A stretch of 64,000 nucleotides of DNA from Hymenobacter tibetensis (GTDB lineage: Bacteria > Bacteroidota > Bacteroidia > Cytophagales > Hymenobacteraceae), in assembly GCF_022827545.1 (NCBI RefSeq), contig NZ_CP094669.1, forward strand, positions 447,001-511,000, given 5' to 3'. Positions 1 through 64,000 of this stretch are shown piece by piece. Under the pieces are notes generated by a model. The model saw only the letters and a list, made by a program, of their open reading frames with translations. It was not told the origin of the DNA and did no database searches. How positions within the stretch are numbered: position 1 is the stretch's first letter; each line of letters opens with the position of its first letter. The position numbers were made by a program, and so were the translations under genes.

Positions 1-294
1 TGATAAATAAATTTATAGAAAATCAGGAATATATAACAACCTAGTCAAAGGCCTGTTGATAGCATGTCAGTGGGCTCTGTAGCTTCTAATTATCAGCGCT
101 TTACAGATGGTGTCTTGTAGCAAGAGAACAAATTATCCCATGCTTGGTAGGTGAAGCAGATGACCTTATTATTATCTGACTGCTAAGCTTCTTTGCATTG
201 TTAGTGTCTGCTGGTCAGGCTGTAGAACAGCCATTTTGATGCGTAGAAGCCCCCTTGCGTCAACGCCGCTAGACGGAGGCCGTACAGCTTCTTC
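1..294. other. gene-free left edge
   Basis: No convincing gene is seen on either strand. The first 40 bases are A/T-rich. Open frames here are short, have no recognisable protein character, and overlap the start of the exonuclease gene in the wrong orientation. The stretch may hold the exonuclease promoter, but no clear TAnnTTTG element was found close to the start. Confidence 0.5.
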
Positions 295-903
295 ATGCGC
301 TACATTTCCCTTGACCTTGAAACTTCCGGTGGTCGGCCTCAGCGCCATCAAATCCTGGAACTTGCCGCCGTAATAGAAGATACCAAGCACCTATTGCCGC
401 TGCCCGAACTGCCTGCGTTTCGGCGTGTGGTGCGCCACCCCGAATATGTGGGCACTGCCGGCGCGCTGGCTCTCAATGCCCGCCTGCTGCAGGAATTAGC
501 CGATAAAGCACCCAACCCCGAGCTCTGCACCCCCGACCAGTTGTTGCCCCAGCTACGGGAATTTTTGCTACAACACGGTTTCAAGCCCGACAAGCAGGAT
601 TGCGTGAGCGTGACCATGGCCGGTAAAAACATAGCCTCCTTCGACCTCGGATTTCTGCGCGAATTGCCCGGCTACGGTACCTTGGTTCGGGCGGAGCCTG
701 CCATGCTAGACCCCGCTGCTTTCTACCTCAATTGGCGCAAAGATTCGCGCCTGCCTACCATGACTATCTGCAAGGCCCGCGCTGGTTTCGAAGACGATAC
801 AGTGGCGCACGAAGCCCTAGCCGACGCGCTGGATGTGGTGCAGCTACTGCGTCCGTTCTATGAGCTGCCCATCTACAAGCAAGTACAGCCCGAACAACAA
901 TAA
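295..903 (+). CDS. DnaQ-like (DEDDh) 3'-5' exonuclease
   Basis: Predicted 202-residue 3'-5' exonuclease of the RNase T/DnaQ superfamily, cytoplasmic, acting on DNA or RNA 3' ends with two metal ions. The first acidic motif (DLET, Asp7/Glu9) lies at the very N terminus, the second is FDLGFL around Asp117, and the third is HEALAD (His172, Asp177). The His-x4-Asp spacing marks the DEDDh subclass. The protein is a bare exonuclease domain with no polymerase or helicase fusion, so the substrate cannot be told from sequence. The ATG at 295 places the first catalytic motif seven residues in, as usual for the family. It is a single gene facing the TPM/LemA genes across a shared terminator. Confidence 0.85.
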   Translation: MRYISLDLETSGGRPQRHQILELAAVIEDTKHLLPLPELPAFRRVVRHPEYVGTAGALALNARLLQELADKAPNPELCTPDQLLPQLREFLLQHGFKPDKQDCVSVTMAGKNIASFDLGFLRELPGYGTLVRAEPAMLDPAAFYLNWRKDSRLPTMTICKARAGFEDDTVAHEALADALDVVQLLRPFYELPIYKQVQPEQQ

Positions 904-940
904 AAGAGGCCCGAACTACAAATAGCTCGGGCCTCTTTTA
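901..940. terminator. bidirectional terminator
   Basis: A 17-bp stem (901-917 with 924-940, one mismatch) encloses a six-base loop. A-rich and T-rich ends flank it, so it can act as a rho-independent terminator in both directions. The left arm starts with the TAA stop codon of the exonuclease gene. It separates that gene from the convergent TPM gene. Confidence 0.85.
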
Positions 941-963
941 GTTGTGTGCTAGACAGAACAGCG

Positions 964-1791
964 TTACCAGTCGCCGCTGGCGCCGCCGCCGCCGGAGCTG
1001 CCGCCCCCGAAGCCGCCGAAACCGCCTCCGCCACCACCTCCGCCGAAGCCCCCACCGCCGCCAAATACGCCGCGGCCACCCGAGAAGTCGCCGAAGATAA
1101 CGGGGGGTATCATCATGCCGCCACCCAGACCGCCGCGGCCACCCCGGCCACCACCTCCGCGCGACCGAAGCAGCATAAACAGAACCAGCGCGCCAATAAT
1201 CACCCAAAACGTCCAGCCGGTGCCGCTATCGTCGGTGCGGCGCTGGCGGGTTTGGGTGGTTTGGTCGGCTTTGTATTCACCTTTGGCCAGCGCAATAAGC
1301 TGGTCGGTGGCTCGGTCAAGTCCTTGGTAGTATTGCTCTTCGCGGAAAGCCGGAACAATAGTATTGGAGATAATGCGCTTGGCCAAGGCATCCGGAATAG
1401 CACCTTCTAGGCCGTAGCCGGTTTGGATGCGGGCCTTTTGCTCTTTGCGAGCAATGAGCAGCAACACGCCGTTGTTGTTGCCTTTTTGGCCAATGCCCCA
1501 GGTTTCGTAGAGTTTCTGCGCGTAATCGGCAATTTCATAGTCGCTGAGCGTGGGTACGGTCACGACGGCAATCTGGGAAGAAGTGGAGTCGTTGTACGCC
1601 ACCAGCTTCTGCTCCAGCGCCGCCACCTCATCAGGCCGCATCATGCCCGCCAAGTCGTTTACGAGGCGAGGGGGCGAGGGGCGGGCAGGCACCTCCTGCG
1701 CCAACGCGCCGAGCTGCACCGATAAAAGCAGCAGTACCAGCACCAGCGGCCGGAGCCACGCTCGGTATAAAACAGGAAGGGGATGCATCAT
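964..1791 (-). CDS. TPM domain protein with glycine-rich tail
   Basis: A 275-residue envelope protein of the TPM (YgcG/Psb32) family. Residues about 1-31 are a signal peptide, and about 36-165 form the TPM domain (for example LVNDLAGMM, QIAVVTV, NNGVLLLIA and QTGYGLEGAIPD). One membrane helix lies near 191-208, followed by a very glycine-rich tail of about 65 residues. TPM domains are soluble alpha/beta modules linked to membrane-protein quality control and, in plants, photosystem II repair; phosphatase activity is reported for some. The start overlaps the stop of the upstream TPM gene by four bases, showing translational coupling. With lemA upstream it forms a set recurrent in Bacteroidota whose biochemical role is unsettled. 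Confidence 0.85.
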   Translation of the reverse strand: MMHPLPVLYRAWLRPLVLVLLLLSVQLGALAQEVPARPSPPRLVNDLAGMMRPDEVAALEQKLVAYNDSTSSQIAVVTVPTLSDYEIADYAQKLYETWGIGQKGNNNGVLLLIARKEQKARIQTGYGLEGAIPDALAKRIISNTIVPAFREEQYYQGLDRATDQLIALAKGEYKADQTTQTRQRRTDDSGTGWTFWVIIGALVLFMLLRSRGGGGRGGRGGLGGGMMIPPVIFGDFSGGRGVFGGGGGFGGGGGGGGFGGFGGGSSGGGGASGDW

Positions 1792-2249
1792 ACGCGAGGA
1801 GGCTGCGTAATGCCACCGCCAAACGAAATGGAATCGTCGAGTTCGTTTTTGTCGGTCACGGAGTCGTAAGGAAAGTAACGTTTCAATTGTTCGCCGACCA
1901 TCCGGATGCCTTGCTCAAGCCCCGCCACGTACTTGGCGGTGCGGAACTGACTGAGCACGGTTTCCTTGGTGGTTTCCCAAAAGTCATCAGGAACGGCAGA
2001 ATTGATACCTGCGTCGCCGATAACGGCAAACTGCCGACTCTTCCAAGCCAAGTAGAACAGCACGCCATTGCGCTGCGCCGTGCGGTGCATGTTCAGTTCG
2101 GCAAACACCTGAGCGGCGCGGTCGAGCGGTTCGGGAGTAGGGCAAGTGTCTTCCAGGTGCACCCGGATTTCACCGGAAGTGGTGATTTCAGCCTGCCGGA
2201 TAGCCGCCACGAGTGCTGCTTCCTGGTCGGGGGTGAGGGGGTTGGTCAT
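1788..2249 (-). CDS. TPM domain protein, soluble
   Basis: A 153-residue protein made almost entirely of a TPM domain (motifs EITTSGEIRVHLED, RNGVLFYLAW and AVIGDAGI). It has no signal peptide or membrane helix, so unlike its neighbour it is probably cytoplasmic. The ATG at 2249 is chosen because the domain begins directly after it; an upstream extension to 2372 has no family character. Its stop overlaps the start of the membrane-anchored TPM gene by ATGA, so the pair is probably translated together. Function is inferred only from association with lemA and the second TPM gene. Confidence 0.82.
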   Translation of the reverse strand: MTNPLTPDQEAALVAAIRQAEITTSGEIRVHLEDTCPTPEPLDRAAQVFAELNMHRTAQRNGVLFYLAWKSRQFAVIGDAGINSAVPDDFWETTKETVLSQFRTAKYVAGLEQGIRMVGEQLKRYFPYDSVTDKNELDDSISFGGGITQPPRV

Positions 2250-2489
2250 AGGTGGTGGGATTTCGAGAGAGGGGGTACGAGCAGAAAAAACAGGCGTGCC
2301 AAGAAGAGTTGAAGCATCTCGGCAAGGCAATAAATCCGGTGGCTTAGTCCTTGGAGCGAAACGGTATTTCATCTCCGCTCGGCACCACCAACAACCTTAC
2401 TACGAAGCTAACGCACTACTTGTGGGCACTATAGCAAGCAGAACCCTGCTTTTCTGCCCATACGCACTCCTAGACCCCTGCCAGCCAAA

Positions 2490-3068
2490 TCAGAACTGAA
2501 CCGTAGGCGCTTTCTGCGAAGCTGGGTCGGCGGCGAAGTACGGCTTCTCGGCGTAGCCGAACATCCCCGCAAACAAGTTGTTGGGAAACGACTTCACGAA
2601 GCCGTTGTAATCGTTGGTAACCGTGTTGAACTTGTTGCGCTCCACGTTGATGCGGTTTTCGGTGCCTTCAATCTGAGCTTGTAGCTCCTGAAAGTTGGCG
2701 TTGGCTTTCAGCTCCGGATAATTTTCCGATACGGCCAACAACCGGCCCAGGCCGCTGCTTAGCTGGGTTTGGGCAGCCTGAAACTTCTGCAAGTTTTCGG
2801 GCGTGAGCTGATCAGACGAGATATTGACGCCCGTGGCGTTGGCCCGAGCCTGCACCACAGCTTCCAAGGTGCTTTTCTCGAAATTAGCGGCACCCTTTAC
2901 GGTGTTCACGAGGTTCGGAATCAGGTCGGCACGGCGCTGGTAGGCACTTTGCACGTTGGCCCATTGAGATTTCACCGCTTGGTCGCGCGATACCATGCCA
3001 TTGTAGCCGCACGACGACTGAGACAGCAACATCACCAGACCGGCAAAGTAGAGAAGGAAACGTTTCAT
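2490..3068 (-). CDS. lemA: LemA family lipoprotein
   Basis: A 192-residue LemA family protein. The N terminus is a lipoprotein signal ending in a lipobox (LSQSSC, Cys at about residue 20), followed by the alpha-helical LemA domain with the typical QWANVQSAYQRRADLIPNLV stretch and later NYPELKANANFQELQ. The ATG at 3068 is preferred to one 14 codons upstream because it starts a clean lipoprotein signal. LemA proteins are envelope proteins of unknown mechanism, commonly encoded beside TPM-domain proteins. About 240 bases separate it from the first TPM gene, so it may have separate transcripts despite the conserved order. Confidence 0.9.
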   Translation of the reverse strand: MKRFLLYFAGLVMLLSQSSCGYNGMVSRDQAVKSQWANVQSAYQRRADLIPNLVNTVKGAANFEKSTLEAVVQARANATGVNISSDQLTPENLQKFQAAQTQLSSGLGRLLAVSENYPELKANANFQELQAQIEGTENRINVERNKFNTVTNDYNGFVKSFPNNLFAGMFGYAEKPYFAADPASQKAPTVQF

Positions 3069-3372
3069 AAAAAGAAGAAGGGGAGAGTTGGTAAATGAAA
3101 AACCAGTCAATAGGTAAGAGACAACGACAAGCCAGTGAGAATCCAGAGCCGCTTACCGCAGCCTCATACGGTGCTTTTGCAATAGTAAATAATATTACGG
3201 TTGCATAATATTTTCTTTGAGGCCGTGCGGCGGGCTTGTAGAAGCCGTGCAGGGTCTTATAATCTCACTATTTCATCGTGCCAAAGTACGAATTCGAGCT
3301 TCAGCGGTTGTCAGTGAAGCGGCTCCCGCTGCTATTCGCTATTTTGCGGACTTACGCCACGCCTGTTGTTCA
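3069..3372. other. divergent promoter region
   Basis: This 304-base gap separates lemA (minus) from the nucleotidyltransferase (plus) and must hold promoters for both. Around 3187-3212 there is an A/T-rich interrupted inverted repeat (AATATT and ATAATATT separated by GC-richer bases), but no exact TAnnTTTG element in either direction. No gene is seen. Confidence 0.4.
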
Positions 3373-4374
3373 ATGAAAGCTATTATTCCCGTTGCGGGTA
3401 TTGGGTCGCGCCTGCGCCCGCACACGCACACCCAGCCGAAATCCCTGGTGCCGGTGGCCGGCAATACCATTCTCGGGCACATCATCGACCGGCTCAGTGG
3501 GGCCGGGGTTCAGGAGTTTGTATTCATCATTGGCTATCTAGGCGAGAAGATAGAGCGGTACGTGCGCCGCACCTATCCTCAAATTCATAGCACGTTTGTG
3601 GTGCAGGAGCCCCGCGAAGGCATTGCGCACGCCTTGTGGCTGGCCCGCGACACGTTTCGGCAGGAGGCCGATGGTATTCTGATTCTGCTCGGCGACACCA
3701 TTGTGGATGTAGACCTGCCTGCCATGATGCAAACGGCTGGCAACGTGCTGGCCGTGAAGGAAGTGAAAACGCCTTCGATGTTCGGGCTGGTGGAAACGGC
3801 CGTCAACGGCCGCGTAACCAAAGTGGTGGAAAAGCCACGCATTCCGAAGTCCAACTACGCCTTGGTGGGGCTCTACAAGATTGCCAATTCCGAGTGGCTG
3901 GCTACGGCTTTGGAGCGCCTCATCGACCAAGACCAGCGCACGCACGGCGAGTTCCAGCTCACCGATGCGCTGATGCTCATGATTCAGGACGGCGCCGAAA
4001 TGACCACCGCTTCGGTGGACAACTGGTTTGACTGCGGCCGCAAAGATTCGTTGCTGGAAGCCAACGCCCGCTTGCTCAACCGCCCCGAGTTCCTAGACCG
4101 CCGCGACTATCCCCAGTTTCCGGATACCATCATTATTCCGCCCGTCAGCATTGGGAAAGACTGCGAAATCAGCAATTCCATCATCGGGCCCAATGTGGCC
4201 ATCGGCGACCGGACCATTGTGAAGAACACTATTCTGAGCGAGTCTATTATCGGTTCCTACAGTGAGCTGCGCTCAGCTGTGATGCACGATTGTATCGTGG
4301 GCTCGGATGCTTCGTTCCGGGGTATGCGCCACAGCCTGAACATCGGCGACAACACCGAGATTGACTACAGCTAG
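3373..4374 (+). CDS. sugar-phosphate nucleotidyltransferase
   Basis: A 333-residue cytoplasmic enzyme of the RmlA/GalU/mannose-1-phosphate guanylyltransferase type, which couples a sugar 1-phosphate to an NTP to make an NDP-sugar. The start carries the nucleotide-binding signature (AIIPVAGIGSRLRPHT) and the catalytic-site region ILLGDTIVD follows. The last 80 or so residues show hexapeptide-like repeats (ISNSIIGPNVAIGDRTIVKN) typical of a left-handed beta-helix. The ATG at 3373 is chosen because the signature begins at residue 2; the open frame extends upstream without homology-like content. Which sugar and base are used cannot be read from the sequence. No glycosyltransferase cluster lies next to it. 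Confidence 0.85.
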   Translation: MKAIIPVAGIGSRLRPHTHTQPKSLVPVAGNTILGHIIDRLSGAGVQEFVFIIGYLGEKIERYVRRTYPQIHSTFVVQEPREGIAHALWLARDTFRQEADGILILLGDTIVDVDLPAMMQTAGNVLAVKEVKTPSMFGLVETAVNGRVTKVVEKPRIPKSNYALVGLYKIANSEWLATALERLIDQDQRTHGEFQLTDALMLMIQDGAEMTTASVDNWFDCGRKDSLLEANARLLNRPEFLDRRDYPQFPDTIIIPPVSIGKDCEISNSIIGPNVAIGDRTIVKNTILSESIIGSYSELRSAVMHDCIVGSDASFRGMRHSLNIGDNTEIDYS

Positions 4375-4478
4375 GGTTGGGGCGTAGTGCGATGTGGCCA
4401 ACGAAAAAGCTGCCGTTTCGCACCGCTGGCCCGGCTTTCGCGTATCAACTTCAACTTCTGAAAACTACTCGCTTGTAT

Positions 4479-5984
4479 ATGATAGGTACTTTCCGCCGCG
4501 CCCTTGCTGTTTTGGGGGGGCTACTTGCTGTGTTGAACGCCGCTTTTGCCCAGACGCCGCTCGGGCAGCCCTCGTTCGATGAGCAGAAGGTGCAGGTGTG
4601 GTGTGCCACCGCAAAGTTCGTGTACGAAGACAACGGCCGGCCCAACCTCAAGAGTACCTTGCGTTGTGGCGGCACCCTGAAGGAATTCGAGAACAGCATC
4701 AAAGCCGACAGCCAACGCGTGTTTAGTGCGCTTTATCAGCCGCTAGAGGGGCGCGGTATCATCTACAAAGGGCTGGGTTCCAATCCGTCGAGGTTGCAGA
4801 AGCTGAAAACCGAAATCATCAACCGGTTGAAGTCTTCGCCGGCTCGCCGCGCTAGTCCGGCCCGGATGCAGCGCCTGGCAGCCTTGGAAACGTCCCTGAC
4901 CAACTATGTGGACAACGGTACGCCCATCGGCGACCAAGCCGAGGAACTGGCCGAAGAAAACCCAGACGAGGAAGCTGCCACCGAGGAAGTACCCGTGCCT
5001 GGTGATGCTGGGTTGAGCGAGGCAGGTGTTGCGCAAGCTCAGGACACAGCGCGTGGGTCGGGCGACAGTTTGATGAACCGATTTTTTGCCCCGCTGGCGC
5101 TGATAGTAGCCTTGTTGAGTTTGGTGCTCTACATGCTGATGCGCCGCAACTTGGCCGTGTTTCAGAAGGAACTGGTGGCCAGCATGACCCAGCGGCAAGA
5201 CGAAATAATGGCTGCACGGCCTACACCCACCCCAGCAGCAGCTCCGGCCGCGTCCGCTCAGTCCCTTTCTCCTGAGCTGCACCGCCAGATAGAGCAGCTT
5301 GTGCAGCAACGGTTGGAAGCGGAGCTAGCCAAACACGCACCACTGGCCGCTCCGGTGGCGGCAGTAGCTCAGCCGCTAGCTTCAACCGAAGTGCCACCAG
5401 CCGCTGCGCCGCCACTAGAGGTGCCTCGGGTGATAGCGCAGCCGGTGGCTGTGGTAGCGCCGGCGCCATCAACCCCGGAATTTACAACGGCTGTACCCGC
5501 TACTGCTACCATACAAGACACACCAATACCCATGACGGAAGTGCCTGGTCCGCCAGTGGTTATACCAGCTGGATCGCCCGCTAGTGCTTTGCGCGAAGAT
5601 TTCGAGAGTGTGGTGCCGGCCGTGCAAGTGCCTGGCCCGGCTGAAGAGCCAGTAGCCGAGAGCTTCGTGCGTTACAGTCCGGCTTTCAGAGCCAATACAT
5701 TTCAGGCCGAGGAGTTTACGGAAGAGCTGCAACCTGATAGCGTGTATGAAATCTACCTAGACATGCAGTGGCCCGAGTTGGCTACGTTTCAGGTGAGCCC
5801 GGCGCCATCTGTGCAGGCATATCTGCTACAGGATGCGCCGCCTGATTTGCTGGCTGCCGCCTGCGAATACGAGCAGCCTGCTGGCCTTGTCACGCAAGTT
5901 ATAACGGTAGAGGAAGGAATTTTGCGCAAGGTAGAAGGTGTTTGGCAGGTGGAACAAAAGGCGCTGGTACAGTTTGAGGAGTAG
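4479..5984 (+). CDS. signal-peptide, single-span protein of unknown function
   Basis: Not recognised. The 501-residue product starts with a signal peptide (MIGTFRRALAVLGGLLAVLN, then AFAQ). A mainly charged domain with two cysteines follows (WCATAKF, LRCGGT), then an acidic stretch rich in Glu. A single membrane helix lies near residues 193-212, then a short coiled coil. A long Pro/Ala/Val-rich linker of about 130 residues leads to a C-terminal domain with acidic and aromatic residues (VYEIYLDMQWPELATF). The order suggests an inner-membrane protein with domains on both sides of the membrane, but the orientation is a guess. The start at 4479 is preferred because it begins the signal peptide. 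It lies 104 bases after the nucleotidyltransferase and may share its transcript. Confidence 0.7.
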   Translation: MIGTFRRALAVLGGLLAVLNAAFAQTPLGQPSFDEQKVQVWCATAKFVYEDNGRPNLKSTLRCGGTLKEFENSIKADSQRVFSALYQPLEGRGIIYKGLGSNPSRLQKLKTEIINRLKSSPARRASPARMQRLAALETSLTNYVDNGTPIGDQAEELAEENPDEEAATEEVPVPGDAGLSEAGVAQAQDTARGSGDSLMNRFFAPLALIVALLSLVLYMLMRRNLAVFQKELVASMTQRQDEIMAARPTPTPAAAPAASAQSLSPELHRQIEQLVQQRLEAELAKHAPLAAPVAAVAQPLASTEVPPAAAPPLEVPRVIAQPVAVVAPAPSTPEFTTAVPATATIQDTPIPMTEVPGPPVVIPAGSPASALREDFESVVPAVQVPGPAEEPVAESFVRYSPAFRANTFQAEEFTEELQPDSVYEIYLDMQWPELATFQVSPAPSVQAYLLQDAPPDLLAAACEYEQPAGLVTQVITVEEGILRKVEGVWQVEQKALVQFEE

Positions 5985-6129
5985 TCTGCTGCCCGATAAA
6001 ACGTGGTGCAGTACGTCAACTGCACAACACACTTCCAACTTCATCAACGATTTGCAGGCGCGAGCTTATCAGCACATCGTGCAACACAATACCTGATTTA
6101 TCTTCGGGCCTTTCCTTGTCACTTCCTTC

Positions 6130-8307
6130 ATGCAAAAACGATTATTTCCGGCGCTGGCCTTGGTGATGCTCGCGGGCTGCCGCTCGTCGCAAACCTACTC
6201 GCCGGTACCCGAGAGTTCTTCTATCTCCGCATCTTTTCGCATACCCGTGCAATATCCCGCAACTCGCAAAGCCGACCAAGTAGACGACTACTTTGGTACT
6301 CCCGTGCCGGACCCTTACCGCTGGCTGGAAAACCCCGACTCCCCAGAAACCAAAGCCTGGGTGGAAGCCCAGAACAAAACCTCTTTCGGCTACCTGGAGA
6401 AGATTCCGTTTCGCGACAAAATCCGGGAGCGGCTCACGACCATCTGGAACTACGAACGGTTTGGCGTGCCACAAGAGGAAGGCGGACAGTTGTATTTCTC
6501 GAAAAATGACGGCCTTCAAAACCAAGCAGTGCTGTACACCCAGCAAGATGGGCAGGAAGGCCAACCCGATGTGCTACTCGACCCTAATAAGCTTTCGGCG
6601 GACGGTACCACGGCGCTGGCCGGCACTTTCTTCTCCAACGACCACCAGTACATGGCCTATGCCACCAGCGGCGGCGGTTCCGATTGGCAGAAGTACAAGG
6701 TGATGGATTTGAAAACGCGTCAGCCGCTAACCGATGAGCTGAACTGGGTGAAAGTATCAGGAGCAGCGTGGTACAAAGACGGCTTCTTTTATAGCCGCTA
6801 CGATGCGCCAAAGTCCGGCGAGAACAGCTTGGCCGGAAAAAACGAGTTTCATAAGGTGTACTACCACAAGCTGGGCACCGCCCAGGCGAAAGACCAACTG
6901 GTGTACGAGGACCCCAAGATGGCGCTGGGCTTCCGAATGGTGGGCACCACCGAAGACGAACGGTTCCTGGTGCTCTACCTTACCGATGGCAAGGCCGACG
7001 GCAACCGCCTCTCCGTTCGGGACCTAACCGACCCTAAGCAGGCCGATACGTTTACGCCGCTCATCAGTAGCTACACGCATAACAACTCGGTGGTCGGCAA
7101 CATTGGTGGCCAGCTGCTGGTGCTCACCAACTACAAAGCACCGCGCTACCGGGTAGTGCTCATCGACCCCAAAAAGCCGCAGGAGGCGAACTGGAAGGAA
7201 GTGCTGCCCCAAACCGAGCAAAAGCTGGAAGGCGTTGATCAGGTAGGAGGCTATTTGGTGGCTTCGTATTTGAAAGATGCCAGCAGCAACATCAAAGTGT
7301 ACACCGAGAAAGGCGAGTTCAAGCACGATGTAGCCCTGCCCGCCATTGGTACGGCAGCTGGGTTTGGAGGCAAGCGCGATGCCAAAACGGTGTATTACGC
7401 CTTCACCTCGTTCACATACCCTACCACCATCTATAAGTACGACCTCGCCAGCAACACCAGCACGGTATTTCGGGCCCCCAAAGTAGATGTGAAGCCCGAA
7501 GACTACGTGACCACGCAGGTGTTCTACGCCAGCAAAGACGGCACCAAGATTCCGATGTTCATCACCCATAAGAAGGGGTTGAAGCTGAACGGAAAAAACC
7601 CCACGTACCTCTATGCATACGGCGGGTTCAACGTTTCGCTTACGCCTTCCTTCTCGGTGGCGCGCATGCTGTGGCTGGAAAACGGCGGCATCCTAGCCGT
7701 GCCGAACCTGCGGGGCGGTGGCGAGTACGGCGAAGCCTGGCACAAAGCCGGCATGACCCCCAACAAGCAAAACGTATTCGACGACTTTATTGCGGCCGCC
7801 GACTACCTAAAGGTGCAGGGCTACACCAGCACTGAAAAGCTGGCTATTGCCGGCGGCTCGAACGGTGGCTTGCTGGTGGGCGCCACCATGACCCAGCGCC
7901 CCGACCTCTGCGGCGTGGCTTTTCCTGCGGTGGGCGTGATGGATATGCTGCGCTACCAGAAGTTCACCATCGGCTGGAACTGGGCGCCGGAATACGGCAC
8001 CTCCGATACCTACGGGCAGTTTCAGAACCTTTATAAGTTCTCGCCACTGCATAACCTGAAGCCGGCTGCCTACCCCGCCACCATGATAACCACCGCCGAC
8101 CACGACGACCGGGTGGTGCCCGCGCACTCCTTTAAGTTTGCGGCTGCGCTGCAAGTTGCCAACACTGGCCCCCGGCCCCAACTGATTCGGGTAGATGTGA
8201 ATGCCGGCCACGGCGCGGGCAAAAGCACTAAACTCCAGATAGAGGAATGGGCCGATGTGTGGTCGTTTGCATACCAGAACATGGGCATCAACCCGTATAA
8301 GAAATAA
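6130..8307 (+). CDS. prolyl oligopeptidase family serine peptidase, lipoprotein
   Basis: A 725-residue S9A prolyl oligopeptidase that would cleave peptides after proline in the periplasm or at the outer membrane. The N terminus is a lipoprotein signal with lipobox LAGC. The S9A N-terminal signature DPYRWLE is followed by a seven-bladed propeller region. The C-terminal alpha/beta-hydrolase domain contains the nucleophile in GGSNGGLL, the acid in DHDDRVVP and the histidine in GHGAGKS. Length matches the family. A TATCTTCG sequence at 6099-6106, one base off the -7 consensus, could be its promoter. It is probably transcribed alone. Confidence 0.95.
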   Translation: MQKRLFPALALVMLAGCRSSQTYSPVPESSSISASFRIPVQYPATRKADQVDDYFGTPVPDPYRWLENPDSPETKAWVEAQNKTSFGYLEKIPFRDKIRERLTTIWNYERFGVPQEEGGQLYFSKNDGLQNQAVLYTQQDGQEGQPDVLLDPNKLSADGTTALAGTFFSNDHQYMAYATSGGGSDWQKYKVMDLKTRQPLTDELNWVKVSGAAWYKDGFFYSRYDAPKSGENSLAGKNEFHKVYYHKLGTAQAKDQLVYEDPKMALGFRMVGTTEDERFLVLYLTDGKADGNRLSVRDLTDPKQADTFTPLISSYTHNNSVVGNIGGQLLVLTNYKAPRYRVVLIDPKKPQEANWKEVLPQTEQKLEGVDQVGGYLVASYLKDASSNIKVYTEKGEFKHDVALPAIGTAAGFGGKRDAKTVYYAFTSFTYPTTIYKYDLASNTSTVFRAPKVDVKPEDYVTTQVFYASKDGTKIPMFITHKKGLKLNGKNPTYLYAYGGFNVSLTPSFSVARMLWLENGGILAVPNLRGGGEYGEAWHKAGMTPNKQNVFDDFIAAADYLKVQGYTSTEKLAIAGGSNGGLLVGATMTQRPDLCGVAFPAVGVMDMLRYQKFTIGWNWAPEYGTSDTYGQFQNLYKFSPLHNLKPAAYPATMITTADHDDRVVPAHSFKFAAALQVANTGPRPQLIRVDVNAGHGAGKSTKLQIEEWADVWSFAYQNMGINPYKK

Positions 8308-8491
8308 GGCGCGCCGTAGGGCGCTGACTATTAGGCGAAATAGGACGGAAGCACGACTGCGAAGCTTCCAGCCAGCCGATTGCTCGCCAACAATAGCCTA
8401 AACAGTGCAAAAGTCGTAGAAGGCATTCACCACTTGGTTCGTATCTTCGCGGCCACAACGCGCGTCCCTAGCTCTACCTTTAGGTTTTCAC

Positions 8492-8719
8492 ATGAAAAAA
8501 ACGTTTCTGCTCGGTCTGTTGGCCGCTTCGCTGATGCTGTCCGCTACGTCGTGCAGCAACCCCGATTTCACCAAGGACGAGGAAATGGCTACTAAGCCAC
8601 TGCCTCCCATCCCGGCTGCTCCCGACACCACTGGCGGCAAGGCTGCAACGCCAGCCACCCGCGAAATAACCGCGCCAAACGCCACCGAAGACATTAAAAA
8701 GATGCAGCCGGTTATGTAG
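8492..8719 (+). CDS. small hypothetical lipoprotein
   Basis: A 75-residue protein with a clear lipoprotein signal (KKTFLLGLLAASLMLSATSC, cysteine at about 21). The mature part is short, Pro/Ala/Thr-rich and probably unstructured, ending in a small charged segment (EDIKKMQPVM). No family is recognised. A TATCTTCG sequence at 8442-8449 is a possible near-consensus -7 element. A strong hairpin terminator follows the stop codon, which supports a real single-gene transcript. Confidence 0.65.
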   Translation: MKKTFLLGLLAASLMLSATSCSNPDFTKDEEMATKPLPPIPAAPDTTGGKAATPATREITAPNATEDIKKMQPVM

Positions 8720-8741
8720 CCAGCTGCTCGCAAGCAATAGG

Positions 8742-8785
8742 GAATGAGCAACAGCCAACTACGCGCTGTTGCTCATTCTTTGTTT
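8742..8785 (+). terminator. rho-independent terminator
   Basis: A perfect 13-bp stem (8742-8754 with 8766-8778) is followed by a T-rich tract. It ends the small lipoprotein transcript ahead of the acetyltransferase gene. Confidence 0.85.
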
Positions 8786-8835
8786 TCAGCCACTGGCTGG
8801 CTGTTTTACTTTTCGCCCTCACATCTTTCCCCACC

Positions 8836-9321
8836 ATGAATATTCGTCGTGGCCGCGAGGCCGATTTGCCCCAGGTGCTGGCGCTCATCCAAGAACTAGC
8901 CGTGTATGAGCGCGCCCCGCACGAAGTCACGAACACGCTGGCCGATATGCAGCGCGACGGCTTCGGACCGGATTCTATCTTCAAGTTTTTTGTGGCCGAG
9001 CAGCCCGATGCCTCTATTGTGGGTATTGCGCTATACTACACGGCGTATTCCACCTGGAAAGGCCGGATGCTGTTTTTGGAAGACTTGGTGGTGACCGAGC
9101 AACTGCGCGGCACTGGCGTTGGCAAGCAGCTGTTTGATGCAGTAGTGGCCGAAGCGCGCCATACCGGCGCCAACCGTATGAAGTGGCAGGTCCTGAACTG
9201 GAACGAGCCCGCCATTGGCTTCTACAAGAAAGTAGGAGCCAACCTCGACCCTGAATGGCTGAATGGCAACCTCAACGCCGAACAATTGCAAGCCTACGGC
9301 GGGATGGTGGTACCGGCGTAA
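8836..9321 (+). CDS. GNAT family N-acetyltransferase
   Basis: A 161-residue acetyltransferase of the GNAT superfamily, using acetyl-CoA to acetylate an amine. The beta4-beta5 region (MLFLEDLVVTEQLRGTGVGK) contains the acetyl-CoA pyrophosphate-binding loop RGTGVGK. The C-terminal NWNEPAIGFYKKVGA is typical of the diamine/spermidine N-acetyltransferase-like branch. Substrate specificity is therefore suggestive of a polyamine or small amine but not proven. The start is the only sensible ATG. It is flanked by terminators on both sides and so is probably monocistronic. Confidence 0.9.
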   Translation: MNIRRGREADLPQVLALIQELAVYERAPHEVTNTLADMQRDGFGPDSIFKFFVAEQPDASIVGIALYYTAYSTWKGRMLFLEDLVVTEQLRGTGVGKQLFDAVVAEARHTGANRMKWQVLNWNEPAIGFYKKVGANLDPEWLNGNLNAEQLQAYGGMVVPA

Positions 9322-9327
9322 ATAGCA

Positions 9328-9380
9328 AAGGGGGCGAGTTGCTGCTAACCCCTATGGAGTCAGCAGCAACTCGCCCCCTT
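9328..9380. terminator. bidirectional terminator, 19-bp perfect stem
   Basis: A 19-bp perfect inverted repeat (9328-9346 with 9362-9380) lies between the convergent acetyltransferase and DUF4286 genes. Its ends are A- and T-flanked. The long GC-rich stem is one of the strongest hairpins in the window. Confidence 0.85.
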
Positions 9381-9407
9381 CGAGTTATCGGGTTGGCAGT
9401 GTGGCCT

Positions 9408-9710
9408 TTAGCTTACCACTTCCAGCATGGTGCGGAACGAAGCGTATCGGCCACCGAACTGAGCTTCAATGTCTTTGCGGAGGGCTGGAGCCGCTACGGC
9501 TTGGTATTCCTCTAGCTGTTCTAGGCTCACGCAATAGTATTGTGCGGCGTAAGTAATGCCGTCGTCTTCTTCATTAAGCAAACGGCACAGCTGGCTGCGT
9601 ACGAAAAAGCCCGTAGCCATTACCTCTGGCATATGGGTGTCGCGCATGTAGGACACCCACTGCTCGGCAATTTCCGGATCGAGGCTGGTCGTAACGTTGT
9701 ACAGTATCAT
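9408..9710 (-). CDS. DUF4286 family protein
   Basis: A 100-residue small cytoplasmic protein of the DUF4286 family, starting MILYNVTTSLDPEIAEQW and containing HMPEVMATGFF. The fold is expected to be a ferredoxin-like alpha/beta dimer similar to stress-responsive or antibiotic-monooxygenase-like barrels, but no activity is known for the family. Length is full. It converges with the acetyltransferase over a shared terminator, and about 200 bases of non-coding DNA lie upstream. Confidence 0.85.
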   Translation of the reverse strand: MILYNVTTSLDPEIAEQWVSYMRDTHMPEVMATGFFVRSQLCRLLNEEDDGITYAAQYYCVSLEQLEEYQAVAAPALRKDIEAQFGGRYASFRTMLEVVS

Positions 9711-9913
9711 AGGAGTAAGGTCTTGGTTGAGGGCTTAGGGCGTATGATGGGCGCCTTGCGTAAGCCTGAAATAGTGCCCTGCGCTTCAAGCGGCAGGGCT
9801 GGCTGCATCGAGCCTGAAACGAAGTGCGGTTGGGTAAGCGGGTAAGAGTGTATAACGCAAAAGTCGGCCAAAAAATCCAAGCTTCTGCGCGTAGTGGCTC
9901 GCAAGGCCCTACA

Positions 9914-10363
9914 TCAGACGCGCATGTGGTCGAAATGAAACTCCTGGATGCGGGCCTGAATATCTTTCGAGGAAAGGTTTTCGCTGATAGCCGCCTGTAC
10001 TAAGCCAGGCAGTTCTGCATTGCCCGCGAAGCGCAACGCTAGGATCTGGCTCAGTTTCAACTTGTTTTCCAGTGGTCGTAAGCTTTGGCCAGTGGCTTCA
10101 AAGTATTGCTGCCGCACCTCCAGCCGGATGATGCGGTCCTGTAGCGTGAGGGCATAGTGCTGGCGCAGCAGCAACAGCACCCCAAAGCTGACGACGGCCA
10201 GGGCCATCAAGGTAAACCAAAGCCGGGAATCCTCGGAGTCGTCGCCAGCTACGGCCACGTACCGGCGGATGGCATAGATAGTAACAACCAGCAGGGCCGG
10301 TAGCAGAACGAAATGATGCCATGGATACAGCATGGGCTTATTCTTGGTGGGTTCAGCAGCCAT
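9914..10363 (-). CDS. DUF6526 family membrane protein
   Basis: A 149-residue protein with two membrane helices near residues 18-36 and 50-70 (FVLLPALLVVTIYAI and LMALAVVSFGVLLLL), followed by a cytoplasmic, charged C-terminal half. That half contains LQDRIIRLEVRQQYFEATGQ and a late GLVQAAISENLSSKDIQARI. This layout fits DUF6526, a Bacteroidota family without assigned function. The ATG at 10363 is preferred over one 14 codons upstream, whose product begins with an unlikely extra segment. It is transcribed away from the coiled-coil gene's terminator. Confidence 0.8.
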   Translation of the reverse strand: MAAEPTKNKPMLYPWHHFVLLPALLVVTIYAIRRYVAVAGDDSEDSRLWFTLMALAVVSFGVLLLLRQHYALTLQDRIIRLEVRQQYFEATGQSLRPLENKLKLSQILALRFAGNAELPGLVQAAISENLSSKDIQARIQEFHFDHMRV

Positions 10364-10403
10364 ATAGAGAACAAAGGGTAAGCGAAACGGAAAAGGCAGA
10401 CGC

Positions 10404-10433
10404 AAAAAACTCCGGCAAGTTGGCCGGAGTTTT
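10404..10433 (-). terminator. rho-independent terminator (minus strand)
   Basis: An 11-bp stem (10406-10416 with 10423-10433) followed on the minus strand by six Ts. It terminates the charged coiled-coil gene, which ends at 10469. Confidence 0.85.
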
Positions 10434-10468
10434 CACAAAGCGTACTAGCTTGAATTTCAAGTTTATAG

Positions 10469-10867
10469 TTACGACTTAAGGGCTTTTGCAGCCTTCTTCG
10501 CATCACGGGCCTTGCGCTTTTCGGCGCTGGCGGCGTCTTTAGCGAGCTTCTCTTGGCGCTTGGCCTCTTTGGCGGCGTCTTTCTGGCGGTTCAATTCCAG
10601 CTTCTGCTCTTTCATCTGACGCTTTTGCTCCCGCATAGCGTTCTTCTGGTCTTTTATCTGGCTTTCCGTCTGGTCTACGCTGCTGCGCGACGAAGCGGTT
10701 TGTTGCTTTTGTGCATCGAGGGCAGCTTTAGCGTCAGCAGCGCGTTGCTGCTGCATCTGCAAACGTACCTGGGCGGAATCTGCTGGGGTGGTCGTCGTTT
10801 GAGCCTGGCCAGTATGACTGCTCACGATACCAACTGCAAAGGCGAAAATGGCGAGGATCTTTTTCAT
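10469..10867 (-). CDS. secreted Lys/Ala/Gln-rich coiled-coil protein
   Basis: A 132-residue protein with a signal peptide (MKKILAIFAFAVGIVSSHTG, cut near QAQ). It is followed by an almost uninterrupted, highly charged alpha-helical region rich in Lys, Ala, Gln and Asp, with local repeats such as REQKRQMKEQK and AKEAKRQEKLAK. This should be a single extended helix or coiled coil in the periplasm. No enzymatic motif is present and no family is recognised. The ATG at 10867 is chosen because it begins the signal peptide. Longer readings run back into the MFS gene in another frame and are artefacts. Confidence 0.75.
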   Translation of the reverse strand: MKKILAIFAFAVGIVSSHTGQAQTTTTPADSAQVRLQMQQQRAADAKAALDAQKQQTASSRSSVDQTESQIKDQKNAMREQKRQMKEQKLELNRQKDAAKEAKRQEKLAKDAASAEKRKARDAKKAAKALKS

Positions 10868-10941
10868 GACGGACTTGTAGTGAAGTTCAGGTCTGATACG
10901 GCATCCTCGGAGCAAAGTTGAATATCTATAGTTATTCCTCC

Positions 10942-12189
10942 TTACTCCACATAATCCAATTCTTTGCCATAGCTTTCGGGTAGGGTGCTGGCACTGTAGA
11001 AGGCGAGGACCAACGTCACGACGCCGATAACGGTGGCGGCACCCGTGATACCCAACGAAGGCTTGAGCGCCGAAAAAGCTGGGTTGATGAGCACAATAGC
11101 GCCGCGGGCAAAGTTGGGCGCCGTAGTAGCCACCGTAGAGCGCAGATTGGTACCAAACTGCTCGGCCGACACCGTCACGAACAGCGCCCAGAAGCCCCCC
11201 GTGAAGCCTATCATAAAGCACACAAAGTAAAACAGAGTGGTGCTGGCACCATGCAGCCCATACAAGTAAAAGCCCACCATAGCAGCGCAAGACGCTATAA
11301 AGAGCTGCAACGTACGGTTGCGGCTCTTGAAAACCTGGCTAAGAGTGCCGCTGGCGAAGTCGCCGAGGGTTAGCCCGAAATAGGTCCAGAAAATGCTTAG
11401 CCCGCCCGTTACGGCGCCTTGCACCCCAAACTCTTGGCCGAACTCAGGCGCCATGGTGATAAGGATGCCCACCAGAAACCAGAATGGCACGCCCAGAAAC
11501 AGGCAGCGCAAGTACTTGGCCAGCCGGGGGCCGTTTGTGAACAAGCTGGCAAAATTGCCTCGTTCTACGCCTTCGCGCTTCGCCTGCTCGAACATGCCCG
11601 ACTCGAACACGCCCGCCCGCAAGGCCAACAGCGCCAGCCCCAAGCCGCCCCCAATAAAATAGGCGTTGCGCCAGCCGAAATACTGCCCCACCAAGTACGC
11701 CACCATTGCGCCCGACACACCTACCGACGCCACTATCATAGTGCCATAGCCGCGCTTTTCTTTGGGCAAACTCTCGGCTACCAACGTAATGCCCGCGCCA
11801 AGCTCACCCGCTAAGCCCACGCCCGCAATCAGGCGCAGCCACGCGTATTGATCGACAGTTTCAACAAAGCCGTTGGCAATATTGGCCAGTGAATACATCA
11901 GAATAGAGCCGAACAGCACCGACAGCCGCCCCCGCTTGTCGCCTAGTATGCCCCAGAGGATGCCACCCAGCAGCATACCGCCCATTTGCATGCTAAGCAA
12001 GTACTGGCCTTGCTCGGTGATGGCGGCTGGCTCCGTAACTCCCAGGCCCTTCAGGCTCTCCACTCGCACAATACTAAACAGGACCAAGTCGTATATATCA
12101 ACGAAGTAGCCCAAGGAAGCCACGATGACTACGGCGCTTAGCAGAGCGGCTGTTTTAGGGGCGGGAGAGTGGGGACTGGCAACAGACAT
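10942..12189 (-). CDS. MFS transporter (metabolite/H+ symporter type)
   Basis: A 415-residue inner-membrane transporter with about twelve helices. The loop between helices 2 and 3 carries the MFS signature in GILGDKRGRLSVLF. Helices 4-5 contain RLIAGVGLAGELGAGITLVAE, typical of the aromatic acid/shikimate and sugar-acid H+ symporter branches. The substrate is not determinable from sequence. It ends 74 bases before the secreted coiled-coil gene and may be co-transcribed with it. The upstream spacer is shared with the divergent 80-residue gene at 12479. Confidence 0.88.
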   Translation of the reverse strand: MSVASPHSPAPKTAALLSAVVIVASLGYFVDIYDLVLFSIVRVESLKGLGVTEPAAITEQGQYLLSMQMGGMLLGGILWGILGDKRGRLSVLFGSILMYSLANIANGFVETVDQYAWLRLIAGVGLAGELGAGITLVAESLPKEKRGYGTMIVASVGVSGAMVAYLVGQYFGWRNAYFIGGGLGLALLALRAGVFESGMFEQAKREGVERGNFASLFTNGPRLAKYLRCLFLGVPFWFLVGILITMAPEFGQEFGVQGAVTGGLSIFWTYFGLTLGDFASGTLSQVFKSRNRTLQLFIASCAAMVGFYLYGLHGASTTLFYFVCFMIGFTGGFWALFVTVSAEQFGTNLRSTVATTAPNFARGAIVLINPAFSALKPSLGITGAATVIGVVTLVLAFYSASTLPESYGKELDYVE

Positions 12190-12409
12190 GGCAGGCGGGG
12201 AAGAGAAGAAAACGACGCTATCAGTGGCACGTTATGCACAATCTGGAAAACCAGCAAATAGCAAGCGCCGCACTACGCCAAAGAAATTCGCCGGCTCAGC
12301 ACGTTAGAGAATGCCTTGCATATGGAGCTACCTAGTTGATGACGCTACATCTGAAGCGGGTTGCTAGGTAAACAAGAAAAGAATTACACGTAAGATATAT
12401 ACTAATTTA

Positions 12410-12440
12410 CTTGGATAAATTGCCAATGATATTAGTTTTG
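12410..12440 (+). promoter_or_regulatory. Bacteroidota-type promoter
   Basis: A TTG at 12411-12413 and TAGTTTTG at 12433-12440 are separated by 19 bases, matching the TTTG/TAnnTTTG consensus of the Bacteroidota primary sigma factor. The -7 element ends 38 bases before the ATG at 12479. Confidence 0.65.
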
Positions 12441-12478
12441 CACTTCTATTACCGTATCCATCCTTTCCTTCTACTGCT

Positions 12479-12721
12479 ATGAAAAAGGAGCTACAGTACA
12501 CGGTCTGCTGCCAACTTACCCTAGCTGAATTTGAGTTAGGGCAAATAGTTGAAACCCGACAAATACACCATCAGCTGGCCACCGACAGCACGGAACTCAA
12601 CGAGGTATTCGCCGACCTCTACGACCAGTTTCGTAGCCCCGACCTGCTTGGACTCCAGATTGTCTCCATCGAGCCTAGCCACCAGCATACCCCGGAGCCG
12701 GTCTGGGAGGTAAGAGCGTAG
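12479..12721 (+). CDS. small hypothetical protein
   Basis: An 80-residue soluble protein without signal peptide or membrane helix. It has a mixed alpha/beta pattern (ELQYTVCCQLTLAEFE, then a helical LNEVFADLYDQF, then LLGLQIVSIEP), which could be a small ferredoxin-like fold. No family is recognised. A well-spaced promoter upstream and a clean ATG support it as a real gene. It converges with the AraC regulator with only 45 bases between stop codons. Confidence 0.6.
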   Translation: MKKELQYTVCCQLTLAEFELGQIVETRQIHHQLATDSTELNEVFADLYDQFRSPDLLGLQIVSIEPSHQHTPEPVWEVRA

Positions 12722-12766
12722 CACATGGGCGTAACATAGCGCACGATACCGCCTAGGTTTGCCCGT

Positions 12767-13642
12767 TCAGATGAAGATGCGGGTGCCGGAAAAGCTCTGC
12801 CGAAACTCCCGTGGCGTGCAGCCTTTCTTCTTTTTGAAGATGCGGTTGAAGTTAGAAATGTTGTTGAAACCGCACTTGTAGGCTACTTCTGCCACATTAT
12901 GGGTGGTGTCGATCAGCATGCGAGTGGCATGGCCCAGCCGGATTTCGTTGAGGCTATCAATAAAGGTGCTGCCGGTCCGCTTCTTGATGAACCGGCTAAA
13001 GGATACTTCCGGCATACTGGCCAGCTTGGCTACTTCCGCCAGCGTAATGGGTTGGCTGTAGTTAGCGTGCATGTACTCAAATACCTTCTCGATGCGGCGG
13101 CTGTTGTAGTTGAACTGCTCACTATTGAAGGTGGAGTCGGAAAGGGTGCGCATGTTGCGCGAGGTGGAGAGGTCGTGCAGGATGGAAAGCAGCTCCAGTA
13201 CCGAGTCGAAACCGGTTTTTTGTTCCAATGACTGAAGCCGCCCGCGCAAGCGCTCCGTAGCCTCGCGCGAGAACAGAATACCGCGCTGGGCATTTTCGAG
13301 CATCTGCCGGATAAAGCTGAGCTGATTTTTGTGCAGAAACCGGTCTTCCAGGAGGTCTTTATGAAACTGAATGGTCACTTCCCGAATTTCCTCGCTGCGG
13401 CATTGGTGCGTAAACCAGGCGTGGCCCAGGTTGGGGCCTATCAGCACCAGTTCCAAGTCCTCAATCACTTCGATATGGTCGCCGACGATGCGCTTGGCAC
13501 CGGCGGCATTCACGATGAAGTTCAACTCGAACTCCTCGTGGTAGTGCAGCGGAAAGTTGAACTCCTTTTTCACGCGCGAAAACAACGTGAAACAGTCGCT
13601 TTGCGTGAGGGGAGTTACCTCCCGCATTAGGTTGTGGCGCAT
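12767..13642 (-). CDS. AraC family transcriptional regulator
   Basis: A 291-residue DNA-binding regulator. The N-terminal half is a cupin-type sensor (FPLHYHEEFELNFIVNAAGA, with the histidine-containing metal-site-like motif). The C-terminal 100 residues contain two helix-turn-helix motifs of the AraC/XylS family (ITLAEVAKLASMPEVSFSRFIKK and VAEVAYKCGFNNISNFNRIFKKKKG). It is encoded divergently from the symporter-phosphorylase-epimerase genes, so the simplest inference is that it activates them in response to a mannoside. This is not shown by the sequence itself. Confidence 0.88.
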   Translation of the reverse strand: MRHNLMREVTPLTQSDCFTLFSRVKKEFNFPLHYHEEFELNFIVNAAGAKRIVGDHIEVIEDLELVLIGPNLGHAWFTHQCRSEEIREVTIQFHKDLLEDRFLHKNQLSFIRQMLENAQRGILFSREATERLRGRLQSLEQKTGFDSVLELLSILHDLSTSRNMRTLSDSTFNSEQFNYNSRRIEKVFEYMHANYSQPITLAEVAKLASMPEVSFSRFIKKRTGSTFIDSLNEIRLGHATRMLIDTTHNVAEVAYKCGFNNISNFNRIFKKKKGCTPREFRQSFSGTRIFI

Positions 13643-14000
13643 AACAGAAAGCTACGGAATCAGGTGCGTAAACAAAGCAAAAAATGTTAAAATAGTATTA
13701 AGAAGAAATATAGCGCAAGAAGCCGGTTCAACGGCTTAGAGAGCTACAGAGGCGCGCTTCGCTTGCGCTGGGGTTACAAATCGGTTAAATGAGTACAAGA
13801 GAAGGGTAAGATAGCATTACTAACTGCTTCGGGTGCTGGCTACATTTGGAAGACCCACAGAGGCACTAAAAGCCAATTTTATAAGGCAGTCATACAGCTA
13901 GATACAGCCAGTCAGGGTAAGGCAGCGCCATTGCCCAACTGCACCTCTAGTATCTGCATGCCTTCATGAAAAGCGTAGGTGCCTTGCCGCTTCCCACCCA
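13643..14000. other. divergent regulatory spacer of the mannoside locus
   Basis: The 358-base gap between the AraC regulator and the symporter holds no credible gene. A TACATTTG element is present at 13841-13848 on the plus strand without a clear TTTG at the expected distance upstream. That pattern would suit an activator-dependent promoter. An A/T-rich tract at 13678-13712 next to the regulator start may serve as its own promoter. Confidence 0.45.
13841..13848 (+). promoter_or_regulatory. candidate -7 element for the symporter
   Basis: TACATTTG is an exact TAnnTTTG match, 152 bases before the symporter ATG. No good -33 TTTG lies 17-23 bases upstream, so this is only a candidate, possibly activator-dependent. 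Confidence 0.4.
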
Positions 14001-15833
14001 ATGAAATTACGCCTGCTTGACGTACTCATTATTGTAGCGTATTTGCTCACAACCGTGTTTATCGGGTTGTGGTACCGCAAAAAAGCCCGCGAAAACAAAG
14101 ACAGCTACCTCATGGGCGGCAAAAGCCTGGCCTGGTACAAGCTCGGGCTGAGCGACGCTTCCGATATGTTCGACATCAGCGGCACCATGTGGATGGTGAG
14201 CTTGTGCTTCGTGTATGGCTTGAAAAGCATCTGGATTCCGTGGCTGTGGCCGGTGTTCAACCAGGTGTTTCTGATGATGTACCTCTCGCGCTGGCTGCGC
14301 CGCTCCAATGCGGCCACCGGGGCCGAGTGGCTGGCTACACGCTTCGGCAATTCGGGGCCGGGCGTGGGGGCTTCGCACAAAGTGGTTATTGCGTTTGCGC
14401 TGCTAAGCTGCCTGGGATTTCTGGCGTACGGCTTTGTGGGACTCGGCAAGTTCATTGAAATCTTCGTGCCTTGGGAAATGGTGCAGGGCTACGTGCCTTT
14501 CAGCGTGGCGCCGCAGTACGTGCCGCACGTGTACGGCATCATCTTCACGCTGTTCGCCATGTTTTACTCTATTCTGGGGGGCATGCACAGCATCGTGCTC
14601 GGCGACATGATCAAGTACGCCATCATGACGGTGGCTTGCGTGGCCATCTTCGTTATTGCGTGGCAGAATTTGCAGGGCAGAACTCTGAACGTGCCAGCGG
14701 GCTGGGACACCCCGTTTTTTGGCTCCAAGCTGGAGTTGAACTGGACGGGCATCATCGACGAGGTTAATCAGAAAATCAAGTCGGATGGCTATTCTCTGTT
14801 TGGTATCTTCTTCATGATGATGGTTTTCAAGGGCATCTTCGCGTCGTTGGCGGGGCCCGCGCCGAACTACGACATGCAGAAAATCCTCTCGACCCGCTCG
14901 CCGGAGGAAGCCAGCAAGATGAGTGGGTTCGTGTCCATAGTGCTGCTGCCTGTTCGCTACGCGCTGGTGATTGGCCTGACGGTGCTGGGCTTGCTCTACT
15001 ACAACCAGATGAACATTGTGGGGCCGGAAGGCACCACCGACTTCGAGCGGATTCTGCCGGTGGCCATCAATAATTTCCTGCCCACTGGTTTGCTGGGCTT
15101 GGTGCTGACGGGGTTGCTGGGCGCTTTCATGGGCACGTTCAGCGGAACCGTAAACGCGGCCCAAGCCTACATCGTCAACGACATCTACCTCAAGTATATC
15201 AACCCGAATGCACCCACCCGCACCATTATTTCGCTGAACTACGTGGTAGGGGTGGTAGTGGTGGCCGTAGGCGTGCTGCTAGGCTTCCTGGCCAAAGACG
15301 TGAACAGCGTTTTGCAGTGGATTGTGTCGGCGCTGTACGGCGGCTACATTGCTTCCAACGTGCTGAAGTGGCATTGGTGGCGGTTCAATGCTACCGGCTT
15401 TTTCTGGGGTATGCTCACCGGCATCGTGTCGGCTCTGATTTTCACGCGCTTTTTCGAGGGCATCGAGTTTCTCTATTACTTCCCCGTGCTGTTCCTGCTG
15501 TCGTTGGCAGGCTCGGTCATCGGGACGTACGCTGCGCCACCCACTGAGGAAACCGTGCTGAAGGCATTCTACAAAAACGTGCGGCCCTGGGGTTTCTGGG
15601 GACCTATCAACGCCCTGGTGGTGGCCGAAGACCCGAGCTTCCAACCCAACCGCAACTTCCGCCTCAACATGTTCAACGTGGTGTTGGGCATCATTGCCCA
15701 ACTCTGCCTGACTGTTTTGCCCATGTACCTGCTGCTGATGCAAAAGCTGCCGCTGCTGCTCACGGTGCTGGCGCTGGCCGTGATAATCTTCATTCTGAAA
15801 AAAACCTGGTGGAACAAACTGGCTGATTACTAA
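14001..15833 (+). CDS. sodium:solute symporter family transporter
   Basis: A 610-residue inner-membrane protein of the SSS (SLC5-like) family, expected to import a solute with sodium. It has about 13-14 helices and starts LLDVLIIVAYLLTTVFIGLWY. It shows the family's first-helix and YLMGGKSL region and a sodium-site-like SDASDMFDISGTMWM. Position directly upstream of a GH130 phosphorylase and cellobiose epimerase strongly suggests a mannose-containing disaccharide or oligosaccharide as substrate. Sugar-specific residues are not identified. The C terminus extends beyond the core with two more hydrophobic segments. A 233-base gap with small hairpins precedes the phosphorylase. Confidence 0.9.
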   Translation: MKLRLLDVLIIVAYLLTTVFIGLWYRKKARENKDSYLMGGKSLAWYKLGLSDASDMFDISGTMWMVSLCFVYGLKSIWIPWLWPVFNQVFLMMYLSRWLRRSNAATGAEWLATRFGNSGPGVGASHKVVIAFALLSCLGFLAYGFVGLGKFIEIFVPWEMVQGYVPFSVAPQYVPHVYGIIFTLFAMFYSILGGMHSIVLGDMIKYAIMTVACVAIFVIAWQNLQGRTLNVPAGWDTPFFGSKLELNWTGIIDEVNQKIKSDGYSLFGIFFMMMVFKGIFASLAGPAPNYDMQKILSTRSPEEASKMSGFVSIVLLPVRYALVIGLTVLGLLYYNQMNIVGPEGTTDFERILPVAINNFLPTGLLGLVLTGLLGAFMGTFSGTVNAAQAYIVNDIYLKYINPNAPTRTIISLNYVVGVVVVAVGVLLGFLAKDVNSVLQWIVSALYGGYIASNVLKWHWWRFNATGFFWGMLTGIVSALIFTRFFEGIEFLYYFPVLFLLSLAGSVIGTYAAPPTEETVLKAFYKNVRPWGFWGPINALVVAEDPSFQPNRNFRLNMFNVVLGIIAQLCLTVLPMYLLLMQKLPLLLTVLALAVIIFILKKTWWNKLADY

Positions 15834-15921
15834 AGCACGCTTTATAAGATGGGAATGGTCTGCCGCCTGGGAAACGGTAGGCCACGGGGGCCGGGGAGCA
15901 ACTTGTTGCTCTTGCCGGCAG

Positions 15922-15952
15922 CTGGTCCACCGTTGGGAATTCGGTGGACCAG
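15922..15952. repeat. inverted repeat between symporter and phosphorylase
   Basis: An 11-bp perfect inverted repeat (15922-15932 with 15942-15952) with a nine-base loop, not followed by a T-run. A second short inverted repeat sits at 15896-15911. They could tune the ratio of symporter to enzyme mRNA; a classical terminator is unlikely. Confidence 0.5.
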
Positions 15953-16066
15953 TCTTCCGTCCCGCTTACCCGGGCTTGTTGCGCCCAGTGGCTGTCTGCC
16001 GCTCCCACCCCTGTTCCTCTCTCAACCACGCAATGCTGGCCTAGCTAGGCTATCACTTACTTCGCT

Positions 16067-17293
16067 ATGACGCTTTCCTTTGAAAACCGTGTGCGGGCTC
16101 TGCAAACCGCCCACGAAGCCCTACTGACGCGCCCTAATCCAGTCCAGGAGTCTGCCATGGCCAACGGACTCTACAGCCGATACCAGTTTCCGGTACTCAC
16201 CGCTGCCCACGTGCCCCTCACGTGGCGCTACGACTTTCAACCGCAAACCAACCCATACTTGCTAGAGCGGATTGGCGTGAACGGGGTGTTCAACTCAGGC
16301 GCCATCAAATGGCAGGGCAAGTACCTACTAGTAGCCCGCGTGGAAGGCACCGACCGTAAATCGTATTTCGCGGTAGCCGAAAGCCCCAATGGCATCGACA
16401 ACTTCCGCTTCTGGGACCATCCAGTGGTGCTGCCCGAAACCGCCGAGCCCGATACCAACGTGTACGACATGCGCCTGACCGCCCACGAAGACGGCTGGGT
16501 GTATGGCCTGTTCTGCACCGAGCGCCGCGACCCCGCCGCGCCGGACGCCGACCAGTCGGCGGCGGTAGCGGCGTGCGGCATTGCCCGCACCAAAGACCTG
16601 ATAACTTGGGAACGGCTGGCCGACCTGAAAACCCGCTCGGCCCAGCAGCGCAACGTGGTGTTGCACCCCGAGTTTGTAGACGGCCAATACGCTTTCTACA
16701 CGCGCCCCCAAGACAGCTTTATTGAGGCTGGTAGCGGCGGCGGCATCGGCTTCGGGCTGTCTGAGTCCATCGAGCAAGCCGAAGTGCACGAGGAAACTGT
16801 CATCGACCGAAAGCAGTACCACACAGTGTACGAGGCCAAAAACGGGCAGGGCCCGACGCCGCTGAAAACCCCACTTGGCTGGCTGCATCTGGCGCATGGC
16901 GTGCGCAACACGGCCGCTGGCCTGCGCTACGTGCTCTATATGTTCCTGACTGACCTCCACGACCTTACCCGCGTGACGCACAAGCCCGCCGGTTATTTTC
17001 TGGCGCCGGAAGGAGAGGAGCGCGTCGGTGATGTTTCCAACGTGGTGTTCAGCAACGGCTGGATTGCCGACGACAACGGGCAGGTGTTTATCTACTACGG
17101 CTCCTCCGATACGCGCATGCACGTAGCCACCTCCACCATCGATACGCTCCTGGATTATGTGCAGCACAACCCCGCCGATGGCCTGACATCCGCGGCTTCG
17201 GTACAAGCCATTGAGGCCTTGATTGCGCACAACCAGGAGGCCAACAGCGTTAACGTTGGAATGCAGGCCCGCACTTCCATTGCGCAGTTGTAA
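16067..17293 (+). CDS. GH130 4-O-beta-D-mannosyl-D-glucose phosphorylase
   Basis: A 408-residue cytoplasmic phosphorylase of glycoside hydrolase family 130. Members split mannosyl-beta-1,4-glucose with phosphate into mannose 1-phosphate and glucose. The five-bladed propeller contains the substrate-site segment [20 protein letters not shown] and the region [14 protein letters not shown], whose Asp is in the position of the family's general acid. Length and the neighbouring epimerase favour the mannosylglucose phosphorylase subgroup (GH130_1) over mannooligosaccharide phosphorylases. Exact chain-length preference is inferred. The epimerase gene starts 36 bases downstream. Confidence 0.88.
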
Positions 17294-17329
17294 GCTGCAT
17301 GCAGCAAGTCTGACCGAGAGTAAAAGGTG

Positions 17330-18535
17330 ATGATGCAACAAGCGGAGGCATTTCAGGAAGAGCTAGACCGAATTCTGACTTATTGGAGCACCCACATGCT
17401 CGACACGGCGCATGGGGGCTTCTACGGCCAGATAACGGATGAGAACAACGTAGTGGCGCAGGCGCCGAAGGGCTCGGTGTTGAATGCCCGCATCCTCTGG
17501 ACGTTCTCGGCGGCCTACCGACGGCAGCCCAACCCCACGCATCTAGCGTTGGCCACGCGGGCGTTCGGGTATTTGGAAAAACACTTCTTGGACGCCGAGC
17601 ACGGTGGGGTATTCTGGTCGGTTGATTATCTGGGCCAGCCGCTGGATACCCGGAAGCAGATTTATGCCTTGGCCTTCGCCGTGTATGGGCTAAGTGAATA
17701 TTACGCGGCCAGTGGCAACGAACGGGCGTTGCAACACGCGCAGGCATTGTTTCGCGCCATCGAGCAGCACAGCTTCGACCCGGAACATGGCGGCTACCTC
17801 GAAGCCCTGGCCCGTGACTGGTCGCCGCTGGCCGATTTGCGCCTGAGCGACAAAGACGCCAACGAGAAGAAAACGATGAACACCCACCTCCACATTCTGG
17901 AGGCGTACACCAACCTCTACCGCGTCTGGCCCGACCCACAGTTGCGCGCCCAAACGCAAGAGCTACTGGAAGTGTTTCAGGCGCATATCATCGACCCGAC
18001 TAGCCACCAGTTGCACCTGTTCCTCGACGAGCAGTGGCAGCCGAAGTCCACCCTCGTTTCGTTCGGCCACGACATTGAGGCTTCTTGGCTGTTGCTGGAA
18101 GCCGCCGAAGTGCTAGGCAACGAAGACCTTGTGACGCAGTTTCGGCGGGTAGCCGTTGACATGGCAACGACTGCAACGCGTGGGTTGGATACAGACGGCG
18201 GCCTCAACTACGAGTTTGATCCTGCCCAGGAGCATGGGGACCGAGACAAACACTGGTGGGTGCAGGCCGAAGCCATGGTTGGGCTGCTGAACGCTTACCA
18301 AGTGAGTGGGCAGCGCCGTTTCTACGAGCAATTTCAGGCGGTGTGGGAATTCACCCGCACCCATCTCCTCGACTACGCGCATGGCGAGTGGCTTTGGGGT
18401 GTGACGGCAACGCACCTTCCTATGACGGGAGAAGACAAAGCCGGTTTCTGGAAGTGTCCCTACCACAACACGCGCGCTTGTCTGGAAGTCCTGGCTCGGC
18501 TGCCCAAAGTACCCGTGCCTGCCCGCGCCAACTAG
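17330..18535 (+). CDS. cellobiose 2-epimerase (AGE family)
   Basis: A 401-residue (alpha/alpha)6-barrel enzyme that converts the reducing-end glucose of beta-1,4 disaccharides to mannose and back, for example mannobiose to mannosylglucose. The three family histidine sites are visible in NTHLHILEAY, FGHDIEASWLL and the C-terminal PYHNTRACLEV, plus the conserved HWWVQAEAMVG. The start is uncertain among GTG at 17327 and ATGs at 17330 and 17333; an ATG is preferred. Product flow is clear from context: epimerase output is the substrate of the adjacent GH130 phosphorylase. Confidence 0.9.
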   Translation: MMQQAEAFQEELDRILTYWSTHMLDTAHGGFYGQITDENNVVAQAPKGSVLNARILWTFSAAYRRQPNPTHLALATRAFGYLEKHFLDAEHGGVFWSVDYLGQPLDTRKQIYALAFAVYGLSEYYAASGNERALQHAQALFRAIEQHSFDPEHGGYLEALARDWSPLADLRLSDKDANEKKTMNTHLHILEAYTNLYRVWPDPQLRAQTQELLEVFQAHIIDPTSHQLHLFLDEQWQPKSTLVSFGHDIEASWLLLEAAEVLGNEDLVTQFRRVAVDMATTATRGLDTDGGLNYEFDPAQEHGDRDKHWWVQAEAMVGLLNAYQVSGQRRFYEQFQAVWEFTRTHLLDYAHGEWLWGVTATHLPMTGEDKAGFWKCPYHNTRACLEVLARLPKVPVPARAN

Positions 18536-18698
18536 TCTATCTACAGTTCAGCGTACAGCTGTTGCGGACTACGAAGCACGTTGGGCGGCTGTATAGGCGG
18601 CATACCTATCATGGGGGCAACTGAGGCTTCGTGCCTGAGTGGCTTGCGCTTTCATAAGGCCTGCTGCGAAGCCCGCCTCAGAGCACAAGAAGCTAGCT

Positions 18699-19661
18699 TC
18701 ACGCTTCCTGCTTGGATTTTCGCGCTGGAACGGGCTTTTCGTCGCAGCAGCCGTGGGCGCCCATAGCGGGGGCTACGTCTTCGAGCTGTACGGTGCAGTG
18801 GCTGATGTTGAAGGCGTGCACCAAGTCGTGCTGCAGTTCTCCCAGAAACTCGTTGCTGTTGCCGCTGTTGGACCGTACCAAGTGCGCCGTAAGGGCCGTA
18901 TCCTGCGTGCTCAGGGGCCACACGTGCAAATCATGGACGCCTACCACACCGGGCCGAGCCAACAGAAACTCCCGTACCGCCGCCATGTCGATGCTTTCTG
19001 GGGCTGCTTGTAAAGCCATCTGGATGGTTTCGCGCAGCAACCCCCAGGAACTGTAGCCTACCACCACCAAAATCACGAAGCTGATAGCTGGGTCCAGCCA
19101 CATCCACCCGGTGAAATACACCAGCGCGCCACCCACTACCACGCCCACGGACACCAGCATGTCGGTGAGCATGTGCAGGTACGCGCCCCGCACGTTCACG
19201 TCGCCCTTTTGGCCGCTATGAAACAGCCAGGCCGTGAAGCCATTGACCACGATACCCAACCCAGCCAGCGCCATCACCACGGTGCCATTCACGGGCGTAG
19301 GGTGGCGCAAATGGTCCAAGGTGTCCCACAGAATAAAGCCCAGCGCCAGATACAGCAGGGCCGCATTCAGTAAGGCAGCCTGAATGGTAGCGCCTTTGTA
19401 GCCATACGTGAAACGCTCAGTGGCGCGGCGCTTAGCCAGCCAGGTGGCCCCCCAAGCCAGTGCCAAACTCAGGACGTCGCTCAGGTTGTGGCCCGCATCG
19501 GAAAGCAGCGCCGACGAGTTGGCCCACAAACCGCCAGCCGTTTCGCCAGCCACAAAAAGCAGGTTCAGGGCAATGCCCCATCCAAAAGCCCGGCCGAACT
19601 CCGCTGGCGGCGCATGGTGATGATGGTGGTCGTGTCCGTGTCCGTGGTGGGTGTGGGCCAT
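18699..19661 (-). CDS. cation diffusion facilitator (Zn/Cd/Co exporter type)
   Basis: A 320-residue inner-membrane H+-coupled metal exporter of the CDF family, ZitB/CzcD-like. The N terminus is a histidine tract (fourteen residues, mostly His). Helix 2 carries HNLSD and helix 5 HMLTD, the two His-x3-Asp pairs of the zinc-type tetrahedral site. A C-terminal metallochaperone-like domain follows, ending in a CC motif and a Lys-rich tail. The ATG at 19661 is preferred to an upstream TTG. It is the last gene of a minus-strand cluster with two TonB-dependent receptors and a predicted metal-binding lipoprotein, so metal homeostasis is a consistent theme. Confidence 0.92.
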   Translation of the reverse strand: MAHTHHGHGHDHHHHHAPPAEFGRAFGWGIALNLLFVAGETAGGLWANSSALLSDAGHNLSDVLSLALAWGATWLAKRRATERFTYGYKGATIQAALLNAALLYLALGFILWDTLDHLRHPTPVNGTVVMALAGLGIVVNGFTAWLFHSGQKGDVNVRGAYLHMLTDMLVSVGVVVGGALVYFTGWMWLDPAISFVILVVVGYSSWGLLRETIQMALQAAPESIDMAAVREFLLARPGVVGVHDLHVWPLSTQDTALTAHLVRSNSGNSNEFLGELQHDLVHAFNISHCTVQLEDVAPAMGAHGCCDEKPVPARKSKQEA

Positions 19662-19777
19662 AGTAGTCAAGCGTTTCGCGCAGGTTCACACAAAGTGAAA
19701 CCGCCATGATGTGCTAGGTTGTTTACTGCAACGCGGCAAGCTCCTTTGGGATTCACTTTAGCACACCCGTTTGAAAT

Positions 19778-22240
19778 TTACTTAAAACTCAACGGTACTA
19801 CCAGCCGCACGCTCACATTTCGTCCTTGGTTGAACACGCCGCTACGGCCGTTGCTGGGGTTGTACGCTGCGTACTTCAGCCGGCTCAAGTGGCTCTGGTA
19901 CCCCACATCAAACAGGTTATTGGCGGTCAGATAGATTGAAAACAGCGTTTTGTCTTGGCCATTGGTTATGTCAGAGCCCGCGCTTAGGTTGACTAGCGTG
20001 TAGCCGGGTGTGCGCGTTTCGGTTTCGAAGGCCGAGAACACCCGGTTTTGCGCGAAGGTGTATTCCACGCCGCCCCGGGCGTATAGGTTGCGCAAACGCG
20101 TGGTGCCCACCTTACGGAAGTTCACCCGCAGCTCCGACTGCAACCGGTCGGCGGGAATGAAGGGCAGATACTTCTGGCCAGCGGGCTGGTCGAACTGAAT
20201 GGCGCGCACCATAGAAAACGAGTTTTCGAAGTGCAGCCAGTCGAAGGGGTGCGGGTGGAGGTCCAGGGTGATTTCGCCCCCAGCCAGGCGCGCATCGCCT
20301 TGGCCGTAGCGGAACACTGGGTCGCCGGTGGTAGCCACCGAGTCGGCGGTGCCGCCAGCGTTGAGTAGGCGCGCCGGGAAAATGTAGTTGCTGATGCCGT
20401 TGCGGAACGCGTCCACAAAGAGGCCCACATGGTCGGAGATGTAACTAACGCCGCCATCCACCTGAAAGCTGGTTTCGGCCTTCAAGCCTGGCTCCCCAAT
20501 TTCGTAGCGAATGGTGCCCTCGTGTTGGCCATTCGAACCCAGTTCGGCAATATTCGGAGCCCGAAAGCCGCGGGCCAGGTTGGCTTTCAACACCAGCTTA
20601 TCGGTGGCGCTGAAGGCACCGCCAAAGCTGCCGCTCACGTTGCGGAAGGTACTTTGGAACCCCGGAAATTTCTCTTCTCCCGTAGTGGCCGGCCGCTCGT
20701 CATCGTCGAGCAGCAGCCGGTCGGCCGTGATGCGGCGCAAGTCGTAGCGCAGGCCGCCGGTCAGGTCGAGCTTGCCAAAGGTCTTCTTAGTGACGCCGAA
20801 CATACCGCCATCCGTCAAGTCGTACGCCGGAATTAGGAATTCCACGCCCTTGTTCTGGTTTTCCTGCCGCATGCCACTCACGCCCACGGTGGTTTGCCAG
20901 CCGTTCTTCTCAGGCAGAAAATAGCGCACCGCATAATCAACCGTGTGCAGCTGGAAGTAGAGGGAAGTTTCCTGGTCGTCGGCGGGGTTGCCGAATTCGC
21001 GCCGCAGGTTTTGCTGCCATCCTACGTTCAAGGTCAGGCGGCTTTGCCCCAGAATAAAGCTATTGTCGGTGCCGATGCGTAAGTGGTTGATCTGCTGGCT
21101 TGGCACCCCAATGCCGTAGCCGCGCAACTCGTTGTCGGTCACGGGCAATCCTACAATGTCGTTGGGGTCGAGGCCAACGGCTACTTGCTTTAGAAATCTG
21201 CCAGACACGGAGTCTCGGTCGCCTTCCACCAGCCCGAGTTCCTGGTTGAAGGAGTTGAACGTGAGGTGCGAGTAGCCCCAGCTTTTGTTTACGCCCACGT
21301 AGCCGCTGCCATCTAGCTCCCGAAAGCCGGAGTTGTACACGCGCCCGTCGTAGCGGTTGCGGTAGTTGCCGGCCAGCTTGCCCGTGCCACGCACCATCCA
21401 GTTCACTCCGTTCAGGTTGCCGGCGTTCATGAGCGAGTAGCCCTGTAGGTAGTTGTTGGTTTGGTAGTTGGCCGCCACCGACCCCAGAATCCGGCCTTCG
21501 TCTACCGGCTCGGGAGGCAGAAAGTTGATAACTCCCGCCAAGGCATCGGAGCCGTATAGCAAACTGCCAGGTCCTTTGATGATTTCCACCCGATCAACGC
21601 TGTATTCGTCGATTTCAATGCCGTGTTCGTCGCCCCACTGCTGGCCTTCCTGCTTGGCGCCGTTGTTGAGCGTTACGAGCCGGTTGGAGCCTAGGCCCCG
21701 AATAACGGGTTTGCTGATGGCCGCACCGGTGGTAATCTGGCTCAGGCCCGGCGTGTGGGCAATGGCATCCACGGCATTGGTAGCGGCCGTTTGGCGCAGC
21801 CGGGTCTGGTCTATCACGCTGGTAGGTACCGGCGAGCGGCGCAGCTCGGTGCTAGCTGATACCCCTGTCACGACCACCTGGCCAATTTCGGTGGCGGCTG
21901 GTGAGAGGGCTATGGTCAGCGGCTGCCCGTTGCCGGTTTCTACCGTTTGGACCACGGTGGTATAGCCCACAAAACGCACCTGCATCAGAAACCGGCCCTT
22001 GGGCAAATTCGCTAGCTGAAAGCTGCCATCAGCCGTGGTGGCGGTAGCGCGCTTGAGGTCAGGGAAGTAGATGGTGGCACCTGGCAGGGCTTCACCGGAG
22101 TTGGCATCGGTTACGCGGCCCGTGGTAGACTGAACAGCAGCTGGCGCCACTCGAGCCGGGCGAGTAGGGGAGGGCGCTTGGCCCAAAACACTTCCGCCCC
22201 CTAGTAATAGGCCAGCAGAAAGCAAAGAATAACGAACCAT
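19778..22240 (-). CDS. TonB-dependent receptor (second of the metal cluster)
   Basis: An 820-residue outer-membrane beta-barrel importer. After a signal peptide comes a carboxypeptidase-regulatory-like domain (about 45-125, GRVTDANSGEALPGATIYF), then the plug (VIDQTRLRQTAATNAVDAIA, then PVIRGLGSNRLV and LLYGSDALAGVINF), then the barrel ending in an aromatic-poor C terminus LSFK. The plug motif QEGQQWGDEHGIEID is shared with the other receptor in this cluster. The ligand is unknown; zinc or another transition metal is inferred from neighbours. Starts at 22240 and 22264 are both possible; 22240 gives the cleaner signal peptide. A terminator-like hairpin upstream suggests its own promoter. Confidence 0.9.
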   Translation of the reverse strand: MVRYSLLSAGLLLGGGSVLGQAPSPTRPARVAPAAVQSTTGRVTDANSGEALPGATIYFPDLKRATATTADGSFQLANLPKGRFLMQVRFVGYTTVVQTVETGNGQPLTIALSPAATEIGQVVVTGVSASTELRRSPVPTSVIDQTRLRQTAATNAVDAIAHTPGLSQITTGAAISKPVIRGLGSNRLVTLNNGAKQEGQQWGDEHGIEIDEYSVDRVEIIKGPGSLLYGSDALAGVINFLPPEPVDEGRILGSVAANYQTNNYLQGYSLMNAGNLNGVNWMVRGTGKLAGNYRNRYDGRVYNSGFRELDGSGYVGVNKSWGYSHLTFNSFNQELGLVEGDRDSVSGRFLKQVAVGLDPNDIVGLPVTDNELRGYGIGVPSQQINHLRIGTDNSFILGQSRLTLNVGWQQNLRREFGNPADDQETSLYFQLHTVDYAVRYFLPEKNGWQTTVGVSGMRQENQNKGVEFLIPAYDLTDGGMFGVTKKTFGKLDLTGGLRYDLRRITADRLLLDDDERPATTGEEKFPGFQSTFRNVSGSFGGAFSATDKLVLKANLARGFRAPNIAELGSNGQHEGTIRYEIGEPGLKAETSFQVDGGVSYISDHVGLFVDAFRNGISNYIFPARLLNAGGTADSVATTGDPVFRYGQGDARLAGGEITLDLHPHPFDWLHFENSFSMVRAIQFDQPAGQKYLPFIPADRLQSELRVNFRKVGTTRLRNLYARGGVEYTFAQNRVFSAFETETRTPGYTLVNLSAGSDITNGQDKTLFSIYLTANNLFDVGYQSHLSRLKYAAYNPSNGRSGVFNQGRNVSVRLVVPLSFK

Positions 22241-22295
22241 ATGACAAGGTAAGGAGGCAGACATGAACGAAAAATGAGCGTTCGGGATGCACTTC

Positions 22296-22335
22296 CTATA
22301 AAATAAGAAAGCTCCGACCACTGGCCGGAGCTTTC
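22296..22335 (-). terminator. probable terminator inside the metal cluster (minus strand)
   Basis: A perfect 10-bp stem (22307-22316 with 22326-22335) is followed on the minus strand by a T-rich tract (TTATTTTATA). It lies about 160 bases beyond the small lipoprotein stop and 67 bases ahead of the second receptor, dividing the cluster into two transcription units. Confidence 0.65.
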
Positions 22336-22495
22336 CTCAGGTTTCTCCAAAACCAAACCAGGAGAAGATGGCGCGGAGCCGTTTGCAGCCAGCCCCGCAA
22401 TATGGTAGAGGGTGAAGCCGCAGTACGCAGGCAAGGAAGCGGCAGGGCGGCTCGCTTCCCGCCGCGTTTCCTAGCCTACTCGTTGCTTCACCTTG

Positions 22496-23062
22496 TTATC
22501 TAACAGTGGTTAAGAATTTCACCTCCACATCCGTGTCGCCGGGAGTTTCCGTGCCGTTCTTGGTGCCGGGCTGGTGCCGTAGCGTGATCTTAAGCTCCCC
22601 CGTGCCAGCAGCGGTAGTGATCAAGCTAGTTTGCAGTCCTAGTTCCAGGTTTTTAGAATCCCGATCAGTACGCTTGATGGTCAGCAAGTTGGCTGGAGTG
22701 GAAGTGTACACGAACAGGTGCTCATCGGCCTCCTTCAGAATTTCAGCCGAAGTGTTTACTACCGGATTCTTGGTTTCATCAAGCAGGGTAAGAGTCCCGG
22801 TGTACGTGGTGTTAGCCGCCAGCGTGAGGGTACCCGTAACCGGAGCCGCGCCTCCTTCCCCGTCCGCATCTTTAGACGTCACCGATATTGGAGTACCGCC
22901 CCCAACTGGGGTGAGGGTATAAGTGACAGTCGTGATTTGCTCGTTGTCGTCGTCGGGCGTTGGGTCGTCATCGTCGTTGTTGCAGGCGCTGAACAACGGA
23001 GCGGCGGCCAGCAGTGCCAGCAGCGAAGTGCGGAGCAGAGAATTCTTGAAGGGAGTGTGCAT
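22496..23062 (-). CDS. small Asp-rich lipoprotein linked to TonB receptors
   Basis: A 188-residue lipoprotein with signal and lipobox (LFSAC), then an Asp-rich linker just after the cysteine (NNDDDDPTPDDDN). A predicted all-beta domain contains TVTYTLTPVGGG, GTLTLAANTTYTGTLTLLDE and a C-terminal LKITLRHQPGTKNG followed by GDTDVEVKF. Similar proteins occur next to TonB-dependent receptors in Bacteroidota; this is recalled knowledge of a family without a solved role. It lies 70 bases after the AztD-like gene on the same strand and is probably co-transcribed. The acidic linker may place the domain on the cell surface. Confidence 0.75.
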   Translation of the reverse strand: MHTPFKNSLLRTSLLALLAAAPLFSACNNDDDDPTPDDDNEQITTVTYTLTPVGGGTPISVTSKDADGEGGAAPVTGTLTLAANTTYTGTLTLLDETKNPVVNTSAEILKEADEHLFVYTSTPANLLTIKRTDRDSKNLELGLQTSLITTAAGTGELKITLRHQPGTKNGTETPGDTDVEVKFLTTVR

Positions 23063-23132
23063 GAGCTGAAGAATGAATGGAAGAGAAAGGTGTTGAAAAG
23101 GTCTAGTGAAGCACGTTGGGTAAGGTCAGGGC

Positions 23133-24341
23133 CTAGTGGCCGTCTTCATCACTTGCATCGGCGCCCGCAAACGCTATCCGCAACGGCTCGCCGGGCACGG
23201 TGAAGGTTTGCTGGTCGGCCAAGGTGTTTTTGTTGAGCATGTGCACCTTGCCTTGGGGTGCGTTGGTGATGTACACAAAGCGGCGGCTGGCCGCCAGATA
23301 CGGAGTGGCTGCTTTGGTATCGAGCAGGCCGGTGAGGGAGCGGCTGGCTTTTTGGGCACCCGTTGCGGCGTCAAACACGGTCAGTGTGCCGTCTTCGTCC
23401 AGCACGAGCAGGTGCTCACCTTCCTGGTCTAGAGCCACGCGGGCCAGCTTAGTGGATGTGCCGATCTGCGTAATAGTGTTGGTGGTCAGGTCAATGCGGA
23501 ACACGCCGTATCCGGCCCGTGAGCCCAAGAACGTGCGCGCTTTTTGGGCGTAATAAATGGTAGACAGCCAGTTGGAGCCCGCGCTGGCCGGATACGGAAT
23601 CAGGCGCTGCTCCCCGGTTTGCTTCACCACCAACAGCCCGCTCGACGACCCAAACACGGCTTGCTGCCCGTCGCCGGCGTCGCCGTGGATGCCTTGCGTT
23701 GCCACGCCTGGAGCCGATACCACCGCGCCCTGCGTGTTCACGAGTTTCACCTGCTCCGGCAGCGAGCCGGCTACGGTGTTGTTTTTGTGGGTCACAGCGT
23801 AGCTGCCGTTGTCAAACAAAATCATGGCGCCGTGATGCGCCGCTCCTGTTGCAATAGCGCTTGGCGCCGGAACCGTGTGGAGCTTGTCTTCTTCTACGTA
23901 GCTAATGGAAGCATCTCCATCATTGAAAATACTCACCTTGTTGTGTGAAGCCAGCACGTGGCTAGGCTTGGCGCCTGCCGACTTGGTGAGGCCCCATTTC
24001 GGCGTGCCCTTGATGTGAACATGGTCGTCGTGCAGTTCGATACCCGTATCAAAGAACTCCACCAAGTTGTTGGTGGAGTTCACCACCGTGGCCCAGCGCC
24101 CTGCGGGCGTGGCATACACCGTGCTGCCCCCGTACGTCGACTGGAAAGTGCTTTGTTCGTTTTTGGCTGGGTTCAGCAGCGTGACTGTGTTGCTGGTTTT
24201 GTCGGTGACAAGCAAACGGGTAAACGAGCTTTCCTCTTTGGCCTCAATTGGGGCATCCGACTCGTTGTCGTTTTTGTCGCAAGAAGAGAAAATGCTGGCG
24301 GCCAGAACGGCGGCGAAGGGGTAGATAAATTTGAATTTCAT
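23133..24341 (-). CDS. AztD-like beta-propeller metal-binding lipoprotein
   Basis: A 402-residue lipoprotein (lipobox SIFSSC, Cys21) whose mature part has the repeating beta pattern of a seven-bladed propeller. Histidines cluster as in zinc-binding proteins: HDDHVH at 104-109, His128 and His133 in KPSHVLASH, and the AHHG pair at 169-170. The layout resembles AztD, the periplasmic zinc chaperone of the AztABCD importer. No ABC importer is nearby here and the protein is lipid-anchored, unlike soluble AztD. The resemblance is judged by eye. It lies 31 bases after the first TonB receptor, so the two are almost certainly co-transcribed. Role inferred: accept or buffer metal at the outer membrane. 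Confidence 0.7.
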   Translation of the reverse strand: MKFKFIYPFAAVLAASIFSSCDKNDNESDAPIEAKEESSFTRLLVTDKTSNTVTLLNPAKNEQSTFQSTYGGSTVYATPAGRWATVVNSTNNLVEFFDTGIELHDDHVHIKGTPKWGLTKSAGAKPSHVLASHNKVSIFNDGDASISYVEEDKLHTVPAPSAIATGAAHHGAMILFDNGSYAVTHKNNTVAGSLPEQVKLVNTQGAVVSAPGVATQGIHGDAGDGQQAVFGSSSGLLVVKQTGEQRLIPYPASAGSNWLSTIYYAQKARTFLGSRAGYGVFRIDLTTNTITQIGTSTKLARVALDQEGEHLLVLDEDGTLTVFDAATGAQKASRSLTGLLDTKAATPYLAASRRFVYITNAPQGKVHMLNKNTLADQQTFTVPGEPLRIAFAGADASDEDGH

Positions 24342-24372
24342 GAGGAAAGTCTTGTCGAGAAGGAGTGGAATC

Positions 24373-26763
24373 CTAAAGTTTTAAGCTCAACCGCAGCGTC
24401 ACGTTGCGCCCCATTTCGTCGGCGAAGTAGCGGTAGCGGTTGAGGTAGTCTCGATATCGTTGGTTGAGTAGGTTGGAGCCAGCCACGCTGATTTCCAGCG
24501 GCAGTCGGCCCCAATACAAAGTGGTTCCAGCTTCCAGCCCGAGCAGCGCGTAGCCGGCCGGTGGGAGCTTGTAGTCTCGTTCGATGTAGTTGTCGGGCAC
24601 GCGGGTCTGGCGGGCCACGGCGTAGCCACCTAGCTGCACGTAGCGCTGCCGAAGGTGGGCAGTGGCTTGGTCGGCAAAGTCATAGCGCAGCGAAGCTTCG
24701 GCCCGGTCAGCTGGCATAAAAATCTGCCATTCGTCTTGGCGCGTGTCGCGGGCCCGTACCAAGGAGCCTTTCGCGCCCAACAGCCACTGCGGCCCCAACT
24801 GGTAGGTGCCCGCCACGTCGATACCGCGGAACGTGGCATCCGTCTGCTGGTATTCCCAGCTGATAAGCGCACCCCGAATGGTGATAACGGGCGGCAGAAT
24901 AGGCACCTGGTAGATGAAGTCGGTGATGCGCGTCTGGTACACCGTTATTTCGCCGTTCAAGCGTGGGTTGTCGTGCCAGGTGGCTGTCAGCCCAATATTG
25001 AGGGCGGTTTCGGGTGCCAAAGGCCCATTGCCAGGCACCAAGTCATAGCCCAGTTCATATTGCGCGTTGTGCACACCGTCGCTATACCGCTCGTTGGCCG
25101 CCGGTGCCCGGCGCGTGAGGCCTGCTGCCAGGTTGAGCGTCAGGTGCGTAGAGGGGTCGAAGGTAGCCCCCAACGAGGCTGCTGGTGTGGTGTACTGAAA
25201 ACGGGTACGGTCCACGAAAAAACTGCCGGTGCTGTCCCGGTCGCCACGCTTCACTTGCAAGTCGCGGCGGTCAAGGCGTAAGCCAGCTTCTAACAGCCAC
25301 TTGTTGTGCTGCCATTTTTCTATCCAAAAAGCGCCAACGGTGGTGTTGGTGTAGAACGGAATGAATTGCCGACTGCCCGCCGCGTACCGGTTGAACTGGT
25401 AGGTGCCCGCCACGCCCACACTGCACGTTAGGTTGTGCCAGCGGTGATGTTCCCATTGTAGCTCGCCCGTGCTGGTGCGGTTGGTGTAGCTCAGCTCCGG
25501 CTTGTTGAGCGAAGCGAGGTTGTCGTTGCGCGGCCGGAACTTGTCGTATTCGTCCCGGAAATCAGTTTGCTGCGCCACCGTGGCAGTCAAACGGCCAACG
25601 TCACCAGTTTGCAGAAAGCCTGTGAGCTTGGCCACATCGTGCCGCACCTGCTGATACGCTCGGCTGATGTCGTAGCTGAAGCCAGACGTTTCCAGCGGCC
25701 GAGTGCGCGCAATAGCCAGTTCCAAATCGGTGGGGCTCCCTACGTGTGCGGCCGGCAAAATCCCGATTCGGGTGTTATACTGGCTGTAGAAAGCTTCCAG
25801 GCCGTAGTTGTCTTTGCGCCAGCCCGCGGCGGCCGAGAAGTCATACTCCTGAAAGCCGGAGTTCTTGAGATAGTAGCCAGGGGCCCGCATCGTGCCAGCC
25901 CGTTTGGCCGTGCCTTGTATCCGCCAGTTGAAGGCCGGTAGGCGGCGCAGTTTGCCTTCCACGGTGCCCGAAGCAGCGCCGAGTCCGTTGTTGCTCATGC
26001 CCACCAGATTCAGCTCGCCCCCTATGCCTACCGAATCGGGCAGGGGTTTCGGCTCGACCAGCACCACGCCCCCAATGGCATCAGAGCCGTAGCGGACACT
26101 GGCCGCACCTTTCACTACCGTGAGGCGCGACGCAATAAACGGGTCTATTTCCGGACCGTGTTCCTGGCCCCACTGCTGGCCTTCTTGCCGCACCCCGTTG
26201 TTGAGGATGGTGATGCGGTTGGAGTGCAGCCCATGAATCATCGGCTTGAAAATGCTGGGGCCAGTTTGTATGGCCGTTACCCCAGATATCTTCTGCAATG
26301 CCTCGCCTAGCGCCTGCCCCCGGGTTTGCTGCAACGCCTGCCCGCTGAGCGTAGCGGTAGGCTGCGCAGGAGTAGCTACCCGCTCACCGCGCACAGTAGC
26401 GCCGCGCAGGGCCACCGCATTAGGATGCAGCTGAAAGTTGCGCACCAATGCCCGTTCCAGGCGCAGTTCCACCGTCTCGGCTTGGTAGCCCAGAAAGGAA
26501 ACCTGCACGTGGTAGAGCCCCGCACAAAGGTGAAAATGGAAGTTGCCAGCCGCGTCGGTTTGGGTGGCTTGCTGCGTTTCCAGCACCACCACCGTCGCTC
26601 CCGGCAGGTCCGCCCGCGACTCATGGTCGGCGACGCGTCCGCTCAGCGACAGAGCACATTCCGAGGGCGTTTGCGCATGGCCAAGGGTAGCTACGCTCAG
26701 TAAGAGCAGCAGCCACAAGCCTTGCCAGCCCGCCCCCGGGGTGCCCGGAAATCGGAAAGACAT
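24373..26763 (-). CDS. TonB-dependent receptor (first of the metal cluster)
   Basis: A 796-residue outer-membrane receptor. Signal peptide, then a carboxypeptidase-regulatory-like domain (LSGRVADHESRADLPGATVV), a plug (QALGEALQKISGVTAIQ, MIHGLHSNRITILNNG, SVRYGSDAIGGVVLVEPK) and a barrel ending GRNVTLRLSLKL. The plug shares QEGQQWGxEHGxEID with the second receptor of the cluster. It lies between a His-rich small secreted protein and the AztD-like lipoprotein, all on one strand. Metal (zinc most likely) is the inferred cargo, either free or chelated. No SusD partner is present, arguing against a glycan receptor. Confidence 0.9.
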   Translation of the reverse strand: MSFRFPGTPGAGWQGLWLLLLLSVATLGHAQTPSECALSLSGRVADHESRADLPGATVVVLETQQATQTDAAGNFHFHLCAGLYHVQVSFLGYQAETVELRLERALVRNFQLHPNAVALRGATVRGERVATPAQPTATLSGQALQQTRGQALGEALQKISGVTAIQTGPSIFKPMIHGLHSNRITILNNGVRQEGQQWGQEHGPEIDPFIASRLTVVKGAASVRYGSDAIGGVVLVEPKPLPDSVGIGGELNLVGMSNNGLGAASGTVEGKLRRLPAFNWRIQGTAKRAGTMRAPGYYLKNSGFQEYDFSAAAGWRKDNYGLEAFYSQYNTRIGILPAAHVGSPTDLELAIARTRPLETSGFSYDISRAYQQVRHDVAKLTGFLQTGDVGRLTATVAQQTDFRDEYDKFRPRNDNLASLNKPELSYTNRTSTGELQWEHHRWHNLTCSVGVAGTYQFNRYAAGSRQFIPFYTNTTVGAFWIEKWQHNKWLLEAGLRLDRRDLQVKRGDRDSTGSFFVDRTRFQYTTPAASLGATFDPSTHLTLNLAAGLTRRAPAANERYSDGVHNAQYELGYDLVPGNGPLAPETALNIGLTATWHDNPRLNGEITVYQTRITDFIYQVPILPPVITIRGALISWEYQQTDATFRGIDVAGTYQLGPQWLLGAKGSLVRARDTRQDEWQIFMPADRAEASLRYDFADQATAHLRQRYVQLGGYAVARQTRVPDNYIERDYKLPPAGYALLGLEAGTTLYWGRLPLEISVAGSNLLNQRYRDYLNRYRYFADEMGRNVTLRLSLKL

Positions 26764-26914
26764 AAAACAAGAAAGAGCCGGTGAAAACTAAACCGGCCGC
26801 CATACGCTTCTAGCCGCTGGAAAGCAGGCAGAAGAATTCCCGTTGAAAAACGGGGCTGTGGCTACTGGTTGCTTTGTTCGCAAACTGGCAGCCACCGCAG
26901 GCAGCACTTCAGGT

Positions 26915-27256
26915 CTAGGACCGGCAGGGCGGACCGCGCAGATCGGCCGTGGGGCGCGTAGCCGATAGCCACACCGAAATCTGTGATTCGGAGCGGGTGC
27001 GCGCATACGCTGCAAAAAGCTGCGGCAGTTCCAGCGGCGGTGCCGGCTGGAAAGGCACGTGGTAGAAGTGGTTGACGTCGCAGTGCTGGTGTTTGGCACT
27101 CAGCACGGTCTTGCCTTTCAGGGTTCCCGGAGCCAGTGTGGGTTCTTCCGTGGTGTGCTGGTGGGCGTGCAAATTCAGAATCCACGCCTCTGGCAGCAGC
27201 ACCCGCGTAAAGCAGAGCAGCAACACCAAAGCCAACCGGGACCGAAGAGTTTGCAT
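26915..27256 (-). CDS. His-rich small envelope protein
   Basis: A 113-residue protein with an N-terminal hydrophobic segment that is a signal peptide or anchor (LRSRLALVLLLCFTRVLLPE). Two histidine clusters follow: HAHQH (30-34) and KHQHCDVNHFYH (His56, His58, Cys59, His63, His66). The second could form a metal site. The C-terminal 40 residues are basic and Pro-rich and end in PPCRS. No named family is recognised, though similar proteins are remembered ahead of TonB-receptor genes in Bacteroidota. The ATG at 27256 is chosen because it starts the hydrophobic segment. It is the promoter-proximal gene of the metal cluster. Confidence 0.65.
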   Translation of the reverse strand: MQTLRSRLALVLLLCFTRVLLPEAWILNLHAHQHTTEEPTLAPGTLKGKTVLSAKHQHCDVNHFYHVPFQPAPPLELPQLFAAYARTRSESQISVWLSATRPTADLRGPPCRS

Positions 27257-27262
27257 ATGCAA
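27251..27262. promoter_or_regulatory. palindrome over the start of the His-rich gene
   Basis: TTGCATATGCAA is a perfect 12-base palindrome that includes the ATG of the His-rich gene. It could be an operator for a metalloregulator or a chance effect of the start codon context. It does not match a known Zur or Fur box. Confidence 0.3.
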
Positions 27263-27850
27263 CAATGTGTCGAAGACGGACAAATGTACAAGGGAATTCG
27301 GAACCTTGGTCAGATTATTCCCAGAAACAATTGACAATAGGGGGTGGACTTAATGAAAGCATAACTCCCTAACAATGCGGTGGCAATACAGGAAGCCGAC
27401 CTTTGTGATGCTTCTTTCACTGATGCTATCCGCTATGAAAACCTTTGCTGCCCGTCTGCTTCGCCATGTTGCTTCTGCGTTGCGTCCTTACCCCAAACGC
27501 CCTACTGCTGCCAGCGAAACCCTCTTCGTATGAAGGCAAAAAGTAGCTCTAGCACTTTCCACTTCCGGCGAAGACCGTTCTGCTACCGACAGCCAGCTAC
27601 TGTTTTCCGCTCCAGTAGCGCTTGTTCTATTGTTGAGCTTGTAGAAGTCTCGAAACCAACTGCGGTGCCTGCATTAGCGCAAAGCTGGGTGGTTGGTAAG
27701 TGGGTGAAAGCAGCGTGATAACTTAGCGACCTAAAACGCGTGTTTGTCGTCGCAAAGTTCAACGTCACCGAAAAAGTACTATTTGCCGATAAGCCCTTCT
27801 GTAAATTTGTAGCCTTCAGTGGTGCGAATGAGTGCTGCCGCTGGCCGCTC
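27257..27850. other. long spacer between metal cluster and next gene
   Basis: This 594-base stretch has no convincing gene. It holds a short open frame of 32 codons at 27435-27533 on the plus strand (begins MKTFAARLLRHVASALR, basic and amphipathic). That frame is preceded by GACCTTTG, one base off a -7 element. A better promoter (27782-27809) for the downstream gene is annotated separately. A longer plus-strand frame through 27380-27718 has Ser/Cys-rich low-quality content and is not called. Confidence 0.45.
27782..27809 (+). promoter_or_regulatory. Bacteroidota-type promoter
   Basis: TTTG at 27782-27785 and TAAATTTG at 27802-27809 are separated by 16 bases, slightly short of the usual spacing. 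It implies transcription starting near 27816 and therefore supports translation from the ATG at 27851 rather than from codons upstream. Confidence 0.5.
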
Positions 27851-28300
27851 ATGATTTGTCTGCTTGATTCTCTGTGTATTCAATTTTATCCTAGGCTACG
27901 CTTGCTGCGGTGGCAGTGGCAAGGGCCCATGTCATTACCTCTGTTCCAGCTGGCTTTCGGCGAGTTACTGATGTTTTCGTTGCAGCATAGTGCCAATCGT
28001 TGGCTGATTGATTCCAGCTCTATGCCGGCTTTGGGTATCGAAGAACAAGCGTGGTTGAGTGAGTTGTGGCTGCCCTGTGCCCGCACCATGCCTTTGCGCC
28101 ATGTAGGCTGGGTTCTTCCCGAAGGGATTCACAATCAGTTGATAGTAGACAGCGTCATCAACGATGGCCGACAGTACTTAAACGCCAATGTACAGTTCTT
28201 TTCAGATACCCCTGCTGCCCTCGATTGGCTAACCGGCTCTGATTCGGTGGTACTAGAACTAGAGCGGGAATGGCAAGCCGCGTATGCCATTCAGCGGTAG
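27851..28300 (+). CDS. hypothetical protein, possible STAS-like fold
   Basis: A 149-residue soluble protein. The alternation of strands and helices resembles a SpoIIAA/STAS-like single domain: LRLLRWQWQGPM, FGELLMFSLQHSANRWLIDSS, WLSELWLPCARTMPLRHVGWVLP, and a final NANVQFFSDTPAALDWL. That reading is only a by-eye impression. No enzymatic motif is visible. The ATG at 27851 is favoured because the candidate promoter sits at 27782-27809 and upstream codons look non-coding. It is probably a single gene. Confidence 0.6.
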   Translation: MICLLDSLCIQFYPRLRLLRWQWQGPMSLPLFQLAFGELLMFSLQHSANRWLIDSSSMPALGIEEQAWLSELWLPCARTMPLRHVGWVLPEGIHNQLIVDSVINDGRQYLNANVQFFSDTPAALDWLTGSDSVVLELEREWQAAYAIQR

Positions 28301-28450
28301 GCAAATCAACGTGTTAGGTGGTAACAACCGTTAGCATTTAGAAGGGTAAGTAGCGGGCGACGGACGGCCAGGTATATCAGCGGCACCATCTTCACGGGTC
28401 GGGCATAGAACTCCGCAACGTGCTTTACAGGGTGCTTGGCGGCATATTAG

Positions 28451-28491
28451 GCTGTCAAACTGACAGCGGGGAAGAGGTGGAATAGGTTTTG
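28451..28491 (+). promoter_or_regulatory. candidate heat-shock regulatory element of htpG
   Basis: A perfect inverted repeat GCTGTCA-AAC-TGACAGC (28451-28467) lies 108 bases before the htpG ATG. It is followed by GGTGGAATAGGTTTTG (28476-28491), which contains a TAGG-TTTTG sequence close to a -7 element. The arrangement looks like an operator plus promoter. No CIRCE repeat is present. Confidence 0.5.
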
Positions 28492-28575
28492 AAACGGGTT
28501 TGCTACGAGCCGGTTCCTACTAGGGGCTGGCATAACGTCTGAATTTTAGTTTATACACCTCACAGCCAACGTGCC

Positions 28576-30417
28576 ATGCAAGAGAAAGGCAGTATCTCGA
28601 TTCATACCGAGAATATTTTCCCCATCATCAAGAAGTTTCTGTACTCCGACCACGAAATCTTCCTGCGAGAGCTGGTCAGCAATGCTGTAGATGCCACGCA
28701 GAAGCTGAAAAGCCTGGGGCAGTTAGGCGAATTCAAAGGGGAATTAGGCGAGCTGAAAGTCCGGGTGACCGTGGACAAGGAAGCCCGCAAAATCACGATT
28801 TCGGACCGGGGTCTGGGCATGACGGCCGAGGAAATCAAGAAATACATCAACCAAATTGCTTTCTCAGGTGCTACGGAATTCGTAGAAAAGTACAAAGAGA
28901 AGGATGCTGCTGCCAAAGACCAGATTATCGGTCAGTTCGGTCTAGGCTTCTATTCGGCCTTCATGGTAGCCAAGGAGGTGGAAATCTGGTCGAAGTCGTA
29001 TAAAGACGACACCCTGACTGCCCACTGGATTTGCGACGGTAGTACCGAATTCACTCTCGACGAGCCCACTGGAGAACACGCCAAAGCTGAGCGGGGCACC
29101 GATGTGGTGCTGCACGTAGCCGAAGACTCCGACGAGTTCCTGGAAGAAGCTCGGTTGAAAGGCATTCTTACCAAGTACTGCAAGTTTCTGCCCGTTGAGA
29201 TAGAGTTTGAGGGCGAGGTTATCAACCAGACGGCTCCCATCTGGACCAAGCAGCCCGCCGACCTTACTGACGAAGACTATACCAAGTTCTACCAGGAGCT
29301 GTATCCGTTTTCGGAGCCGCCGCTGTTCTGGATTCATCTCAACGTTGACTACCCGTTCAACCTGACGGGTATTCTGTACTTCCCGAAGGTGAAGGACGAG
29401 CTGCAATTTCAGCGCAATAAGATTCAGCTCTACTCGCGCCAAGTGTTCATCACGGACGAGGTTAAAGATGTGGTGCCCGAGTTCCTGATGTTGCTGCACG
29501 GTGTTATCGACTCGCCAGATATTCCGCTGAACGTGTCGCGGAGCTTCCTGCAAGCCGACGGCAACGTTCGCAAAATCAACAGCTACATCACCAAGAAAGT
29601 GGCCGATAAGTTGGCCGAACTGTACCGCAAAGACCGCACGGGCTTCGAGGAGAAGTGGCCAGATATCGGCCTGTTCGTGAAGTACGGTATGTTGTCTGAT
29701 GACAAGTTCTATGAAAAGGCCAAGGACTTTGCGTTGGTGCAGAACGTAGCCGGCAAATTCTTTACTCTGCCCGAGTACCAGGAGTTCGTACAAGCCAACC
29801 AGAAAGACAAAAACGACCAAACCGTGGTGCTGTACACGACGGATGCCGAAGCGCAGCACGGCTTCATTCAGGCCGCGCAAGACCGAGGCTACGATGTGCT
29901 GAAGCTGGATGCCGTGCTGGATCCGCACTTTATCGGACAGCTAGAGCAGAAGCTTGAAAAAACCTCCTTCAAGCGCGTAGATGCTGATACGGTAGGCAAG
30001 CTGATTGAGAAGGACGAGCAAACTGAAAGCGTGCTCAGCGAAGACGACAAAACCAAACTGCAAGAGCTATTCAAAACGGCTGTCAGCAACGAGCAGATGC
30101 AGGTGCAGGTGTCGGCTCTTTCGCCGCAGGATGCGCCGGTTATCATCACCGTACCAGAGTTTATGCGCCGCATGAAGGATATGCAGCGCACAGGTGGCGG
30201 CGGTATGCAAATGTTTGGTAGCCTCCCCGACAGCTACACCGTGAGTGTAAACGCCAACCATCCAGTGGCACAGCGGGTGCTGCACGCCGAAGCCGAAGCC
30301 GGCCAGAAGCTCGCACGCCAAGCCTTCGACCTTGCCCTGTTAGCGCAAAACATGCTGAAAGGCGAAGCGCTTACTGCCTTTGTGAAGCGTAGCGCCGATT
30401 TGCTGGCCGCTGAGTAG
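28576..30417 (+). CDS. htpG: molecular chaperone HtpG (Hsp90)
   Basis: A 613-residue cytoplasmic Hsp90 chaperone that uses ATP to remodel client proteins. The N-terminal GHKL ATPase shows ELVSNAVDA (the metal-ligand Asn helix), DRGLGMT and GQFGLGFYSAFMV. The middle domain carries the catalytic-loop segment NVSRSFLQ, and the C-terminal third is the dimerisation domain. Length is typical of bacterial HtpG. The start ATG is the first in frame and gives the normal MQEKGSISIHTENIF beginning. Transcription is probably monocistronic, with an inverted-repeat element upstream and a terminator after it. Confidence 0.98.
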   Translation: MQEKGSISIHTENIFPIIKKFLYSDHEIFLRELVSNAVDATQKLKSLGQLGEFKGELGELKVRVTVDKEARKITISDRGLGMTAEEIKKYINQIAFSGATEFVEKYKEKDAAAKDQIIGQFGLGFYSAFMVAKEVEIWSKSYKDDTLTAHWICDGSTEFTLDEPTGEHAKAERGTDVVLHVAEDSDEFLEEARLKGILTKYCKFLPVEIEFEGEVINQTAPIWTKQPADLTDEDYTKFYQELYPFSEPPLFWIHLNVDYPFNLTGILYFPKVKDELQFQRNKIQLYSRQVFITDEVKDVVPEFLMLLHGVIDSPDIPLNVSRSFLQADGNVRKINSYITKKVADKLAELYRKDRTGFEEKWPDIGLFVKYGMLSDDKFYEKAKDFALVQNVAGKFFTLPEYQEFVQANQKDKNDQTVVLYTTDAEAQHGFIQAAQDRGYDVLKLDAVLDPHFIGQLEQKLEKTSFKRVDADTVGKLIEKDEQTESVLSEDDKTKLQELFKTAVSNEQMQVQVSALSPQDAPVIITVPEFMRRMKDMQRTGGGGMQMFGSLPDSYTVSVNANHPVAQRVLHAEAEAGQKLARQAFDLALLAQNMLKGEALTAFVKRSADLLAAE

Positions 30418-30448
30418 TTTAAAATAGTAGTAGAAGTCTAAGATGGTA

Positions 30449-30490
30449 CAAAACCTCACTGGCACTTGCTGGTGAGGTTTTGCTTTTCTG
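30449..30490 (+). terminator. htpG terminator
   Basis: A perfect 11-bp stem (30449-30459 with 30472-30482) is followed by CTTTTCT. It ends the htpG transcript. Confidence 0.8.
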
Positions 30491-30577
30491 GGGTCCTTAT
30501 GTTTTCAAACATATTCTGGCTATCCATAGGAATGGGGGCTAGAAACCAACAACTTACAGCAGGGCACCAAAACCCTA

Positions 30578-30585
30578 TATCTTTG
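30578..30585 (+). promoter_or_regulatory. candidate -7 element
   Basis: TATCTTTG is an exact TAnnTTTG match 37 bases before the ATG at 30622. The -33 region has no good TTTG. Its position supports 30622, not an upstream ATG, as the translation start. Confidence 0.45.
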
Positions 30586-30621
30586 CGTTTGATGCTGCGA
30601 AAACTGTCTGTATTAGCTCCA

Positions 30622-31566
30622 ATGCGCCTATCCCGTCTCTTTACTTTACTGTTGCTAGTAACTAGCCTAGGAGCGTGCTCCAAGAAAACAGTATCGTTTA
30701 ATAGCCGCACCGACGTACCCGCGTTGGCTCTCAACGATACCTTGGCCACGTCTGGGGACACTACCAAGGCTCCTTCTCTAGACCCCAAGAAGGTTGCGGC
30801 ATTAACGAAAGCGCAGGAAAAAGCGGCCAAAGACAAAGAGAGGGCCGAACTGCGCAAAACCAAAAAGAAGAAAAACATCTTCCTGGGTGAGCGAATCAAG
30901 AAGGGGTTTGCTAAATCGGGTCCCAAAGGCAAAAACCAGGTGCTTGAGATATTCTACTACCTCAAGACCTACAAGGAGCCAAATGCCTACTCCACCACAG
31001 TCTACTATTTCAATCCCCGCAAACGCAAGATTTTCCGGGCCGCTACCGAACTGAACCCGGCTACCGATAAAGTGCTGCACGGTCCGTACAAGAAATTCCA
31101 GGGGGGTAAGCTAATTGAAACCGGCTTTTTCGCCGTCGGCACAAAGCACCTGCGGTGGGAAAAAACCACCAAGGACAATGTACTAACCAGTAAGATTCAT
31201 TACGAAATGGGCTTCCCGCGTGATGCCAACGTCACGTACTATGACACCGATCATAAACTGGTGAAAGAAGTGGTGCCCTACGTGAACGGCAAGCTGGAAG
31301 GCGAGTATGCTCGCTACCAGGAAAACGGGCAGCGTGACTGGTCCGGTGAGTTCGAGAACGGCAAGAAAGTAGGAGAGTGGATCAAATACTGGGGCTTCCG
31401 TAACCGCCGCCACTACGTGTATCAATATGGCGAGTCGGGGTATGATCCGGAAGTGGCAGAGCCGACGCTGGTAAAAGAATACAACCGCAACGGAGTGCTG
31501 GTCTATGAGAAAGACAAGCTCGACAAGCGCGATGCCATAACCGACCGGCCCGGCCGAAAAAAGTAG
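30622..31566 (+). CDS. MORN/YwqK-repeat lipoprotein
   Basis: A 314-residue lipoprotein with signal RLSRLFTLLLLVTSLGAC. A Lys/Glu-rich helical stretch follows (KAQEKAAKDKERAELRKTKKKKN), then a domain of MORN-like repeats such as HGPYKKFQGGKLIETGFF, YVNGKLEGEYARYQENGQ and GEFENGKKVGEWIKYWG. Database labels often call this family a YwqK antitoxin, but there is no toxin gene beside it and the lipoprotein signal argues for an envelope role. It converges with yraN with only 31 bases between stops. Confidence 0.8.
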   Translation: MRLSRLFTLLLLVTSLGACSKKTVSFNSRTDVPALALNDTLATSGDTTKAPSLDPKKVAALTKAQEKAAKDKERAELRKTKKKKNIFLGERIKKGFAKSGPKGKNQVLEIFYYLKTYKEPNAYSTTVYYFNPRKRKIFRAATELNPATDKVLHGPYKKFQGGKLIETGFFAVGTKHLRWEKTTKDNVLTSKIHYEMGFPRDANVTYYDTDHKLVKEVVPYVNGKLEGEYARYQENGQRDWSGEFENGKKVGEWIKYWGFRNRRHYVYQYGESGYDPEVAEPTLVKEYNRNGVLVYEKDKLDKRDAITDRPGRKK

Positions 31567-31597
31567 TTGCTAGCTGGTTCAGCTGGCAGTAGGCAGT

Positions 31598-31957
31598 TCA
31601 GTAAAAGGCATCTTCGAAGTGTTCTACCCGCAGGCCTTCCTTACTGGGCGTGACGGCCAAAATATCGAAGCGGATGTCGTGGGGCCACATTAGATTTTCT
31701 TGCAACTGCTCGGCAGCCAAGCGGAACAACTGTTTTTTGCGTTCGGTCACAAAGGTTTCAGGATAACCGAAGTGGTTGGACGAGCGAGCTTTCACCTCGA
31801 TCAGCACGAGCAAGTGTGGCCCCCACCGTGCCACCAAGTCGACCTCGGCCCGGCCGTGGCGGTAGCCACGATACAGTATCTCGTAGCCCAACGCGGCAAG
31901 AAAAGAGGCAGCTGCTTGTTCACCGTCTTGTCCTAGTTGGTGCGCTTGATTGGCCAT
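31598..31957 (-). CDS. yraN: YraN family (UPF0102) nuclease-like protein
   Basis: A 119-residue protein of the YraN family with a Holliday-junction-resolvase-like endonuclease fold. The conserved core is visible in GQDGEQAAASFL, EILYRGYRHGRAEVDLVARWGPHLLVLIEVKARS (the E/D...ExK triad) and TERKKQLFRLAAEQL. Activity has not been firmly established for the family. It is divergent from lipB and shares its upstream region. Confidence 0.92.
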   Translation of the reverse strand: MANQAHQLGQDGEQAAASFLAALGYEILYRGYRHGRAEVDLVARWGPHLLVLIEVKARSSNHFGYPETFVTERKKQLFRLAAEQLQENLMWPHDIRFDILAVTPSKEGLRVEHFEDAFY

Positions 31958-32021
31958 CTACGAGATAATAGTAGAGAAAACGCCGAAAAGGCAAGGTCGT
32001 GTTAGTGCCTGTCTGATATGG

Positions 32022-32052
32022 GTTGGGTTTGGCGCTTAATCTAGTAACTTTG
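32022..32052 (+). promoter_or_regulatory. Bacteroidota-type promoter of the lipB unit
   Basis: GTTG at 32022-32025 and TAACTTTG at 32045-32052 are separated by 19 bases. This predicts a transcript start near 32060 and a leader of about 95 bases before the lipB ATG at 32155. Confidence 0.6.
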
Positions 32053-32154
32053 CGCATTTTCCGCTTAGGTCCAAGGGAATAAGGTGGGGGTGGCACCAAC
32101 GCAATTATCTAGCTGTTGCGCATAGTGCTGTCGGACGGTTACAAGTTTTTTGCC

Positions 32155-32949
32155 ATGCATACGTATAGTCATTGCGCAGAATCGGCGCCTGTTGCTGCCT
32201 CCCCGGATGCTACGTCCGCGGCCACTGCTGGCCAGAACCGTCACATTAGAGTGGAGCGGCTTGGCTTGATGCCGTATGCTGATGCGTGGGCGTACCAAGA
32301 ACAGTTGCTAAGCGATACGCTGGCTCACAAAACCCGTAACCGACAGGCCCTCGAATCGGGTGGGACACCAACTGACACGCCTAATTATTTGCTGCTGGTG
32401 GAACACCCGCACGTATATACACTAGGTAAGAGCGGCAAACCAGAACACCTGCTGCTAAGTGAAGAGCAGCTGAATGCGCACGGTGCCACTTTTCATCATA
32501 TCAACCGTGGCGGCGATATCACTTACCACGGCCCAGGCCAACTGGTAGGATATCCGATTTTCGACCTCGACAATTTCTTCACCGACATTCACCGCTACTT
32601 GCGCCTCTTGGAGGAAGCCGTTATTCTGACTCTAGCGGAATATGGCCTGCGGGCCGGTCGTATTGCCGGGCTGACTGGAGTCTGGCTCGGCTTCGAGGAA
32701 GGAGACCTGAATCCGCGCAAAATATGTGCATTAGGCGTGAAATGCAGCCGATGGGTGACCATGCATGGCTTCGCGCTCAACGTAAATACCGACCTCACAT
32801 ACTTCGGCCACATTGTACCTTGCGGCATCACCGACAAAGCAGTCACCTCCCTTCAGCAGGAACTAGGTGAAGCAGTGCCATTGGTTGATGTGCAGAACCG
32901 TTTAGTGCTCCAGTTGGGGCGCCTGTTTAAAGCAGAGCTTACAGAGTAA
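32155..32949 (+). CDS. lipB: lipoyl(octanoyl) transferase LipB
   Basis: A 264-residue cytoplasmic enzyme that transfers octanoate from acyl carrier protein to lipoyl domains of oxo-acid dehydrogenases and the glycine cleavage system. The signature RGGDITYHGPGQLVGYPI is complete, and the catalytic pair lies in ALGVKCSRWVTMHG (Lys) and VPCGITDKAVTS (Cys). The N terminus carries about 40 extra Ala/Ser/Thr-rich residues before the domain. The ATG at 32155 is preferred to a TTG at 32116. It is the first gene of a run reaching hemD. Confidence 0.95.
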   Translation: MHTYSHCAESAPVAASPDATSAATAGQNRHIRVERLGLMPYADAWAYQEQLLSDTLAHKTRNRQALESGGTPTDTPNYLLLVEHPHVYTLGKSGKPEHLLLSEEQLNAHGATFHHINRGGDITYHGPGQLVGYPIFDLDNFFTDIHRYLRLLEEAVILTLAEYGLRAGRIAGLTGVWLGFEEGDLNPRKICALGVKCSRWVTMHGFALNVNTDLTYFGHIVPCGITDKAVTSLQQELGEAVPLVDVQNRLVLQLGRLFKAELTE

Positions 32950-33018
32950 GCGCTACACTGGCCATCAACCAGGCAGCGTGTACACTTCGGAATCAATACC
33001 AGTAGCAGTTAGGATTTC

Positions 33019-33435
33019 ATGAAAGAACATATCAATTTTCAACCAGTAGAAGGAGTTTCTGTGGCTGTAGTTCCCGATGAGGCCGCCGCTACAGAAGAGG
33101 GCAAGGAAGGGTGGCAGGTGTATCTACTCAACGATAATGGCTTTCCTATCCGCAACGTTATCGTTAACTCCAACGGCTACGGCACGCGCCCTGATGGGGA
33201 GGCGGTGCGTACCTCCACCCTGCGGCATGTTTTCACCGAAGTAGAACCTCATACTGCTGTGCCCATTGAGCCCATCGACCCCGACCTTTTTCACCTCAAC
33301 AACCAGTATTGGGTGAGCTACTACCGCGACACGCAGGTTTTCGACAAGAAATTTATTTTCGTGCCTGATTCTATCGTACCTGCCAATCTTACTTCTATCC
33401 CCTTGCTCGGCCGCGAAGGCGTGTTGCACGGCTAG
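33019..33435 (+). CDS. conserved hypothetical protein
   Basis: A 138-residue soluble protein with no signal peptide. It contains WQVYLLNDNGFPIRNVIVNSNGYGT, LRHVFTEVEPHTAVPIEPID and QYWVSYYRDTQVFDKKFIFVP, a pattern expected for a small all-beta domain. It is of a type commonly seen in Cytophagales with no known function; some databases label relatives as a phenylalanyl-tRNA synthetase subunit, which the sequence does not support. It lies 69 bases after lipB and 66 bases before the WecA/MraY-type gene. Confidence 0.75.
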   Translation: MKEHINFQPVEGVSVAVVPDEAAATEEGKEGWQVYLLNDNGFPIRNVIVNSNGYGTRPDGEAVRTSTLRHVFTEVEPHTAVPIEPIDPDLFHLNNQYWVSYYRDTQVFDKKFIFVPDSIVPANLTSIPLLGREGVLHG

Positions 33436-33501
33436 TATTTCCCGCAGTAGTGGTGCAGCCTTCCGTTGCGCAACTAGTGCTTTATTTTAAGTCGTTGCGT
33501 G

Positions 33502-34572
33502 ATGAATCCTCTCGGAATACAGTTGAGCTTATCGTTTCTGTGGGCTTTTTTAGTGGCCCTGTTCGCGGTGCCTTCTATTATCTACATTGCTCACCTGAAA
33601 AATATGCTCGACACGCCCAATGTGCGTACCGTGCATGAATCCTTGACGCCCCGTTTGGGCGGTGTGGCCATATTCGCAGGGTTTATGTCGGCCCTCACTA
33701 TTTTCGCCGACCTCGGCAACGGCATTCAGCAACTATTGGCCGGGTGTATTGTGCTCTTCTTCGTAGGGTTGAAAGACGATTTGGTCACGATATCCGTGAC
33801 CAAGAAGTTTGTTGGGCAACTGCTGGCCACGGGTATAGTCATGATTATGGCCGATGTCCGCCTTACCAGCTTTCAGGGTATTCTGGGCGTGCATGAGTTG
33901 CCAGTTGGCATTAGCTACGCTTTCACTTTCGTCGTCATTGTAGGCATCACGAATGCTATCAACCTCATTGATGGACTTGATGGGCTAGCTGGCAGCATCG
34001 TCATTATCATCGTTAGCACGTTTGGATATTATTTCATGCGCTACGGCGGGCCTGGCTACAGCAATTACGTGTTCGTGTCAGTTTGCTTGATTGGTGGGAT
34101 TATCGGTTTCCTGCGCTACAACTTTCATAGAGCCAGCATTTTCATGGGTGATACTGGCTCATTGGTCTGTGGCTTTATTGTCTCGGTGCTTACCATTCAG
34201 TTTGTTGAGATGGGCCTCAAGGTGGGGCAGCCTTTCGCTTCTTCAGCGCCATCGGTGGCCGCTGGCATTTTGTTCGTTCCTCTGTTCGACACGCTACGCG
34301 TATTTATTTTGCGCATGATGGCGGGCCGTTCGCCATTCTCTCCCGACAAAAACCATTTCCATCACCGTATTCTAGCCATGGGCTTTCAGCAAATTGGTAC
34401 GGTGCTCTTGTTGGGGTCGCTCAACCTGGTGGTCATTTTGTTTGTTATCAACTTTCATACGCTCGGCAACACCTTGCTTATTGCTGCTCTTGTCGCCTTC
34501 TCGTTGCTGTTGAGCATATTTCTGGGGGTGTACCGTAGTCGTGCCGCTGAAAAGCAGCGGGTGGCTTCCTAG
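33502..34572 (+). CDS. MraY/WecA family glycosyl-1-phosphate transferase
   Basis: A 356-residue polytopic inner-membrane enzyme that moves a sugar 1-phosphate from a UDP-sugar to undecaprenyl phosphate, starting a surface polysaccharide. About ten to eleven helices are visible. The catalytic motifs are NVRTVHESLTPRLGG near the N terminus, FVGLKDD, NAINLIDGLDGLAG, FMGDTGSL and NHFHHRIL. The last favours the WecA-like branch (UDP-GlcNAc) rather than MraY of peptidoglycan synthesis. An ATG at 33502 follows a GTG at 33499; the ATG is preferred. The DUF4271 gene starts 22 bases downstream. Confidence 0.92.
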   Translation: MNPLGIQLSLSFLWAFLVALFAVPSIIYIAHLKNMLDTPNVRTVHESLTPRLGGVAIFAGFMSALTIFADLGNGIQQLLAGCIVLFFVGLKDDLVTISVTKKFVGQLLATGIVMIMADVRLTSFQGILGVHELPVGISYAFTFVVIVGITNAINLIDGLDGLAGSIVIIIVSTFGYYFMRYGGPGYSNYVFVSVCLIGGIIGFLRYNFHRASIFMGDTGSLVCGFIVSVLTIQFVEMGLKVGQPFASSAPSVAAGILFVPLFDTLRVFILRMMAGRSPFSPDKNHFHHRILAMGFQQIGTVLLLGSLNLVVILFVINFHTLGNTLLIAALVAFSLLLSIFLGVYRSRAAEKQRVAS

Positions 34573-34594
34573 CACCTGAACGCTTGAACTACAG

Positions 34595-35791
34595 ATGAGT
34601 CAGAAACACCACAGCCGCACAGTTCTTCGGCCGTATTTGCTGGTGCTGCTCTTTGGTGTGTGGCCGTTGCTTTCCGCATGGGGGGCCGAGTATCGGCAGC
34701 TTCCTCCGGCGCCCCGTAGCGGCCTCTCATCCGACTGGCTTATCTACGACGCGCCGCGTAATCGTTTGGTTCTGTACCTGCCCGATTACCATGCGCCTTC
34801 GCGGGCTTATTATCAGTGGCTGACACTACGTCCCAACCAGCCACTGCTCATTAGCTTCACTGCCCGCGCCGGCCAAAGCCTGTTTCTCGACAACCGACTC
34901 GTTTTTACGGCGCCTACCACTGCGTCTTACAGTGAAGACTTATCTAAGTTGCTTCCAGCAGGCAGCGTGCCAGGACCTCATCTTTTATGCGTGTGGCACC
35001 CTCAAGTAGCACCTAATTTAAGCTCTTTCTCCAACGTTCAGTTCACAGCCTTAACCACCACGAACCCCACCAAGCCAACCACGCAAACCCTAGCCCAGCC
35101 GTTGGTCCGTAGCCATCCGGGCGAGAATGTGTTCCTGTGTTTTCTTTTACTGATTGGGCTATTGTATGGAAGTATTCGGGCAGCTTATCAGCCTGGCTTC
35201 GCTCGTATCTACCAGTTCGAAGGGCTGTGGAGCCGTTCCACAGCCGAGCAAGACTTTTTGATCAAACCCACCGTTACGTGGTTGAATATTCTGCTGGTTC
35301 TAGTCTTTTCATTGTCTTTTGCGCTTCTGCTGGTGGCCATTCATACGAATGTGCAGAACATCATCATACTACGTCGCTTGTTCGACGTGCCCGAATCTGC
35401 ATTAGTAGTTAGAGTGCTGCTCTATACTGTTCTTATTGCAGGGTTTGTATTGGGTAAGTATCTATTCTTGGAATTGATGGGCTACATCTTCGATGTTGGA
35501 GAAGTAGTGCTTGTACAGTACCGAGAATTTATCCGCACCATCCTCTTCTTGGGCCTGTTTCTACCCTTGGTTATGCTTCTCTACTTAGGGCTCAACCAAA
35601 CGCTCCCTTCTACGGTGCTTTGGGTGTCCAACGGGGTGGTTTCCTTGTTGTTGGTAGGAACAGTTATACGGGTAGCACGGACCCTGCACCGTAAGACTTC
35701 CCTCTTGAATCTGCATTTGTTTTCTTACCTTTGCGCCACTGAAGTAATTCCATTAGTCATTCTGCTTAAACTAATCGTTTTCACGTACTGA
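34595..35791 (+). CDS. DUF4271 membrane protein
   Basis: A 398-residue protein with a signal peptide, a periplasmic N-terminal domain of about 170 residues (for example PNQPLLISFTARAGQSLFLDNRLVF), and then about seven membrane helices forming the DUF4271 domain. The domain is Bacteroidota-specific and of unknown function. Its position between a WecA-like transferase and hemD, just upstream of porP and gldKLMN, raises the question of a T9SS or envelope link, but the sequence alone does not show one. Confidence 0.85.
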   Translation: MSQKHHSRTVLRPYLLVLLFGVWPLLSAWGAEYRQLPPAPRSGLSSDWLIYDAPRNRLVLYLPDYHAPSRAYYQWLTLRPNQPLLISFTARAGQSLFLDNRLVFTAPTTASYSEDLSKLLPAGSVPGPHLLCVWHPQVAPNLSSFSNVQFTALTTTNPTKPTTQTLAQPLVRSHPGENVFLCFLLLIGLLYGSIRAAYQPGFARIYQFEGLWSRSTAEQDFLIKPTVTWLNILLVLVFSLSFALLLVAIHTNVQNIIILRRLFDVPESALVVRVLLYTVLIAGFVLGKYLFLELMGYIFDVGEVVLVQYREFIRTILFLGLFLPLVMLLYLGLNQTLPSTVLWVSNGVVSLLLVGTVIRVARTLHRKTSLLNLHLFSYLCATEVIPLVILLKLIVFTY

Positions 35792-35870
35792 CCTTCCGTA
35801 TTTCACTTGTACGGAACAGACTGACGCCGACACTTTCCTATTGCATTAGACCTACCCTTTCTTTTACCCT

Positions 35871-36701
35871 ATGGCCGAGAGCAAAGACAAACCGGGGACG
35901 GGCCGTCATGCCAAGCGAATCTCCAGCATCCTTGTCACCCAGCCTAAGCCGACCACCGATGTCTCCCCCTATTTTGCCATTGCTGAGAAATATGGCATCA
36001 AAGTAGATTTTCGTGAGTTTATCGAGGTACAGCCAGTCTCTTACAAGGATTTCCGCAAAGAAAAGGTCAATATCCTTGAGCATACGGCAGTCATTTTCAC
36101 TAGCCGCAATGCAGTAGACCATTTTTTCCGGATTTGCCAAGAGGCGAAGCAGGAGATGCCAGCTGAGATGAAGTACTTCTGTATTTCAGAGCAGACCGCT
36201 AACTATCTGCAGAAATACATTGTGTTGCGTAAGCGCAAACTCTTCGTAGGCCAGCGTACGGCAGCCGATTTGTTTGATGTTATCAAGAAGCACAAAAGCG
36301 AGAAGTTTCTTTATCCGTGCTCTGATATTCGGAAGGATGACATTCCCGAGTTCATGAGAGCCAACAACTTCAAGTTCACAGAAGCTGTCATCTACAGAAC
36401 TGTCGCCAGCGACTTGTCAGACCTTACGGACGTTAAGTACGACTGTATTGCTTTCTTTAGTCCTTCAGGTATCAGCTCTCTGTTTGTCAATTTTCCAGAC
36501 TTCGAGCAAAATGGTACTCGCATAGCAGCCTTTGGTCCCACAACAGCCAAGGCAGTGCTAGATGCCGGTTTAGAGCTAGATATTGAGGCGCCCCAACCCA
36601 ATGCGCCTTCCATGACTGGCGCAATCGAGGCCTATATTCGCGACCATCACGGACCCGATATAGGGAAGGAGAAAAACAAGAACGGCAAACAAAACGTTTG
36701 A
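35871..36701 (+). CDS. hemD: uroporphyrinogen-III synthase
   Basis: A 276-residue cytoplasmic enzyme that closes and inverts ring D of hydroxymethylbilane to give uroporphyrinogen III in haem synthesis. The two-lobed fold is evident: ISSILVTQPKP opens lobe one, AVIFTSRNAVDHFF is the typical cofactor-free signature, and lobe two carries IAFFSPSGISSLF and IAAFGPTTAKAVLDAG. The Lys/Asn-rich C-terminal tail (GKEKNKNGKQNV) is unusual but not functional evidence. The gene follows the DUF4271 gene by 79 bases and ends at a strong terminator. Confidence 0.93.
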   Translation: MAESKDKPGTGRHAKRISSILVTQPKPTTDVSPYFAIAEKYGIKVDFREFIEVQPVSYKDFRKEKVNILEHTAVIFTSRNAVDHFFRICQEAKQEMPAEMKYFCISEQTANYLQKYIVLRKRKLFVGQRTAADLFDVIKKHKSEKFLYPCSDIRKDDIPEFMRANNFKFTEAVIYRTVASDLSDLTDVKYDCIAFFSPSGISSLFVNFPDFEQNGTRIAAFGPTTAKAVLDAGLELDIEAPQPNAPSMTGAIEAYIRDHHGPDIGKEKNKNGKQNV

Positions 36702-36710
36702 GTACGATAG

Positions 36711-36747
36711 ACGGGGAAGCAGTGCATCTGCTTCCCCGTTTGATTTA
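36711..36747 (+). terminator. terminator after hemD
   Basis: A perfect 12-bp stem (36711-36722 with 36728-36739), five-base loop, followed by TTGATTTAT. It separates the lipB-hemD run from porP. Confidence 0.9.
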
Positions 36748-36756
36748 TACTTAGGA

Positions 36757-36788
36757 TTTGTTGCACAGGGTTTTTTACGATACATTTG
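36757..36788 (+). promoter_or_regulatory. promoter of porP
   Basis: TTTG at 36757-36760 and TACATTTG at 36781-36788 are separated by exactly 20 bases, an excellent match to the Bacteroidota consensus. It lies just after the hemD terminator and 56 bases before the porP ATG. Confidence 0.8.
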
Positions 36789-36844
36789 AAAACCCCTCCC
36801 TCCCAACAATCCTACTTGTAATGCACCTTAAATCAGATGTTTGT

Positions 36845-37858
36845 ATGAAAGTAACTATACTTTCTGCGTTCCTGTTAACAGCAGTTACGGGTACTGCGTT
36901 AGCGCAACAGCAGCCACAGTTCACACACTATGGCTTCAATGGAATGTATCTGAACCCAGCATATGCTGGGATTAAGGGACAGGGTGAAATAACCGCAATC
37001 GGCCGTTACCAATATTTCAACTACAACGCTTCCTTTGACGAAGGGGGAGAGCCCAAAACATACATGATAACCGGTTCATTGCCGGTGCCCGTATTAGGTG
37101 GTGGTATAGGCTTTCATGTGTACCGGGACGAGGTTGCGCAGTTCAAAATGACAAATGCGCAGCTTTCTTACTCCAAACACATTCAGGTAGGTGAAGGCAA
37201 ACTGGGCATTGGGGTACAAGGAGCATACACGAATTTGTCGAAAGGGGTATACCGTTTCATTGACGAAAACGACCCTAGTGTTCCGCGTGATGGATCAGAC
37301 AACAAGTTCGATGTGGGAGCGGGGGTGTGGTACGAGTCTCCAACACTGTACGCCGGCTTAAGTGTAAACAACCTGTTGCGTGCTGAGTACAAATTCCAAA
37401 GTGCTCTAACCGATGCAAGTGGTAATGTCAGCTATCAAAGCACAGCTAGATATATTGGTGAAAATCATTCGTATTTCACGGCCGGTTACAATATCGAAGC
37501 GTCTCCTTCCGTTGTAGTTACTCCTTCAGTACTAGTGAAGATGGTACTGCCTGGGAAGTTTGGTGATGATGGAAAATTCACGTTCAAGAATAACTCGTAC
37601 GAAGCAAACGTTCGAGCCACGTTTAATGATAAGTTTTGGGGTGGGCTAGGATACCGTTACGACGAGTCGTTTACGGGTATGGCAGGGCTGGCGATTGCGA
37701 AAGACAATGCGCTACGGATAGGGTATGCTTTCGATTTTATTGCATTCAACCAAGATGCGCGTGCGCTCGGCTCGCACGAGATAATGCTCTCTTATCGTCT
37801 GCCCAAACCCAACATGGCTACTCGCCCCGCAATTCGCACTCCACGTTACAGTTTCTAA
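36845..37858 (+). CDS. porP: PorP/SprF family T9SS outer-membrane protein
   Basis: A 337-residue outer-membrane beta-barrel of the PorP/SprF family, a component of the type IX secretion/gliding apparatus. It has a signal peptide (KVTILSAFLLTAVTGTALA) and the family start QFTHYGFNGMYLNPAYAGI. Repeated beta-strand blocks follow, for example GGGIGFHVYRDE, GEGKLGIGVQGAYT and NKFDVGAGVWYESPTLYAGLSVNNLL. The ATG at 36845 gives the clean signal peptide. It sits directly upstream of gldKLMN but has its own promoter of the same geometry. Confidence 0.92.
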   Translation: MKVTILSAFLLTAVTGTALAQQQPQFTHYGFNGMYLNPAYAGIKGQGEITAIGRYQYFNYNASFDEGGEPKTYMITGSLPVPVLGGGIGFHVYRDEVAQFKMTNAQLSYSKHIQVGEGKLGIGVQGAYTNLSKGVYRFIDENDPSVPRDGSDNKFDVGAGVWYESPTLYAGLSVNNLLRAEYKFQSALTDASGNVSYQSTARYIGENHSYFTAGYNIEASPSVVVTPSVLVKMVLPGKFGDDGKFTFKNNSYEANVRATFNDKFWGGLGYRYDESFTGMAGLAIAKDNALRIGYAFDFIAFNQDARALGSHEIMLSYRLPKPNMATRPAIRTPRYSF

Positions 37859-38002
37859 ACTTCTTTGTTGCAGCGGTTCATTCCGATGCCTTGATTACGT
37901 GAGGGAAGGATTTCTAGGAACTAGGCACTAACTCCTTGTGTTTCGTCGTTTAGCTAGCGTCCTCGTTAGTTCGCAGACAAATGCAAGGCATTGACCGTTT
38001 GG

Positions 38003-38034
38003 TTTGCGCACGAACGTAAGTTTCGTTAGATTTG
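38003..38034 (+). promoter_or_regulatory. promoter of gldKLMN
   Basis: TTTG at 38003-38006 and TAGATTTG at 38027-38034 are separated by 20 bases, the same spacing as the porP promoter. It lies 61 bases before the gldK ATG. Confidence 0.8.
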
Positions 38035-38095
38035 CCAACTCGAAAAATTGTAATCTTCTGGTATCGCCGCCTCAACAGTCATTTTACTTCCTCAC

Positions 38096-39115
38096 ATGAA
38101 TAAGTTTTTCGGATTGCCTCTCGTTGCCTTGTCGGCACTGATTCTGGGGGGCTGTGGTTTTAGTAAAGGACCACAAGGCGACCTGGTTGGGGCAGAGGAC
38201 CGGCCTGAATTTAACCCCCAAGAAGTTCCTTTTGGGATGGTACCCTGCCCAGGTGGTACGTTTCATATGGGCCAAACAGACCAAGATATTTCGGCCTCCA
38301 TGGTTAACATGAACAAGCAGGTAACTATTGCCGGCTTCTACATGGATGAAACCGAAATCACCAATAACGAATACCGTCAATTCATGAATGCCATTCGGCA
38401 GGATTCGATTGATGTACTTGGCGAGGAGTACGTGATGACGGAGTTGTATCCCGATACAACGGTGTGGGTTCGTGACTTCACTTACCACATGGGTGACCCC
38501 CTGATGGAATACTATTACACGCACCCCGCGTTTGACGACTATCCGGTTGTTGGTGTGGACTGGTTTGCTGCCAAGTATTTCTGCAACTGGCGCACCAAGA
38601 ACAAGAACGTAGCGAATGAAGAAGCTGGCATTGCAGCTACACCTAACTTCCGCCTACCGTCAGAAGCAGAGTGGGAGTACGCCGCTCGCGGTGGTCGCGA
38701 CCTAGCTACCTACCCATGGGGCGGTCCTTACTTGCGCAACTCTAAAGGGTGTATGCTGGCTAACTTCAAGCCCGGTCGCGGCGACTATGCTTCGGACGGT
38801 TACGCGTACACTTCCCCTGTTGGTGCGTTCTTCCCGAATGACTTCGGTCTCTACGATATGTCAGGTAACGTAGCGGAGTGGTGCGATGATGCATATATGG
38901 AAGCCTCCGTACCAGTGGTATGGGACATGAACCCAACTAACCCTGATGACAACGAGCCTCGCAAAGTAGTGCGCGGTGGTTCTTGGAAGGATATCGCCTA
39001 CTTCTTGGAGACAGGTACTCGCAACTTTGAATACCAGGACTCTTCCCGTTCGTTCATCGGCTTCCGCACAGCCATGATCCAAATTGGTATGGGTACCAAC
39101 AGCAGCTTGAACTAA
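38096..39115 (+). CDS. gldK: T9SS outer-membrane ring lipoprotein GldK
   Basis: A 339-residue lipoprotein (lipobox ILGGC) with a formylglycine-generating-enzyme-like domain (FGE-sulfatase fold), catalytically inactive in this family. Motifs include VPCPGGTFHMGQTD, FYMDETEITNNEYRQFM, NFRLPSEAEWEYAARGG and GNVAEWCDDAY. GldK binds GldN to form the periplasmic ring at the outer membrane in type IX secretion. Gene order gldK-L-M-N confirms it is GldK rather than the related GldJ. It ends 84 bases before gldL. Confidence 0.95.
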   Translation: MNKFFGLPLVALSALILGGCGFSKGPQGDLVGAEDRPEFNPQEVPFGMVPCPGGTFHMGQTDQDISASMVNMNKQVTIAGFYMDETEITNNEYRQFMNAIRQDSIDVLGEEYVMTELYPDTTVWVRDFTYHMGDPLMEYYYTHPAFDDYPVVGVDWFAAKYFCNWRTKNKNVANEEAGIAATPNFRLPSEAEWEYAARGGRDLATYPWGGPYLRNSKGCMLANFKPGRGDYASDGYAYTSPVGAFFPNDFGLYDMSGNVAEWCDDAYMEASVPVVWDMNPTNPDDNEPRKVVRGGSWKDIAYFLETGTRNFEYQDSSRSFIGFRTAMIQIGMGTNSSLN

Positions 39116-39199
39116 TCAGGCATCCGCTCATTACCGATTTTCTATTCTGTTTTCGCGTTTTACTCAATCACCAACCTCTCTTTCCAACAATCAATTCAC

Positions 39200-40009
39200 A
39201 TGGCAGCTAAAGGCGGTAGTTTTCTCTATGATGTGCTGATGCCCAAAATTTATGGCATCGGGGCCGCAGTCGTAATCATTGGAGCTTTGTTTAAAATCCA
39301 GCACTGGAAGGGTGCTGACATTATGCTAATCGTTGGTCTGGGAACGGAGGCCGTTATCTTCTTCTTAAGCGCATTCCAACCAGCCGAAAAGGCTCCAGAC
39401 TGGTCTTTGGTATATCCAGAACTATCTGAGGGTTATGATCCTTCAACCAACAGCAACAAGTTCGTTGAAGAAAAGAGCAACAGCAAAGGCTTAACTCGCA
39501 AGCTGGATGATATGCTGAAAGATGCCAACGTAACACCAGAGGCTATTTCGTCTTTGGGCCAGGGGCTGAACCGCCTGAGCACTACCACCCAGCAGCTTTC
39601 CACTCTTGGCGAAGCCACTAACGCTACAGACGAGTATACTGCTAAAGTACGCTCTGCTGCTACCTCGCTTGAGCGCATCAATGAAGCATACGCCAACACT
39701 GCACAAGCAATGAGTGCTATGTCGGATGCTACAAAAGATGCTAAAGAGTACCATGTACAGGTGCAAACAGTGACCAAAAATCTGGGCGCCCTGAACGCAG
39801 TGTACGAGATGGAACTGCAGGATGCCAACACGCACCTCAAGTCCATGAACCAATTCTATGGAACGCTCAGCCAGGCCATGCAGAACATGACCGAAGCTGG
39901 CAAAGACACCGAGAAATTCAAAGATGAGGTATCTGCTTTGACTGGCAATCTTCACTCTTTGAACCGTGTGTACGGCAATATGCTAAATGCTATGCGCGCT
40001 ACCAGCTAA
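39200..40009 (+). CDS. gldL: T9SS motor protein GldL
   Basis: A 269-residue inner-membrane protein that with GldM forms the proton-driven motor of T9SS and gliding. Two helices span roughly 15-35 and 40-58. The second contains Glu50, equivalent in position to the proton-pathway glutamate of studied GldL. The cytoplasmic C-terminal region is helical with three tandem units each containing a pattern like DxxEYxxxVxxxxxxLxxLNxxY. Gap to gldM is 52 bases. Confidence 0.96.
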   Translation: MAAKGGSFLYDVLMPKIYGIGAAVVIIGALFKIQHWKGADIMLIVGLGTEAVIFFLSAFQPAEKAPDWSLVYPELSEGYDPSTNSNKFVEEKSNSKGLTRKLDDMLKDANVTPEAISSLGQGLNRLSTTTQQLSTLGEATNATDEYTAKVRSAATSLERINEAYANTAQAMSAMSDATKDAKEYHVQVQTVTKNLGALNAVYEMELQDANTHLKSMNQFYGTLSQAMQNMTEAGKDTEKFKDEVSALTGNLHSLNRVYGNMLNAMRATS

Positions 40010-40061
40010 TTAGGTAGTAGCGAAGAAAATTTCGGGCCCACTATATAACTAGGCAGACGCA

Positions 40062-41648
40062 ATGGCGGGAGGAAAAGAAACTCCACGGCAGAAGATGATA
40101 GGCATGATGTACCTAGTACTGACTGCACTTCTGGCCCTACAGGTAAACTCAGCAATATTGCTGAAATTCAAATTCCTTGACGATAGCCTCTTCGGAATTA
40201 ACGAGAAGGTATCGAAGGACCACGATGGAACAGTGAAGGGCATTGCTGCCCAGGTTGAAAAGAACCGGAATACCCCTAAGGATGTCGCTATCCTAAAGCA
40301 AAGCGAACAAGTACGTGAGCGTACCAAGCAGATGATCGACTATCTGCGCGGTGTTCGTGACAAGCTCGTTGCTGCCACTGAGAACGTGAAAGGCAAGAAC
40401 GAGTACAAGAACATGAGTGCGGAAGACAAGGTGGCCATTACCATGCTGGGTGGCAAGCGCGACGGGGCTGCTTATGAGATGAAGAGCAAGCTGAACGAGT
40501 ACTCTGATTATATCAAGAAGATTATTCCGAATGCTACTCCATTAGCACTTGACGCTAAGGAAGACCCAATGGTTACGGATCCAGAGCAGCGTAGCAAAAA
40601 CTTTGCTGAGCTGAACTTTGAAAACACCCCATTGGTAGCAGCTTTGGCTACTCTTTCGCAGAAAGAAACTGAAGTGTTGAAGTATGAGTCTGACGCATTG
40701 TCGAAACTGTCACAAGAGATAGGTGGTAGCATCATCGTGTTCGATAAAGTAGGAGCTTTCGCTAGCGCTGAGTCAAACACGGTGGCAGCAGGTACGAAGT
40801 ATAAAGCAGACCTTTTCTTAACTGCTTCCGCTACAGGCTTGCGCCCAACCATGACGTTGAACGGTTCACCGTTGAGCGTTGACGCTTCCACTGGTAAAGG
40901 CAAGGTAGAATTTACAGCTCGCCCCGGTGCTTTTGATGCAGCAGGTAATGCCAAGGCACAGTGGACTGGAACCATCCGCTTCAAGCAGAATGGTCGTGAT
41001 ACCACTTTCAAAGTAACTGTTCCCTACACTGTGACTAAGCCAGTAATGCAGGTGCAGTCGGCTTCGGTACAAGCTCTTTACTTCAAGTGTGGTAACAAGC
41101 TTAGCGTACAGGTACCTGCATTGGGTGCTCAGTATGATCCTAGCTTCTCGGCTTCCGGTGCTTCTACCATCAAAGGCGCTTCGAAAGGTGAGGTTACCCT
41201 GATACCAAACTCCCGTGAGGTAACATTAAGCGTAAGCAGTGGTGGTAACCCTATCGGCTCGCAGACCTTCCAGGTACGTCCTATCCCAAAGCCTGAAATT
41301 CAGTGCGTAGTAGGTGGTCGTCCTGCAAACGAGAAACAAGGTACGCCTATCACTGCTGTACGTAACATGCAGCTGCGCGCAGTGCCAGATGCAGGTTTCG
41401 CTACGTTCTTGCCAGAAGATGCTCGCTATCGTGTATCCAGCTATGAAGTAACGCTGGTTCGTGGTAAGCGTCCAGCCATGCCAGCTCGCACTATCAATGG
41501 CCCAACTGCTGACCTAAGCGACATCGTTAACTCGGCTCGTGAAGGTGACCGTCTCTTCATCGAGGTGAAGCAGGTGCAGCGTATGAACTTCCAGGATCAA
41601 ACCGAGCAAGTAAACGTAACAAAGCAGTTCAATATTCCGCTGCTGTAA
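40062..41648 (+). CDS. gldM: T9SS motor-shaft protein GldM
   Basis: A 528-residue protein with one N-terminal membrane helix (KMIGMMYLVLTALLALQVN) and a long periplasmic part built of helical and immunoglobulin-like domains, the shaft that carries motor force to GldK/GldN. Arg9, which precedes the helix and pairs functionally with the GldL glutamate in studied systems, is present. Length matches the family. It lies between gldL and gldN in the conserved order. Confidence 0.96.
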   Translation: MAGGKETPRQKMIGMMYLVLTALLALQVNSAILLKFKFLDDSLFGINEKVSKDHDGTVKGIAAQVEKNRNTPKDVAILKQSEQVRERTKQMIDYLRGVRDKLVAATENVKGKNEYKNMSAEDKVAITMLGGKRDGAAYEMKSKLNEYSDYIKKIIPNATPLALDAKEDPMVTDPEQRSKNFAELNFENTPLVAALATLSQKETEVLKYESDALSKLSQEIGGSIIVFDKVGAFASAESNTVAAGTKYKADLFLTASATGLRPTMTLNGSPLSVDASTGKGKVEFTARPGAFDAAGNAKAQWTGTIRFKQNGRDTTFKVTVPYTVTKPVMQVQSASVQALYFKCGNKLSVQVPALGAQYDPSFSASGASTIKGASKGEVTLIPNSREVTLSVSSGGNPIGSQTFQVRPIPKPEIQCVVGGRPANEKQGTPITAVRNMQLRAVPDAGFATFLPEDARYRVSSYEVTLVRGKRPAMPARTINGPTADLSDIVNSAREGDRLFIEVKQVQRMNFQDQTEQVNVTKQFNIPLL

Positions 41649-41695
41649 ACGTTACTCTTCTGAACTAACTGTAGCTCTTTTTTGATTACTTCGGT

Positions 41696-42574
41696 ATGAA
41701 CAAATTCCTTTCTTTAGCCGCTCTGACGGCCGGTCTGACGCTGTCGGTGGCAGCTTCAGCTCAGGAACAAGCCACCACAGCGAGCAGCAACGGCTCGTAC
41801 CGCCCGATCCCAAACTCGGATATCATGTTCCGCAAAACTATCACGCGGGCTATTGACCTACGTGAGAAGCAGAACAAGCCGATGTTCTCGGAGGGTAAGG
41901 AAATCAGCCGGATCATTACTGATGCGGTGAAGCGTGGCGAATTGCAGGCTTACCGGAATGATTCCTTGACATCAACCTTCACTCCTGCTGAAGTATCAGC
42001 CAACATGTCGTATGCTGAGGCTAGCGCAGGTTTGAGTGACGAGGAAAAAGCAGCTGGTTTTTCAGAAGAAGCCGTAGACGATTGGGGTGCTCCAGTATCC
42101 AAGAAAAAAGGTGGTAAAGCAGTTGCTAAAGCTCCAGCGGCTCCACCTAGTTACGAGTACCGTCCGAAGGACTTGTATCAGATGGAATTGAAAGAAGATA
42201 TGATCTTCGACAAGAAACGGTCGCGGATGTATCATGATATCAAAACTATCAAGCTGCTAGTACCATCTACTCTGAGTTCCAATACATCAGGAATTGAGAA
42301 AGAGATAGCCACTTTCAAGTACAGCGACTTGGTGAAGGTGTTCCGCAATAATCCAGATAAGGCTATCTGGTTTAACTCGCAGAACGACGCGCAACACAAG
42401 AACCTAGCTGATGCTTTCGAACTATGGTTATTCAACTCCTACATCGTGAAGGTGTCCAACCCGAATGATGCCCGTCTGGATGAGATTTATGGCGGTCAGC
42501 AGCAAGGCATTCTGGCTTCGCAGCAAGCTGCTTCCGATCTGATTGAGTACGAGTATAACCTCTGGAGCTTCTAG
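41696..42574 (+). CDS. gldN: T9SS ring protein GldN
   Basis: A 292-residue periplasmic protein with signal peptide (SLAALTAGLTLSVAASAQ) that forms the ring with GldK. Recognisable segments are RPIPNSDIMFRKTITRAIDLREKQNKP, written here only as its ends, and YEYRPKDLYQMELKEDMIFDKKR in the middle. Near residues 130-150 there is a Lys/Ala/Pro-rich linker (KKKGGKAVAKAPAAPP) that is longer than in many relatives. It is the last gene of the gldKLMN unit, followed by a strong terminator. Confidence 0.95.
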   Translation: MNKFLSLAALTAGLTLSVAASAQEQATTASSNGSYRPIPNSDIMFRKTITRAIDLREKQNKPMFSEGKEISRIITDAVKRGELQAYRNDSLTSTFTPAEVSANMSYAEASAGLSDEEKAAGFSEEAVDDWGAPVSKKKGGKAVAKAPAAPPSYEYRPKDLYQMELKEDMIFDKKRSRMYHDIKTIKLLVPSTLSSNTSGIEKEIATFKYSDLVKVFRNNPDKAIWFNSQNDAQHKNLADAFELWLFNSYIVKVSNPNDARLDEIYGGQQQGILASQQAASDLIEYEYNLWSF

Positions 42575-42596
42575 ATCGATAAATTCTTCTTTACTG

Positions 42597-42633
42597 AAAA
42601 GTCCCACTCGAATATTTGAGTGGGACTTTTTTT
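42597..42633. terminator. bidirectional terminator after gldN and uvrC
   Basis: A 13-bp stem (42597-42609 with 42618-42630) followed by Ts on the plus strand and preceded by As, so it can stop transcription from both gldN and the convergent uvrC. Confidence 0.88.
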
Positions 42634-42662
42634 GGCTATAGCAGCCGTAGGTTGGTTAGCAC

Positions 42663-44483
42663 CTAATCGACAGTTTCTCCTTGCTCCTGCTGAGAAAAGT
42701 AGTTGATAAGCACCTTGGCTTTGGCTTTTCCTACTTCGGCTATCAGGTCACTTTCACTCAACTCCCGTATTTTCTTCACGGACTTGAACTTGCTCAATAA
42801 CTTATCAGCAGTAATAGGGCCTAGCCCTTTTACGTCTGTTAGCTCCGTTTTGAGCGTCGCGGCGTCGCGGCGGCTGCGGTGGAAAGTAATGCCGAAGCGG
42901 TGTACTTCGTCGCGCATACGCTGGAATAGACGTAGAGATTCACTTTTCTTGTCGATGTACAGTGGCAGTGGGTCGTTGGGAACATAGATTTCCTCGAGTC
43001 GTTTGGCAATGCCAATCACTGCTATTTTCCCCCAGAGGTCCAAGTCTCTCAAAGCCTTGACTGCCATGCTCAATTGGCCTTTACCTCCGTCTACTATGAC
43101 AAGTTGAGGCAACGATGCGCCTTCGTCCAGCAGGCGACGATAGCGGCGCGAAACAACTTCGTACATCGAGTCGAAGTCGTTGGGCCCAACTACTGTCTTG
43201 ATATGATAGTGGCGGTAGTCTTTCTTGCTGGCCTTGGCATTGCGAAAACACACCATAGCCGCAACCGGATTATCACCTTGAAAGTTGGAGTTGTCGAAGC
43301 ATTCAATGTGCTTGGGCAATTCCGTAAGGCGCAAGTCCTTTTTGATGGTTTCCATGATGCGCACCTCGTTCAGGTCCTTGCTGCGCTCGTTCATGCTTTC
43401 CTTTTCCTTGCGTAGATAAAGCACGTTTTTGATGCTTAGCTCTAGCAATTTGCGTTTGTCCCCAATTTGTGGCTGCGTGATGACGACACCTAAGAGGGGC
43501 AAAGTGGGTAGGGGCACGTTTGTCAGAATTTCCTTGGATTGACTCCCGAACTCCTCCCGCATCTGCATCAGCATAGAAGCTAGAATTTCTTCATCGGGCT
43601 CGTCTAGCTTCTTATGAACTTCAATGGACTGCGTCAGAATAATCGATCCATTCATCACCTTCAGGTAGTTGATGAACGCCAGCTTTTCATTGGAAGCAAT
43701 ACTGAACACGTCGATGTTGGAAAGCGAGGGATTGACGATAGTGCTCTTGGCCTGAAAGGCGTCTAGACGATCTAGTTTCTGCTTGAATTGATGCGCTAGC
43801 TCGTATTGCAACTCTTGAGCTGCCTGCGTCATTTTCTCGCGGAAGTATTGCTTAGGAATGGTCAGGTTGCCGTTCAGAATCTGACGGATCTGCTGGATGT
43901 ACTGATTATTATAGGTTTCCTCGTCTTGCAATCCTTCACAAGGTCCTTTGCAATTACCAAGATGGTATTCCAGACACACTTTGAACTTACCGGCGGCAAT
44001 GTTCTGGGGCGACAGGTTGTATGTGCAGGTCCGTAGGGGATATAGCGCCCGAATAAGCTCCAGCACGACGTTGAGAGAAGAGCCGTTGGCATACGGGCCA
44101 AAATAATGCCCGTCACCAGGCACCTTGTTGCGCGTGGGAATGAGACGCGGATAACGCTCGTCGGTAAGCAGCAAGTAAGGATAAGTCTTGCCGTCCTTTA
44201 GCAGGATATTGTATTTGGGCTGGTGCTGCTTGATCAGGTTGTTCTCCAGCAGAAACGCATCCGACTCGCTGTCCACAATCGTGAATTCGATTCGTTTGAT
44301 ATTCTTTACTAGCTGCTGCGTTTTCTTATTGTGATCCTGCTTGGTGAAATAGCTGCTCACTCGTTTACGCAGGTCAATAGCTTTGCCTACGTAGATGATA
44401 CCTTCATCATCAAAGTACTTGTACACACCCGGACGATGTGGAAGTTGACGGATCTGGTCTTGCAGATGGGCATGGGCGGCCAT
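42663..44483 (-). CDS. uvrC: excinuclease ABC subunit UvrC
   Basis: A 606-residue nucleotide-excision-repair endonuclease that makes both incisions around lesions bound by UvrAB. Domains in order: GIY-YIG nuclease (GVYKYFDDEGIIYVGKAIDLR), a UVR motif for UvrB contact (QELQYELAHQFKQKLDRLD), an RNase-H-like nuclease region (ECFDNSNFQGDNPVAAMVCF), and C-terminal helix-hairpin-helix motifs (LTDVKGLGPITADKLLSKF). The ATG at 44483 is chosen because the family begins shortly before the nuclease domain; upstream codons to 44651 are not homologous in character. Confidence 0.97.
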   Translation of the reverse strand: MAAHAHLQDQIRQLPHRPGVYKYFDDEGIIYVGKAIDLRKRVSSYFTKQDHNKKTQQLVKNIKRIEFTIVDSESDAFLLENNLIKQHQPKYNILLKDGKTYPYLLLTDERYPRLIPTRNKVPGDGHYFGPYANGSSLNVVLELIRALYPLRTCTYNLSPQNIAAGKFKVCLEYHLGNCKGPCEGLQDEETYNNQYIQQIRQILNGNLTIPKQYFREKMTQAAQELQYELAHQFKQKLDRLDAFQAKSTIVNPSLSNIDVFSIASNEKLAFINYLKVMNGSIILTQSIEVHKKLDEPDEEILASMLMQMREEFGSQSKEILTNVPLPTLPLLGVVITQPQIGDKRKLLELSIKNVLYLRKEKESMNERSKDLNEVRIMETIKKDLRLTELPKHIECFDNSNFQGDNPVAAMVCFRNAKASKKDYRHYHIKTVVGPNDFDSMYEVVSRRYRRLLDEGASLPQLVIVDGGKGQLSMAVKALRDLDLWGKIAVIGIAKRLEEIYVPNDPLPLYIDKKSESLRLFQRMRDEVHRFGITFHRSRRDAATLKTELTDVKGLGPITADKLLSKFKSVKKIRELSESDLIAEVGKAKAKVLINYFSQQEQGETVD

Positions 44484-44620
44484 AAATCGCAGGGTAATAC
44501 AGATTGAAGAGGCACTAATTCGTTGGCTTCCTTTAGCAAGGCAAGGCAAAGGTGCTACAAGCAGTACGACGCAACAAAGCTTGGAGGTTCGATGGCAGAG
44601 GTACAAGCACTTTTCAGACA

Positions 44621-44654
44621 ACAAAAAACGTGGCAGGTAAGTCCCCGCCACGTT
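44621..44654 (-). terminator. terminator after the penicillin-binding protein gene
   Basis: An 8-bp stem (44627-44634 with 44647-44654) followed on the minus strand by six Ts. It lies just after the PBP stop at 44690 and upstream of uvrC. Confidence 0.65.
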
Positions 44655-44689
44655 CCCTATTTCCCAACGAAGCTTTAGCTATGCGTAAG

Positions 44690-47023
44690 CTATATCTCTT
44701 CGTCGTTCAAATCGTCTAGGCTAGTTTGATTCAACTTCTGGTCGTAGGGTATTGTGTCGCGCGCGGCGCCATTATAGTAGCGCGAGCAGTCGATTTCCAC
44801 GCTTAGTGGCTTTTCGGGTTTAGGAAAAGCTCCTTTATCGATGTCGAGGCTCTTGTCGGCATACACTTTCTTCATGAAAATGCCGTAAAGTGGTAGGGCT
44901 AGGCGTGAACCTTGCCCGTATGCTCCGGTACGAAAGTGGATGCTTCGGTCTTCGCCACCAACCCACATACCGCACACTAGGTTGGGTGTGAGACCCATAA
45001 ACCAGCCATCGGAATAGTTGGATGTAGTGCCGGTTTTGGCGCCCATTTCATAAGGAAACTTGAAGCCACCTTTCAAGATGATGCTAGTACCACCTTGCTC
45101 TTCCGTAGCGCCACGGAGCATGTGTGTCATTAGATAAGCCGTTTCCTCACTTAACGCTTCCTTGGTTTGCGGCACAAATTCGCGAAGAACGTTGCCGTTT
45201 TTATCGTCGATGCGCGTGACCATGATAGGGGAGGTCCAGACGCCTTTGTTGACGAAGGTGCTGTAGGCCCCAGTTAGCTCGTAGATGCTCACGTCGGAAG
45301 AGCCAAAGCCAATGGCTGGCACGGCATCAATCGGCGACGTGATACCCAAGTTCTTCGCGTAATTGGCCACAACGTCAGGACCCATTTTCTGCACCAACCA
45401 GGCAGTGATGGAGTTCATGGAGCGAGCCAATGCCTGCCGGAGCGTGAAGGTGCGGCCAGAATAGGAGCCCTCGAAGTTGCGGGGGGTGTAAGCTGGCCGG
45501 CCTCTTTCTGCTGGGAAGGTAGTGGCTACGTCGGGCCGCTGATAGCAGGGAGAGTAGCCCTGGTCGATAGCTGCCACGTAAACAAAGGGCTTGAACGTGG
45601 AGCCAGGCTGCCGCTTGCCTTGCTTTACGTGGTCGTATTTGATGTACTTGTAGTTGATGCCACCCACCCACGCCTTTATTTGGCCATTTAGGGGGTTCAT
45701 GGCCATAAATCCGGAGTGAAGTAGGCGCTTGTAATACGCAAGCGAATCCATAGGCGACATATTCACCTCTTTCTCGCCACCATTCCAGGTAAACACCTTC
45801 ATCTTGTACTTCTTGTTCAGATGGTATTTAATGGAATCTGGGTTGCCGTTGTAGCGGGCGCTAAGGGAGCGGTAGCGCTCAGTCCGCTTGATGGAAGTGC
45901 TGAGGAAATTAGGAATGAGACGGCCATTCTCATCTCGCCAAGGTTGCTGCCCCTTCCAGTGCTGATCAAACCATTTCTGCTGGAGCTTCATGTGCTCCGC
46001 TACCGCAGCCTCGGCATATTTCTGCATGCGGGAGTCGATGGTCGTGTAGATCTTAAGACCATCGGAATAAAGGTCGTGCTCGGTCTCTTTTGCCCACTCA
46101 CGCAAGGCTTTGCTTAGCTCGGTGCGGAAGTAAGGCGCAATGCCTTCGTTTTGGTTCTCGACCTTATAGTCTAGCTTGATAGGCTTGGCCACGGTAGCAG
46201 CATACACAGGTTCAGTGATGTAGCCGTACTTCTGCATTTGGCCCAACACCCAGTCGCGGCGGCGCTTGGAGCGCTCTGGGTTGCGTACTGGGTTGAACCA
46301 CGACGGGCCGTTCACGAGTCCTACCAGCAGCGCTGATTGCTCTAAGGTCAGGTCACGGGGGTGCTTGTTGAAGAAAGTTTTAGCTGCTACGTTGATGCCG
46401 AATGCATTAGAGCCAAACTCCGCGGTGTTGAGGTACATGCGCAGGATTTCGCGCTTGGTGTAGTTCCGCTCCAGCCGCACTGCCAAAATCCATTCCTTGG
46501 TTTTAGTGATAAGCATGCGCAAACCCGGTACGTCGTTCAGCCGACCGTCGTTGAGGTCTTCACGAGTCCGGAACAGCATTTTGGCTAACTGCTGGCTAAG
46601 GGTAGACCCGCCGCCGCTTTTGCCACCACTCACCAAGCCCGTTGCCACGCGGGCCATGGCCTTGGGGTCAATACCGGAATGGCTTTCAAACCGGGCATCT
46701 TCCGTGGCAATCAGCGCATCTATAGTGGTCTGCGGAATGTCCTTGTAACTGACTGGCGTACGGTTTTCTCGGAAATATTTGCCCATCAGCACCCCGTCGG
46801 CAGAATATACTTCTGAGGCCAACTCACTGCGTGGGCTCTCCAAGGACTTCAGGTTGGGCATCTGCCCGAACAGGTTGAGGAAATTGACACTGACGGCCAG
46901 CACGTACAGCAGGAAAGCCACAAAGCCACCCCCGAACAACACCCACAGAGTACGGGTGAGGGCCGAGAAGCGACCGGGCCGCTGCGGTTTGCGTGTAACA
47001 GGTCTGGTTTTAGAAGCGGGCAT
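44690..47023 (-). CDS. class A penicillin-binding protein (PBP1A type)
   Basis: A 777-residue bifunctional peptidoglycan synthase anchored by one N-terminal helix (LTRTLWVLFGGGFVAFLLYV). The GT51 transglycosylase carries ATEDARFESHSGID and GGSTLSQQLAKMLF. The transpeptidase carries the nucleophile motif STFK in PGSTFKPFVYVAAID, SMN, and KTGTTSNYSDGWF. An ATG at 47023 is preferred to a TTG three codons upstream. The C-terminal tail is acidic (LDDLNDEEI). It is transcribed toward uvrC and is followed by its own terminator. Confidence 0.95.
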   Translation of the reverse strand: MPASKTRPVTRKPQRPGRFSALTRTLWVLFGGGFVAFLLYVLAVSVNFLNLFGQMPNLKSLESPRSELASEVYSADGVLMGKYFRENRTPVSYKDIPQTTIDALIATEDARFESHSGIDPKAMARVATGLVSGGKSGGGSTLSQQLAKMLFRTREDLNDGRLNDVPGLRMLITKTKEWILAVRLERNYTKREILRMYLNTAEFGSNAFGINVAAKTFFNKHPRDLTLEQSALLVGLVNGPSWFNPVRNPERSKRRRDWVLGQMQKYGYITEPVYAATVAKPIKLDYKVENQNEGIAPYFRTELSKALREWAKETEHDLYSDGLKIYTTIDSRMQKYAEAAVAEHMKLQQKWFDQHWKGQQPWRDENGRLIPNFLSTSIKRTERYRSLSARYNGNPDSIKYHLNKKYKMKVFTWNGGEKEVNMSPMDSLAYYKRLLHSGFMAMNPLNGQIKAWVGGINYKYIKYDHVKQGKRQPGSTFKPFVYVAAIDQGYSPCYQRPDVATTFPAERGRPAYTPRNFEGSYSGRTFTLRQALARSMNSITAWLVQKMGPDVVANYAKNLGITSPIDAVPAIGFGSSDVSIYELTGAYSTFVNKGVWTSPIMVTRIDDKNGNVLREFVPQTKEALSEETAYLMTHMLRGATEEQGGTSIILKGGFKFPYEMGAKTGTTSNYSDGWFMGLTPNLVCGMWVGGEDRSIHFRTGAYGQGSRLALPLYGIFMKKVYADKSLDIDKGAFPKPEKPLSVEIDCSRYYNGAARDTIPYDQKLNQTSLDDLNDEEI

Positions 47024-47168
47024 TCTTTTCAAGTAATGATGTAAAGCACAGATTGTAAATAGGGCTTATACCCCATGCCAATCTATCTGTTGGGTGCATG
47101 GCCAAAGCAACCAGTCACAAGTACAGCCAAGAACAAACTGCCTAGACAGTAGGGGCTTACTGAAGCAG

Positions 47169-50100
47169 TTACCGGTAAGTCTGTTGATAGAACCGTTGAT
47201 ATTCCTCCACGTCGCGGCGCTGAAGCAGCAAGGGTAGGTTATCAATACCTATAACCAGGGTTTGGTAACCCACGCCGCGCAAGCGGTTTAGTGGGGACTG
47301 GGGTCCGCGCAGCTTTAGTGCATATGCCTGAGCAATTTTCACGCCGCTTAGCCCTTGCACTACCACCATTTCCAGGGAGTCTCCGAGAGGCTGTTGCTGT
47401 ACCTGTAGGTTGCTGGCTTTGAAGTAGCGGCTGTTGTATGTCCCGAGCTGGGTTGGTAAGGTTTGTAATGGGACGGCTGCTTTCGGAAAGACAAGCACCA
47501 CCGCATGAACCCCTGCTGGATTGGCGGGATTAACAGCGTAAGGTGACGCAATAGCCACGGATGCAGCGGGTGCTGCATTGGTTGTGGTGGGCGTGCCCGC
47601 TGCTGGTGAAGTAGAGGGGGTGGGTGTTGTAGCAGGTGGGGGCGTGGAGGCAGGAACGGAGGTAGCCGCAACCACAGGAACTGTGGCGGGCGCTGGGGCT
47701 TTCTTTGCCGGCTTTTTGCCCCTGGCTCTGTCTTGGGCTGCTGCCATCCGGGCCGCTTTCACTGGGTCGATAGGTGGAGCAGCTGGTGAGGTGGCTGCCG
47801 GAGTGGTGGAAGTAGCTGAGGAATCGGTGGGAGATGCTGGCGGGGGCTGGCTGGTGGCCGGTAGTTTAGGCTGCTCGGAAGTAGGCGCTGGAGTGGTAGG
47901 GACCGGGGCCGGTGCGGTGGCAGCTGGCGTTACTAGAGGAGTAGCTTTAACGGGTGGCGTATCCGGGTTATAGAGGATACGAACCCGGTTGTTTATTTCC
48001 CCTGGCCGAAACATGGAGATGGTTGGCTTCTGCGTGGAAGCTAGAGCGCCTGGGATACCACCAGTGTCGTATTTCTTGTAAGACTCCAGCAAGGTGCGCG
48101 CATCATTGCTAAGTGGCGACTCCTGATAAGCCTTTACAAACTTCTCTAAAGAATTCTTAGCTGTCAACGGCGGCTGCGTGCGAATATCAATCAGCGTATT
48201 CAAGTAGGCTATCCGGTCGTTCAAATCGGTTTCCGGAAATTTCTTGGACGTCTGGGCCAGCAAAGCAGCCGCCTTCTTGAAATCCTGCCGCTTGTACATC
48301 GCGAAAGCCGTATCCACCTGCACCGCTACTTCTTTGTTTACAAGGGATGCCCGCCGCAGATACTCAGGGTCGGCGGCCAACCGGGCGTAAGCGGAATTAG
48401 GAAATTCTTGCCGCAAGCGTTGGGCGTAGACTTCTGCCTTGGCCAGTTCGTTTTGCTCCTTATAGATCAGGTAGAGGCTGTAGTAGGTTTCAGGAGAATG
48501 AGTGGTCTTGGGAAAGCGGGTAAGCAGCTTCTCATAAGTCTGGGCGGCTGGCGTAAGCTCGCGCAGTTGCTGGTTGTAGATGGTGCCAAGCGAATACAAA
48601 GCTTCTTCCACCTGCTTCTCAGAAGCCACCATCAACTCAGGCGTGAGAGGTAGTGTCTGACGGTACTGGGCTACCAATGCTTTGCGCTGAACAGCAGGGT
48701 CAGCAGTAGCCGCTGCCTCCCCCAAGCCAGTAGTAGCACCTGCAGTTACTTTGGTTTGGTTGGTACCGGCAATACTAACGGGCACGTTGCCACCGCCTGG
48801 CGCCACAGGCGAAGCGCTGGCTACCGTTACCGTCCGCCAGTTGTCCTGCAGTGGCCGGTCGCCCCACCTCCGAATAAAGTCGGCGCGGGCTGTGCTCATA
48901 GCGGTAGGGTTATCGAAATACCACTTCGCCCCCGTACTCCCATTAATAAAGTCCTCGGGATTGATATCGGTTTGCAAGTCACGGGACGTGCTGATACCTG
49001 CTGCAAGTGCCTGGCGGCTGCTTTCGCGTTCTTGCTTGGCCGCTAAGACCTCGGCTGCTTTACGCTTGGTTTCCAGTTCAGCATCGGCGTAGGCTGTGAG
49101 GCGCGTACGGAGTGCCGTAGTATCCAAGCGCGCCAGCGCCTGCAGGCTGTCTTGCGTTTCTATGATGCTGTATTGTTGAGCGAAATCCTTGAGAATGCCT
49201 GCCCGCTCGGAAATGGCAACAAAATTAGGAGCGTCCTTCGAGAGGTTCTGAACGGTGCTGTCGTAGTAAGCGGCTGCCAACCGGTATTTCTGCAAGTTCT
49301 CGTAATAAATGCGGCCTGCTAGTAAATAGGTGTAGGACTTCTGCGCGCGGTTAGCGCTACCAGCCCGCGCCGACTGTTGCAATAGTTTCAGCGCGTCGTC
49401 GTACCGTTGCTGCCGGTAGTCAAGCCGCGCCATTTCATAATAGATTTTGTCGCGGTACTCCTTGTTCTTAGTATCCTTCAGCAGCTTCGCAAAGTACTTA
49501 TCGAGGCGTGCTTTGTCGTTGTTATTCAAGTCCGACACTTGTCCTAGCATCAGCTTCGAGAAGAAATCCAGCTCGTAGGGTGGGTTTTTCTTTAAGATCT
49601 TGTTAAGCTCAGCATACGCCTTCTTGTCTTCGCCCTGGTTCTGATACAGCTGAGCTAAAATGTAGCGAGTGCGCGACTGTTCGTTCTTTGGCTCTACCAA
49701 CGGAATGGCACGCTCTAGGTTCTCAATGGCCTTCAGGGGCTCATCGGTCTTCAAGTAATAGTCGGCCCGGGTTAGAAACAACGCCCGCGCATTCACTTCG
49801 CGGCCTTCTTCTTTGTCTAACAAATCGGATACAGCTTTAGCATTTTCCAGCTCCTTGCTAGCTAAAAATGTACGCATCAGCCAAATAAGGGCCTCATGCT
49901 TGGCATTAGGGTCTTTGCTGGTGCTGTTGACGTATTTAAACGTCTTGGCCGCGTCCTCGAACTCCATCTTATAGTACCTACTCTTCCCGATAAGAATGTA
50001 GGCATCGTCCGTCCAATCAGATGCCGCCCGGTATTGAATGGGCAAAGAAGCTTTCTTCACTACGTCTTCCAAGTCCGTAGCTACTGTGCCTACAGAGGCC

Positions 50101-50345
50101 TGATCCAGAGTCGGGAAGAGCGTGAGTACTTGGTTGTAATCGTTCTGACGAGCTTGGTAGAGCTTAGCCTCCACGCCACGTAGCTTCTCACGAGCCAAAA
50201 AGTAACCATTGTCGCGCGCTACCACGTTGTCGTAGGCGTGGCCCACCACTCCGCGGCGCTCAGAAGCGCAACCGCCTAAACCAGCAACAAGCACCAGGGT
50301 AGCCACCGGAGCAGCAAGCAGACGAAGAATAGAGTATCGTGTCAA
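47169..50345 (-). CDS. porW: T9SS-associated TPR lipoprotein (PorW/SprE type)
   Basis: A 1058-residue lipoprotein (lipobox LGGC) with many tetratricopeptide repeats over residues about 40-780, resembling PorW/SprE, which is required for type IX secretion. Repeat units include AYILIGKSRYYKMEFEDAAKTFKYV and YKRQDFKKAAALLAQTSKKFPETD, shortened here. After about 800, a Pro/Ala/Thr-rich linker of roughly 130 residues leads to a C-terminal domain (VHAVVLVFPKAAVPLQTL). The only in-frame start giving a lipoprotein signal is a TTG at 50345; no ATG lies nearby. It lies far from gldKLMN, on the opposite strand. Confidence 0.85.
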   Translation of the reverse strand: MTRYSILRLLAAPVATLVLVAGLGGCASERRGVVGHAYDNVVARDNGYFLAREKLRGVEAKLYQARQNDYNQVLTLFPTLDQASVGTVATDLEDVVKKASLPIQYRAASDWTDDAYILIGKSRYYKMEFEDAAKTFKYVNSTSKDPNAKHEALIWLMRTFLASKELENAKAVSDLLDKEEGREVNARALFLTRADYYLKTDEPLKAIENLERAIPLVEPKNEQSRTRYILAQLYQNQGEDKKAYAELNKILKKNPPYELDFFSKLMLGQVSDLNNNDKARLDKYFAKLLKDTKNKEYRDKIYYEMARLDYRQQRYDDALKLLQQSARAGSANRAQKSYTYLLAGRIYYENLQKYRLAAAYYDSTVQNLSKDAPNFVAISERAGILKDFAQQYSIIETQDSLQALARLDTTALRTRLTAYADAELETKRKAAEVLAAKQERESSRQALAAGISTSRDLQTDINPEDFINGSTGAKWYFDNPTAMSTARADFIRRWGDRPLQDNWRTVTVASASPVAPGGGNVPVSIAGTNQTKVTAGATTGLGEAAATADPAVQRKALVAQYRQTLPLTPELMVASEKQVEEALYSLGTIYNQQLRELTPAAQTYEKLLTRFPKTTHSPETYYSLYLIYKEQNELAKAEVYAQRLRQEFPNSAYARLAADPEYLRRASLVNKEVAVQVDTAFAMYKRQDFKKAAALLAQTSKKFPETDLNDRIAYLNTLIDIRTQPPLTAKNSLEKFVKAYQESPLSNDARTLLESYKKYDTGGIPGALASTQKPTISMFRPGEINNRVRILYNPDTPPVKATPLVTPAATAPAPVPTTPAPTSEQPKLPATSQPPPASPTDSSATSTTPAATSPAAPPIDPVKAARMAAAQDRARGKKPAKKAPAPATVPVVAATSVPASTPPPATTPTPSTSPAAGTPTTTNAAPAASVAIASPYAVNPANPAGVHAVVLVFPKAAVPLQTLPTQLGTYNSRYFKASNLQVQQQPLGDSLEMVVVQGLSGVKIAQAYALKLRGPQSPLNRLRGVGYQTLVIGIDNLPLLLQRRDVEEYQRFYQQTYR

Positions 50346-50563
50346 AACAGAAGGCAGATCGGAAACAGAGATTACCAGTACGACAACGCACGAAACTGAC
50401 TGCTTTGTTCAGCTTCTGTACTCGCGTAGGAGGCATAACGTCACTCAGTCAGTAAAATTACGCTTTTTCCTAGCCTCCGTAGGACCTTTACATATTAGGT
50501 GGTGCCAACCTAGTTGGCGCTGCCACTGTAAAACTACTTCTATCGTCCTTAATCCATCCCACC

Positions 50564-50794
50564 ATGTCCTCTTCGCCCACTCCCAAACCTGATTCTACGC
50601 CTCCGCGTGGTGGCAATTTTGCCAAGTATTCTGGGCTTGGTATTCAGATGCTCGCCATCATTGGGCTAGGTACGTGGCTGGGCGTTTGGCTTGATGGCCG
50701 CTTCGGCACTGGACCCTGGGGAACTGTTGTACTGATGCTTTTATCGGTATTTATTGCCATGTACCAAGTCATTCGCTCTGTGTCGAGCGAGTGA
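50564..50794 (+). CDS. atpZ: AtpZ/AtpI family protein
   Basis: A 76-residue protein with two hydrophobic segments (LGIQMLAIIGLGTWLGVWLDGRF and WGTVVLMLLSVFIAMYQVI), of the AtpZ/AtpI family found ahead of F1Fo-ATPase genes and implicated in Mg2+/Ca2+ handling or c-ring assembly. Position directly before the AtpI-like gene and atpB supports the call. The N terminus is hydrophilic and Pro-rich. Confidence 0.9.
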   Translation: MSSSPTPKPDSTPPRGGNFAKYSGLGIQMLAIIGLGTWLGVWLDGRFGTGPWGTVVLMLLSVFIAMYQVIRSVSSE

Positions 50795-50865
50795 AGACAT
50801 GAGGAGCAGACAATTAAAAAATTAGTGTGACATTAAAACAAAGGATACTTCTATTCTTTGAGTGG

Positions 50866-50873
50866 TATCTTTG
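50866..50873 (+). promoter_or_regulatory. candidate -7 element within the atp leader
   Basis: TATCTTTG matches TAnnTTTG exactly, with a -33 region lacking a TTTG. If used, transcription would begin near 50880, which is downstream of the GTG at 50862. This argues for translation of the AtpI-like gene from the TTG at 50916. Confidence 0.4.
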
Positions 50874-50915
50874 TCGCCCTCTTTAAGTATTGTTGGTCCA
50901 CTATACTGTTCTGAT

Positions 50916-51323
50916 TTGGTTCGTTTCTTCCGCAACCTGCTCTTGCTTACAGTGCTGCTCTATGGCATTCTGTACTTGTTGCATGCCCGCTTCGGAACAA
51001 TGGTCGTGCACCCACTCGCAGCCTATACATTAGGCTACTTTGCGTTGCTTACAGCTATTATATACTGGGTAACGGCCCGGTTGGTGCGTGCCAACCCCGA
51101 CAACTTCATGGGCGCTTACTTCGGCTCTATGGTGGTACGCTTACTCTTGTCCGTGGGGCTGGTGCTGCTGTACTTATATAGGGGAGGAGCGCACGAAGGT
51201 AATGGGCGGTGGGCCTTCTTGGGAGTGTTCTTTCTCCTGTACTTTATTTACACTGGGTTTGAAATATGGGCTATCCTGAGTAACTTGCGCCCGTTTTCAA
51301 AACCGAGTGTAATCACAGAATGA
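50916..51323 (+). CDS. AtpI-like membrane protein of the atp cluster
   Basis: A 135-residue protein with about four membrane helices: FFRNLLLLTVLLYGILYLL, TLGYFALLTAIIYWVTARLV, YFGSMVVRLLLSVGLVLLYL and FLGVFFLLYFIYTGFEIWAIL, each cut below the limit here. Similar helical proteins precede atpB in many Bacteroidota, where an assembly or ion-leak role is assumed. The start is uncertain: a GTG at 50862 gives a longer, uncharacteristic N terminus; the TTG at 50916 gives the usual MVRFFRN beginning. Confidence 0.75.
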   Translation: MVRFFRNLLLLTVLLYGILYLLHARFGTMVVHPLAAYTLGYFALLTAIIYWVTARLVRANPDNFMGAYFGSMVVRLLLSVGLVLLYLYRGGAHEGNGRWAFLGVFFLLYFIYTGFEIWAILSNLRPFSKPSVITE

Positions 51324-51356
51324 AGATTCTGTGAATTTTTATCTAATCCCCTCTGA

Positions 51357-52738
<1,382 letters not shown>

Positions 52739-52759
52739 GAGATAGAAGCAACGTCCTGA

Positions 52760-52801
52760 CAGCCCGCTGCGCGTCGCTTCGGCGCACGACGCGGCGGGCT
52801 G
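52760..52801 (+). repeat. GC-rich hairpin after atpE
   Basis: A strong GC-rich imperfect stem (52760-52776 with 52787-52801; the arms read CAGCCCGC and GCGGGCTG at their outer ends) lies 21 bases after the atpE stop. It lacks a proper T-run, so it is more likely to act as a processing barrier or partial attenuator raising atpE mRNA than as a full terminator, because atpF follows. Confidence 0.7.
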
Positions 52802-52812
52802 GCTTGGCTTAA

Positions 52813-52918
52813 TTAGGAACGAGTAGTGAGTACCAAGTAGTGAGACCGAACAGTCTAGTACTTCTTGGCTCATCGATTGACCTACTCCATACCAAGTACT
52901 TCCTACTACTTATTCTCC
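52813..52918 (+). repeat. imperfect inverted repeat, atpE-atpF gap
   Basis: Two arms rich in AGTAGT, AAGTA and CCAAGTA words (52820-52845 and 52888-52914) are imperfectly inverted with respect to each other around a 40-base middle. The spacer is much longer than needed for atpF translation. It may be a degenerated mobile-type repeat or an RNA structure. Confidence 0.5.
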
Positions 52919-52919
52919 C

Positions 52920-53417
52920 ATGCCTCCATTAGTAACCCCCGAATTAGGCCTGATCTTCTGGCAGCTGGTGATTTTCCTCATCGTGCTGTTCCTGCTGGGT
53001 AAGTTTGCCTGGAAGCCGATTCTCATGTCTCTGAAGCAGCGCGAAGACTCCATCGAAGGAGCTCTCCGCATGGCCGACCAGGCCAAGCTGGAAATGCAAG
53101 AGCTGAAAGCTGGCAACGAAAAGCTGCTGGCTGAAGCCCGTTTGGAGCGCGACCGAATCATGAAGGAAGCTTCTGCCATGGCTAATCAGCTCATTGAGCA
53201 AGCCAAAAACAAGGCAAATGAAGAAGGTGGCCGCATGATTGTGCAGGCTCGCGAAGCTATTCAGAACGAGAAAAACGCAGCCTTAGCGGAGGTGAAAAAC
53301 ACCGCTGCTCAGTTGTCTATCGATATTGCCGAGCGTATTCTGCGCCGCGAGCTGACCGATACCAACTCGCAAAAAGAGCTTGTGAACTCGTATCTGAAGG
53401 AAGTAAAGCTAAACTAA
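52920..53417 (+). CDS. atpF: F0F1 ATP synthase subunit b
   Basis: A 165-residue stator subunit. A membrane anchor (LIFWQLVIFLIVLFLLGKFAW) is followed by a long charged helix that dimerises and reaches the F1 head (AEARLERDRIMKEASAMANQL). Length is typical. It is in the standard order after atpE, but separated from it by 181 bases containing hairpins. Confidence 0.96.
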   Translation: MPPLVTPELGLIFWQLVIFLIVLFLLGKFAWKPILMSLKQREDSIEGALRMADQAKLEMQELKAGNEKLLAEARLERDRIMKEASAMANQLIEQAKNKANEEGGRMIVQAREAIQNEKNAALAEVKNTAAQLSIDIAERILRRELTDTNSQKELVNSYLKEVKLN

Positions 53418-53503
53418 GGAGTCAGGAACCGGAAGCTAAAAGATACGGGCCCATGTGGGGTTCTCCTTCTAGCTCCTATCTCCTAGCTTCTAATTCCTAC
53501 TAG
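53418..53503 (+). repeat. imperfect inverted repeat, atpF-atpH gap
   Basis: A left arm (53418-53440) of AGGAG/AGGAA/GGAAGCT words and a right arm (53460-53500) rich in CTCCT/TCCTA/AGCTTCT words pair imperfectly; in the best alignment about 14 of 19 positions match. The sequence differs from the repeats in the neighbouring gaps. Confidence 0.45.
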
Positions 53504-53504
53504 A

Positions 53505-54065
53505 ATGTCTGAAATACGAGTTGCTTCCCGATATGCCAAGTCCTTGCTTGATCTGGCTGAGGAGCGGGGTACGTTAGAGCAGGTGAAAGCCGATATGGAC
53601 TTGTTCAGCAACACACTGAATGAGAACCGTGAGCTACGCTTGTTGCTGCGCAATCCTATCGTCAAGCACGACAAGAAACTGGCTATTTTGCGCGCCATAT
53701 TTGGTGGTAAGGTATCAGAGCTTACTGAAAAGTTCTTTACCATTATCACTGAGAAGAACCGCGAAAGTGCGCTAGAATTTATTGGCTCCGAATTTCTGAT
53801 TCAGTACAACGCATTACGCGGCGTACAGGTGGCTGAAGTAACAACGGCAACCCCGCTTAGCGAATACCTGCGTGCTGAAGTAAAGCAAATGGTGCGCCAG
53901 CAAACTGGCCTCCAGCAAGTTACTCTCACCGAGAAAATTGATGAGTCGCTCATCGGCGGCTTCGTGCTGCGTGTTGGCGACCGTCTGATAGATGACTCCG
54001 TGAGTTTCCGGTTGCGTAAGCTGCGCAACGAATTCTCGAAGAACCCCTACCAACCTTTAGTATAA
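53505..54065 (+). CDS. atpH: F0F1 ATP synthase subunit delta
   Basis: A 186-residue stator subunit linking b subunits to the top of F1. It begins [21 protein letters not shown] and ends with the beta-rich domain [20 protein letters not shown], the family signature. Only four bases separate its stop from atpA, so the two are translationally coupled. Confidence 0.96.
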
Positions 54066-54069
54066 GATC

Positions 54070-55653
54070 ATGGCAGAAGTACGTCCGGATGAAGTATCCG
54101 CCATTCTGCGGGAGCAGTTGTCCAACTTCAAAACCGAAGCCGAACTCGAAGAGGTTGGTACGGTATTGCAGGTTGGCGACGGCGTAGCCCGCATCTACGG
54201 CCTGGGCAAAGCTCAGTCGGGGGAATTGCTCGAATTTGAAAATGGCCTCCAAGCCTTGGTTCTGAACCTGGAAGAAGACAACGTCGGTGCTGTAATGCTC
54301 GGCGACTACTCTGACATCCGGGAAGGAGCCACGGTACGCCGTACCAATAAAATTGCTTCCATTAAAGTAGGCGAAGGCATCGTGGGCCGCGTGGTAAACA
54401 CGCTGGGTCAACCCATTGATGGGCGCGGTCCTATTCAGGGTGAGACGTATGATATGCCATTAGAGCGCAAGGCTCCCGGTGTTATCTACCGTCAGCCCGT
54501 AACGGAGCCCATGCAGACGGGTATCAAGGCTATCGACGCCATGATTCCAATCGGGCGTGGCCAGCGGGAATTGATCATCGGTGACCGTCAGACGGGTAAG
54601 TCGGCGGTGGCTATTGACACCATCCTCAACCAGCGTGAGTTCTACGACCGGGGCGAGCCAGTTTTCTGCATCTACGTAGCCGTAGGTCAGAAAGCTTCTA
54701 CGGTAGCTCAGGTAGTGAACTCGCTGCAGCGTGGTGGCGCTATGGACTACACGGTGGTGGTTTCGGCTTCGGCTGCTGACCCAGCTCCGATGCAGTTCTT
54801 TGCCCCCTTCACTGGCGCTGCTATCGGCGAGTTTTTCCGTGATACGGGTCGTCCTGCCCTCGTTGTGTATGATGACTTGTCGAAGCAGGCCGTAGCATAC
54901 CGTGAAGTGTCGCTGTTGTTGCGTCGTCCTCCCGGACGTGAGGCATATCCTGGTGACGTGTTCTACCTGCACAGCCGCCTGTTGGAGCGCGCCGCGAAGA
55001 TCAACTCTTCCGACGTTATTGCGCGCGACATGAACGACTTGCCCGACAGCATCAAGCACTTGGTGAAAGGTGGTGGCTCGTTGACGGCTCTGCCGCTGAT
55101 TGAGACGCAGGCAGGTGACGTATCGGCGTACATCCCAACCAACGTAATTTCGATTACCGACGGTCAGATCTTCCTCGAGACCAACTTGTTCAACTCCGGT
55201 ATCCGTCCCGCTATCAACGTAGGTATCTCGGTGTCTCGGGTGGGTGGTAACGCCCAGATCAAGTCGATGAAGAAAGTGGCTGGTACGCTGAAGCTCGATC
55301 AGGCGCAGTTCCGTGAGTTGGAGGCTTTCGCCAAGTTCGGTTCCGACCTGGATGCCTCGACTAAACTCACCATTGAGCGTGGCCGTCGTAACCTGGAGAT
55401 TCTGAAGCAGCCACAGTTCTCGCCTCAGAAAGTAGAAGATCAGGTAGCAGTTATCTATGCTGCTACCAACGGTCTGCTCGACCAGGTGCCGGTAAACCGG
55501 GTGCGTGAGTTCGAAAAGGAATTCACCCAGACCATGCAGACCCGTCACCCCGACGCTCTGAAGAGCCTGAAAGCTGGTAAGTTGGATGACTCTATCACCA
55601 CTGCCATCCGCCAGGTTGCCAAAGACCTATCGGCCCAGTACGCTACTAAGTAA
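54070..55653 (+). CDS. atpA: F0F1 ATP synthase subunit alpha
   Basis: A 527-residue non-catalytic F1 subunit. It has the nucleotide-binding P-loop GDRQTGKSA, the preceding [15 protein letters not shown], and the C-terminal signature region [17 protein letters not shown]. Length is standard. It directly follows atpH and is separated from atpG by an 88-base gap with a long hairpin. Confidence 0.98.
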
Positions 55654-55655
55654 TA

Positions 55656-55732
55656 GTTGATTGTTGGTTGTTGCTTGTTGGATGTTCAGCTACTGTCGTC
55701 CAGCAAGCAACAATCAGCAACTAACAATCAAC
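55656..55732 (+). repeat. long hairpin in the atpA-atpG gap
   Basis: The left arm (55656-55682) and right arm (55699-55732) pair over 27 positions in RNA, allowing two G-U pairs and one 7-base bulge on the right side, with a 16-base loop. Both arms are built from low-complexity TTG/GTT and CAA/AAC words. It covers most of the gap and leaves nine bases before the atpG ATG. Confidence 0.75.
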
Positions 55733-55741
55733 ACTCGATAA

Positions 55742-56632
55742 ATGGCTAGCTTAAAAGAAGTCCGTAACCGCATTGTATCCGTGCAAAGCACGCAGCAAAT
55801 CACCAAAGCCATGAAAATGGTGGCGGCGGCTAAGTTGCGTCGGGCGCAGGACAATATTCTGCGGATGCGCCCCTACGCGCAACGGCTCAACAGCATTCTG
55901 ACCAACCTGACAGGCCAAGCCGACGGTGAGGTAATAAGCGAGTATGCGGTGCAGCGCGAAGCACGCCGGATTCTGATTATTGCCGTTACATCGGACCGTG
56001 GACTAGCAGGAGCCTTCAACAGCAACATCTTTAAAGGGGTGAATGCGTTGGTGCGGGAGCGGTATGCTGCCCAGGCTGCGGCCGGCAACGTGACCATGAT
56101 GGCCATTGGTAAGAAAGCCCACGACTACTTCCAGCGGCGCGGACCATTGCTTGGCAACTACACGCATGTGTTTGCAAAGCTTTCGTTTGATACGGTGCGC
56201 GAAGCGGCGGAAGAAGCTATGCTCGGTTTCCGGGAAGGCCGTTTCGATCAGGTGGTTGTGGTATACAACGAGTTCAAGAACGTCGCGACCCAAATCGTGC
56301 GGACCGAGCAGTTGTTGCCGCTAGTACCTGCCGAGCCCACTGCCGCTACTGCCCAGGCTTCGAACGTGGACTACATCTTCGAGCCGTCGAAAGAGGAAAT
56401 CGTACAGACACTTATTCCACAGTCGTTGAAGGTGCAGCTGTATAAAGCGGTGCTGGAAAGCAACGCCTCGGAGCACGGTGCCCGTATGACTGCCATGGAT
56501 AAAGCCACGGAAAACGCTGGTGAGTTGCTGAAATCACTGAAATTGACGTACAACCGTACGCGTCAGGCTGCTATTACCACCGAGATTCTCGAAATCGTGG
56601 GTGGTGCAGAAGCGCTGGCTGCCAGTCGGTAA
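55742..56632 (+). CDS. atpG: F0F1 ATP synthase subunit gamma
   Basis: A 296-residue rotor shaft subunit. The N-terminal helix reads SLKEVRNRIVSVQSTQQITK, followed by AMKMVAAAKLRRAQ. The C-terminal signature is MDKATENAGELLKSLKLTYN with QAAITTEILEIVGGAEA. It closes the atp cluster: atpD (beta) and atpC (epsilon) are not in this window, consistent with their separate location in many Bacteroidota. Confidence 0.97.
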   Translation: MASLKEVRNRIVSVQSTQQITKAMKMVAAAKLRRAQDNILRMRPYAQRLNSILTNLTGQADGEVISEYAVQREARRILIIAVTSDRGLAGAFNSNIFKGVNALVRERYAAQAAAGNVTMMAIGKKAHDYFQRRGPLLGNYTHVFAKLSFDTVREAAEEAMLGFREGRFDQVVVVYNEFKNVATQIVRTEQLLPLVPAEPTAATAQASNVDYIFEPSKEEIVQTLIPQSLKVQLYKAVLESNASEHGARMTAMDKATENAGELLKSLKLTYNRTRQAAITTEILEIVGGAEALAASR

Positions 56633-56653
56633 GAGGTGTCAAACCTATAAGTT

Positions 56654-56690
56654 GAAAGGCCCACTTCCATTGGAGGTGGGCCTTTCGTTT
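56654..56690. terminator. terminator of the atp cluster
   Basis: A 15-bp stem (56654-56668 with 56672-56686, one G-U) with a three-base loop, followed by GTTT. A convergent HAD gene ends 70 bases beyond, so it may work in both directions. Confidence 0.9.
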
Positions 56691-56758
56691 ATGATAGTCC
56701 TTCGTGCATAATAACTTGGCGGAGTCAGCTTTAGGCAATGCACTGCGCAGAACTAGCC

Positions 56759-57484
56759 TTACGCCTGCATATACTGCCGGTTGGCCATCTGCTTGCTCGG
56801 CTTGGGTACGTTGGGGTGTTGTTCTAGTAGCTCCACTACTTTCTTAGGCGTGAAGTCAGTGAAATCCTTGATAACCGTTAGGGGCGCTTGAAACTTGTCG
56901 GGCTTGACGGAAGTGCTGAGGGCTATGCAGCGCATACCCGCCTTGTAGGCAGCCTGCTCGCCCACAAGGGCATCTTCGAAGACCACGCACCGCTCGGGTG
57001 GCACACCCAATTCGCGGGCAGTCAGCACGTAGGTGTCGGCGTGAGGCTTGCCTTTGTCCACGTCGTCTTTGGTGATGACCACGTCGAAATATTGGCGTAT
57101 ATCCAAGTGGTCGATGATGTAGCCGATGGTATCCAGGCCAGAGCCGGTACCGAGGCCTATCTTGAACCCAGCAGCGCGGGAAGCTTTCAAGAACTCAGTG
57201 AGCCCGGCTACTTCCTTGCGCTTATCCCAATAGATGGTGCGGTAGAGGAACTCCCGCTGGTCGGCGTAGGTGGTGAGCTTCTTTTTGGGAACGTCGCTGG
57301 CGAAAACTGTTTCCAGAATCTTGGTGGCAGGCATGCCGTTCTGGCGTTCTAGCAGGCGTCGGGCGTTGGTGGTTAAGCCTAAGTCACGGAAAAGCAGTTG
57401 GAAAGCCCGCGCTTGGTAGGCTGTGTTATCGATAAGTACGCCATCCATGTCAAAGATGAGGGCGTAGGGGGCTTGGTTGGGCAT
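56759..57484 (-). CDS. HAD family phosphatase (beta-phosphoglucomutase-like)
   Basis: A 241-residue HAD-superfamily hydrolase. The four motifs are FDMDGVLIDN (Asp nucleophile pair), GTGSGLDT, the Lys region and CVVFEDALVGEQAAYKAGMR. A helical cap after motif I marks subfamily IA, whose members include beta-phosphoglucomutase, phosphoglycolate phosphatase and sugar-phosphate phosphatases. The exact substrate is not clear. Start ATG is at the usual position before YALIFDMDG. Confidence 0.9.
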   Translation of the reverse strand: MPNQAPYALIFDMDGVLIDNTAYQARAFQLLFRDLGLTTNARRLLERQNGMPATKILETVFASDVPKKKLTTYADQREFLYRTIYWDKRKEVAGLTEFLKASRAAGFKIGLGTGSGLDTIGYIIDHLDIRQYFDVVITKDDVDKGKPHADTYVLTARELGVPPERCVVFEDALVGEQAAYKAGMRCIALSTSVKPDKFQAPLTVIKDFTDFTPKKVVELLEQHPNVPKPSKQMANRQYMQA

Positions 57485-57580
57485 AAGTAGGAAGTAATGC
57501 GAAACATGAACCTCGCATGCTTCCTGTACGCGTAGACCTTGGATTTTGCTGCTGTGGAGCTGAATCCTAATGCGGCAACC

Positions 57581-57588
57581 TATCTTTG
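57581..57588 (+). promoter_or_regulatory. candidate -7 element of the phosphatase gene
   Basis: TATCTTTG, an exact TAnnTTTG match, lies 47 bases before the TTG at 57635 that begins the alkaline phosphatase. A clear -33 is missing. It supports a real start in this region despite the lack of an ATG. Confidence 0.45.
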
Positions 57589-57634
57589 CGGCTGCTAATG
57601 CGGGTTCTTACTTCGTTGACTGTTTCAACTGCTT

Positions 57635-59350
57635 TTGATTTTGAAAAAGAGCCTGTGTTTCCTGCTAGCCACCGTGTTAACGGGGCATGCCTTCGCGCAA
57701 AAAAAAGACAGAGGTCTGGCGCGTCCCAAACTAGTAGTTGGTATTGTAGTGGATCAAATGCGCTACGACTACCTCTACCGCTATTGGAGCAAGTACGGTA
57801 ACGGCGGTTTCCGGCGGTTGTTGGAGGAGGGATTCAGCTATGAAAACACGCATTACAACTACGTGCCGACCTACACGGGGCCAGGGCACGCCAGCATCTA
57901 CACGGGTACCACGCCTTCTATGCATGGTATTGTGGGCAACAACTGGTTTGTGCGCGAAACAGCTAAAGGCACCTATGTAACGGAAGACAACACGGTGCAA
58001 GCAGTAGGAGGCACTGCCGCCGCCGGCCAACAGTCGCCGCGCCACATGCTGACGAGCACCATCACTGACGAGCTGCGGTTGGCAACCAATTTCCAGAGTA
58101 AGGTAATTGGCGTTTGCATCAAAGACCGAGGTTCCATTCTGCCGGCTGGCCATGCGGCCAATGCGGCGTACTGGTATGATGGTACCAACGGCGCTTTCAT
58201 CAGCAGTACATTCTACCAGAACACGCTGCCCGAGTGGGTGACCAAATTCAACAGTGAAAACCGGGCCGAGCAATACCTAAGCAAGCCGTGGGAAACCCTG
58301 TTGCCTATTGCCCAATACACGGAAAGCACCGCCGATGATGTCGTGTGGGAGGGGACTTTCAAAGGTGAAACGAAGCCGGTTTTTCCTCACGATTTGCCCA
58401 CGTTGAGTGCCGCTCCTAGCAAGGCAGTAACTGCGAGCCAGCCTACTGGCGCAGAAAAATTGCCTGCCTCCACCCGCAACCTCGACCTGATCAGGTCCAC
58501 GCCATTTGGCAATTCCCTCACGGCCGATTTTGCCTTGGAAACTATTCGGGCCGAGCAACTAGGCCAGCGGGGGCAAACCGACTTTCTGGCGCTCAGCTTC
58601 AGCAGCACCGACTATGTGGGGCACCAGTTTGGCGTGAATGCCATTGAAACGGAAGATACCTACCTGCGCCTCGACCGGGATATTGCGCGGGTGCTCGACT
58701 ACCTTGACAAGACAGTGGGGAAGGGGCAAGCTTTGGTGTTCCTAAGCTCCGACCACGGCGCGGCCCACAATCCTGATTTTCTGCGCAGCCAGCGCATTCC
58801 GGCGGGCTCGGTGGGCCCACGCGTGATGCGTGACTCGTTGCAGAAGGCATTGGTGAAGCGGCACGGCGCGGGCCAGTGGGTGCTTAGCTACGAAAACCAG
58901 CAGGTATACCTCAACCGTCCGCTTATTGCGCAGAAAAACCTCAACCTCCGCACCTTCCAAGACGAAGTAGCGGACATCATGATTGGCTTTTCGGGAGTTA
59001 CGCGCGCCATTACGGCCGACGACTTGCAGAAGTCGCACTGGGAAAGCGGGATGCTTATGTACCTGGAAAACGGCTACTTCCCCAAGCGCAGCGGCGATGT
59101 ACTGGTGGTGCTGGAGCCAGGCTGGCTGGAATCCTATCAGTACCCGGTGAACAAGGGCACCACCCACGGCTCTGCCGGTAACTACGACACCCACATACCG
59201 TTGGTATTTTGGGGCTGGCACGTGAAGCGCGGCAGTTCGGTAGTTTCGGCGCGCATTATCGATATTGCACCCACACTGGCGCAATGGCTGCATATTCAGG
59301 AGCCCGACGGCTGCACCGGCACCCCACTGCCGGAAGTATTAGGGAAATAA
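57635..59350 (+). CDS. pafA: PafA-type alkaline phosphatase
   Basis: A 571-residue secreted phosphatase of the alkaline phosphatase superfamily (PafA type), which hydrolyses phosphomonoesters with two zinc ions. Signal peptide LKKSLCFLLATVLTGHAFA; first metal ligand in VVGIVVDQMR; threonine nucleophile Thr81 in TYTGPGHASIYTG; the PafA-specific Lys/Arg pair in IKDRGS; further metal ligands in SSTDYVGHQFG, SSDHGA and HGSAGNYDTH. The start is TTG, at 57635 or 57641, since no ATG precedes the signal peptide. A candidate promoter lies upstream. Confidence 0.88.
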   Translation: MILKKSLCFLLATVLTGHAFAQKKDRGLARPKLVVGIVVDQMRYDYLYRYWSKYGNGGFRRLLEEGFSYENTHYNYVPTYTGPGHASIYTGTTPSMHGIVGNNWFVRETAKGTYVTEDNTVQAVGGTAAAGQQSPRHMLTSTITDELRLATNFQSKVIGVCIKDRGSILPAGHAANAAYWYDGTNGAFISSTFYQNTLPEWVTKFNSENRAEQYLSKPWETLLPIAQYTESTADDVVWEGTFKGETKPVFPHDLPTLSAAPSKAVTASQPTGAEKLPASTRNLDLIRSTPFGNSLTADFALETIRAEQLGQRGQTDFLALSFSSTDYVGHQFGVNAIETEDTYLRLDRDIARVLDYLDKTVGKGQALVFLSSDHGAAHNPDFLRSQRIPAGSVGPRVMRDSLQKALVKRHGAGQWVLSYENQQVYLNRPLIAQKNLNLRTFQDEVADIMIGFSGVTRAITADDLQKSHWESGMLMYLENGYFPKRSGDVLVVLEPGWLESYQYPVNKGTTHGSAGNYDTHIPLVFWGWHVKRGSSVVSARIIDIAPTLAQWLHIQEPDGCTGTPLPEVLGK

Positions 59351-59507
59351 CTTCCGCTAGCGGGTTCTGATGTGCTGATTGGAGTTCTGCCAACAAAGTT
59401 GGTGAGCCATCAGAAATCTTAAACGTTGCAACGCCGTATGTTAGCCCACTCCGTCGTCCAGTACCACACCACAACAAATCAGTAACTAGTAACTAGAAAC
59501 CAATCCA

Positions 59508-60092
59508 ATGGCTCATTTTAACCCCTGGCACGATGTAGAGCGTGGTGACAATTCACCACAAGTCGTGAACGGCATCATCGAAATCCCAAAAGGCTCGAAA
59601 GGCAAGTATGAACTGGATAAGGTTAGCGGCTTGCTGAAGCTGGACCGTGTGCTTTTCTCGGCCGTGCATTACCCTGCTGCGTACGGGTTCATCCCGAAAA
59701 CATACTGCGACGATAACGACCCCCTCGATATCCTGGTGCTGTGCTCGGTTGACATCGTGCCCATGTGCCTCGTGGAAGCCAAGGTGATTGGCGTAATGCA
59801 GATGATTGACGGTGACGAGGAAGACGACAAGATTATTGCCGTGGCTGCCCATGACATTTCGGTGAATCACTTCAACGACATTGCCGACCTGCCGCCGCAT
59901 ACGCTGAATGAAATGCAGCGCTTCTTCGAAGACTACAAAGCCTTGGAGCACAAACACGTTACCGTGGAACGCTTCATGGGCCGTGAAGATGCCTACCGCA
60001 TCATCGACGACAGCATCAAGCTCTATAACGAAACGTTTCCGAACGGATCCGATTCAGAGTCGGTGACGAAGTCCACGGGCGTCGAGCTGTAA
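59508..60092 (+). CDS. ppa: inorganic pyrophosphatase (family I)
   Basis: A 194-residue cytoplasmic enzyme hydrolysing pyrophosphate to phosphate with Mg2+. The core contains [38 protein letters not shown] (metal and substrate residues; shown in parts) and [20 protein letters not shown], matching the family I active site. Length is slightly above the 175-residue E. coli type because of a C-terminal acidic tail. A terminator follows it. Confidence 0.96.
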
Positions 60093-60111
60093 TCCAGCAA
60101 AGAGTAGTTGG

Positions 60112-60150
60112 AAGCCCTCCTCAACATCGGTTTGAGGAGGGCTTTTGCTT
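60112..60150 (+). terminator. terminator after ppa
   Basis: A perfect 13-bp stem (60112-60124 with 60132-60144), seven-base loop, followed by a T-rich tail. Codons upstream of 60209 for the next gene overlap this hairpin, supporting the later start. Confidence 0.88.
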
Positions 60151-60208
60151 GGATAAGCAACCCCTACGGACGCACGCGGAAGGGCCACTTTTTACCTCAC
60201 CTACACGT

Positions 60209-60898
60209 ATGGGCTATATGCTTAACCAGCCTTCTTCCCCTGTTTTGCGCTTTCTATACGAGAACAGTTTGTTGTTGGCCGGCACGGCGCTAGTCTTGTT
60301 CTCGCTGGTGGGCCAGGCCCTTACGGGGTGGTACGACTACAACGGCGAGCTAGAGCAACTGCACCTGCTGCCTCTTACATTGCGGCAGTACCTTGGCTCG
60401 GGGCATTTTCTGGAAGCAACCTTCGAGAATTGGGAAAGTGAGTTTTTGCAGATGGGCTTGTTTGTGCTGCTGACCATTTGGCTGCGGCAGAAAGGCTCTT
60501 CGGAATCCAAGAAGCTCTATGAAACCGAAGACGTTGATGAAGACCCCGACCCCAACAAACCCGGCGCGCCTGGTCCGGTGAAGCGGGGCGGTTGGCAACT
60601 AGCACTCTACCAAAATTCCCTGACGCTTGCGTTCTTCCTGCTGTTCTTTGTTTCCGTCTGGCTGCACGCGGTGGGTGGGGCCGAAGTGTACAGCATCGAG
60701 CAACAGCAGCAAGGCAAACCAGCCGTGAAGGCCCTGGAGTACATGGGCACGTCACGGTTCTGGTTTGAGTCGTTTCAGAATTGGCAGAGTGAGTTCCTGA
60801 GCATCGTTTCCATTGTGGGGTTGTCTATTTACTTGCGTCAGAAAGGCTCGCCTCAGTCTAAGCCCGTGGATGCCAGCAACAGTGAAACCGGCAAATGA
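60209..60898 (+). CDS. DUF6766 family membrane protein with internal duplication
   Basis: A 229-residue protein with four membrane segments arranged as two similar halves. Each half has a helix, a periplasmic-type stretch containing FxNWxSEFL, a second helix and then xLRQKGSxxSK: ENWESEFLQMGLFVLL with WLRQKGSSESK in the first half, and QNWQSEFLSIVSIVG with YLRQKGSPQSK in the second. A charged linker (YETEDVDEDPDPNKPG) joins them. Function unknown; fits DUF6766. Start at 60209 is preferred over a TTG inside the ppa terminator. Confidence 0.82.
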   Translation: MGYMLNQPSSPVLRFLYENSLLLAGTALVLFSLVGQALTGWYDYNGELEQLHLLPLTLRQYLGSGHFLEATFENWESEFLQMGLFVLLTIWLRQKGSSESKKLYETEDVDEDPDPNKPGAPGPVKRGGWQLALYQNSLTLAFFLLFFVSVWLHAVGGAEVYSIEQQQQGKPAVKALEYMGTSRFWFESFQNWQSEFLSIVSIVGLSIYLRQKGSPQSKPVDASNSETGK

Positions 60899-61026
60899 AC
60901 GATGTCCGCTGACCAGCCATTTGCAACAGAAGTAGCGTATGCACCTACAGCAGCCAACGAGCCCCGCACCTCTATGTACTACAGCCCCGTACGGCGTTCT
61001 TGCGTTTCTTCCTGAAGTCTATACTC

Positions 61027-61947
61027 ATGCCTTTGTCCTCTCCTAAAACACCGTCGGGGCCGCCTACTGCTTCCGCTATGGTGGGAGGCACCTGGTTGGC
61101 CGTATTACGGCGTTGGACGGATGCAGTGCTGTACAGCAGCATGTGGCTGGCACTAGCCGCGTTGGCGCTCACCTGGGCCACCTTTCTGTTTTGGCGGGTA
61201 GACATTCCGGTCCGATTGGCCCTCATGATTTTCACAGCCACCCTTTTTCTCTACAACATCGACAGCGTGTTGCCCTACAAGCATCGGCAGCCGGTGGTGC
61301 TTTCGGGGCGTAAGCGCTGGATGTTGGAACACCGGCGCGAACTGTTGGCGCTGGCGCTGGCTTCGCTGGCCGTAGCGGGGCTGTTGTTTTTCTTGGACGG
61401 CTGGCAGCACTTAACGCTCTTTCTAGGGCATTTGGCGGCTATTTCTTTGCTGTATTCGATGCCCGTAGTAAAGGTGCGAGGCCACTGGCGGGCCCTGCGC
61501 GACTTGCCGTTGCTGAAGGTGTTTTTGATTGGCTATGTGTGGGCTGCTATTACCGTTTGGGTGCCGGCTCTGTATTTAGACAAACCTCTTCTGGGGCCGG
61601 TGGTATTTCTGCTGTTTGCCCGGCGCTTTTTCTTTATTCTGGCCCTAGCCTTCGTCTTTGATATCCGGGACTACACTAAGGACCAGCTCACGGGCACGCG
61701 CACGTTTCCAGGCTTGTTCGGGGTTCGTGCCACCAAGTACATAGCTCTCGCCTCACTGGCGGCCGGAAGCGTGCTATTCCCAGCCGGTATAGGGTACGCA
61801 CACATGCTGATTCTCGCGGTGCCCATCATCGTAGCAGCCCTTACCATTTGGTACGCCGAAGAATCACGCCCCGATTACTACTTTGCCTTGCTTACCGATG
61901 GTGTCATGATTCTGCAGTTCGTGGCAGTATATGTAGTAAGGTGGTGA
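61027..61947 (+). CDS. UbiA-like prenyltransferase family membrane protein
   Basis: A 306-residue polytopic membrane protein with about eight helices. The first polar motif NIDSVLPYKHR and the second, DIRDYTKDQLTGTRTFPGLFG, resemble the two aspartate-rich motifs of UbiA-type aromatic prenyltransferases. However, the first motif is less canonical than usual (no NDxxDxxxD). It may therefore be a divergent or inactive relative; the substrate is unknown. The ATG at 61027 is preferred over a TTG at 61000. It converges with the NAD(P)HX repair gene. Confidence 0.65.
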   Translation: MPLSSPKTPSGPPTASAMVGGTWLAVLRRWTDAVLYSSMWLALAALALTWATFLFWRVDIPVRLALMIFTATLFLYNIDSVLPYKHRQPVVLSGRKRWMLEHRRELLALALASLAVAGLLFFLDGWQHLTLFLGHLAAISLLYSMPVVKVRGHWRALRDLPLLKVFLIGYVWAAITVWVPALYLDKPLLGPVVFLLFARRFFFILALAFVFDIRDYTKDQLTGTRTFPGLFGVRATKYIALASLAAGSVLFPAGIGYAHMLILAVPIIVAALTIWYAEESRPDYYFALLTDGVMILQFVAVYVVRW

Positions 61948-61996
61948 CGCCAATACGCTAGCGGCAGCACAGACAAAGACCCGAACACCAACCGTA

Positions 61997-63511
61997 CTAG
62001 CGTTCTAAACCAGCCAAAGCCGGCCCGATGAAGCGCACGATGTCACTGGCAATAAGCCCGGCTTCGCCAGTTTGCTGCGCGGCAAGGTCGCCGGCGTGCC
62101 CATGGGCGAAGATACCGAGCAGGGCTGCATCGAGTGGGGAAAGACGTTGGTCGGCGCGCAAGGCTAGCAGCAGGCCCGTCAGAACGTCGCCACTGCCACC
62201 AGTGCCCATACCAGGGTTGCCGGTACTGTTGAAATAAAGCAAGCCCTCCGGAGTGCCCAATGCCGTGTAAGCGCCTTTCAACACGCAATAGCAAGTGTGG
62301 CGGCGGCAAAAGGCCCGGAGCAGTTCCAAGCGGTGATAGTCGTTGTGAGCCCGCTCGGTGAGGCGCTCAAACTCTTTTGGATGCGGAGTGAGCAGCGTGT
62401 TGGGCGGTAGCTGATCGAGCAGCTCGCGGTGGGTGCCCAGCAGGTTCAGCGCATCCGCATCAAGTATGAGTGGCAACGACGCCTCATGAGCTTGCTGTAG
62501 CAGTTGGCGCAGCACTTCCACAGTGGCAGGGTCCTGTCCCAAGCCCGGGCCAATGCCAACCGCCGCGTACGATTTCAAGTCGGGCAGCTCGGTTATAAAG
62601 TCAGAGGCTGGATCAGTCAGGGCCATGGCCTCTGGTACGGCAGTTTGCAGAATGATATACCCAACCGCGGGAGTACGCACGGTGAGCAGCCCTACGCCCC
62701 CGTGCAGACAAGCGCGTGCGGCCAACACGGCGGCTCCTATTTTGCCGAAACTACCTGCCAGTAGCAGTGCATGCCCAAAAGTGCCTTTGTGCGCAAATTT
62801 AGGCCGCTTGGGTAGGCGCCCGACCAAGAAATTAGTATCCACGAAATAGTTTTCCACAGGAGCGTTGTGGATAAACTCTTTATTGAGCCCGATAGGCAGC
62901 ACCTCCCAAGTGCCTACTAATTGAGCGTTTTGAGGGAGCAGGTACGCTAGCTTGGGTAGCTCAAAACCCACTGTGTGCTGCGCCCGCACCACGGGGCTAT
63001 CAGGAGGTTGTGGGGCGTCGGCAAATAAGCCAGAAGGCAAATCAATAGCGAAGACGGCGGTTTCGGACGAATTGAGGTGCTGCACCACCTCCGCTGCCAA
63101 GCCTTCCAGCGGCCGGCTCAAACCCGTACCAAACAAAGCATCCACTATAATACTTCTGGGAGCAAGCGTTGGGAATTTCTTGGAAACCAGTTCCACACAA
63201 GGCACGGCAGTAGGTAGCCGCTGGCGGTTGATGATGAAGTCAGGGGAGTGGGTAGCAGCCGGGAGCAGCCACACATGCACTGCGTAGCCGGAGAGGTGCA
63301 GCTGCCGAGCCACCGCTAGGCCGTCGCCGCCGTTGTTGCCGGGGCCGCAAAACAGGTGCACTTCACTGGCTGCGTTTTGGCTTAGGTGGTTGATCAGCCA
63401 CTCACTGAAAGCCGTGGCAGCGCGCTCCATTAACTGGTCTGAGCGGATATTGGCTGCTTGAATAGTGGCTTGGTCGGCGGCACGGGTTTGTTCGGCGGAG
63501 AGGATCTTCAT
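61997..63511 (-). CDS. nnr: bifunctional NAD(P)HX epimerase/dehydratase
   Basis: A 504-residue repair enzyme for hydrated NAD(P)H. The N-terminal YjeF-type domain (residues 1-215, with FCGPGNNGGDGLAVARQL) epimerises the R and S hydrates. The C-terminal kinase-like domain (about 235-504) dehydrates S-NAD(P)HX using ADP, with AVGIGPGLGQDP, LDADALNLLG, LTPHPKEFERL and GTGGSGDVLTGLLLAL. The two-domain order is the normal bacterial fusion. Start ATG lies directly before LSAEQTRAADQATIQ. Confidence 0.95.
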   Translation of the reverse strand: MKILSAEQTRAADQATIQAANIRSDQLMERAATAFSEWLINHLSQNAASEVHLFCGPGNNGGDGLAVARQLHLSGYAVHVWLLPAATHSPDFIINRQRLPTAVPCVELVSKKFPTLAPRSIIVDALFGTGLSRPLEGLAAEVVQHLNSSETAVFAIDLPSGLFADAPQPPDSPVVRAQHTVGFELPKLAYLLPQNAQLVGTWEVLPIGLNKEFIHNAPVENYFVDTNFLVGRLPKRPKFAHKGTFGHALLLAGSFGKIGAAVLAARACLHGGVGLLTVRTPAVGYIILQTAVPEAMALTDPASDFITELPDLKSYAAVGIGPGLGQDPATVEVLRQLLQQAHEASLPLILDADALNLLGTHRELLDQLPPNTLLTPHPKEFERLTERAHNDYHRLELLRAFCRRHTCYCVLKGAYTALGTPEGLLYFNSTGNPGMGTGGSGDVLTGLLLALRADQRLSPLDAALLGIFAHGHAGDLAAQQTGEAGLIASDIVRFIGPALAGLER

Positions 63512-63677
63512 GATTTTTATTTACGAGCCCAACCAAGTAGTACGTAGAATACGAGTAATTATAGAAGCTGTACAGCAGTCTTCTAGCAACCCCAACAGGG
63601 CAGATATAAACTTCCGTGTTGAGGTTTGCGTTTTGCTGATAACACTTGTAGCATCAACCCGCCAAAACCAACCTTAT

Positions 63678-64000
63678 ATGCAAACCTGGAAAGACGTTAT
63701 CCACTTGGCTAGCCATCCGGCTCCTGCACCACGCCGCGTAGAGAAAACGGATGCCGAGTGGAAAGCCCAACTCACCTCCGAGCAATACCACGTAACTCGC
63801 CAGCACGGCACCGAGCGCGCTTTCACCGGCGAGTACTGCGAAGCTCACGAAGCCGGCCTCTACGCCTGCATCTGCTGTGGCACTCCACTCTACGATTCGC
63901 GCACCAAGTTCGAGTCTGGTACCGGCTGGCCCAGCTTCACGCAGCCCGTCGACGAAAGCGCAATCCGGTATAAGAAGGATACCAGCTACGGCATGACCCG
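63678..64000 (+). CDS. msrB: peptide-methionine (R)-S-oxide reductase MsrB, 3' end missing
   Basis: The first 107 residues of MsrB, cut by the window edge. It repairs methionine R-sulfoxide in proteins. It starts MQTWKDVIHLAS, with WKAQLTSEQYHVTRQHGTER shortened here, followed by the zinc-binding CxxC in YACICCGTPLYDS and the domain core FESGTGWPSFTQPV. The catalytic cysteine near the C terminus lies outside the window. The gene is probably complete beyond position 64000. Confidence 0.93.
   Translation, partial: MQTWKDVIHLASHPAPAPRRVEKTDAEWKAQLTSEQYHVTRQHGTERAFTGEYCEAHEAGLYACICCGTPLYDSRTKFESGTGWPSFTQPVDESAIRYKKDTSYGMT

Follow-up and report, generated by a model that had tools for sequence, protein, structure and literature searches.

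The window analysed here is a stretch of 64,000 nucleotides of the Hymenobacter tibetensis genome, which comprises 6.33 Mb in 7 contigs. It possesses a cluster of six genes on the minus strand, encoding a small histidine-rich exported protein, a TonB receptor (receptor A), an AztD-like lipoprotein, a small lipoprotein (Lp), a second TonB receptor (receptor B) and a CDF exporter (Table 1). All six open reading frames of the initial annotation were found in their places, as were the zinc-type His/Asp pairs it had read in the exporter. Its observation that SusD is missing is in line with the profile searches, where no SusD family was present among the matches of the six proteins at E<=1. The small histidine-rich protein matched no Pfam or NCBIfam family over cut-off; it is a possible periplasmic zinc carrier. 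Neither the Rfam nor the tRNA scan had any match in the window. On the opposite strand beside the cluster, a 408 aa ORF (16067-17293) is followed by a GlcNAc 2-epimerase-family gene (17327-18535), which looks unconnected with metals.

Table 1. Genes and predicted sequence elements of the cluster, in window positions.
Feature	Position	Strand	Remarks
-7-like element TACATTTG	27281-27288	minus	fits TAnnTTTG
Predicted Zur box CGACACATTGTTGCA	27258-27272	minus	3 mismatches to TGCAACAnTGTTGCA; 1 base 5' of the small His-rich ATG
Small His-rich exported protein, 113 aa	26915-27256	minus	ATG at 27256
TonB receptor A, ZnuD-like	24373-26763	minus	plug E201-H202, barrel-loop H565
AztD-like beta-propeller lipoprotein	23133-24341	minus	ligand sets of both zinc sites
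Lp, small lipoprotein	22496-23062	minus	acidic run after lipid cysteine; beta-rich model
Terminator-like hairpin	22305-22337	minus	15 pairs, T-rich tail; between Lp and receptor B
TonB receptor B	19778 to about 22264	minus	receptor A's subfamily, genus core; plug E232-H233, barrel-loop H600 (numbering from 22321 start)
CDF exporter	18699 to about 19661	minus	His-rich N-terminus; HxxxD pairs at residues 61 and 166 (numbering from TTG 19670)

Both receptors contain Pfam Plug and carboxypeptidase-regulatory-like domains, and ZnuD is the best solved sequence relative of each. A model of receptor A was built from 14 homologues (mean pLDDT 76.4, pTM 0.71). When it was compared with PDB folds by Foldseek, ZnuD chains occupied ranks 1-4, followed by OprC (copper) and then ChuA (heme); this fold match refers to the model of receptor A only. 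By fold for receptor A and by solved sequence relative for both, the receptors thus stand closest to ZnuD and not to the vitamin, siderophore or glycan receptors, which the initial annotation had named as the grouping that would speak against it. ZnuD of Neisseria meningitidis binds zinc through Asp99, His100, Glu340 and His499 (PMC4557270). Three of these four ligands (D99, H100 and H499) aligned with E201, H202 and H565 of receptor A, residues 197-201 of which have low model confidence; E340 was not placed. Position 201 is E or D, and positions 202 and 565 are H, in 14/14 receptor A homologues. The plug E-H motif of receptor B was found in 30 and the loop histidine in 27 of 33 clusters, counted with a strict pattern which the rest did not fit. 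Receptor A is like ZnuD in its best fold match and in the positions of the plug Asp/Glu-His pair and the loop histidine, but differs from it in showing 19-20% identity in the fold alignment, in the extra N-terminal carboxypeptidase-regulatory-like domain and in the accompanying lipoproteins. Against the ZnuD family NF038289 the two receptors scored 102.8 and 107.3 bits, far below the cut-off of 950.

The protein encoded between the receptors had initially been described as an AztD-like lipoprotein, and it is an AztD homologue. It matched the NCBIfam profile NF038015 over residues 45-393 (E=5.7e-31), with a score of 107.5 bits which is below the curated cut-off of 400, and it also matched the solved AztD chains in the PDB (E=1.3e-19). 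AztD forms an eight-bladed propeller with a Cys214-Cys231 disulfide; zinc site 1 is composed of His124, His167 and His218, and site 2 of His99, His102, Asp104 and the C-terminal His408 (PMC6689063). Compared with the Paracoccus denitrificans protein, the window protein has H128, H170 and H219 at site 1 and H104, H107, H109 and H402 at site 2, where the assignment of H104/H107/H109 requires moving an alignment gap by two residues. A constant residue offset placed most of the AztD residues but not His218, which was putatively identified by its distance of four from Cys214 in the alignment. H104, H107, H128, H170 and H219 are invariant in 9/9 AztD-like proteins, and the place equivalent to Asp104 is H or D in all nine. 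The last residue is histidine in 17 of 20 AztD-like proteins, the exceptions being those of Hymenobacter sp. YC55, locus L012 and Bernardetia. Unlike AztD, the window protein is a lipoprotein, is coupled to a TonB receptor instead of an ABC transporter and lacks the disulfide, as its only cysteine is the lipid cysteine. It shares 22-24% identity with plasmid genes annotated as aztD; in the Phyllobacterium plasmid used as comparator, no ABC genes are listed next to aztD. Nearly half of the known AztD sequences are reported near a ZnuA-type gene (PMC6689063), and AztD of Paracoccus is induced by zinc starvation (PMC5387054). The cluster possesses no linked AztABC transporter, and for ABC-3 importers the absence noted initially holds beyond it: PF00950, the family of the ZnuB/AztB permease, had 0 matches genome-wide, with 13 of 14 control genomes positive.

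No Pfam or NCBIfam family was matched over cut-off by Lp. A PDB search with its model (mean pLDDT 76.1) gave 0 matches at E<=0.001, hence no function is proposed from its fold. The published surface-export signal of lipoproteins is C-x-K-(D/E)2 for Capnocytophaga, while SDDDD or SDDFE is given for two others (PMC5080379). From the lipid cysteine onwards, Lp proteins read CNNDDDDP (window), CEKDDP and CSKDET, and AztD-like proteins read CDKNDN (window), CEKDDM, CSNDDD and CDKDDK, with CDKSST and CDKNES fitting weakly. The lipobox pattern was present in 10 of 13 other Lp proteins queried, two of which (CRRTDN) are unlike the export signal. Because the acidic residues after the lipid cysteine resemble these signals, the Asp run of Lp is better explained as an address tag than as the metal buffer for which the initial annotation had taken it, and a surface-export tag is the simplest reading.

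Residue conservation is accompanied by a partial conservation of gene order, which had been proposed earlier as a check on the cluster. Receptor B has a match of at least 65% identity in 36 of 37 genomes of the genus, own genome included and some matches in pieces. Thirty-three receptor B clusters were mapped, 32 from relatives along with the window. The small histidine-rich gene precedes receptor B in 32 of them, and the CDF gene is situated directly after receptor B in 17 and farther on in 6; in the remaining 10 the stretch retrieved did not show one. Receptor A and Lp are inserted in 9 of the 33. Among the mapped clusters aztD lies inside only in the window; this is also the case in YC55, which shows the gene order of the window with one extra receptor before the CDF gene. 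The extra receptor of YC55 (L127:12673-15150) is a tandem copy of receptor B, 58% identical to it. Two genomes (G027 and G004) possess a separate locus in which a Fur-family gene is followed by the histidine-rich, receptor A and Lp genes, with aztD on the other side. In G004 the latter is a remnant (L019:9944-10078), which suggests that aztD can be lost. The aztD gene is divergent from receptor A-Lp in two genomes (G021 and G033) and occurs without them in five (G006, G010, G018, G025 and G026).

AztD-like matches were found in 10 of the 37 genus genomes (remnant and own genome included) and in 0 of 22 other genomes of the order in that sample; a wider draw gave one match in another genus of the order. 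In the phylum, 11 of 395 Bacteroidota genomes, own included, possess AztD-like genes. At 8 of 10 other phylum loci aztD follows a TonB receptor, either directly or after one further lipoprotein gene, which Pfam assigns to DUF4625 at L173, the one locus scanned. As judged by eye, the first gene of the operon encodes a small histidine-rich protein in at least 5 of these 10 loci. Relatives of Lp are present in 85 of the 395 genomes. Ten Lp loci, taken from the best-scoring of the 85 genomes and not at random, were inspected: a receptor A homologue adjoins Lp in 8, 3 contain MerC, identified once each by Pfam, by homology match and by eye, and 2 contain a Fur-family gene.

The region upstream of the first gene fits TAnnTTTG, which we take to be the -7 promoter element of Bacteroidota, and a site of the palindrome TGCAACAnTGTTGCA sits between this -7-like element and the start codon. 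Among 45 records scanned, TAnnTTTG was followed by the core of the box within 5-30 bases in 11. In the window alone the palindrome is at chance level, with 2 matches and as many in 93 of 100 shuffles. In the own genome, 12 sites with up to 2 mismatches were found versus 6 for a control pattern. Four sites have one mismatch, one each at the start of a paralogous His/TonB receptor pair, upstream of MerC, upstream of a methyltransferase-ZIP pair and at an FAD oxidoreductase, the last within a long ORF just 5' of its FAD-oxidoreductase domain. A second predicted zinc locus of the own genome (L035, G000:C1:3121001-3140500) consists of a box, the histidine-rich paralogue, a TonB receptor, ABC-type genes, a Fur-family gene, another box and MerC. 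Across 35 genomes, 45 one-mismatch sites were counted versus 7 for the reversed pattern, and 20 genomes have at least one. One locus from each of 19 genomes was surveyed, with the CobW gene assigned by Pfam and the others by eye or by homology match. The sites belonged to AztD (2), ZIP (3), CobW GTPase (1), Lp (1), FAD-oxidoreductase-like genes (3) and a TonB-receptor/ABC pair (1), and 8 of the 19 had no obvious zinc-linked gene. In four genomes an FAD-oxidoreductase-like gene is located at the box or behind it, as identified by Pfam at L036:3591-5042 and by eye at L043, L057 and L059.

Comparison with permuted palindromes distinguished the genes which carry the box. Before AztD the mismatch sum is 25 versus 55.8 +/- 3.3 for 150 permuted palindromes, and 8 of 10 loci have a box with up to 3 mismatches, but the palindrome was first spotted by eye upstream of the stand-alone aztD genes (L011-L018) and those loci are no independent test. 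Of the two AztD loci without a near box, one is the G004 remnant and the other is the window, whose aztD is internal to the operon. Independent loci are the ZIP and MerC sites of the own genome, YC55, Bernardetia and the phylum loci. At the small histidine-rich gene the mismatch sum is 146 versus 201 +/- 8.6 (lowest 174) for 200 permuted palindromes, and 17 of 34 loci have a box with up to 3 mismatches (controls: mean 0.34, highest 11); the predicted box is found at this gene also in YC55. A box lies near the first gene in 11/11 loci with receptor A and Lp versus 6/23 without them (Fisher p=8.7e-5). In the phylum, all 10 AztD loci outside the own genome have a box with up to 2 mismatches (100 controls: mean 0.56 loci, highest 5), as do 8 of 10 Lp loci (controls: mean 0.55 loci, highest 4). 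A Bernardetia plasmid carries two perfect boxes upstream of an aztD gene annotated as 'hypothetical protein'. Paired boxes 38 bases apart were observed at L014, L169, L171, L172 and L174-L177 and may reflect cooperative binding of a repressor.

This box is a shared site of metalloregulator type, such as the initial annotation had recommended to look for. Since it recurs in relatives ahead of aztD, Lp, ZIP, MerC and CobW-family genes, the palindrome TGCAACAnTGTTGCA is most likely a Zur box. Three Fur-family genes of the genome (L020, L021 and L022) are candidate regulators. A Fur-family gene also lies beside the locus in G027 and G004 and beside Lp/receptor A at L186 and L187.

The CDF protein matched Pfam Cation_efflux and ZT_dimer; its score of 254.1 is above the cut-off of the CDF superfamily (82.35), and that for ZitB (187.9) is below the cut-off of 408. 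The genome possesses two other CDF genes. No enrichment of the box was found before receptor B or CDF in the permuted-palindrome comparison. The hairpin between Lp and receptor B has the longest stem listed in the window, where terminator-like patterns are at chance level (10 found, 10.2 expected). As the hairpin precedes receptor B and no box is found there or at CDF, the exporter is adjacent to the upstream genes, but receptor B and CDF probably form a separate transcription unit, which may be co-regulated by readthrough. The exporter, which the initial annotation had paired with the capture system, is thus better placed with receptor B in a genus-core unit, and the box is present in a minority of the clusters without receptor A.

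Taken together, the small histidine-rich, receptor A, AztD-like and Lp genes probably constitute a zinc-starvation operon with capture at the cell surface, ZnuD-like import, Zur-type repression and a ZIP transporter as the inner step. At high cytoplasmic zinc, a Zur-type repressor of the Fur family would occupy the box and block transcription. At low zinc, the two putative surface lipoproteins and the ZnuD-like receptor would be made. The AztD-like propeller would catch zinc outside the cell and hand it over by way of the exposed site that includes the C-terminal histidine, and receptor A would take it from the propeller and import it with TonB energy. Zinc in the periplasm, perhaps carried by the small histidine-rich protein, would then reach a ZIP transporter whose operon carries the box. 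The own-genome ZIP gene sits behind a box and the genome has no ABC-3 permease match, which makes ZIP the likely inner-membrane step. The ZIP transporter zupT is reported to be involved in zinc transport in Riemerella, another member of Bacteroidota, where it is under the MerR-type regulator ZntR (PMC11960050); other regulators therefore act in the phylum. Receptor B and CDF would be a neighbouring unit of the genus core, with a related chemistry. Three earlier claims are retained here on the basis of the AztD homology, the ZnuD-like receptor A and the shared box: that the cargo is probably zinc, that it is captured at the outer membrane, and that TonB drives its uptake with the participation of a lipoprotein from a metal-transfer family.

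The location of the AztD-like lipoprotein bears on a second reading, which we consider possible though doubtful. In it the same zinc-starvation operon encodes a lipoprotein facing the periplasm, an inner chaperone which collects zinc from receptor A for ZIP or for apo-enzymes. The known Gram-negative AztD is mainly periplasmic and gives zinc to AztC (PMC6689063), and the ligands of the transfer site, including the C-terminal histidine, are kept in the window protein. Against this stand its lipid anchor and the acidic residues close to the lipid cysteine, which resemble the export signals, albeit with two weakly fitting relatives; in addition, no ABC-3 permease was matched as a target of delivery.

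Another metal in the same kind of operon seems unlikely. The box could be the site of a Fur-family regulator that responds to manganese, iron or cobalt, a metal which the cluster would then import; there are three Fur-family genes to choose from, and none of the ZIP, MerC and CobW families is restricted to zinc. Both the AztD ligand sets and the ZnuD-like receptor indicate zinc. Still less probable is heme uptake, with receptors that take heme and Lp as heme-binding lipoprotein, after the manner of the heme uptake pair HmuR and HmuY. The heme families TIGR01785/TIGR01786 are the top NCBIfam matches of both receptors, but the best scores, 158.4 and 159.7, are under the cut-off of 316.85, and four ZnuD chains lead the fold search of receptor A. 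The scheme of plug and loop histidines is common to heme receptors too (PMC4557270). The AztD homologue, the co-occurrence of the box with ZIP, MerC and CobW genes and the failure of Lp to pass any Pfam cut-off also oppose heme. Metal resistance, in which surplus metal would be held at the surface by receptors and lipoproteins and expelled by the adjacent zinc-type CDF, often encoded directly after receptor B, is the least probable, as TonB receptors import, the box is common to uptake-type genes and not enriched before CDF, and two further CDF genes exist in the genome.

Beyond the surface-capture operon itself, we tentatively propose, at somewhat less than even confidence, that a Bacteroidota AztD family has moved to the cell surface as a zinc-catching lid on ZnuD-like receptors, a metal counterpart of BtuG-BtuB, within a phylum-wide Zur regulon marked by TGCAACAnTGTTGCA and feeding ZIP in genomes that lack ABC importers. 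In the open literature searched, there seems to be little on how Bacteroidota take up zinc across the outer membrane. Among the open-access matches listed, no title or abstract opening described an AztD/TonB receptor system, the scope being literature and not regulon databases. Nothing was found there on AztD with Flavobacterium, the letters of TGCAACAnTGTTGCA led to unrelated work among the matches listed, and DUF4625 was unmentioned among those listed for it with zinc or TonB. Zinc work in the phylum exists, as for ZntR and zupT in Riemerella (PMC11960050). The box, the receptor/lipoprotein pair and the candidate regulators offer an entry to Bacteroidota zinc uptake.

Zur regulons of other phyla comprise TonB receptors, ZIP transporters, CobW GTPases and AztABC (PMC6103462), and the TonB receptor, ZIP and CobW genes which share the box here are like them; the examined text of that review has 0 occurrences of the word stems Bacteroid and Flavobacter. 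For the AztD-like protein and receptor A, the closest mechanism is most likely a lid of the BtuG type, by analogy of gene arrangement. In the BtuB-BtuG system for vitamin B12 in Bacteroides, too, a TonB receptor gene lies beside that of a beta-propeller lipoprotein which may capture the ligand (PMC10404256). BtuG has seven blades and binds B12, and its complex is solved (PMC10404256), whereas AztD has eight blades and zinc sites and the pairing in the window is a predicted one. If the proposed reading is true, a bare metal ion would join glycans and B12 among the cargoes of lipoprotein-lidded uptake.
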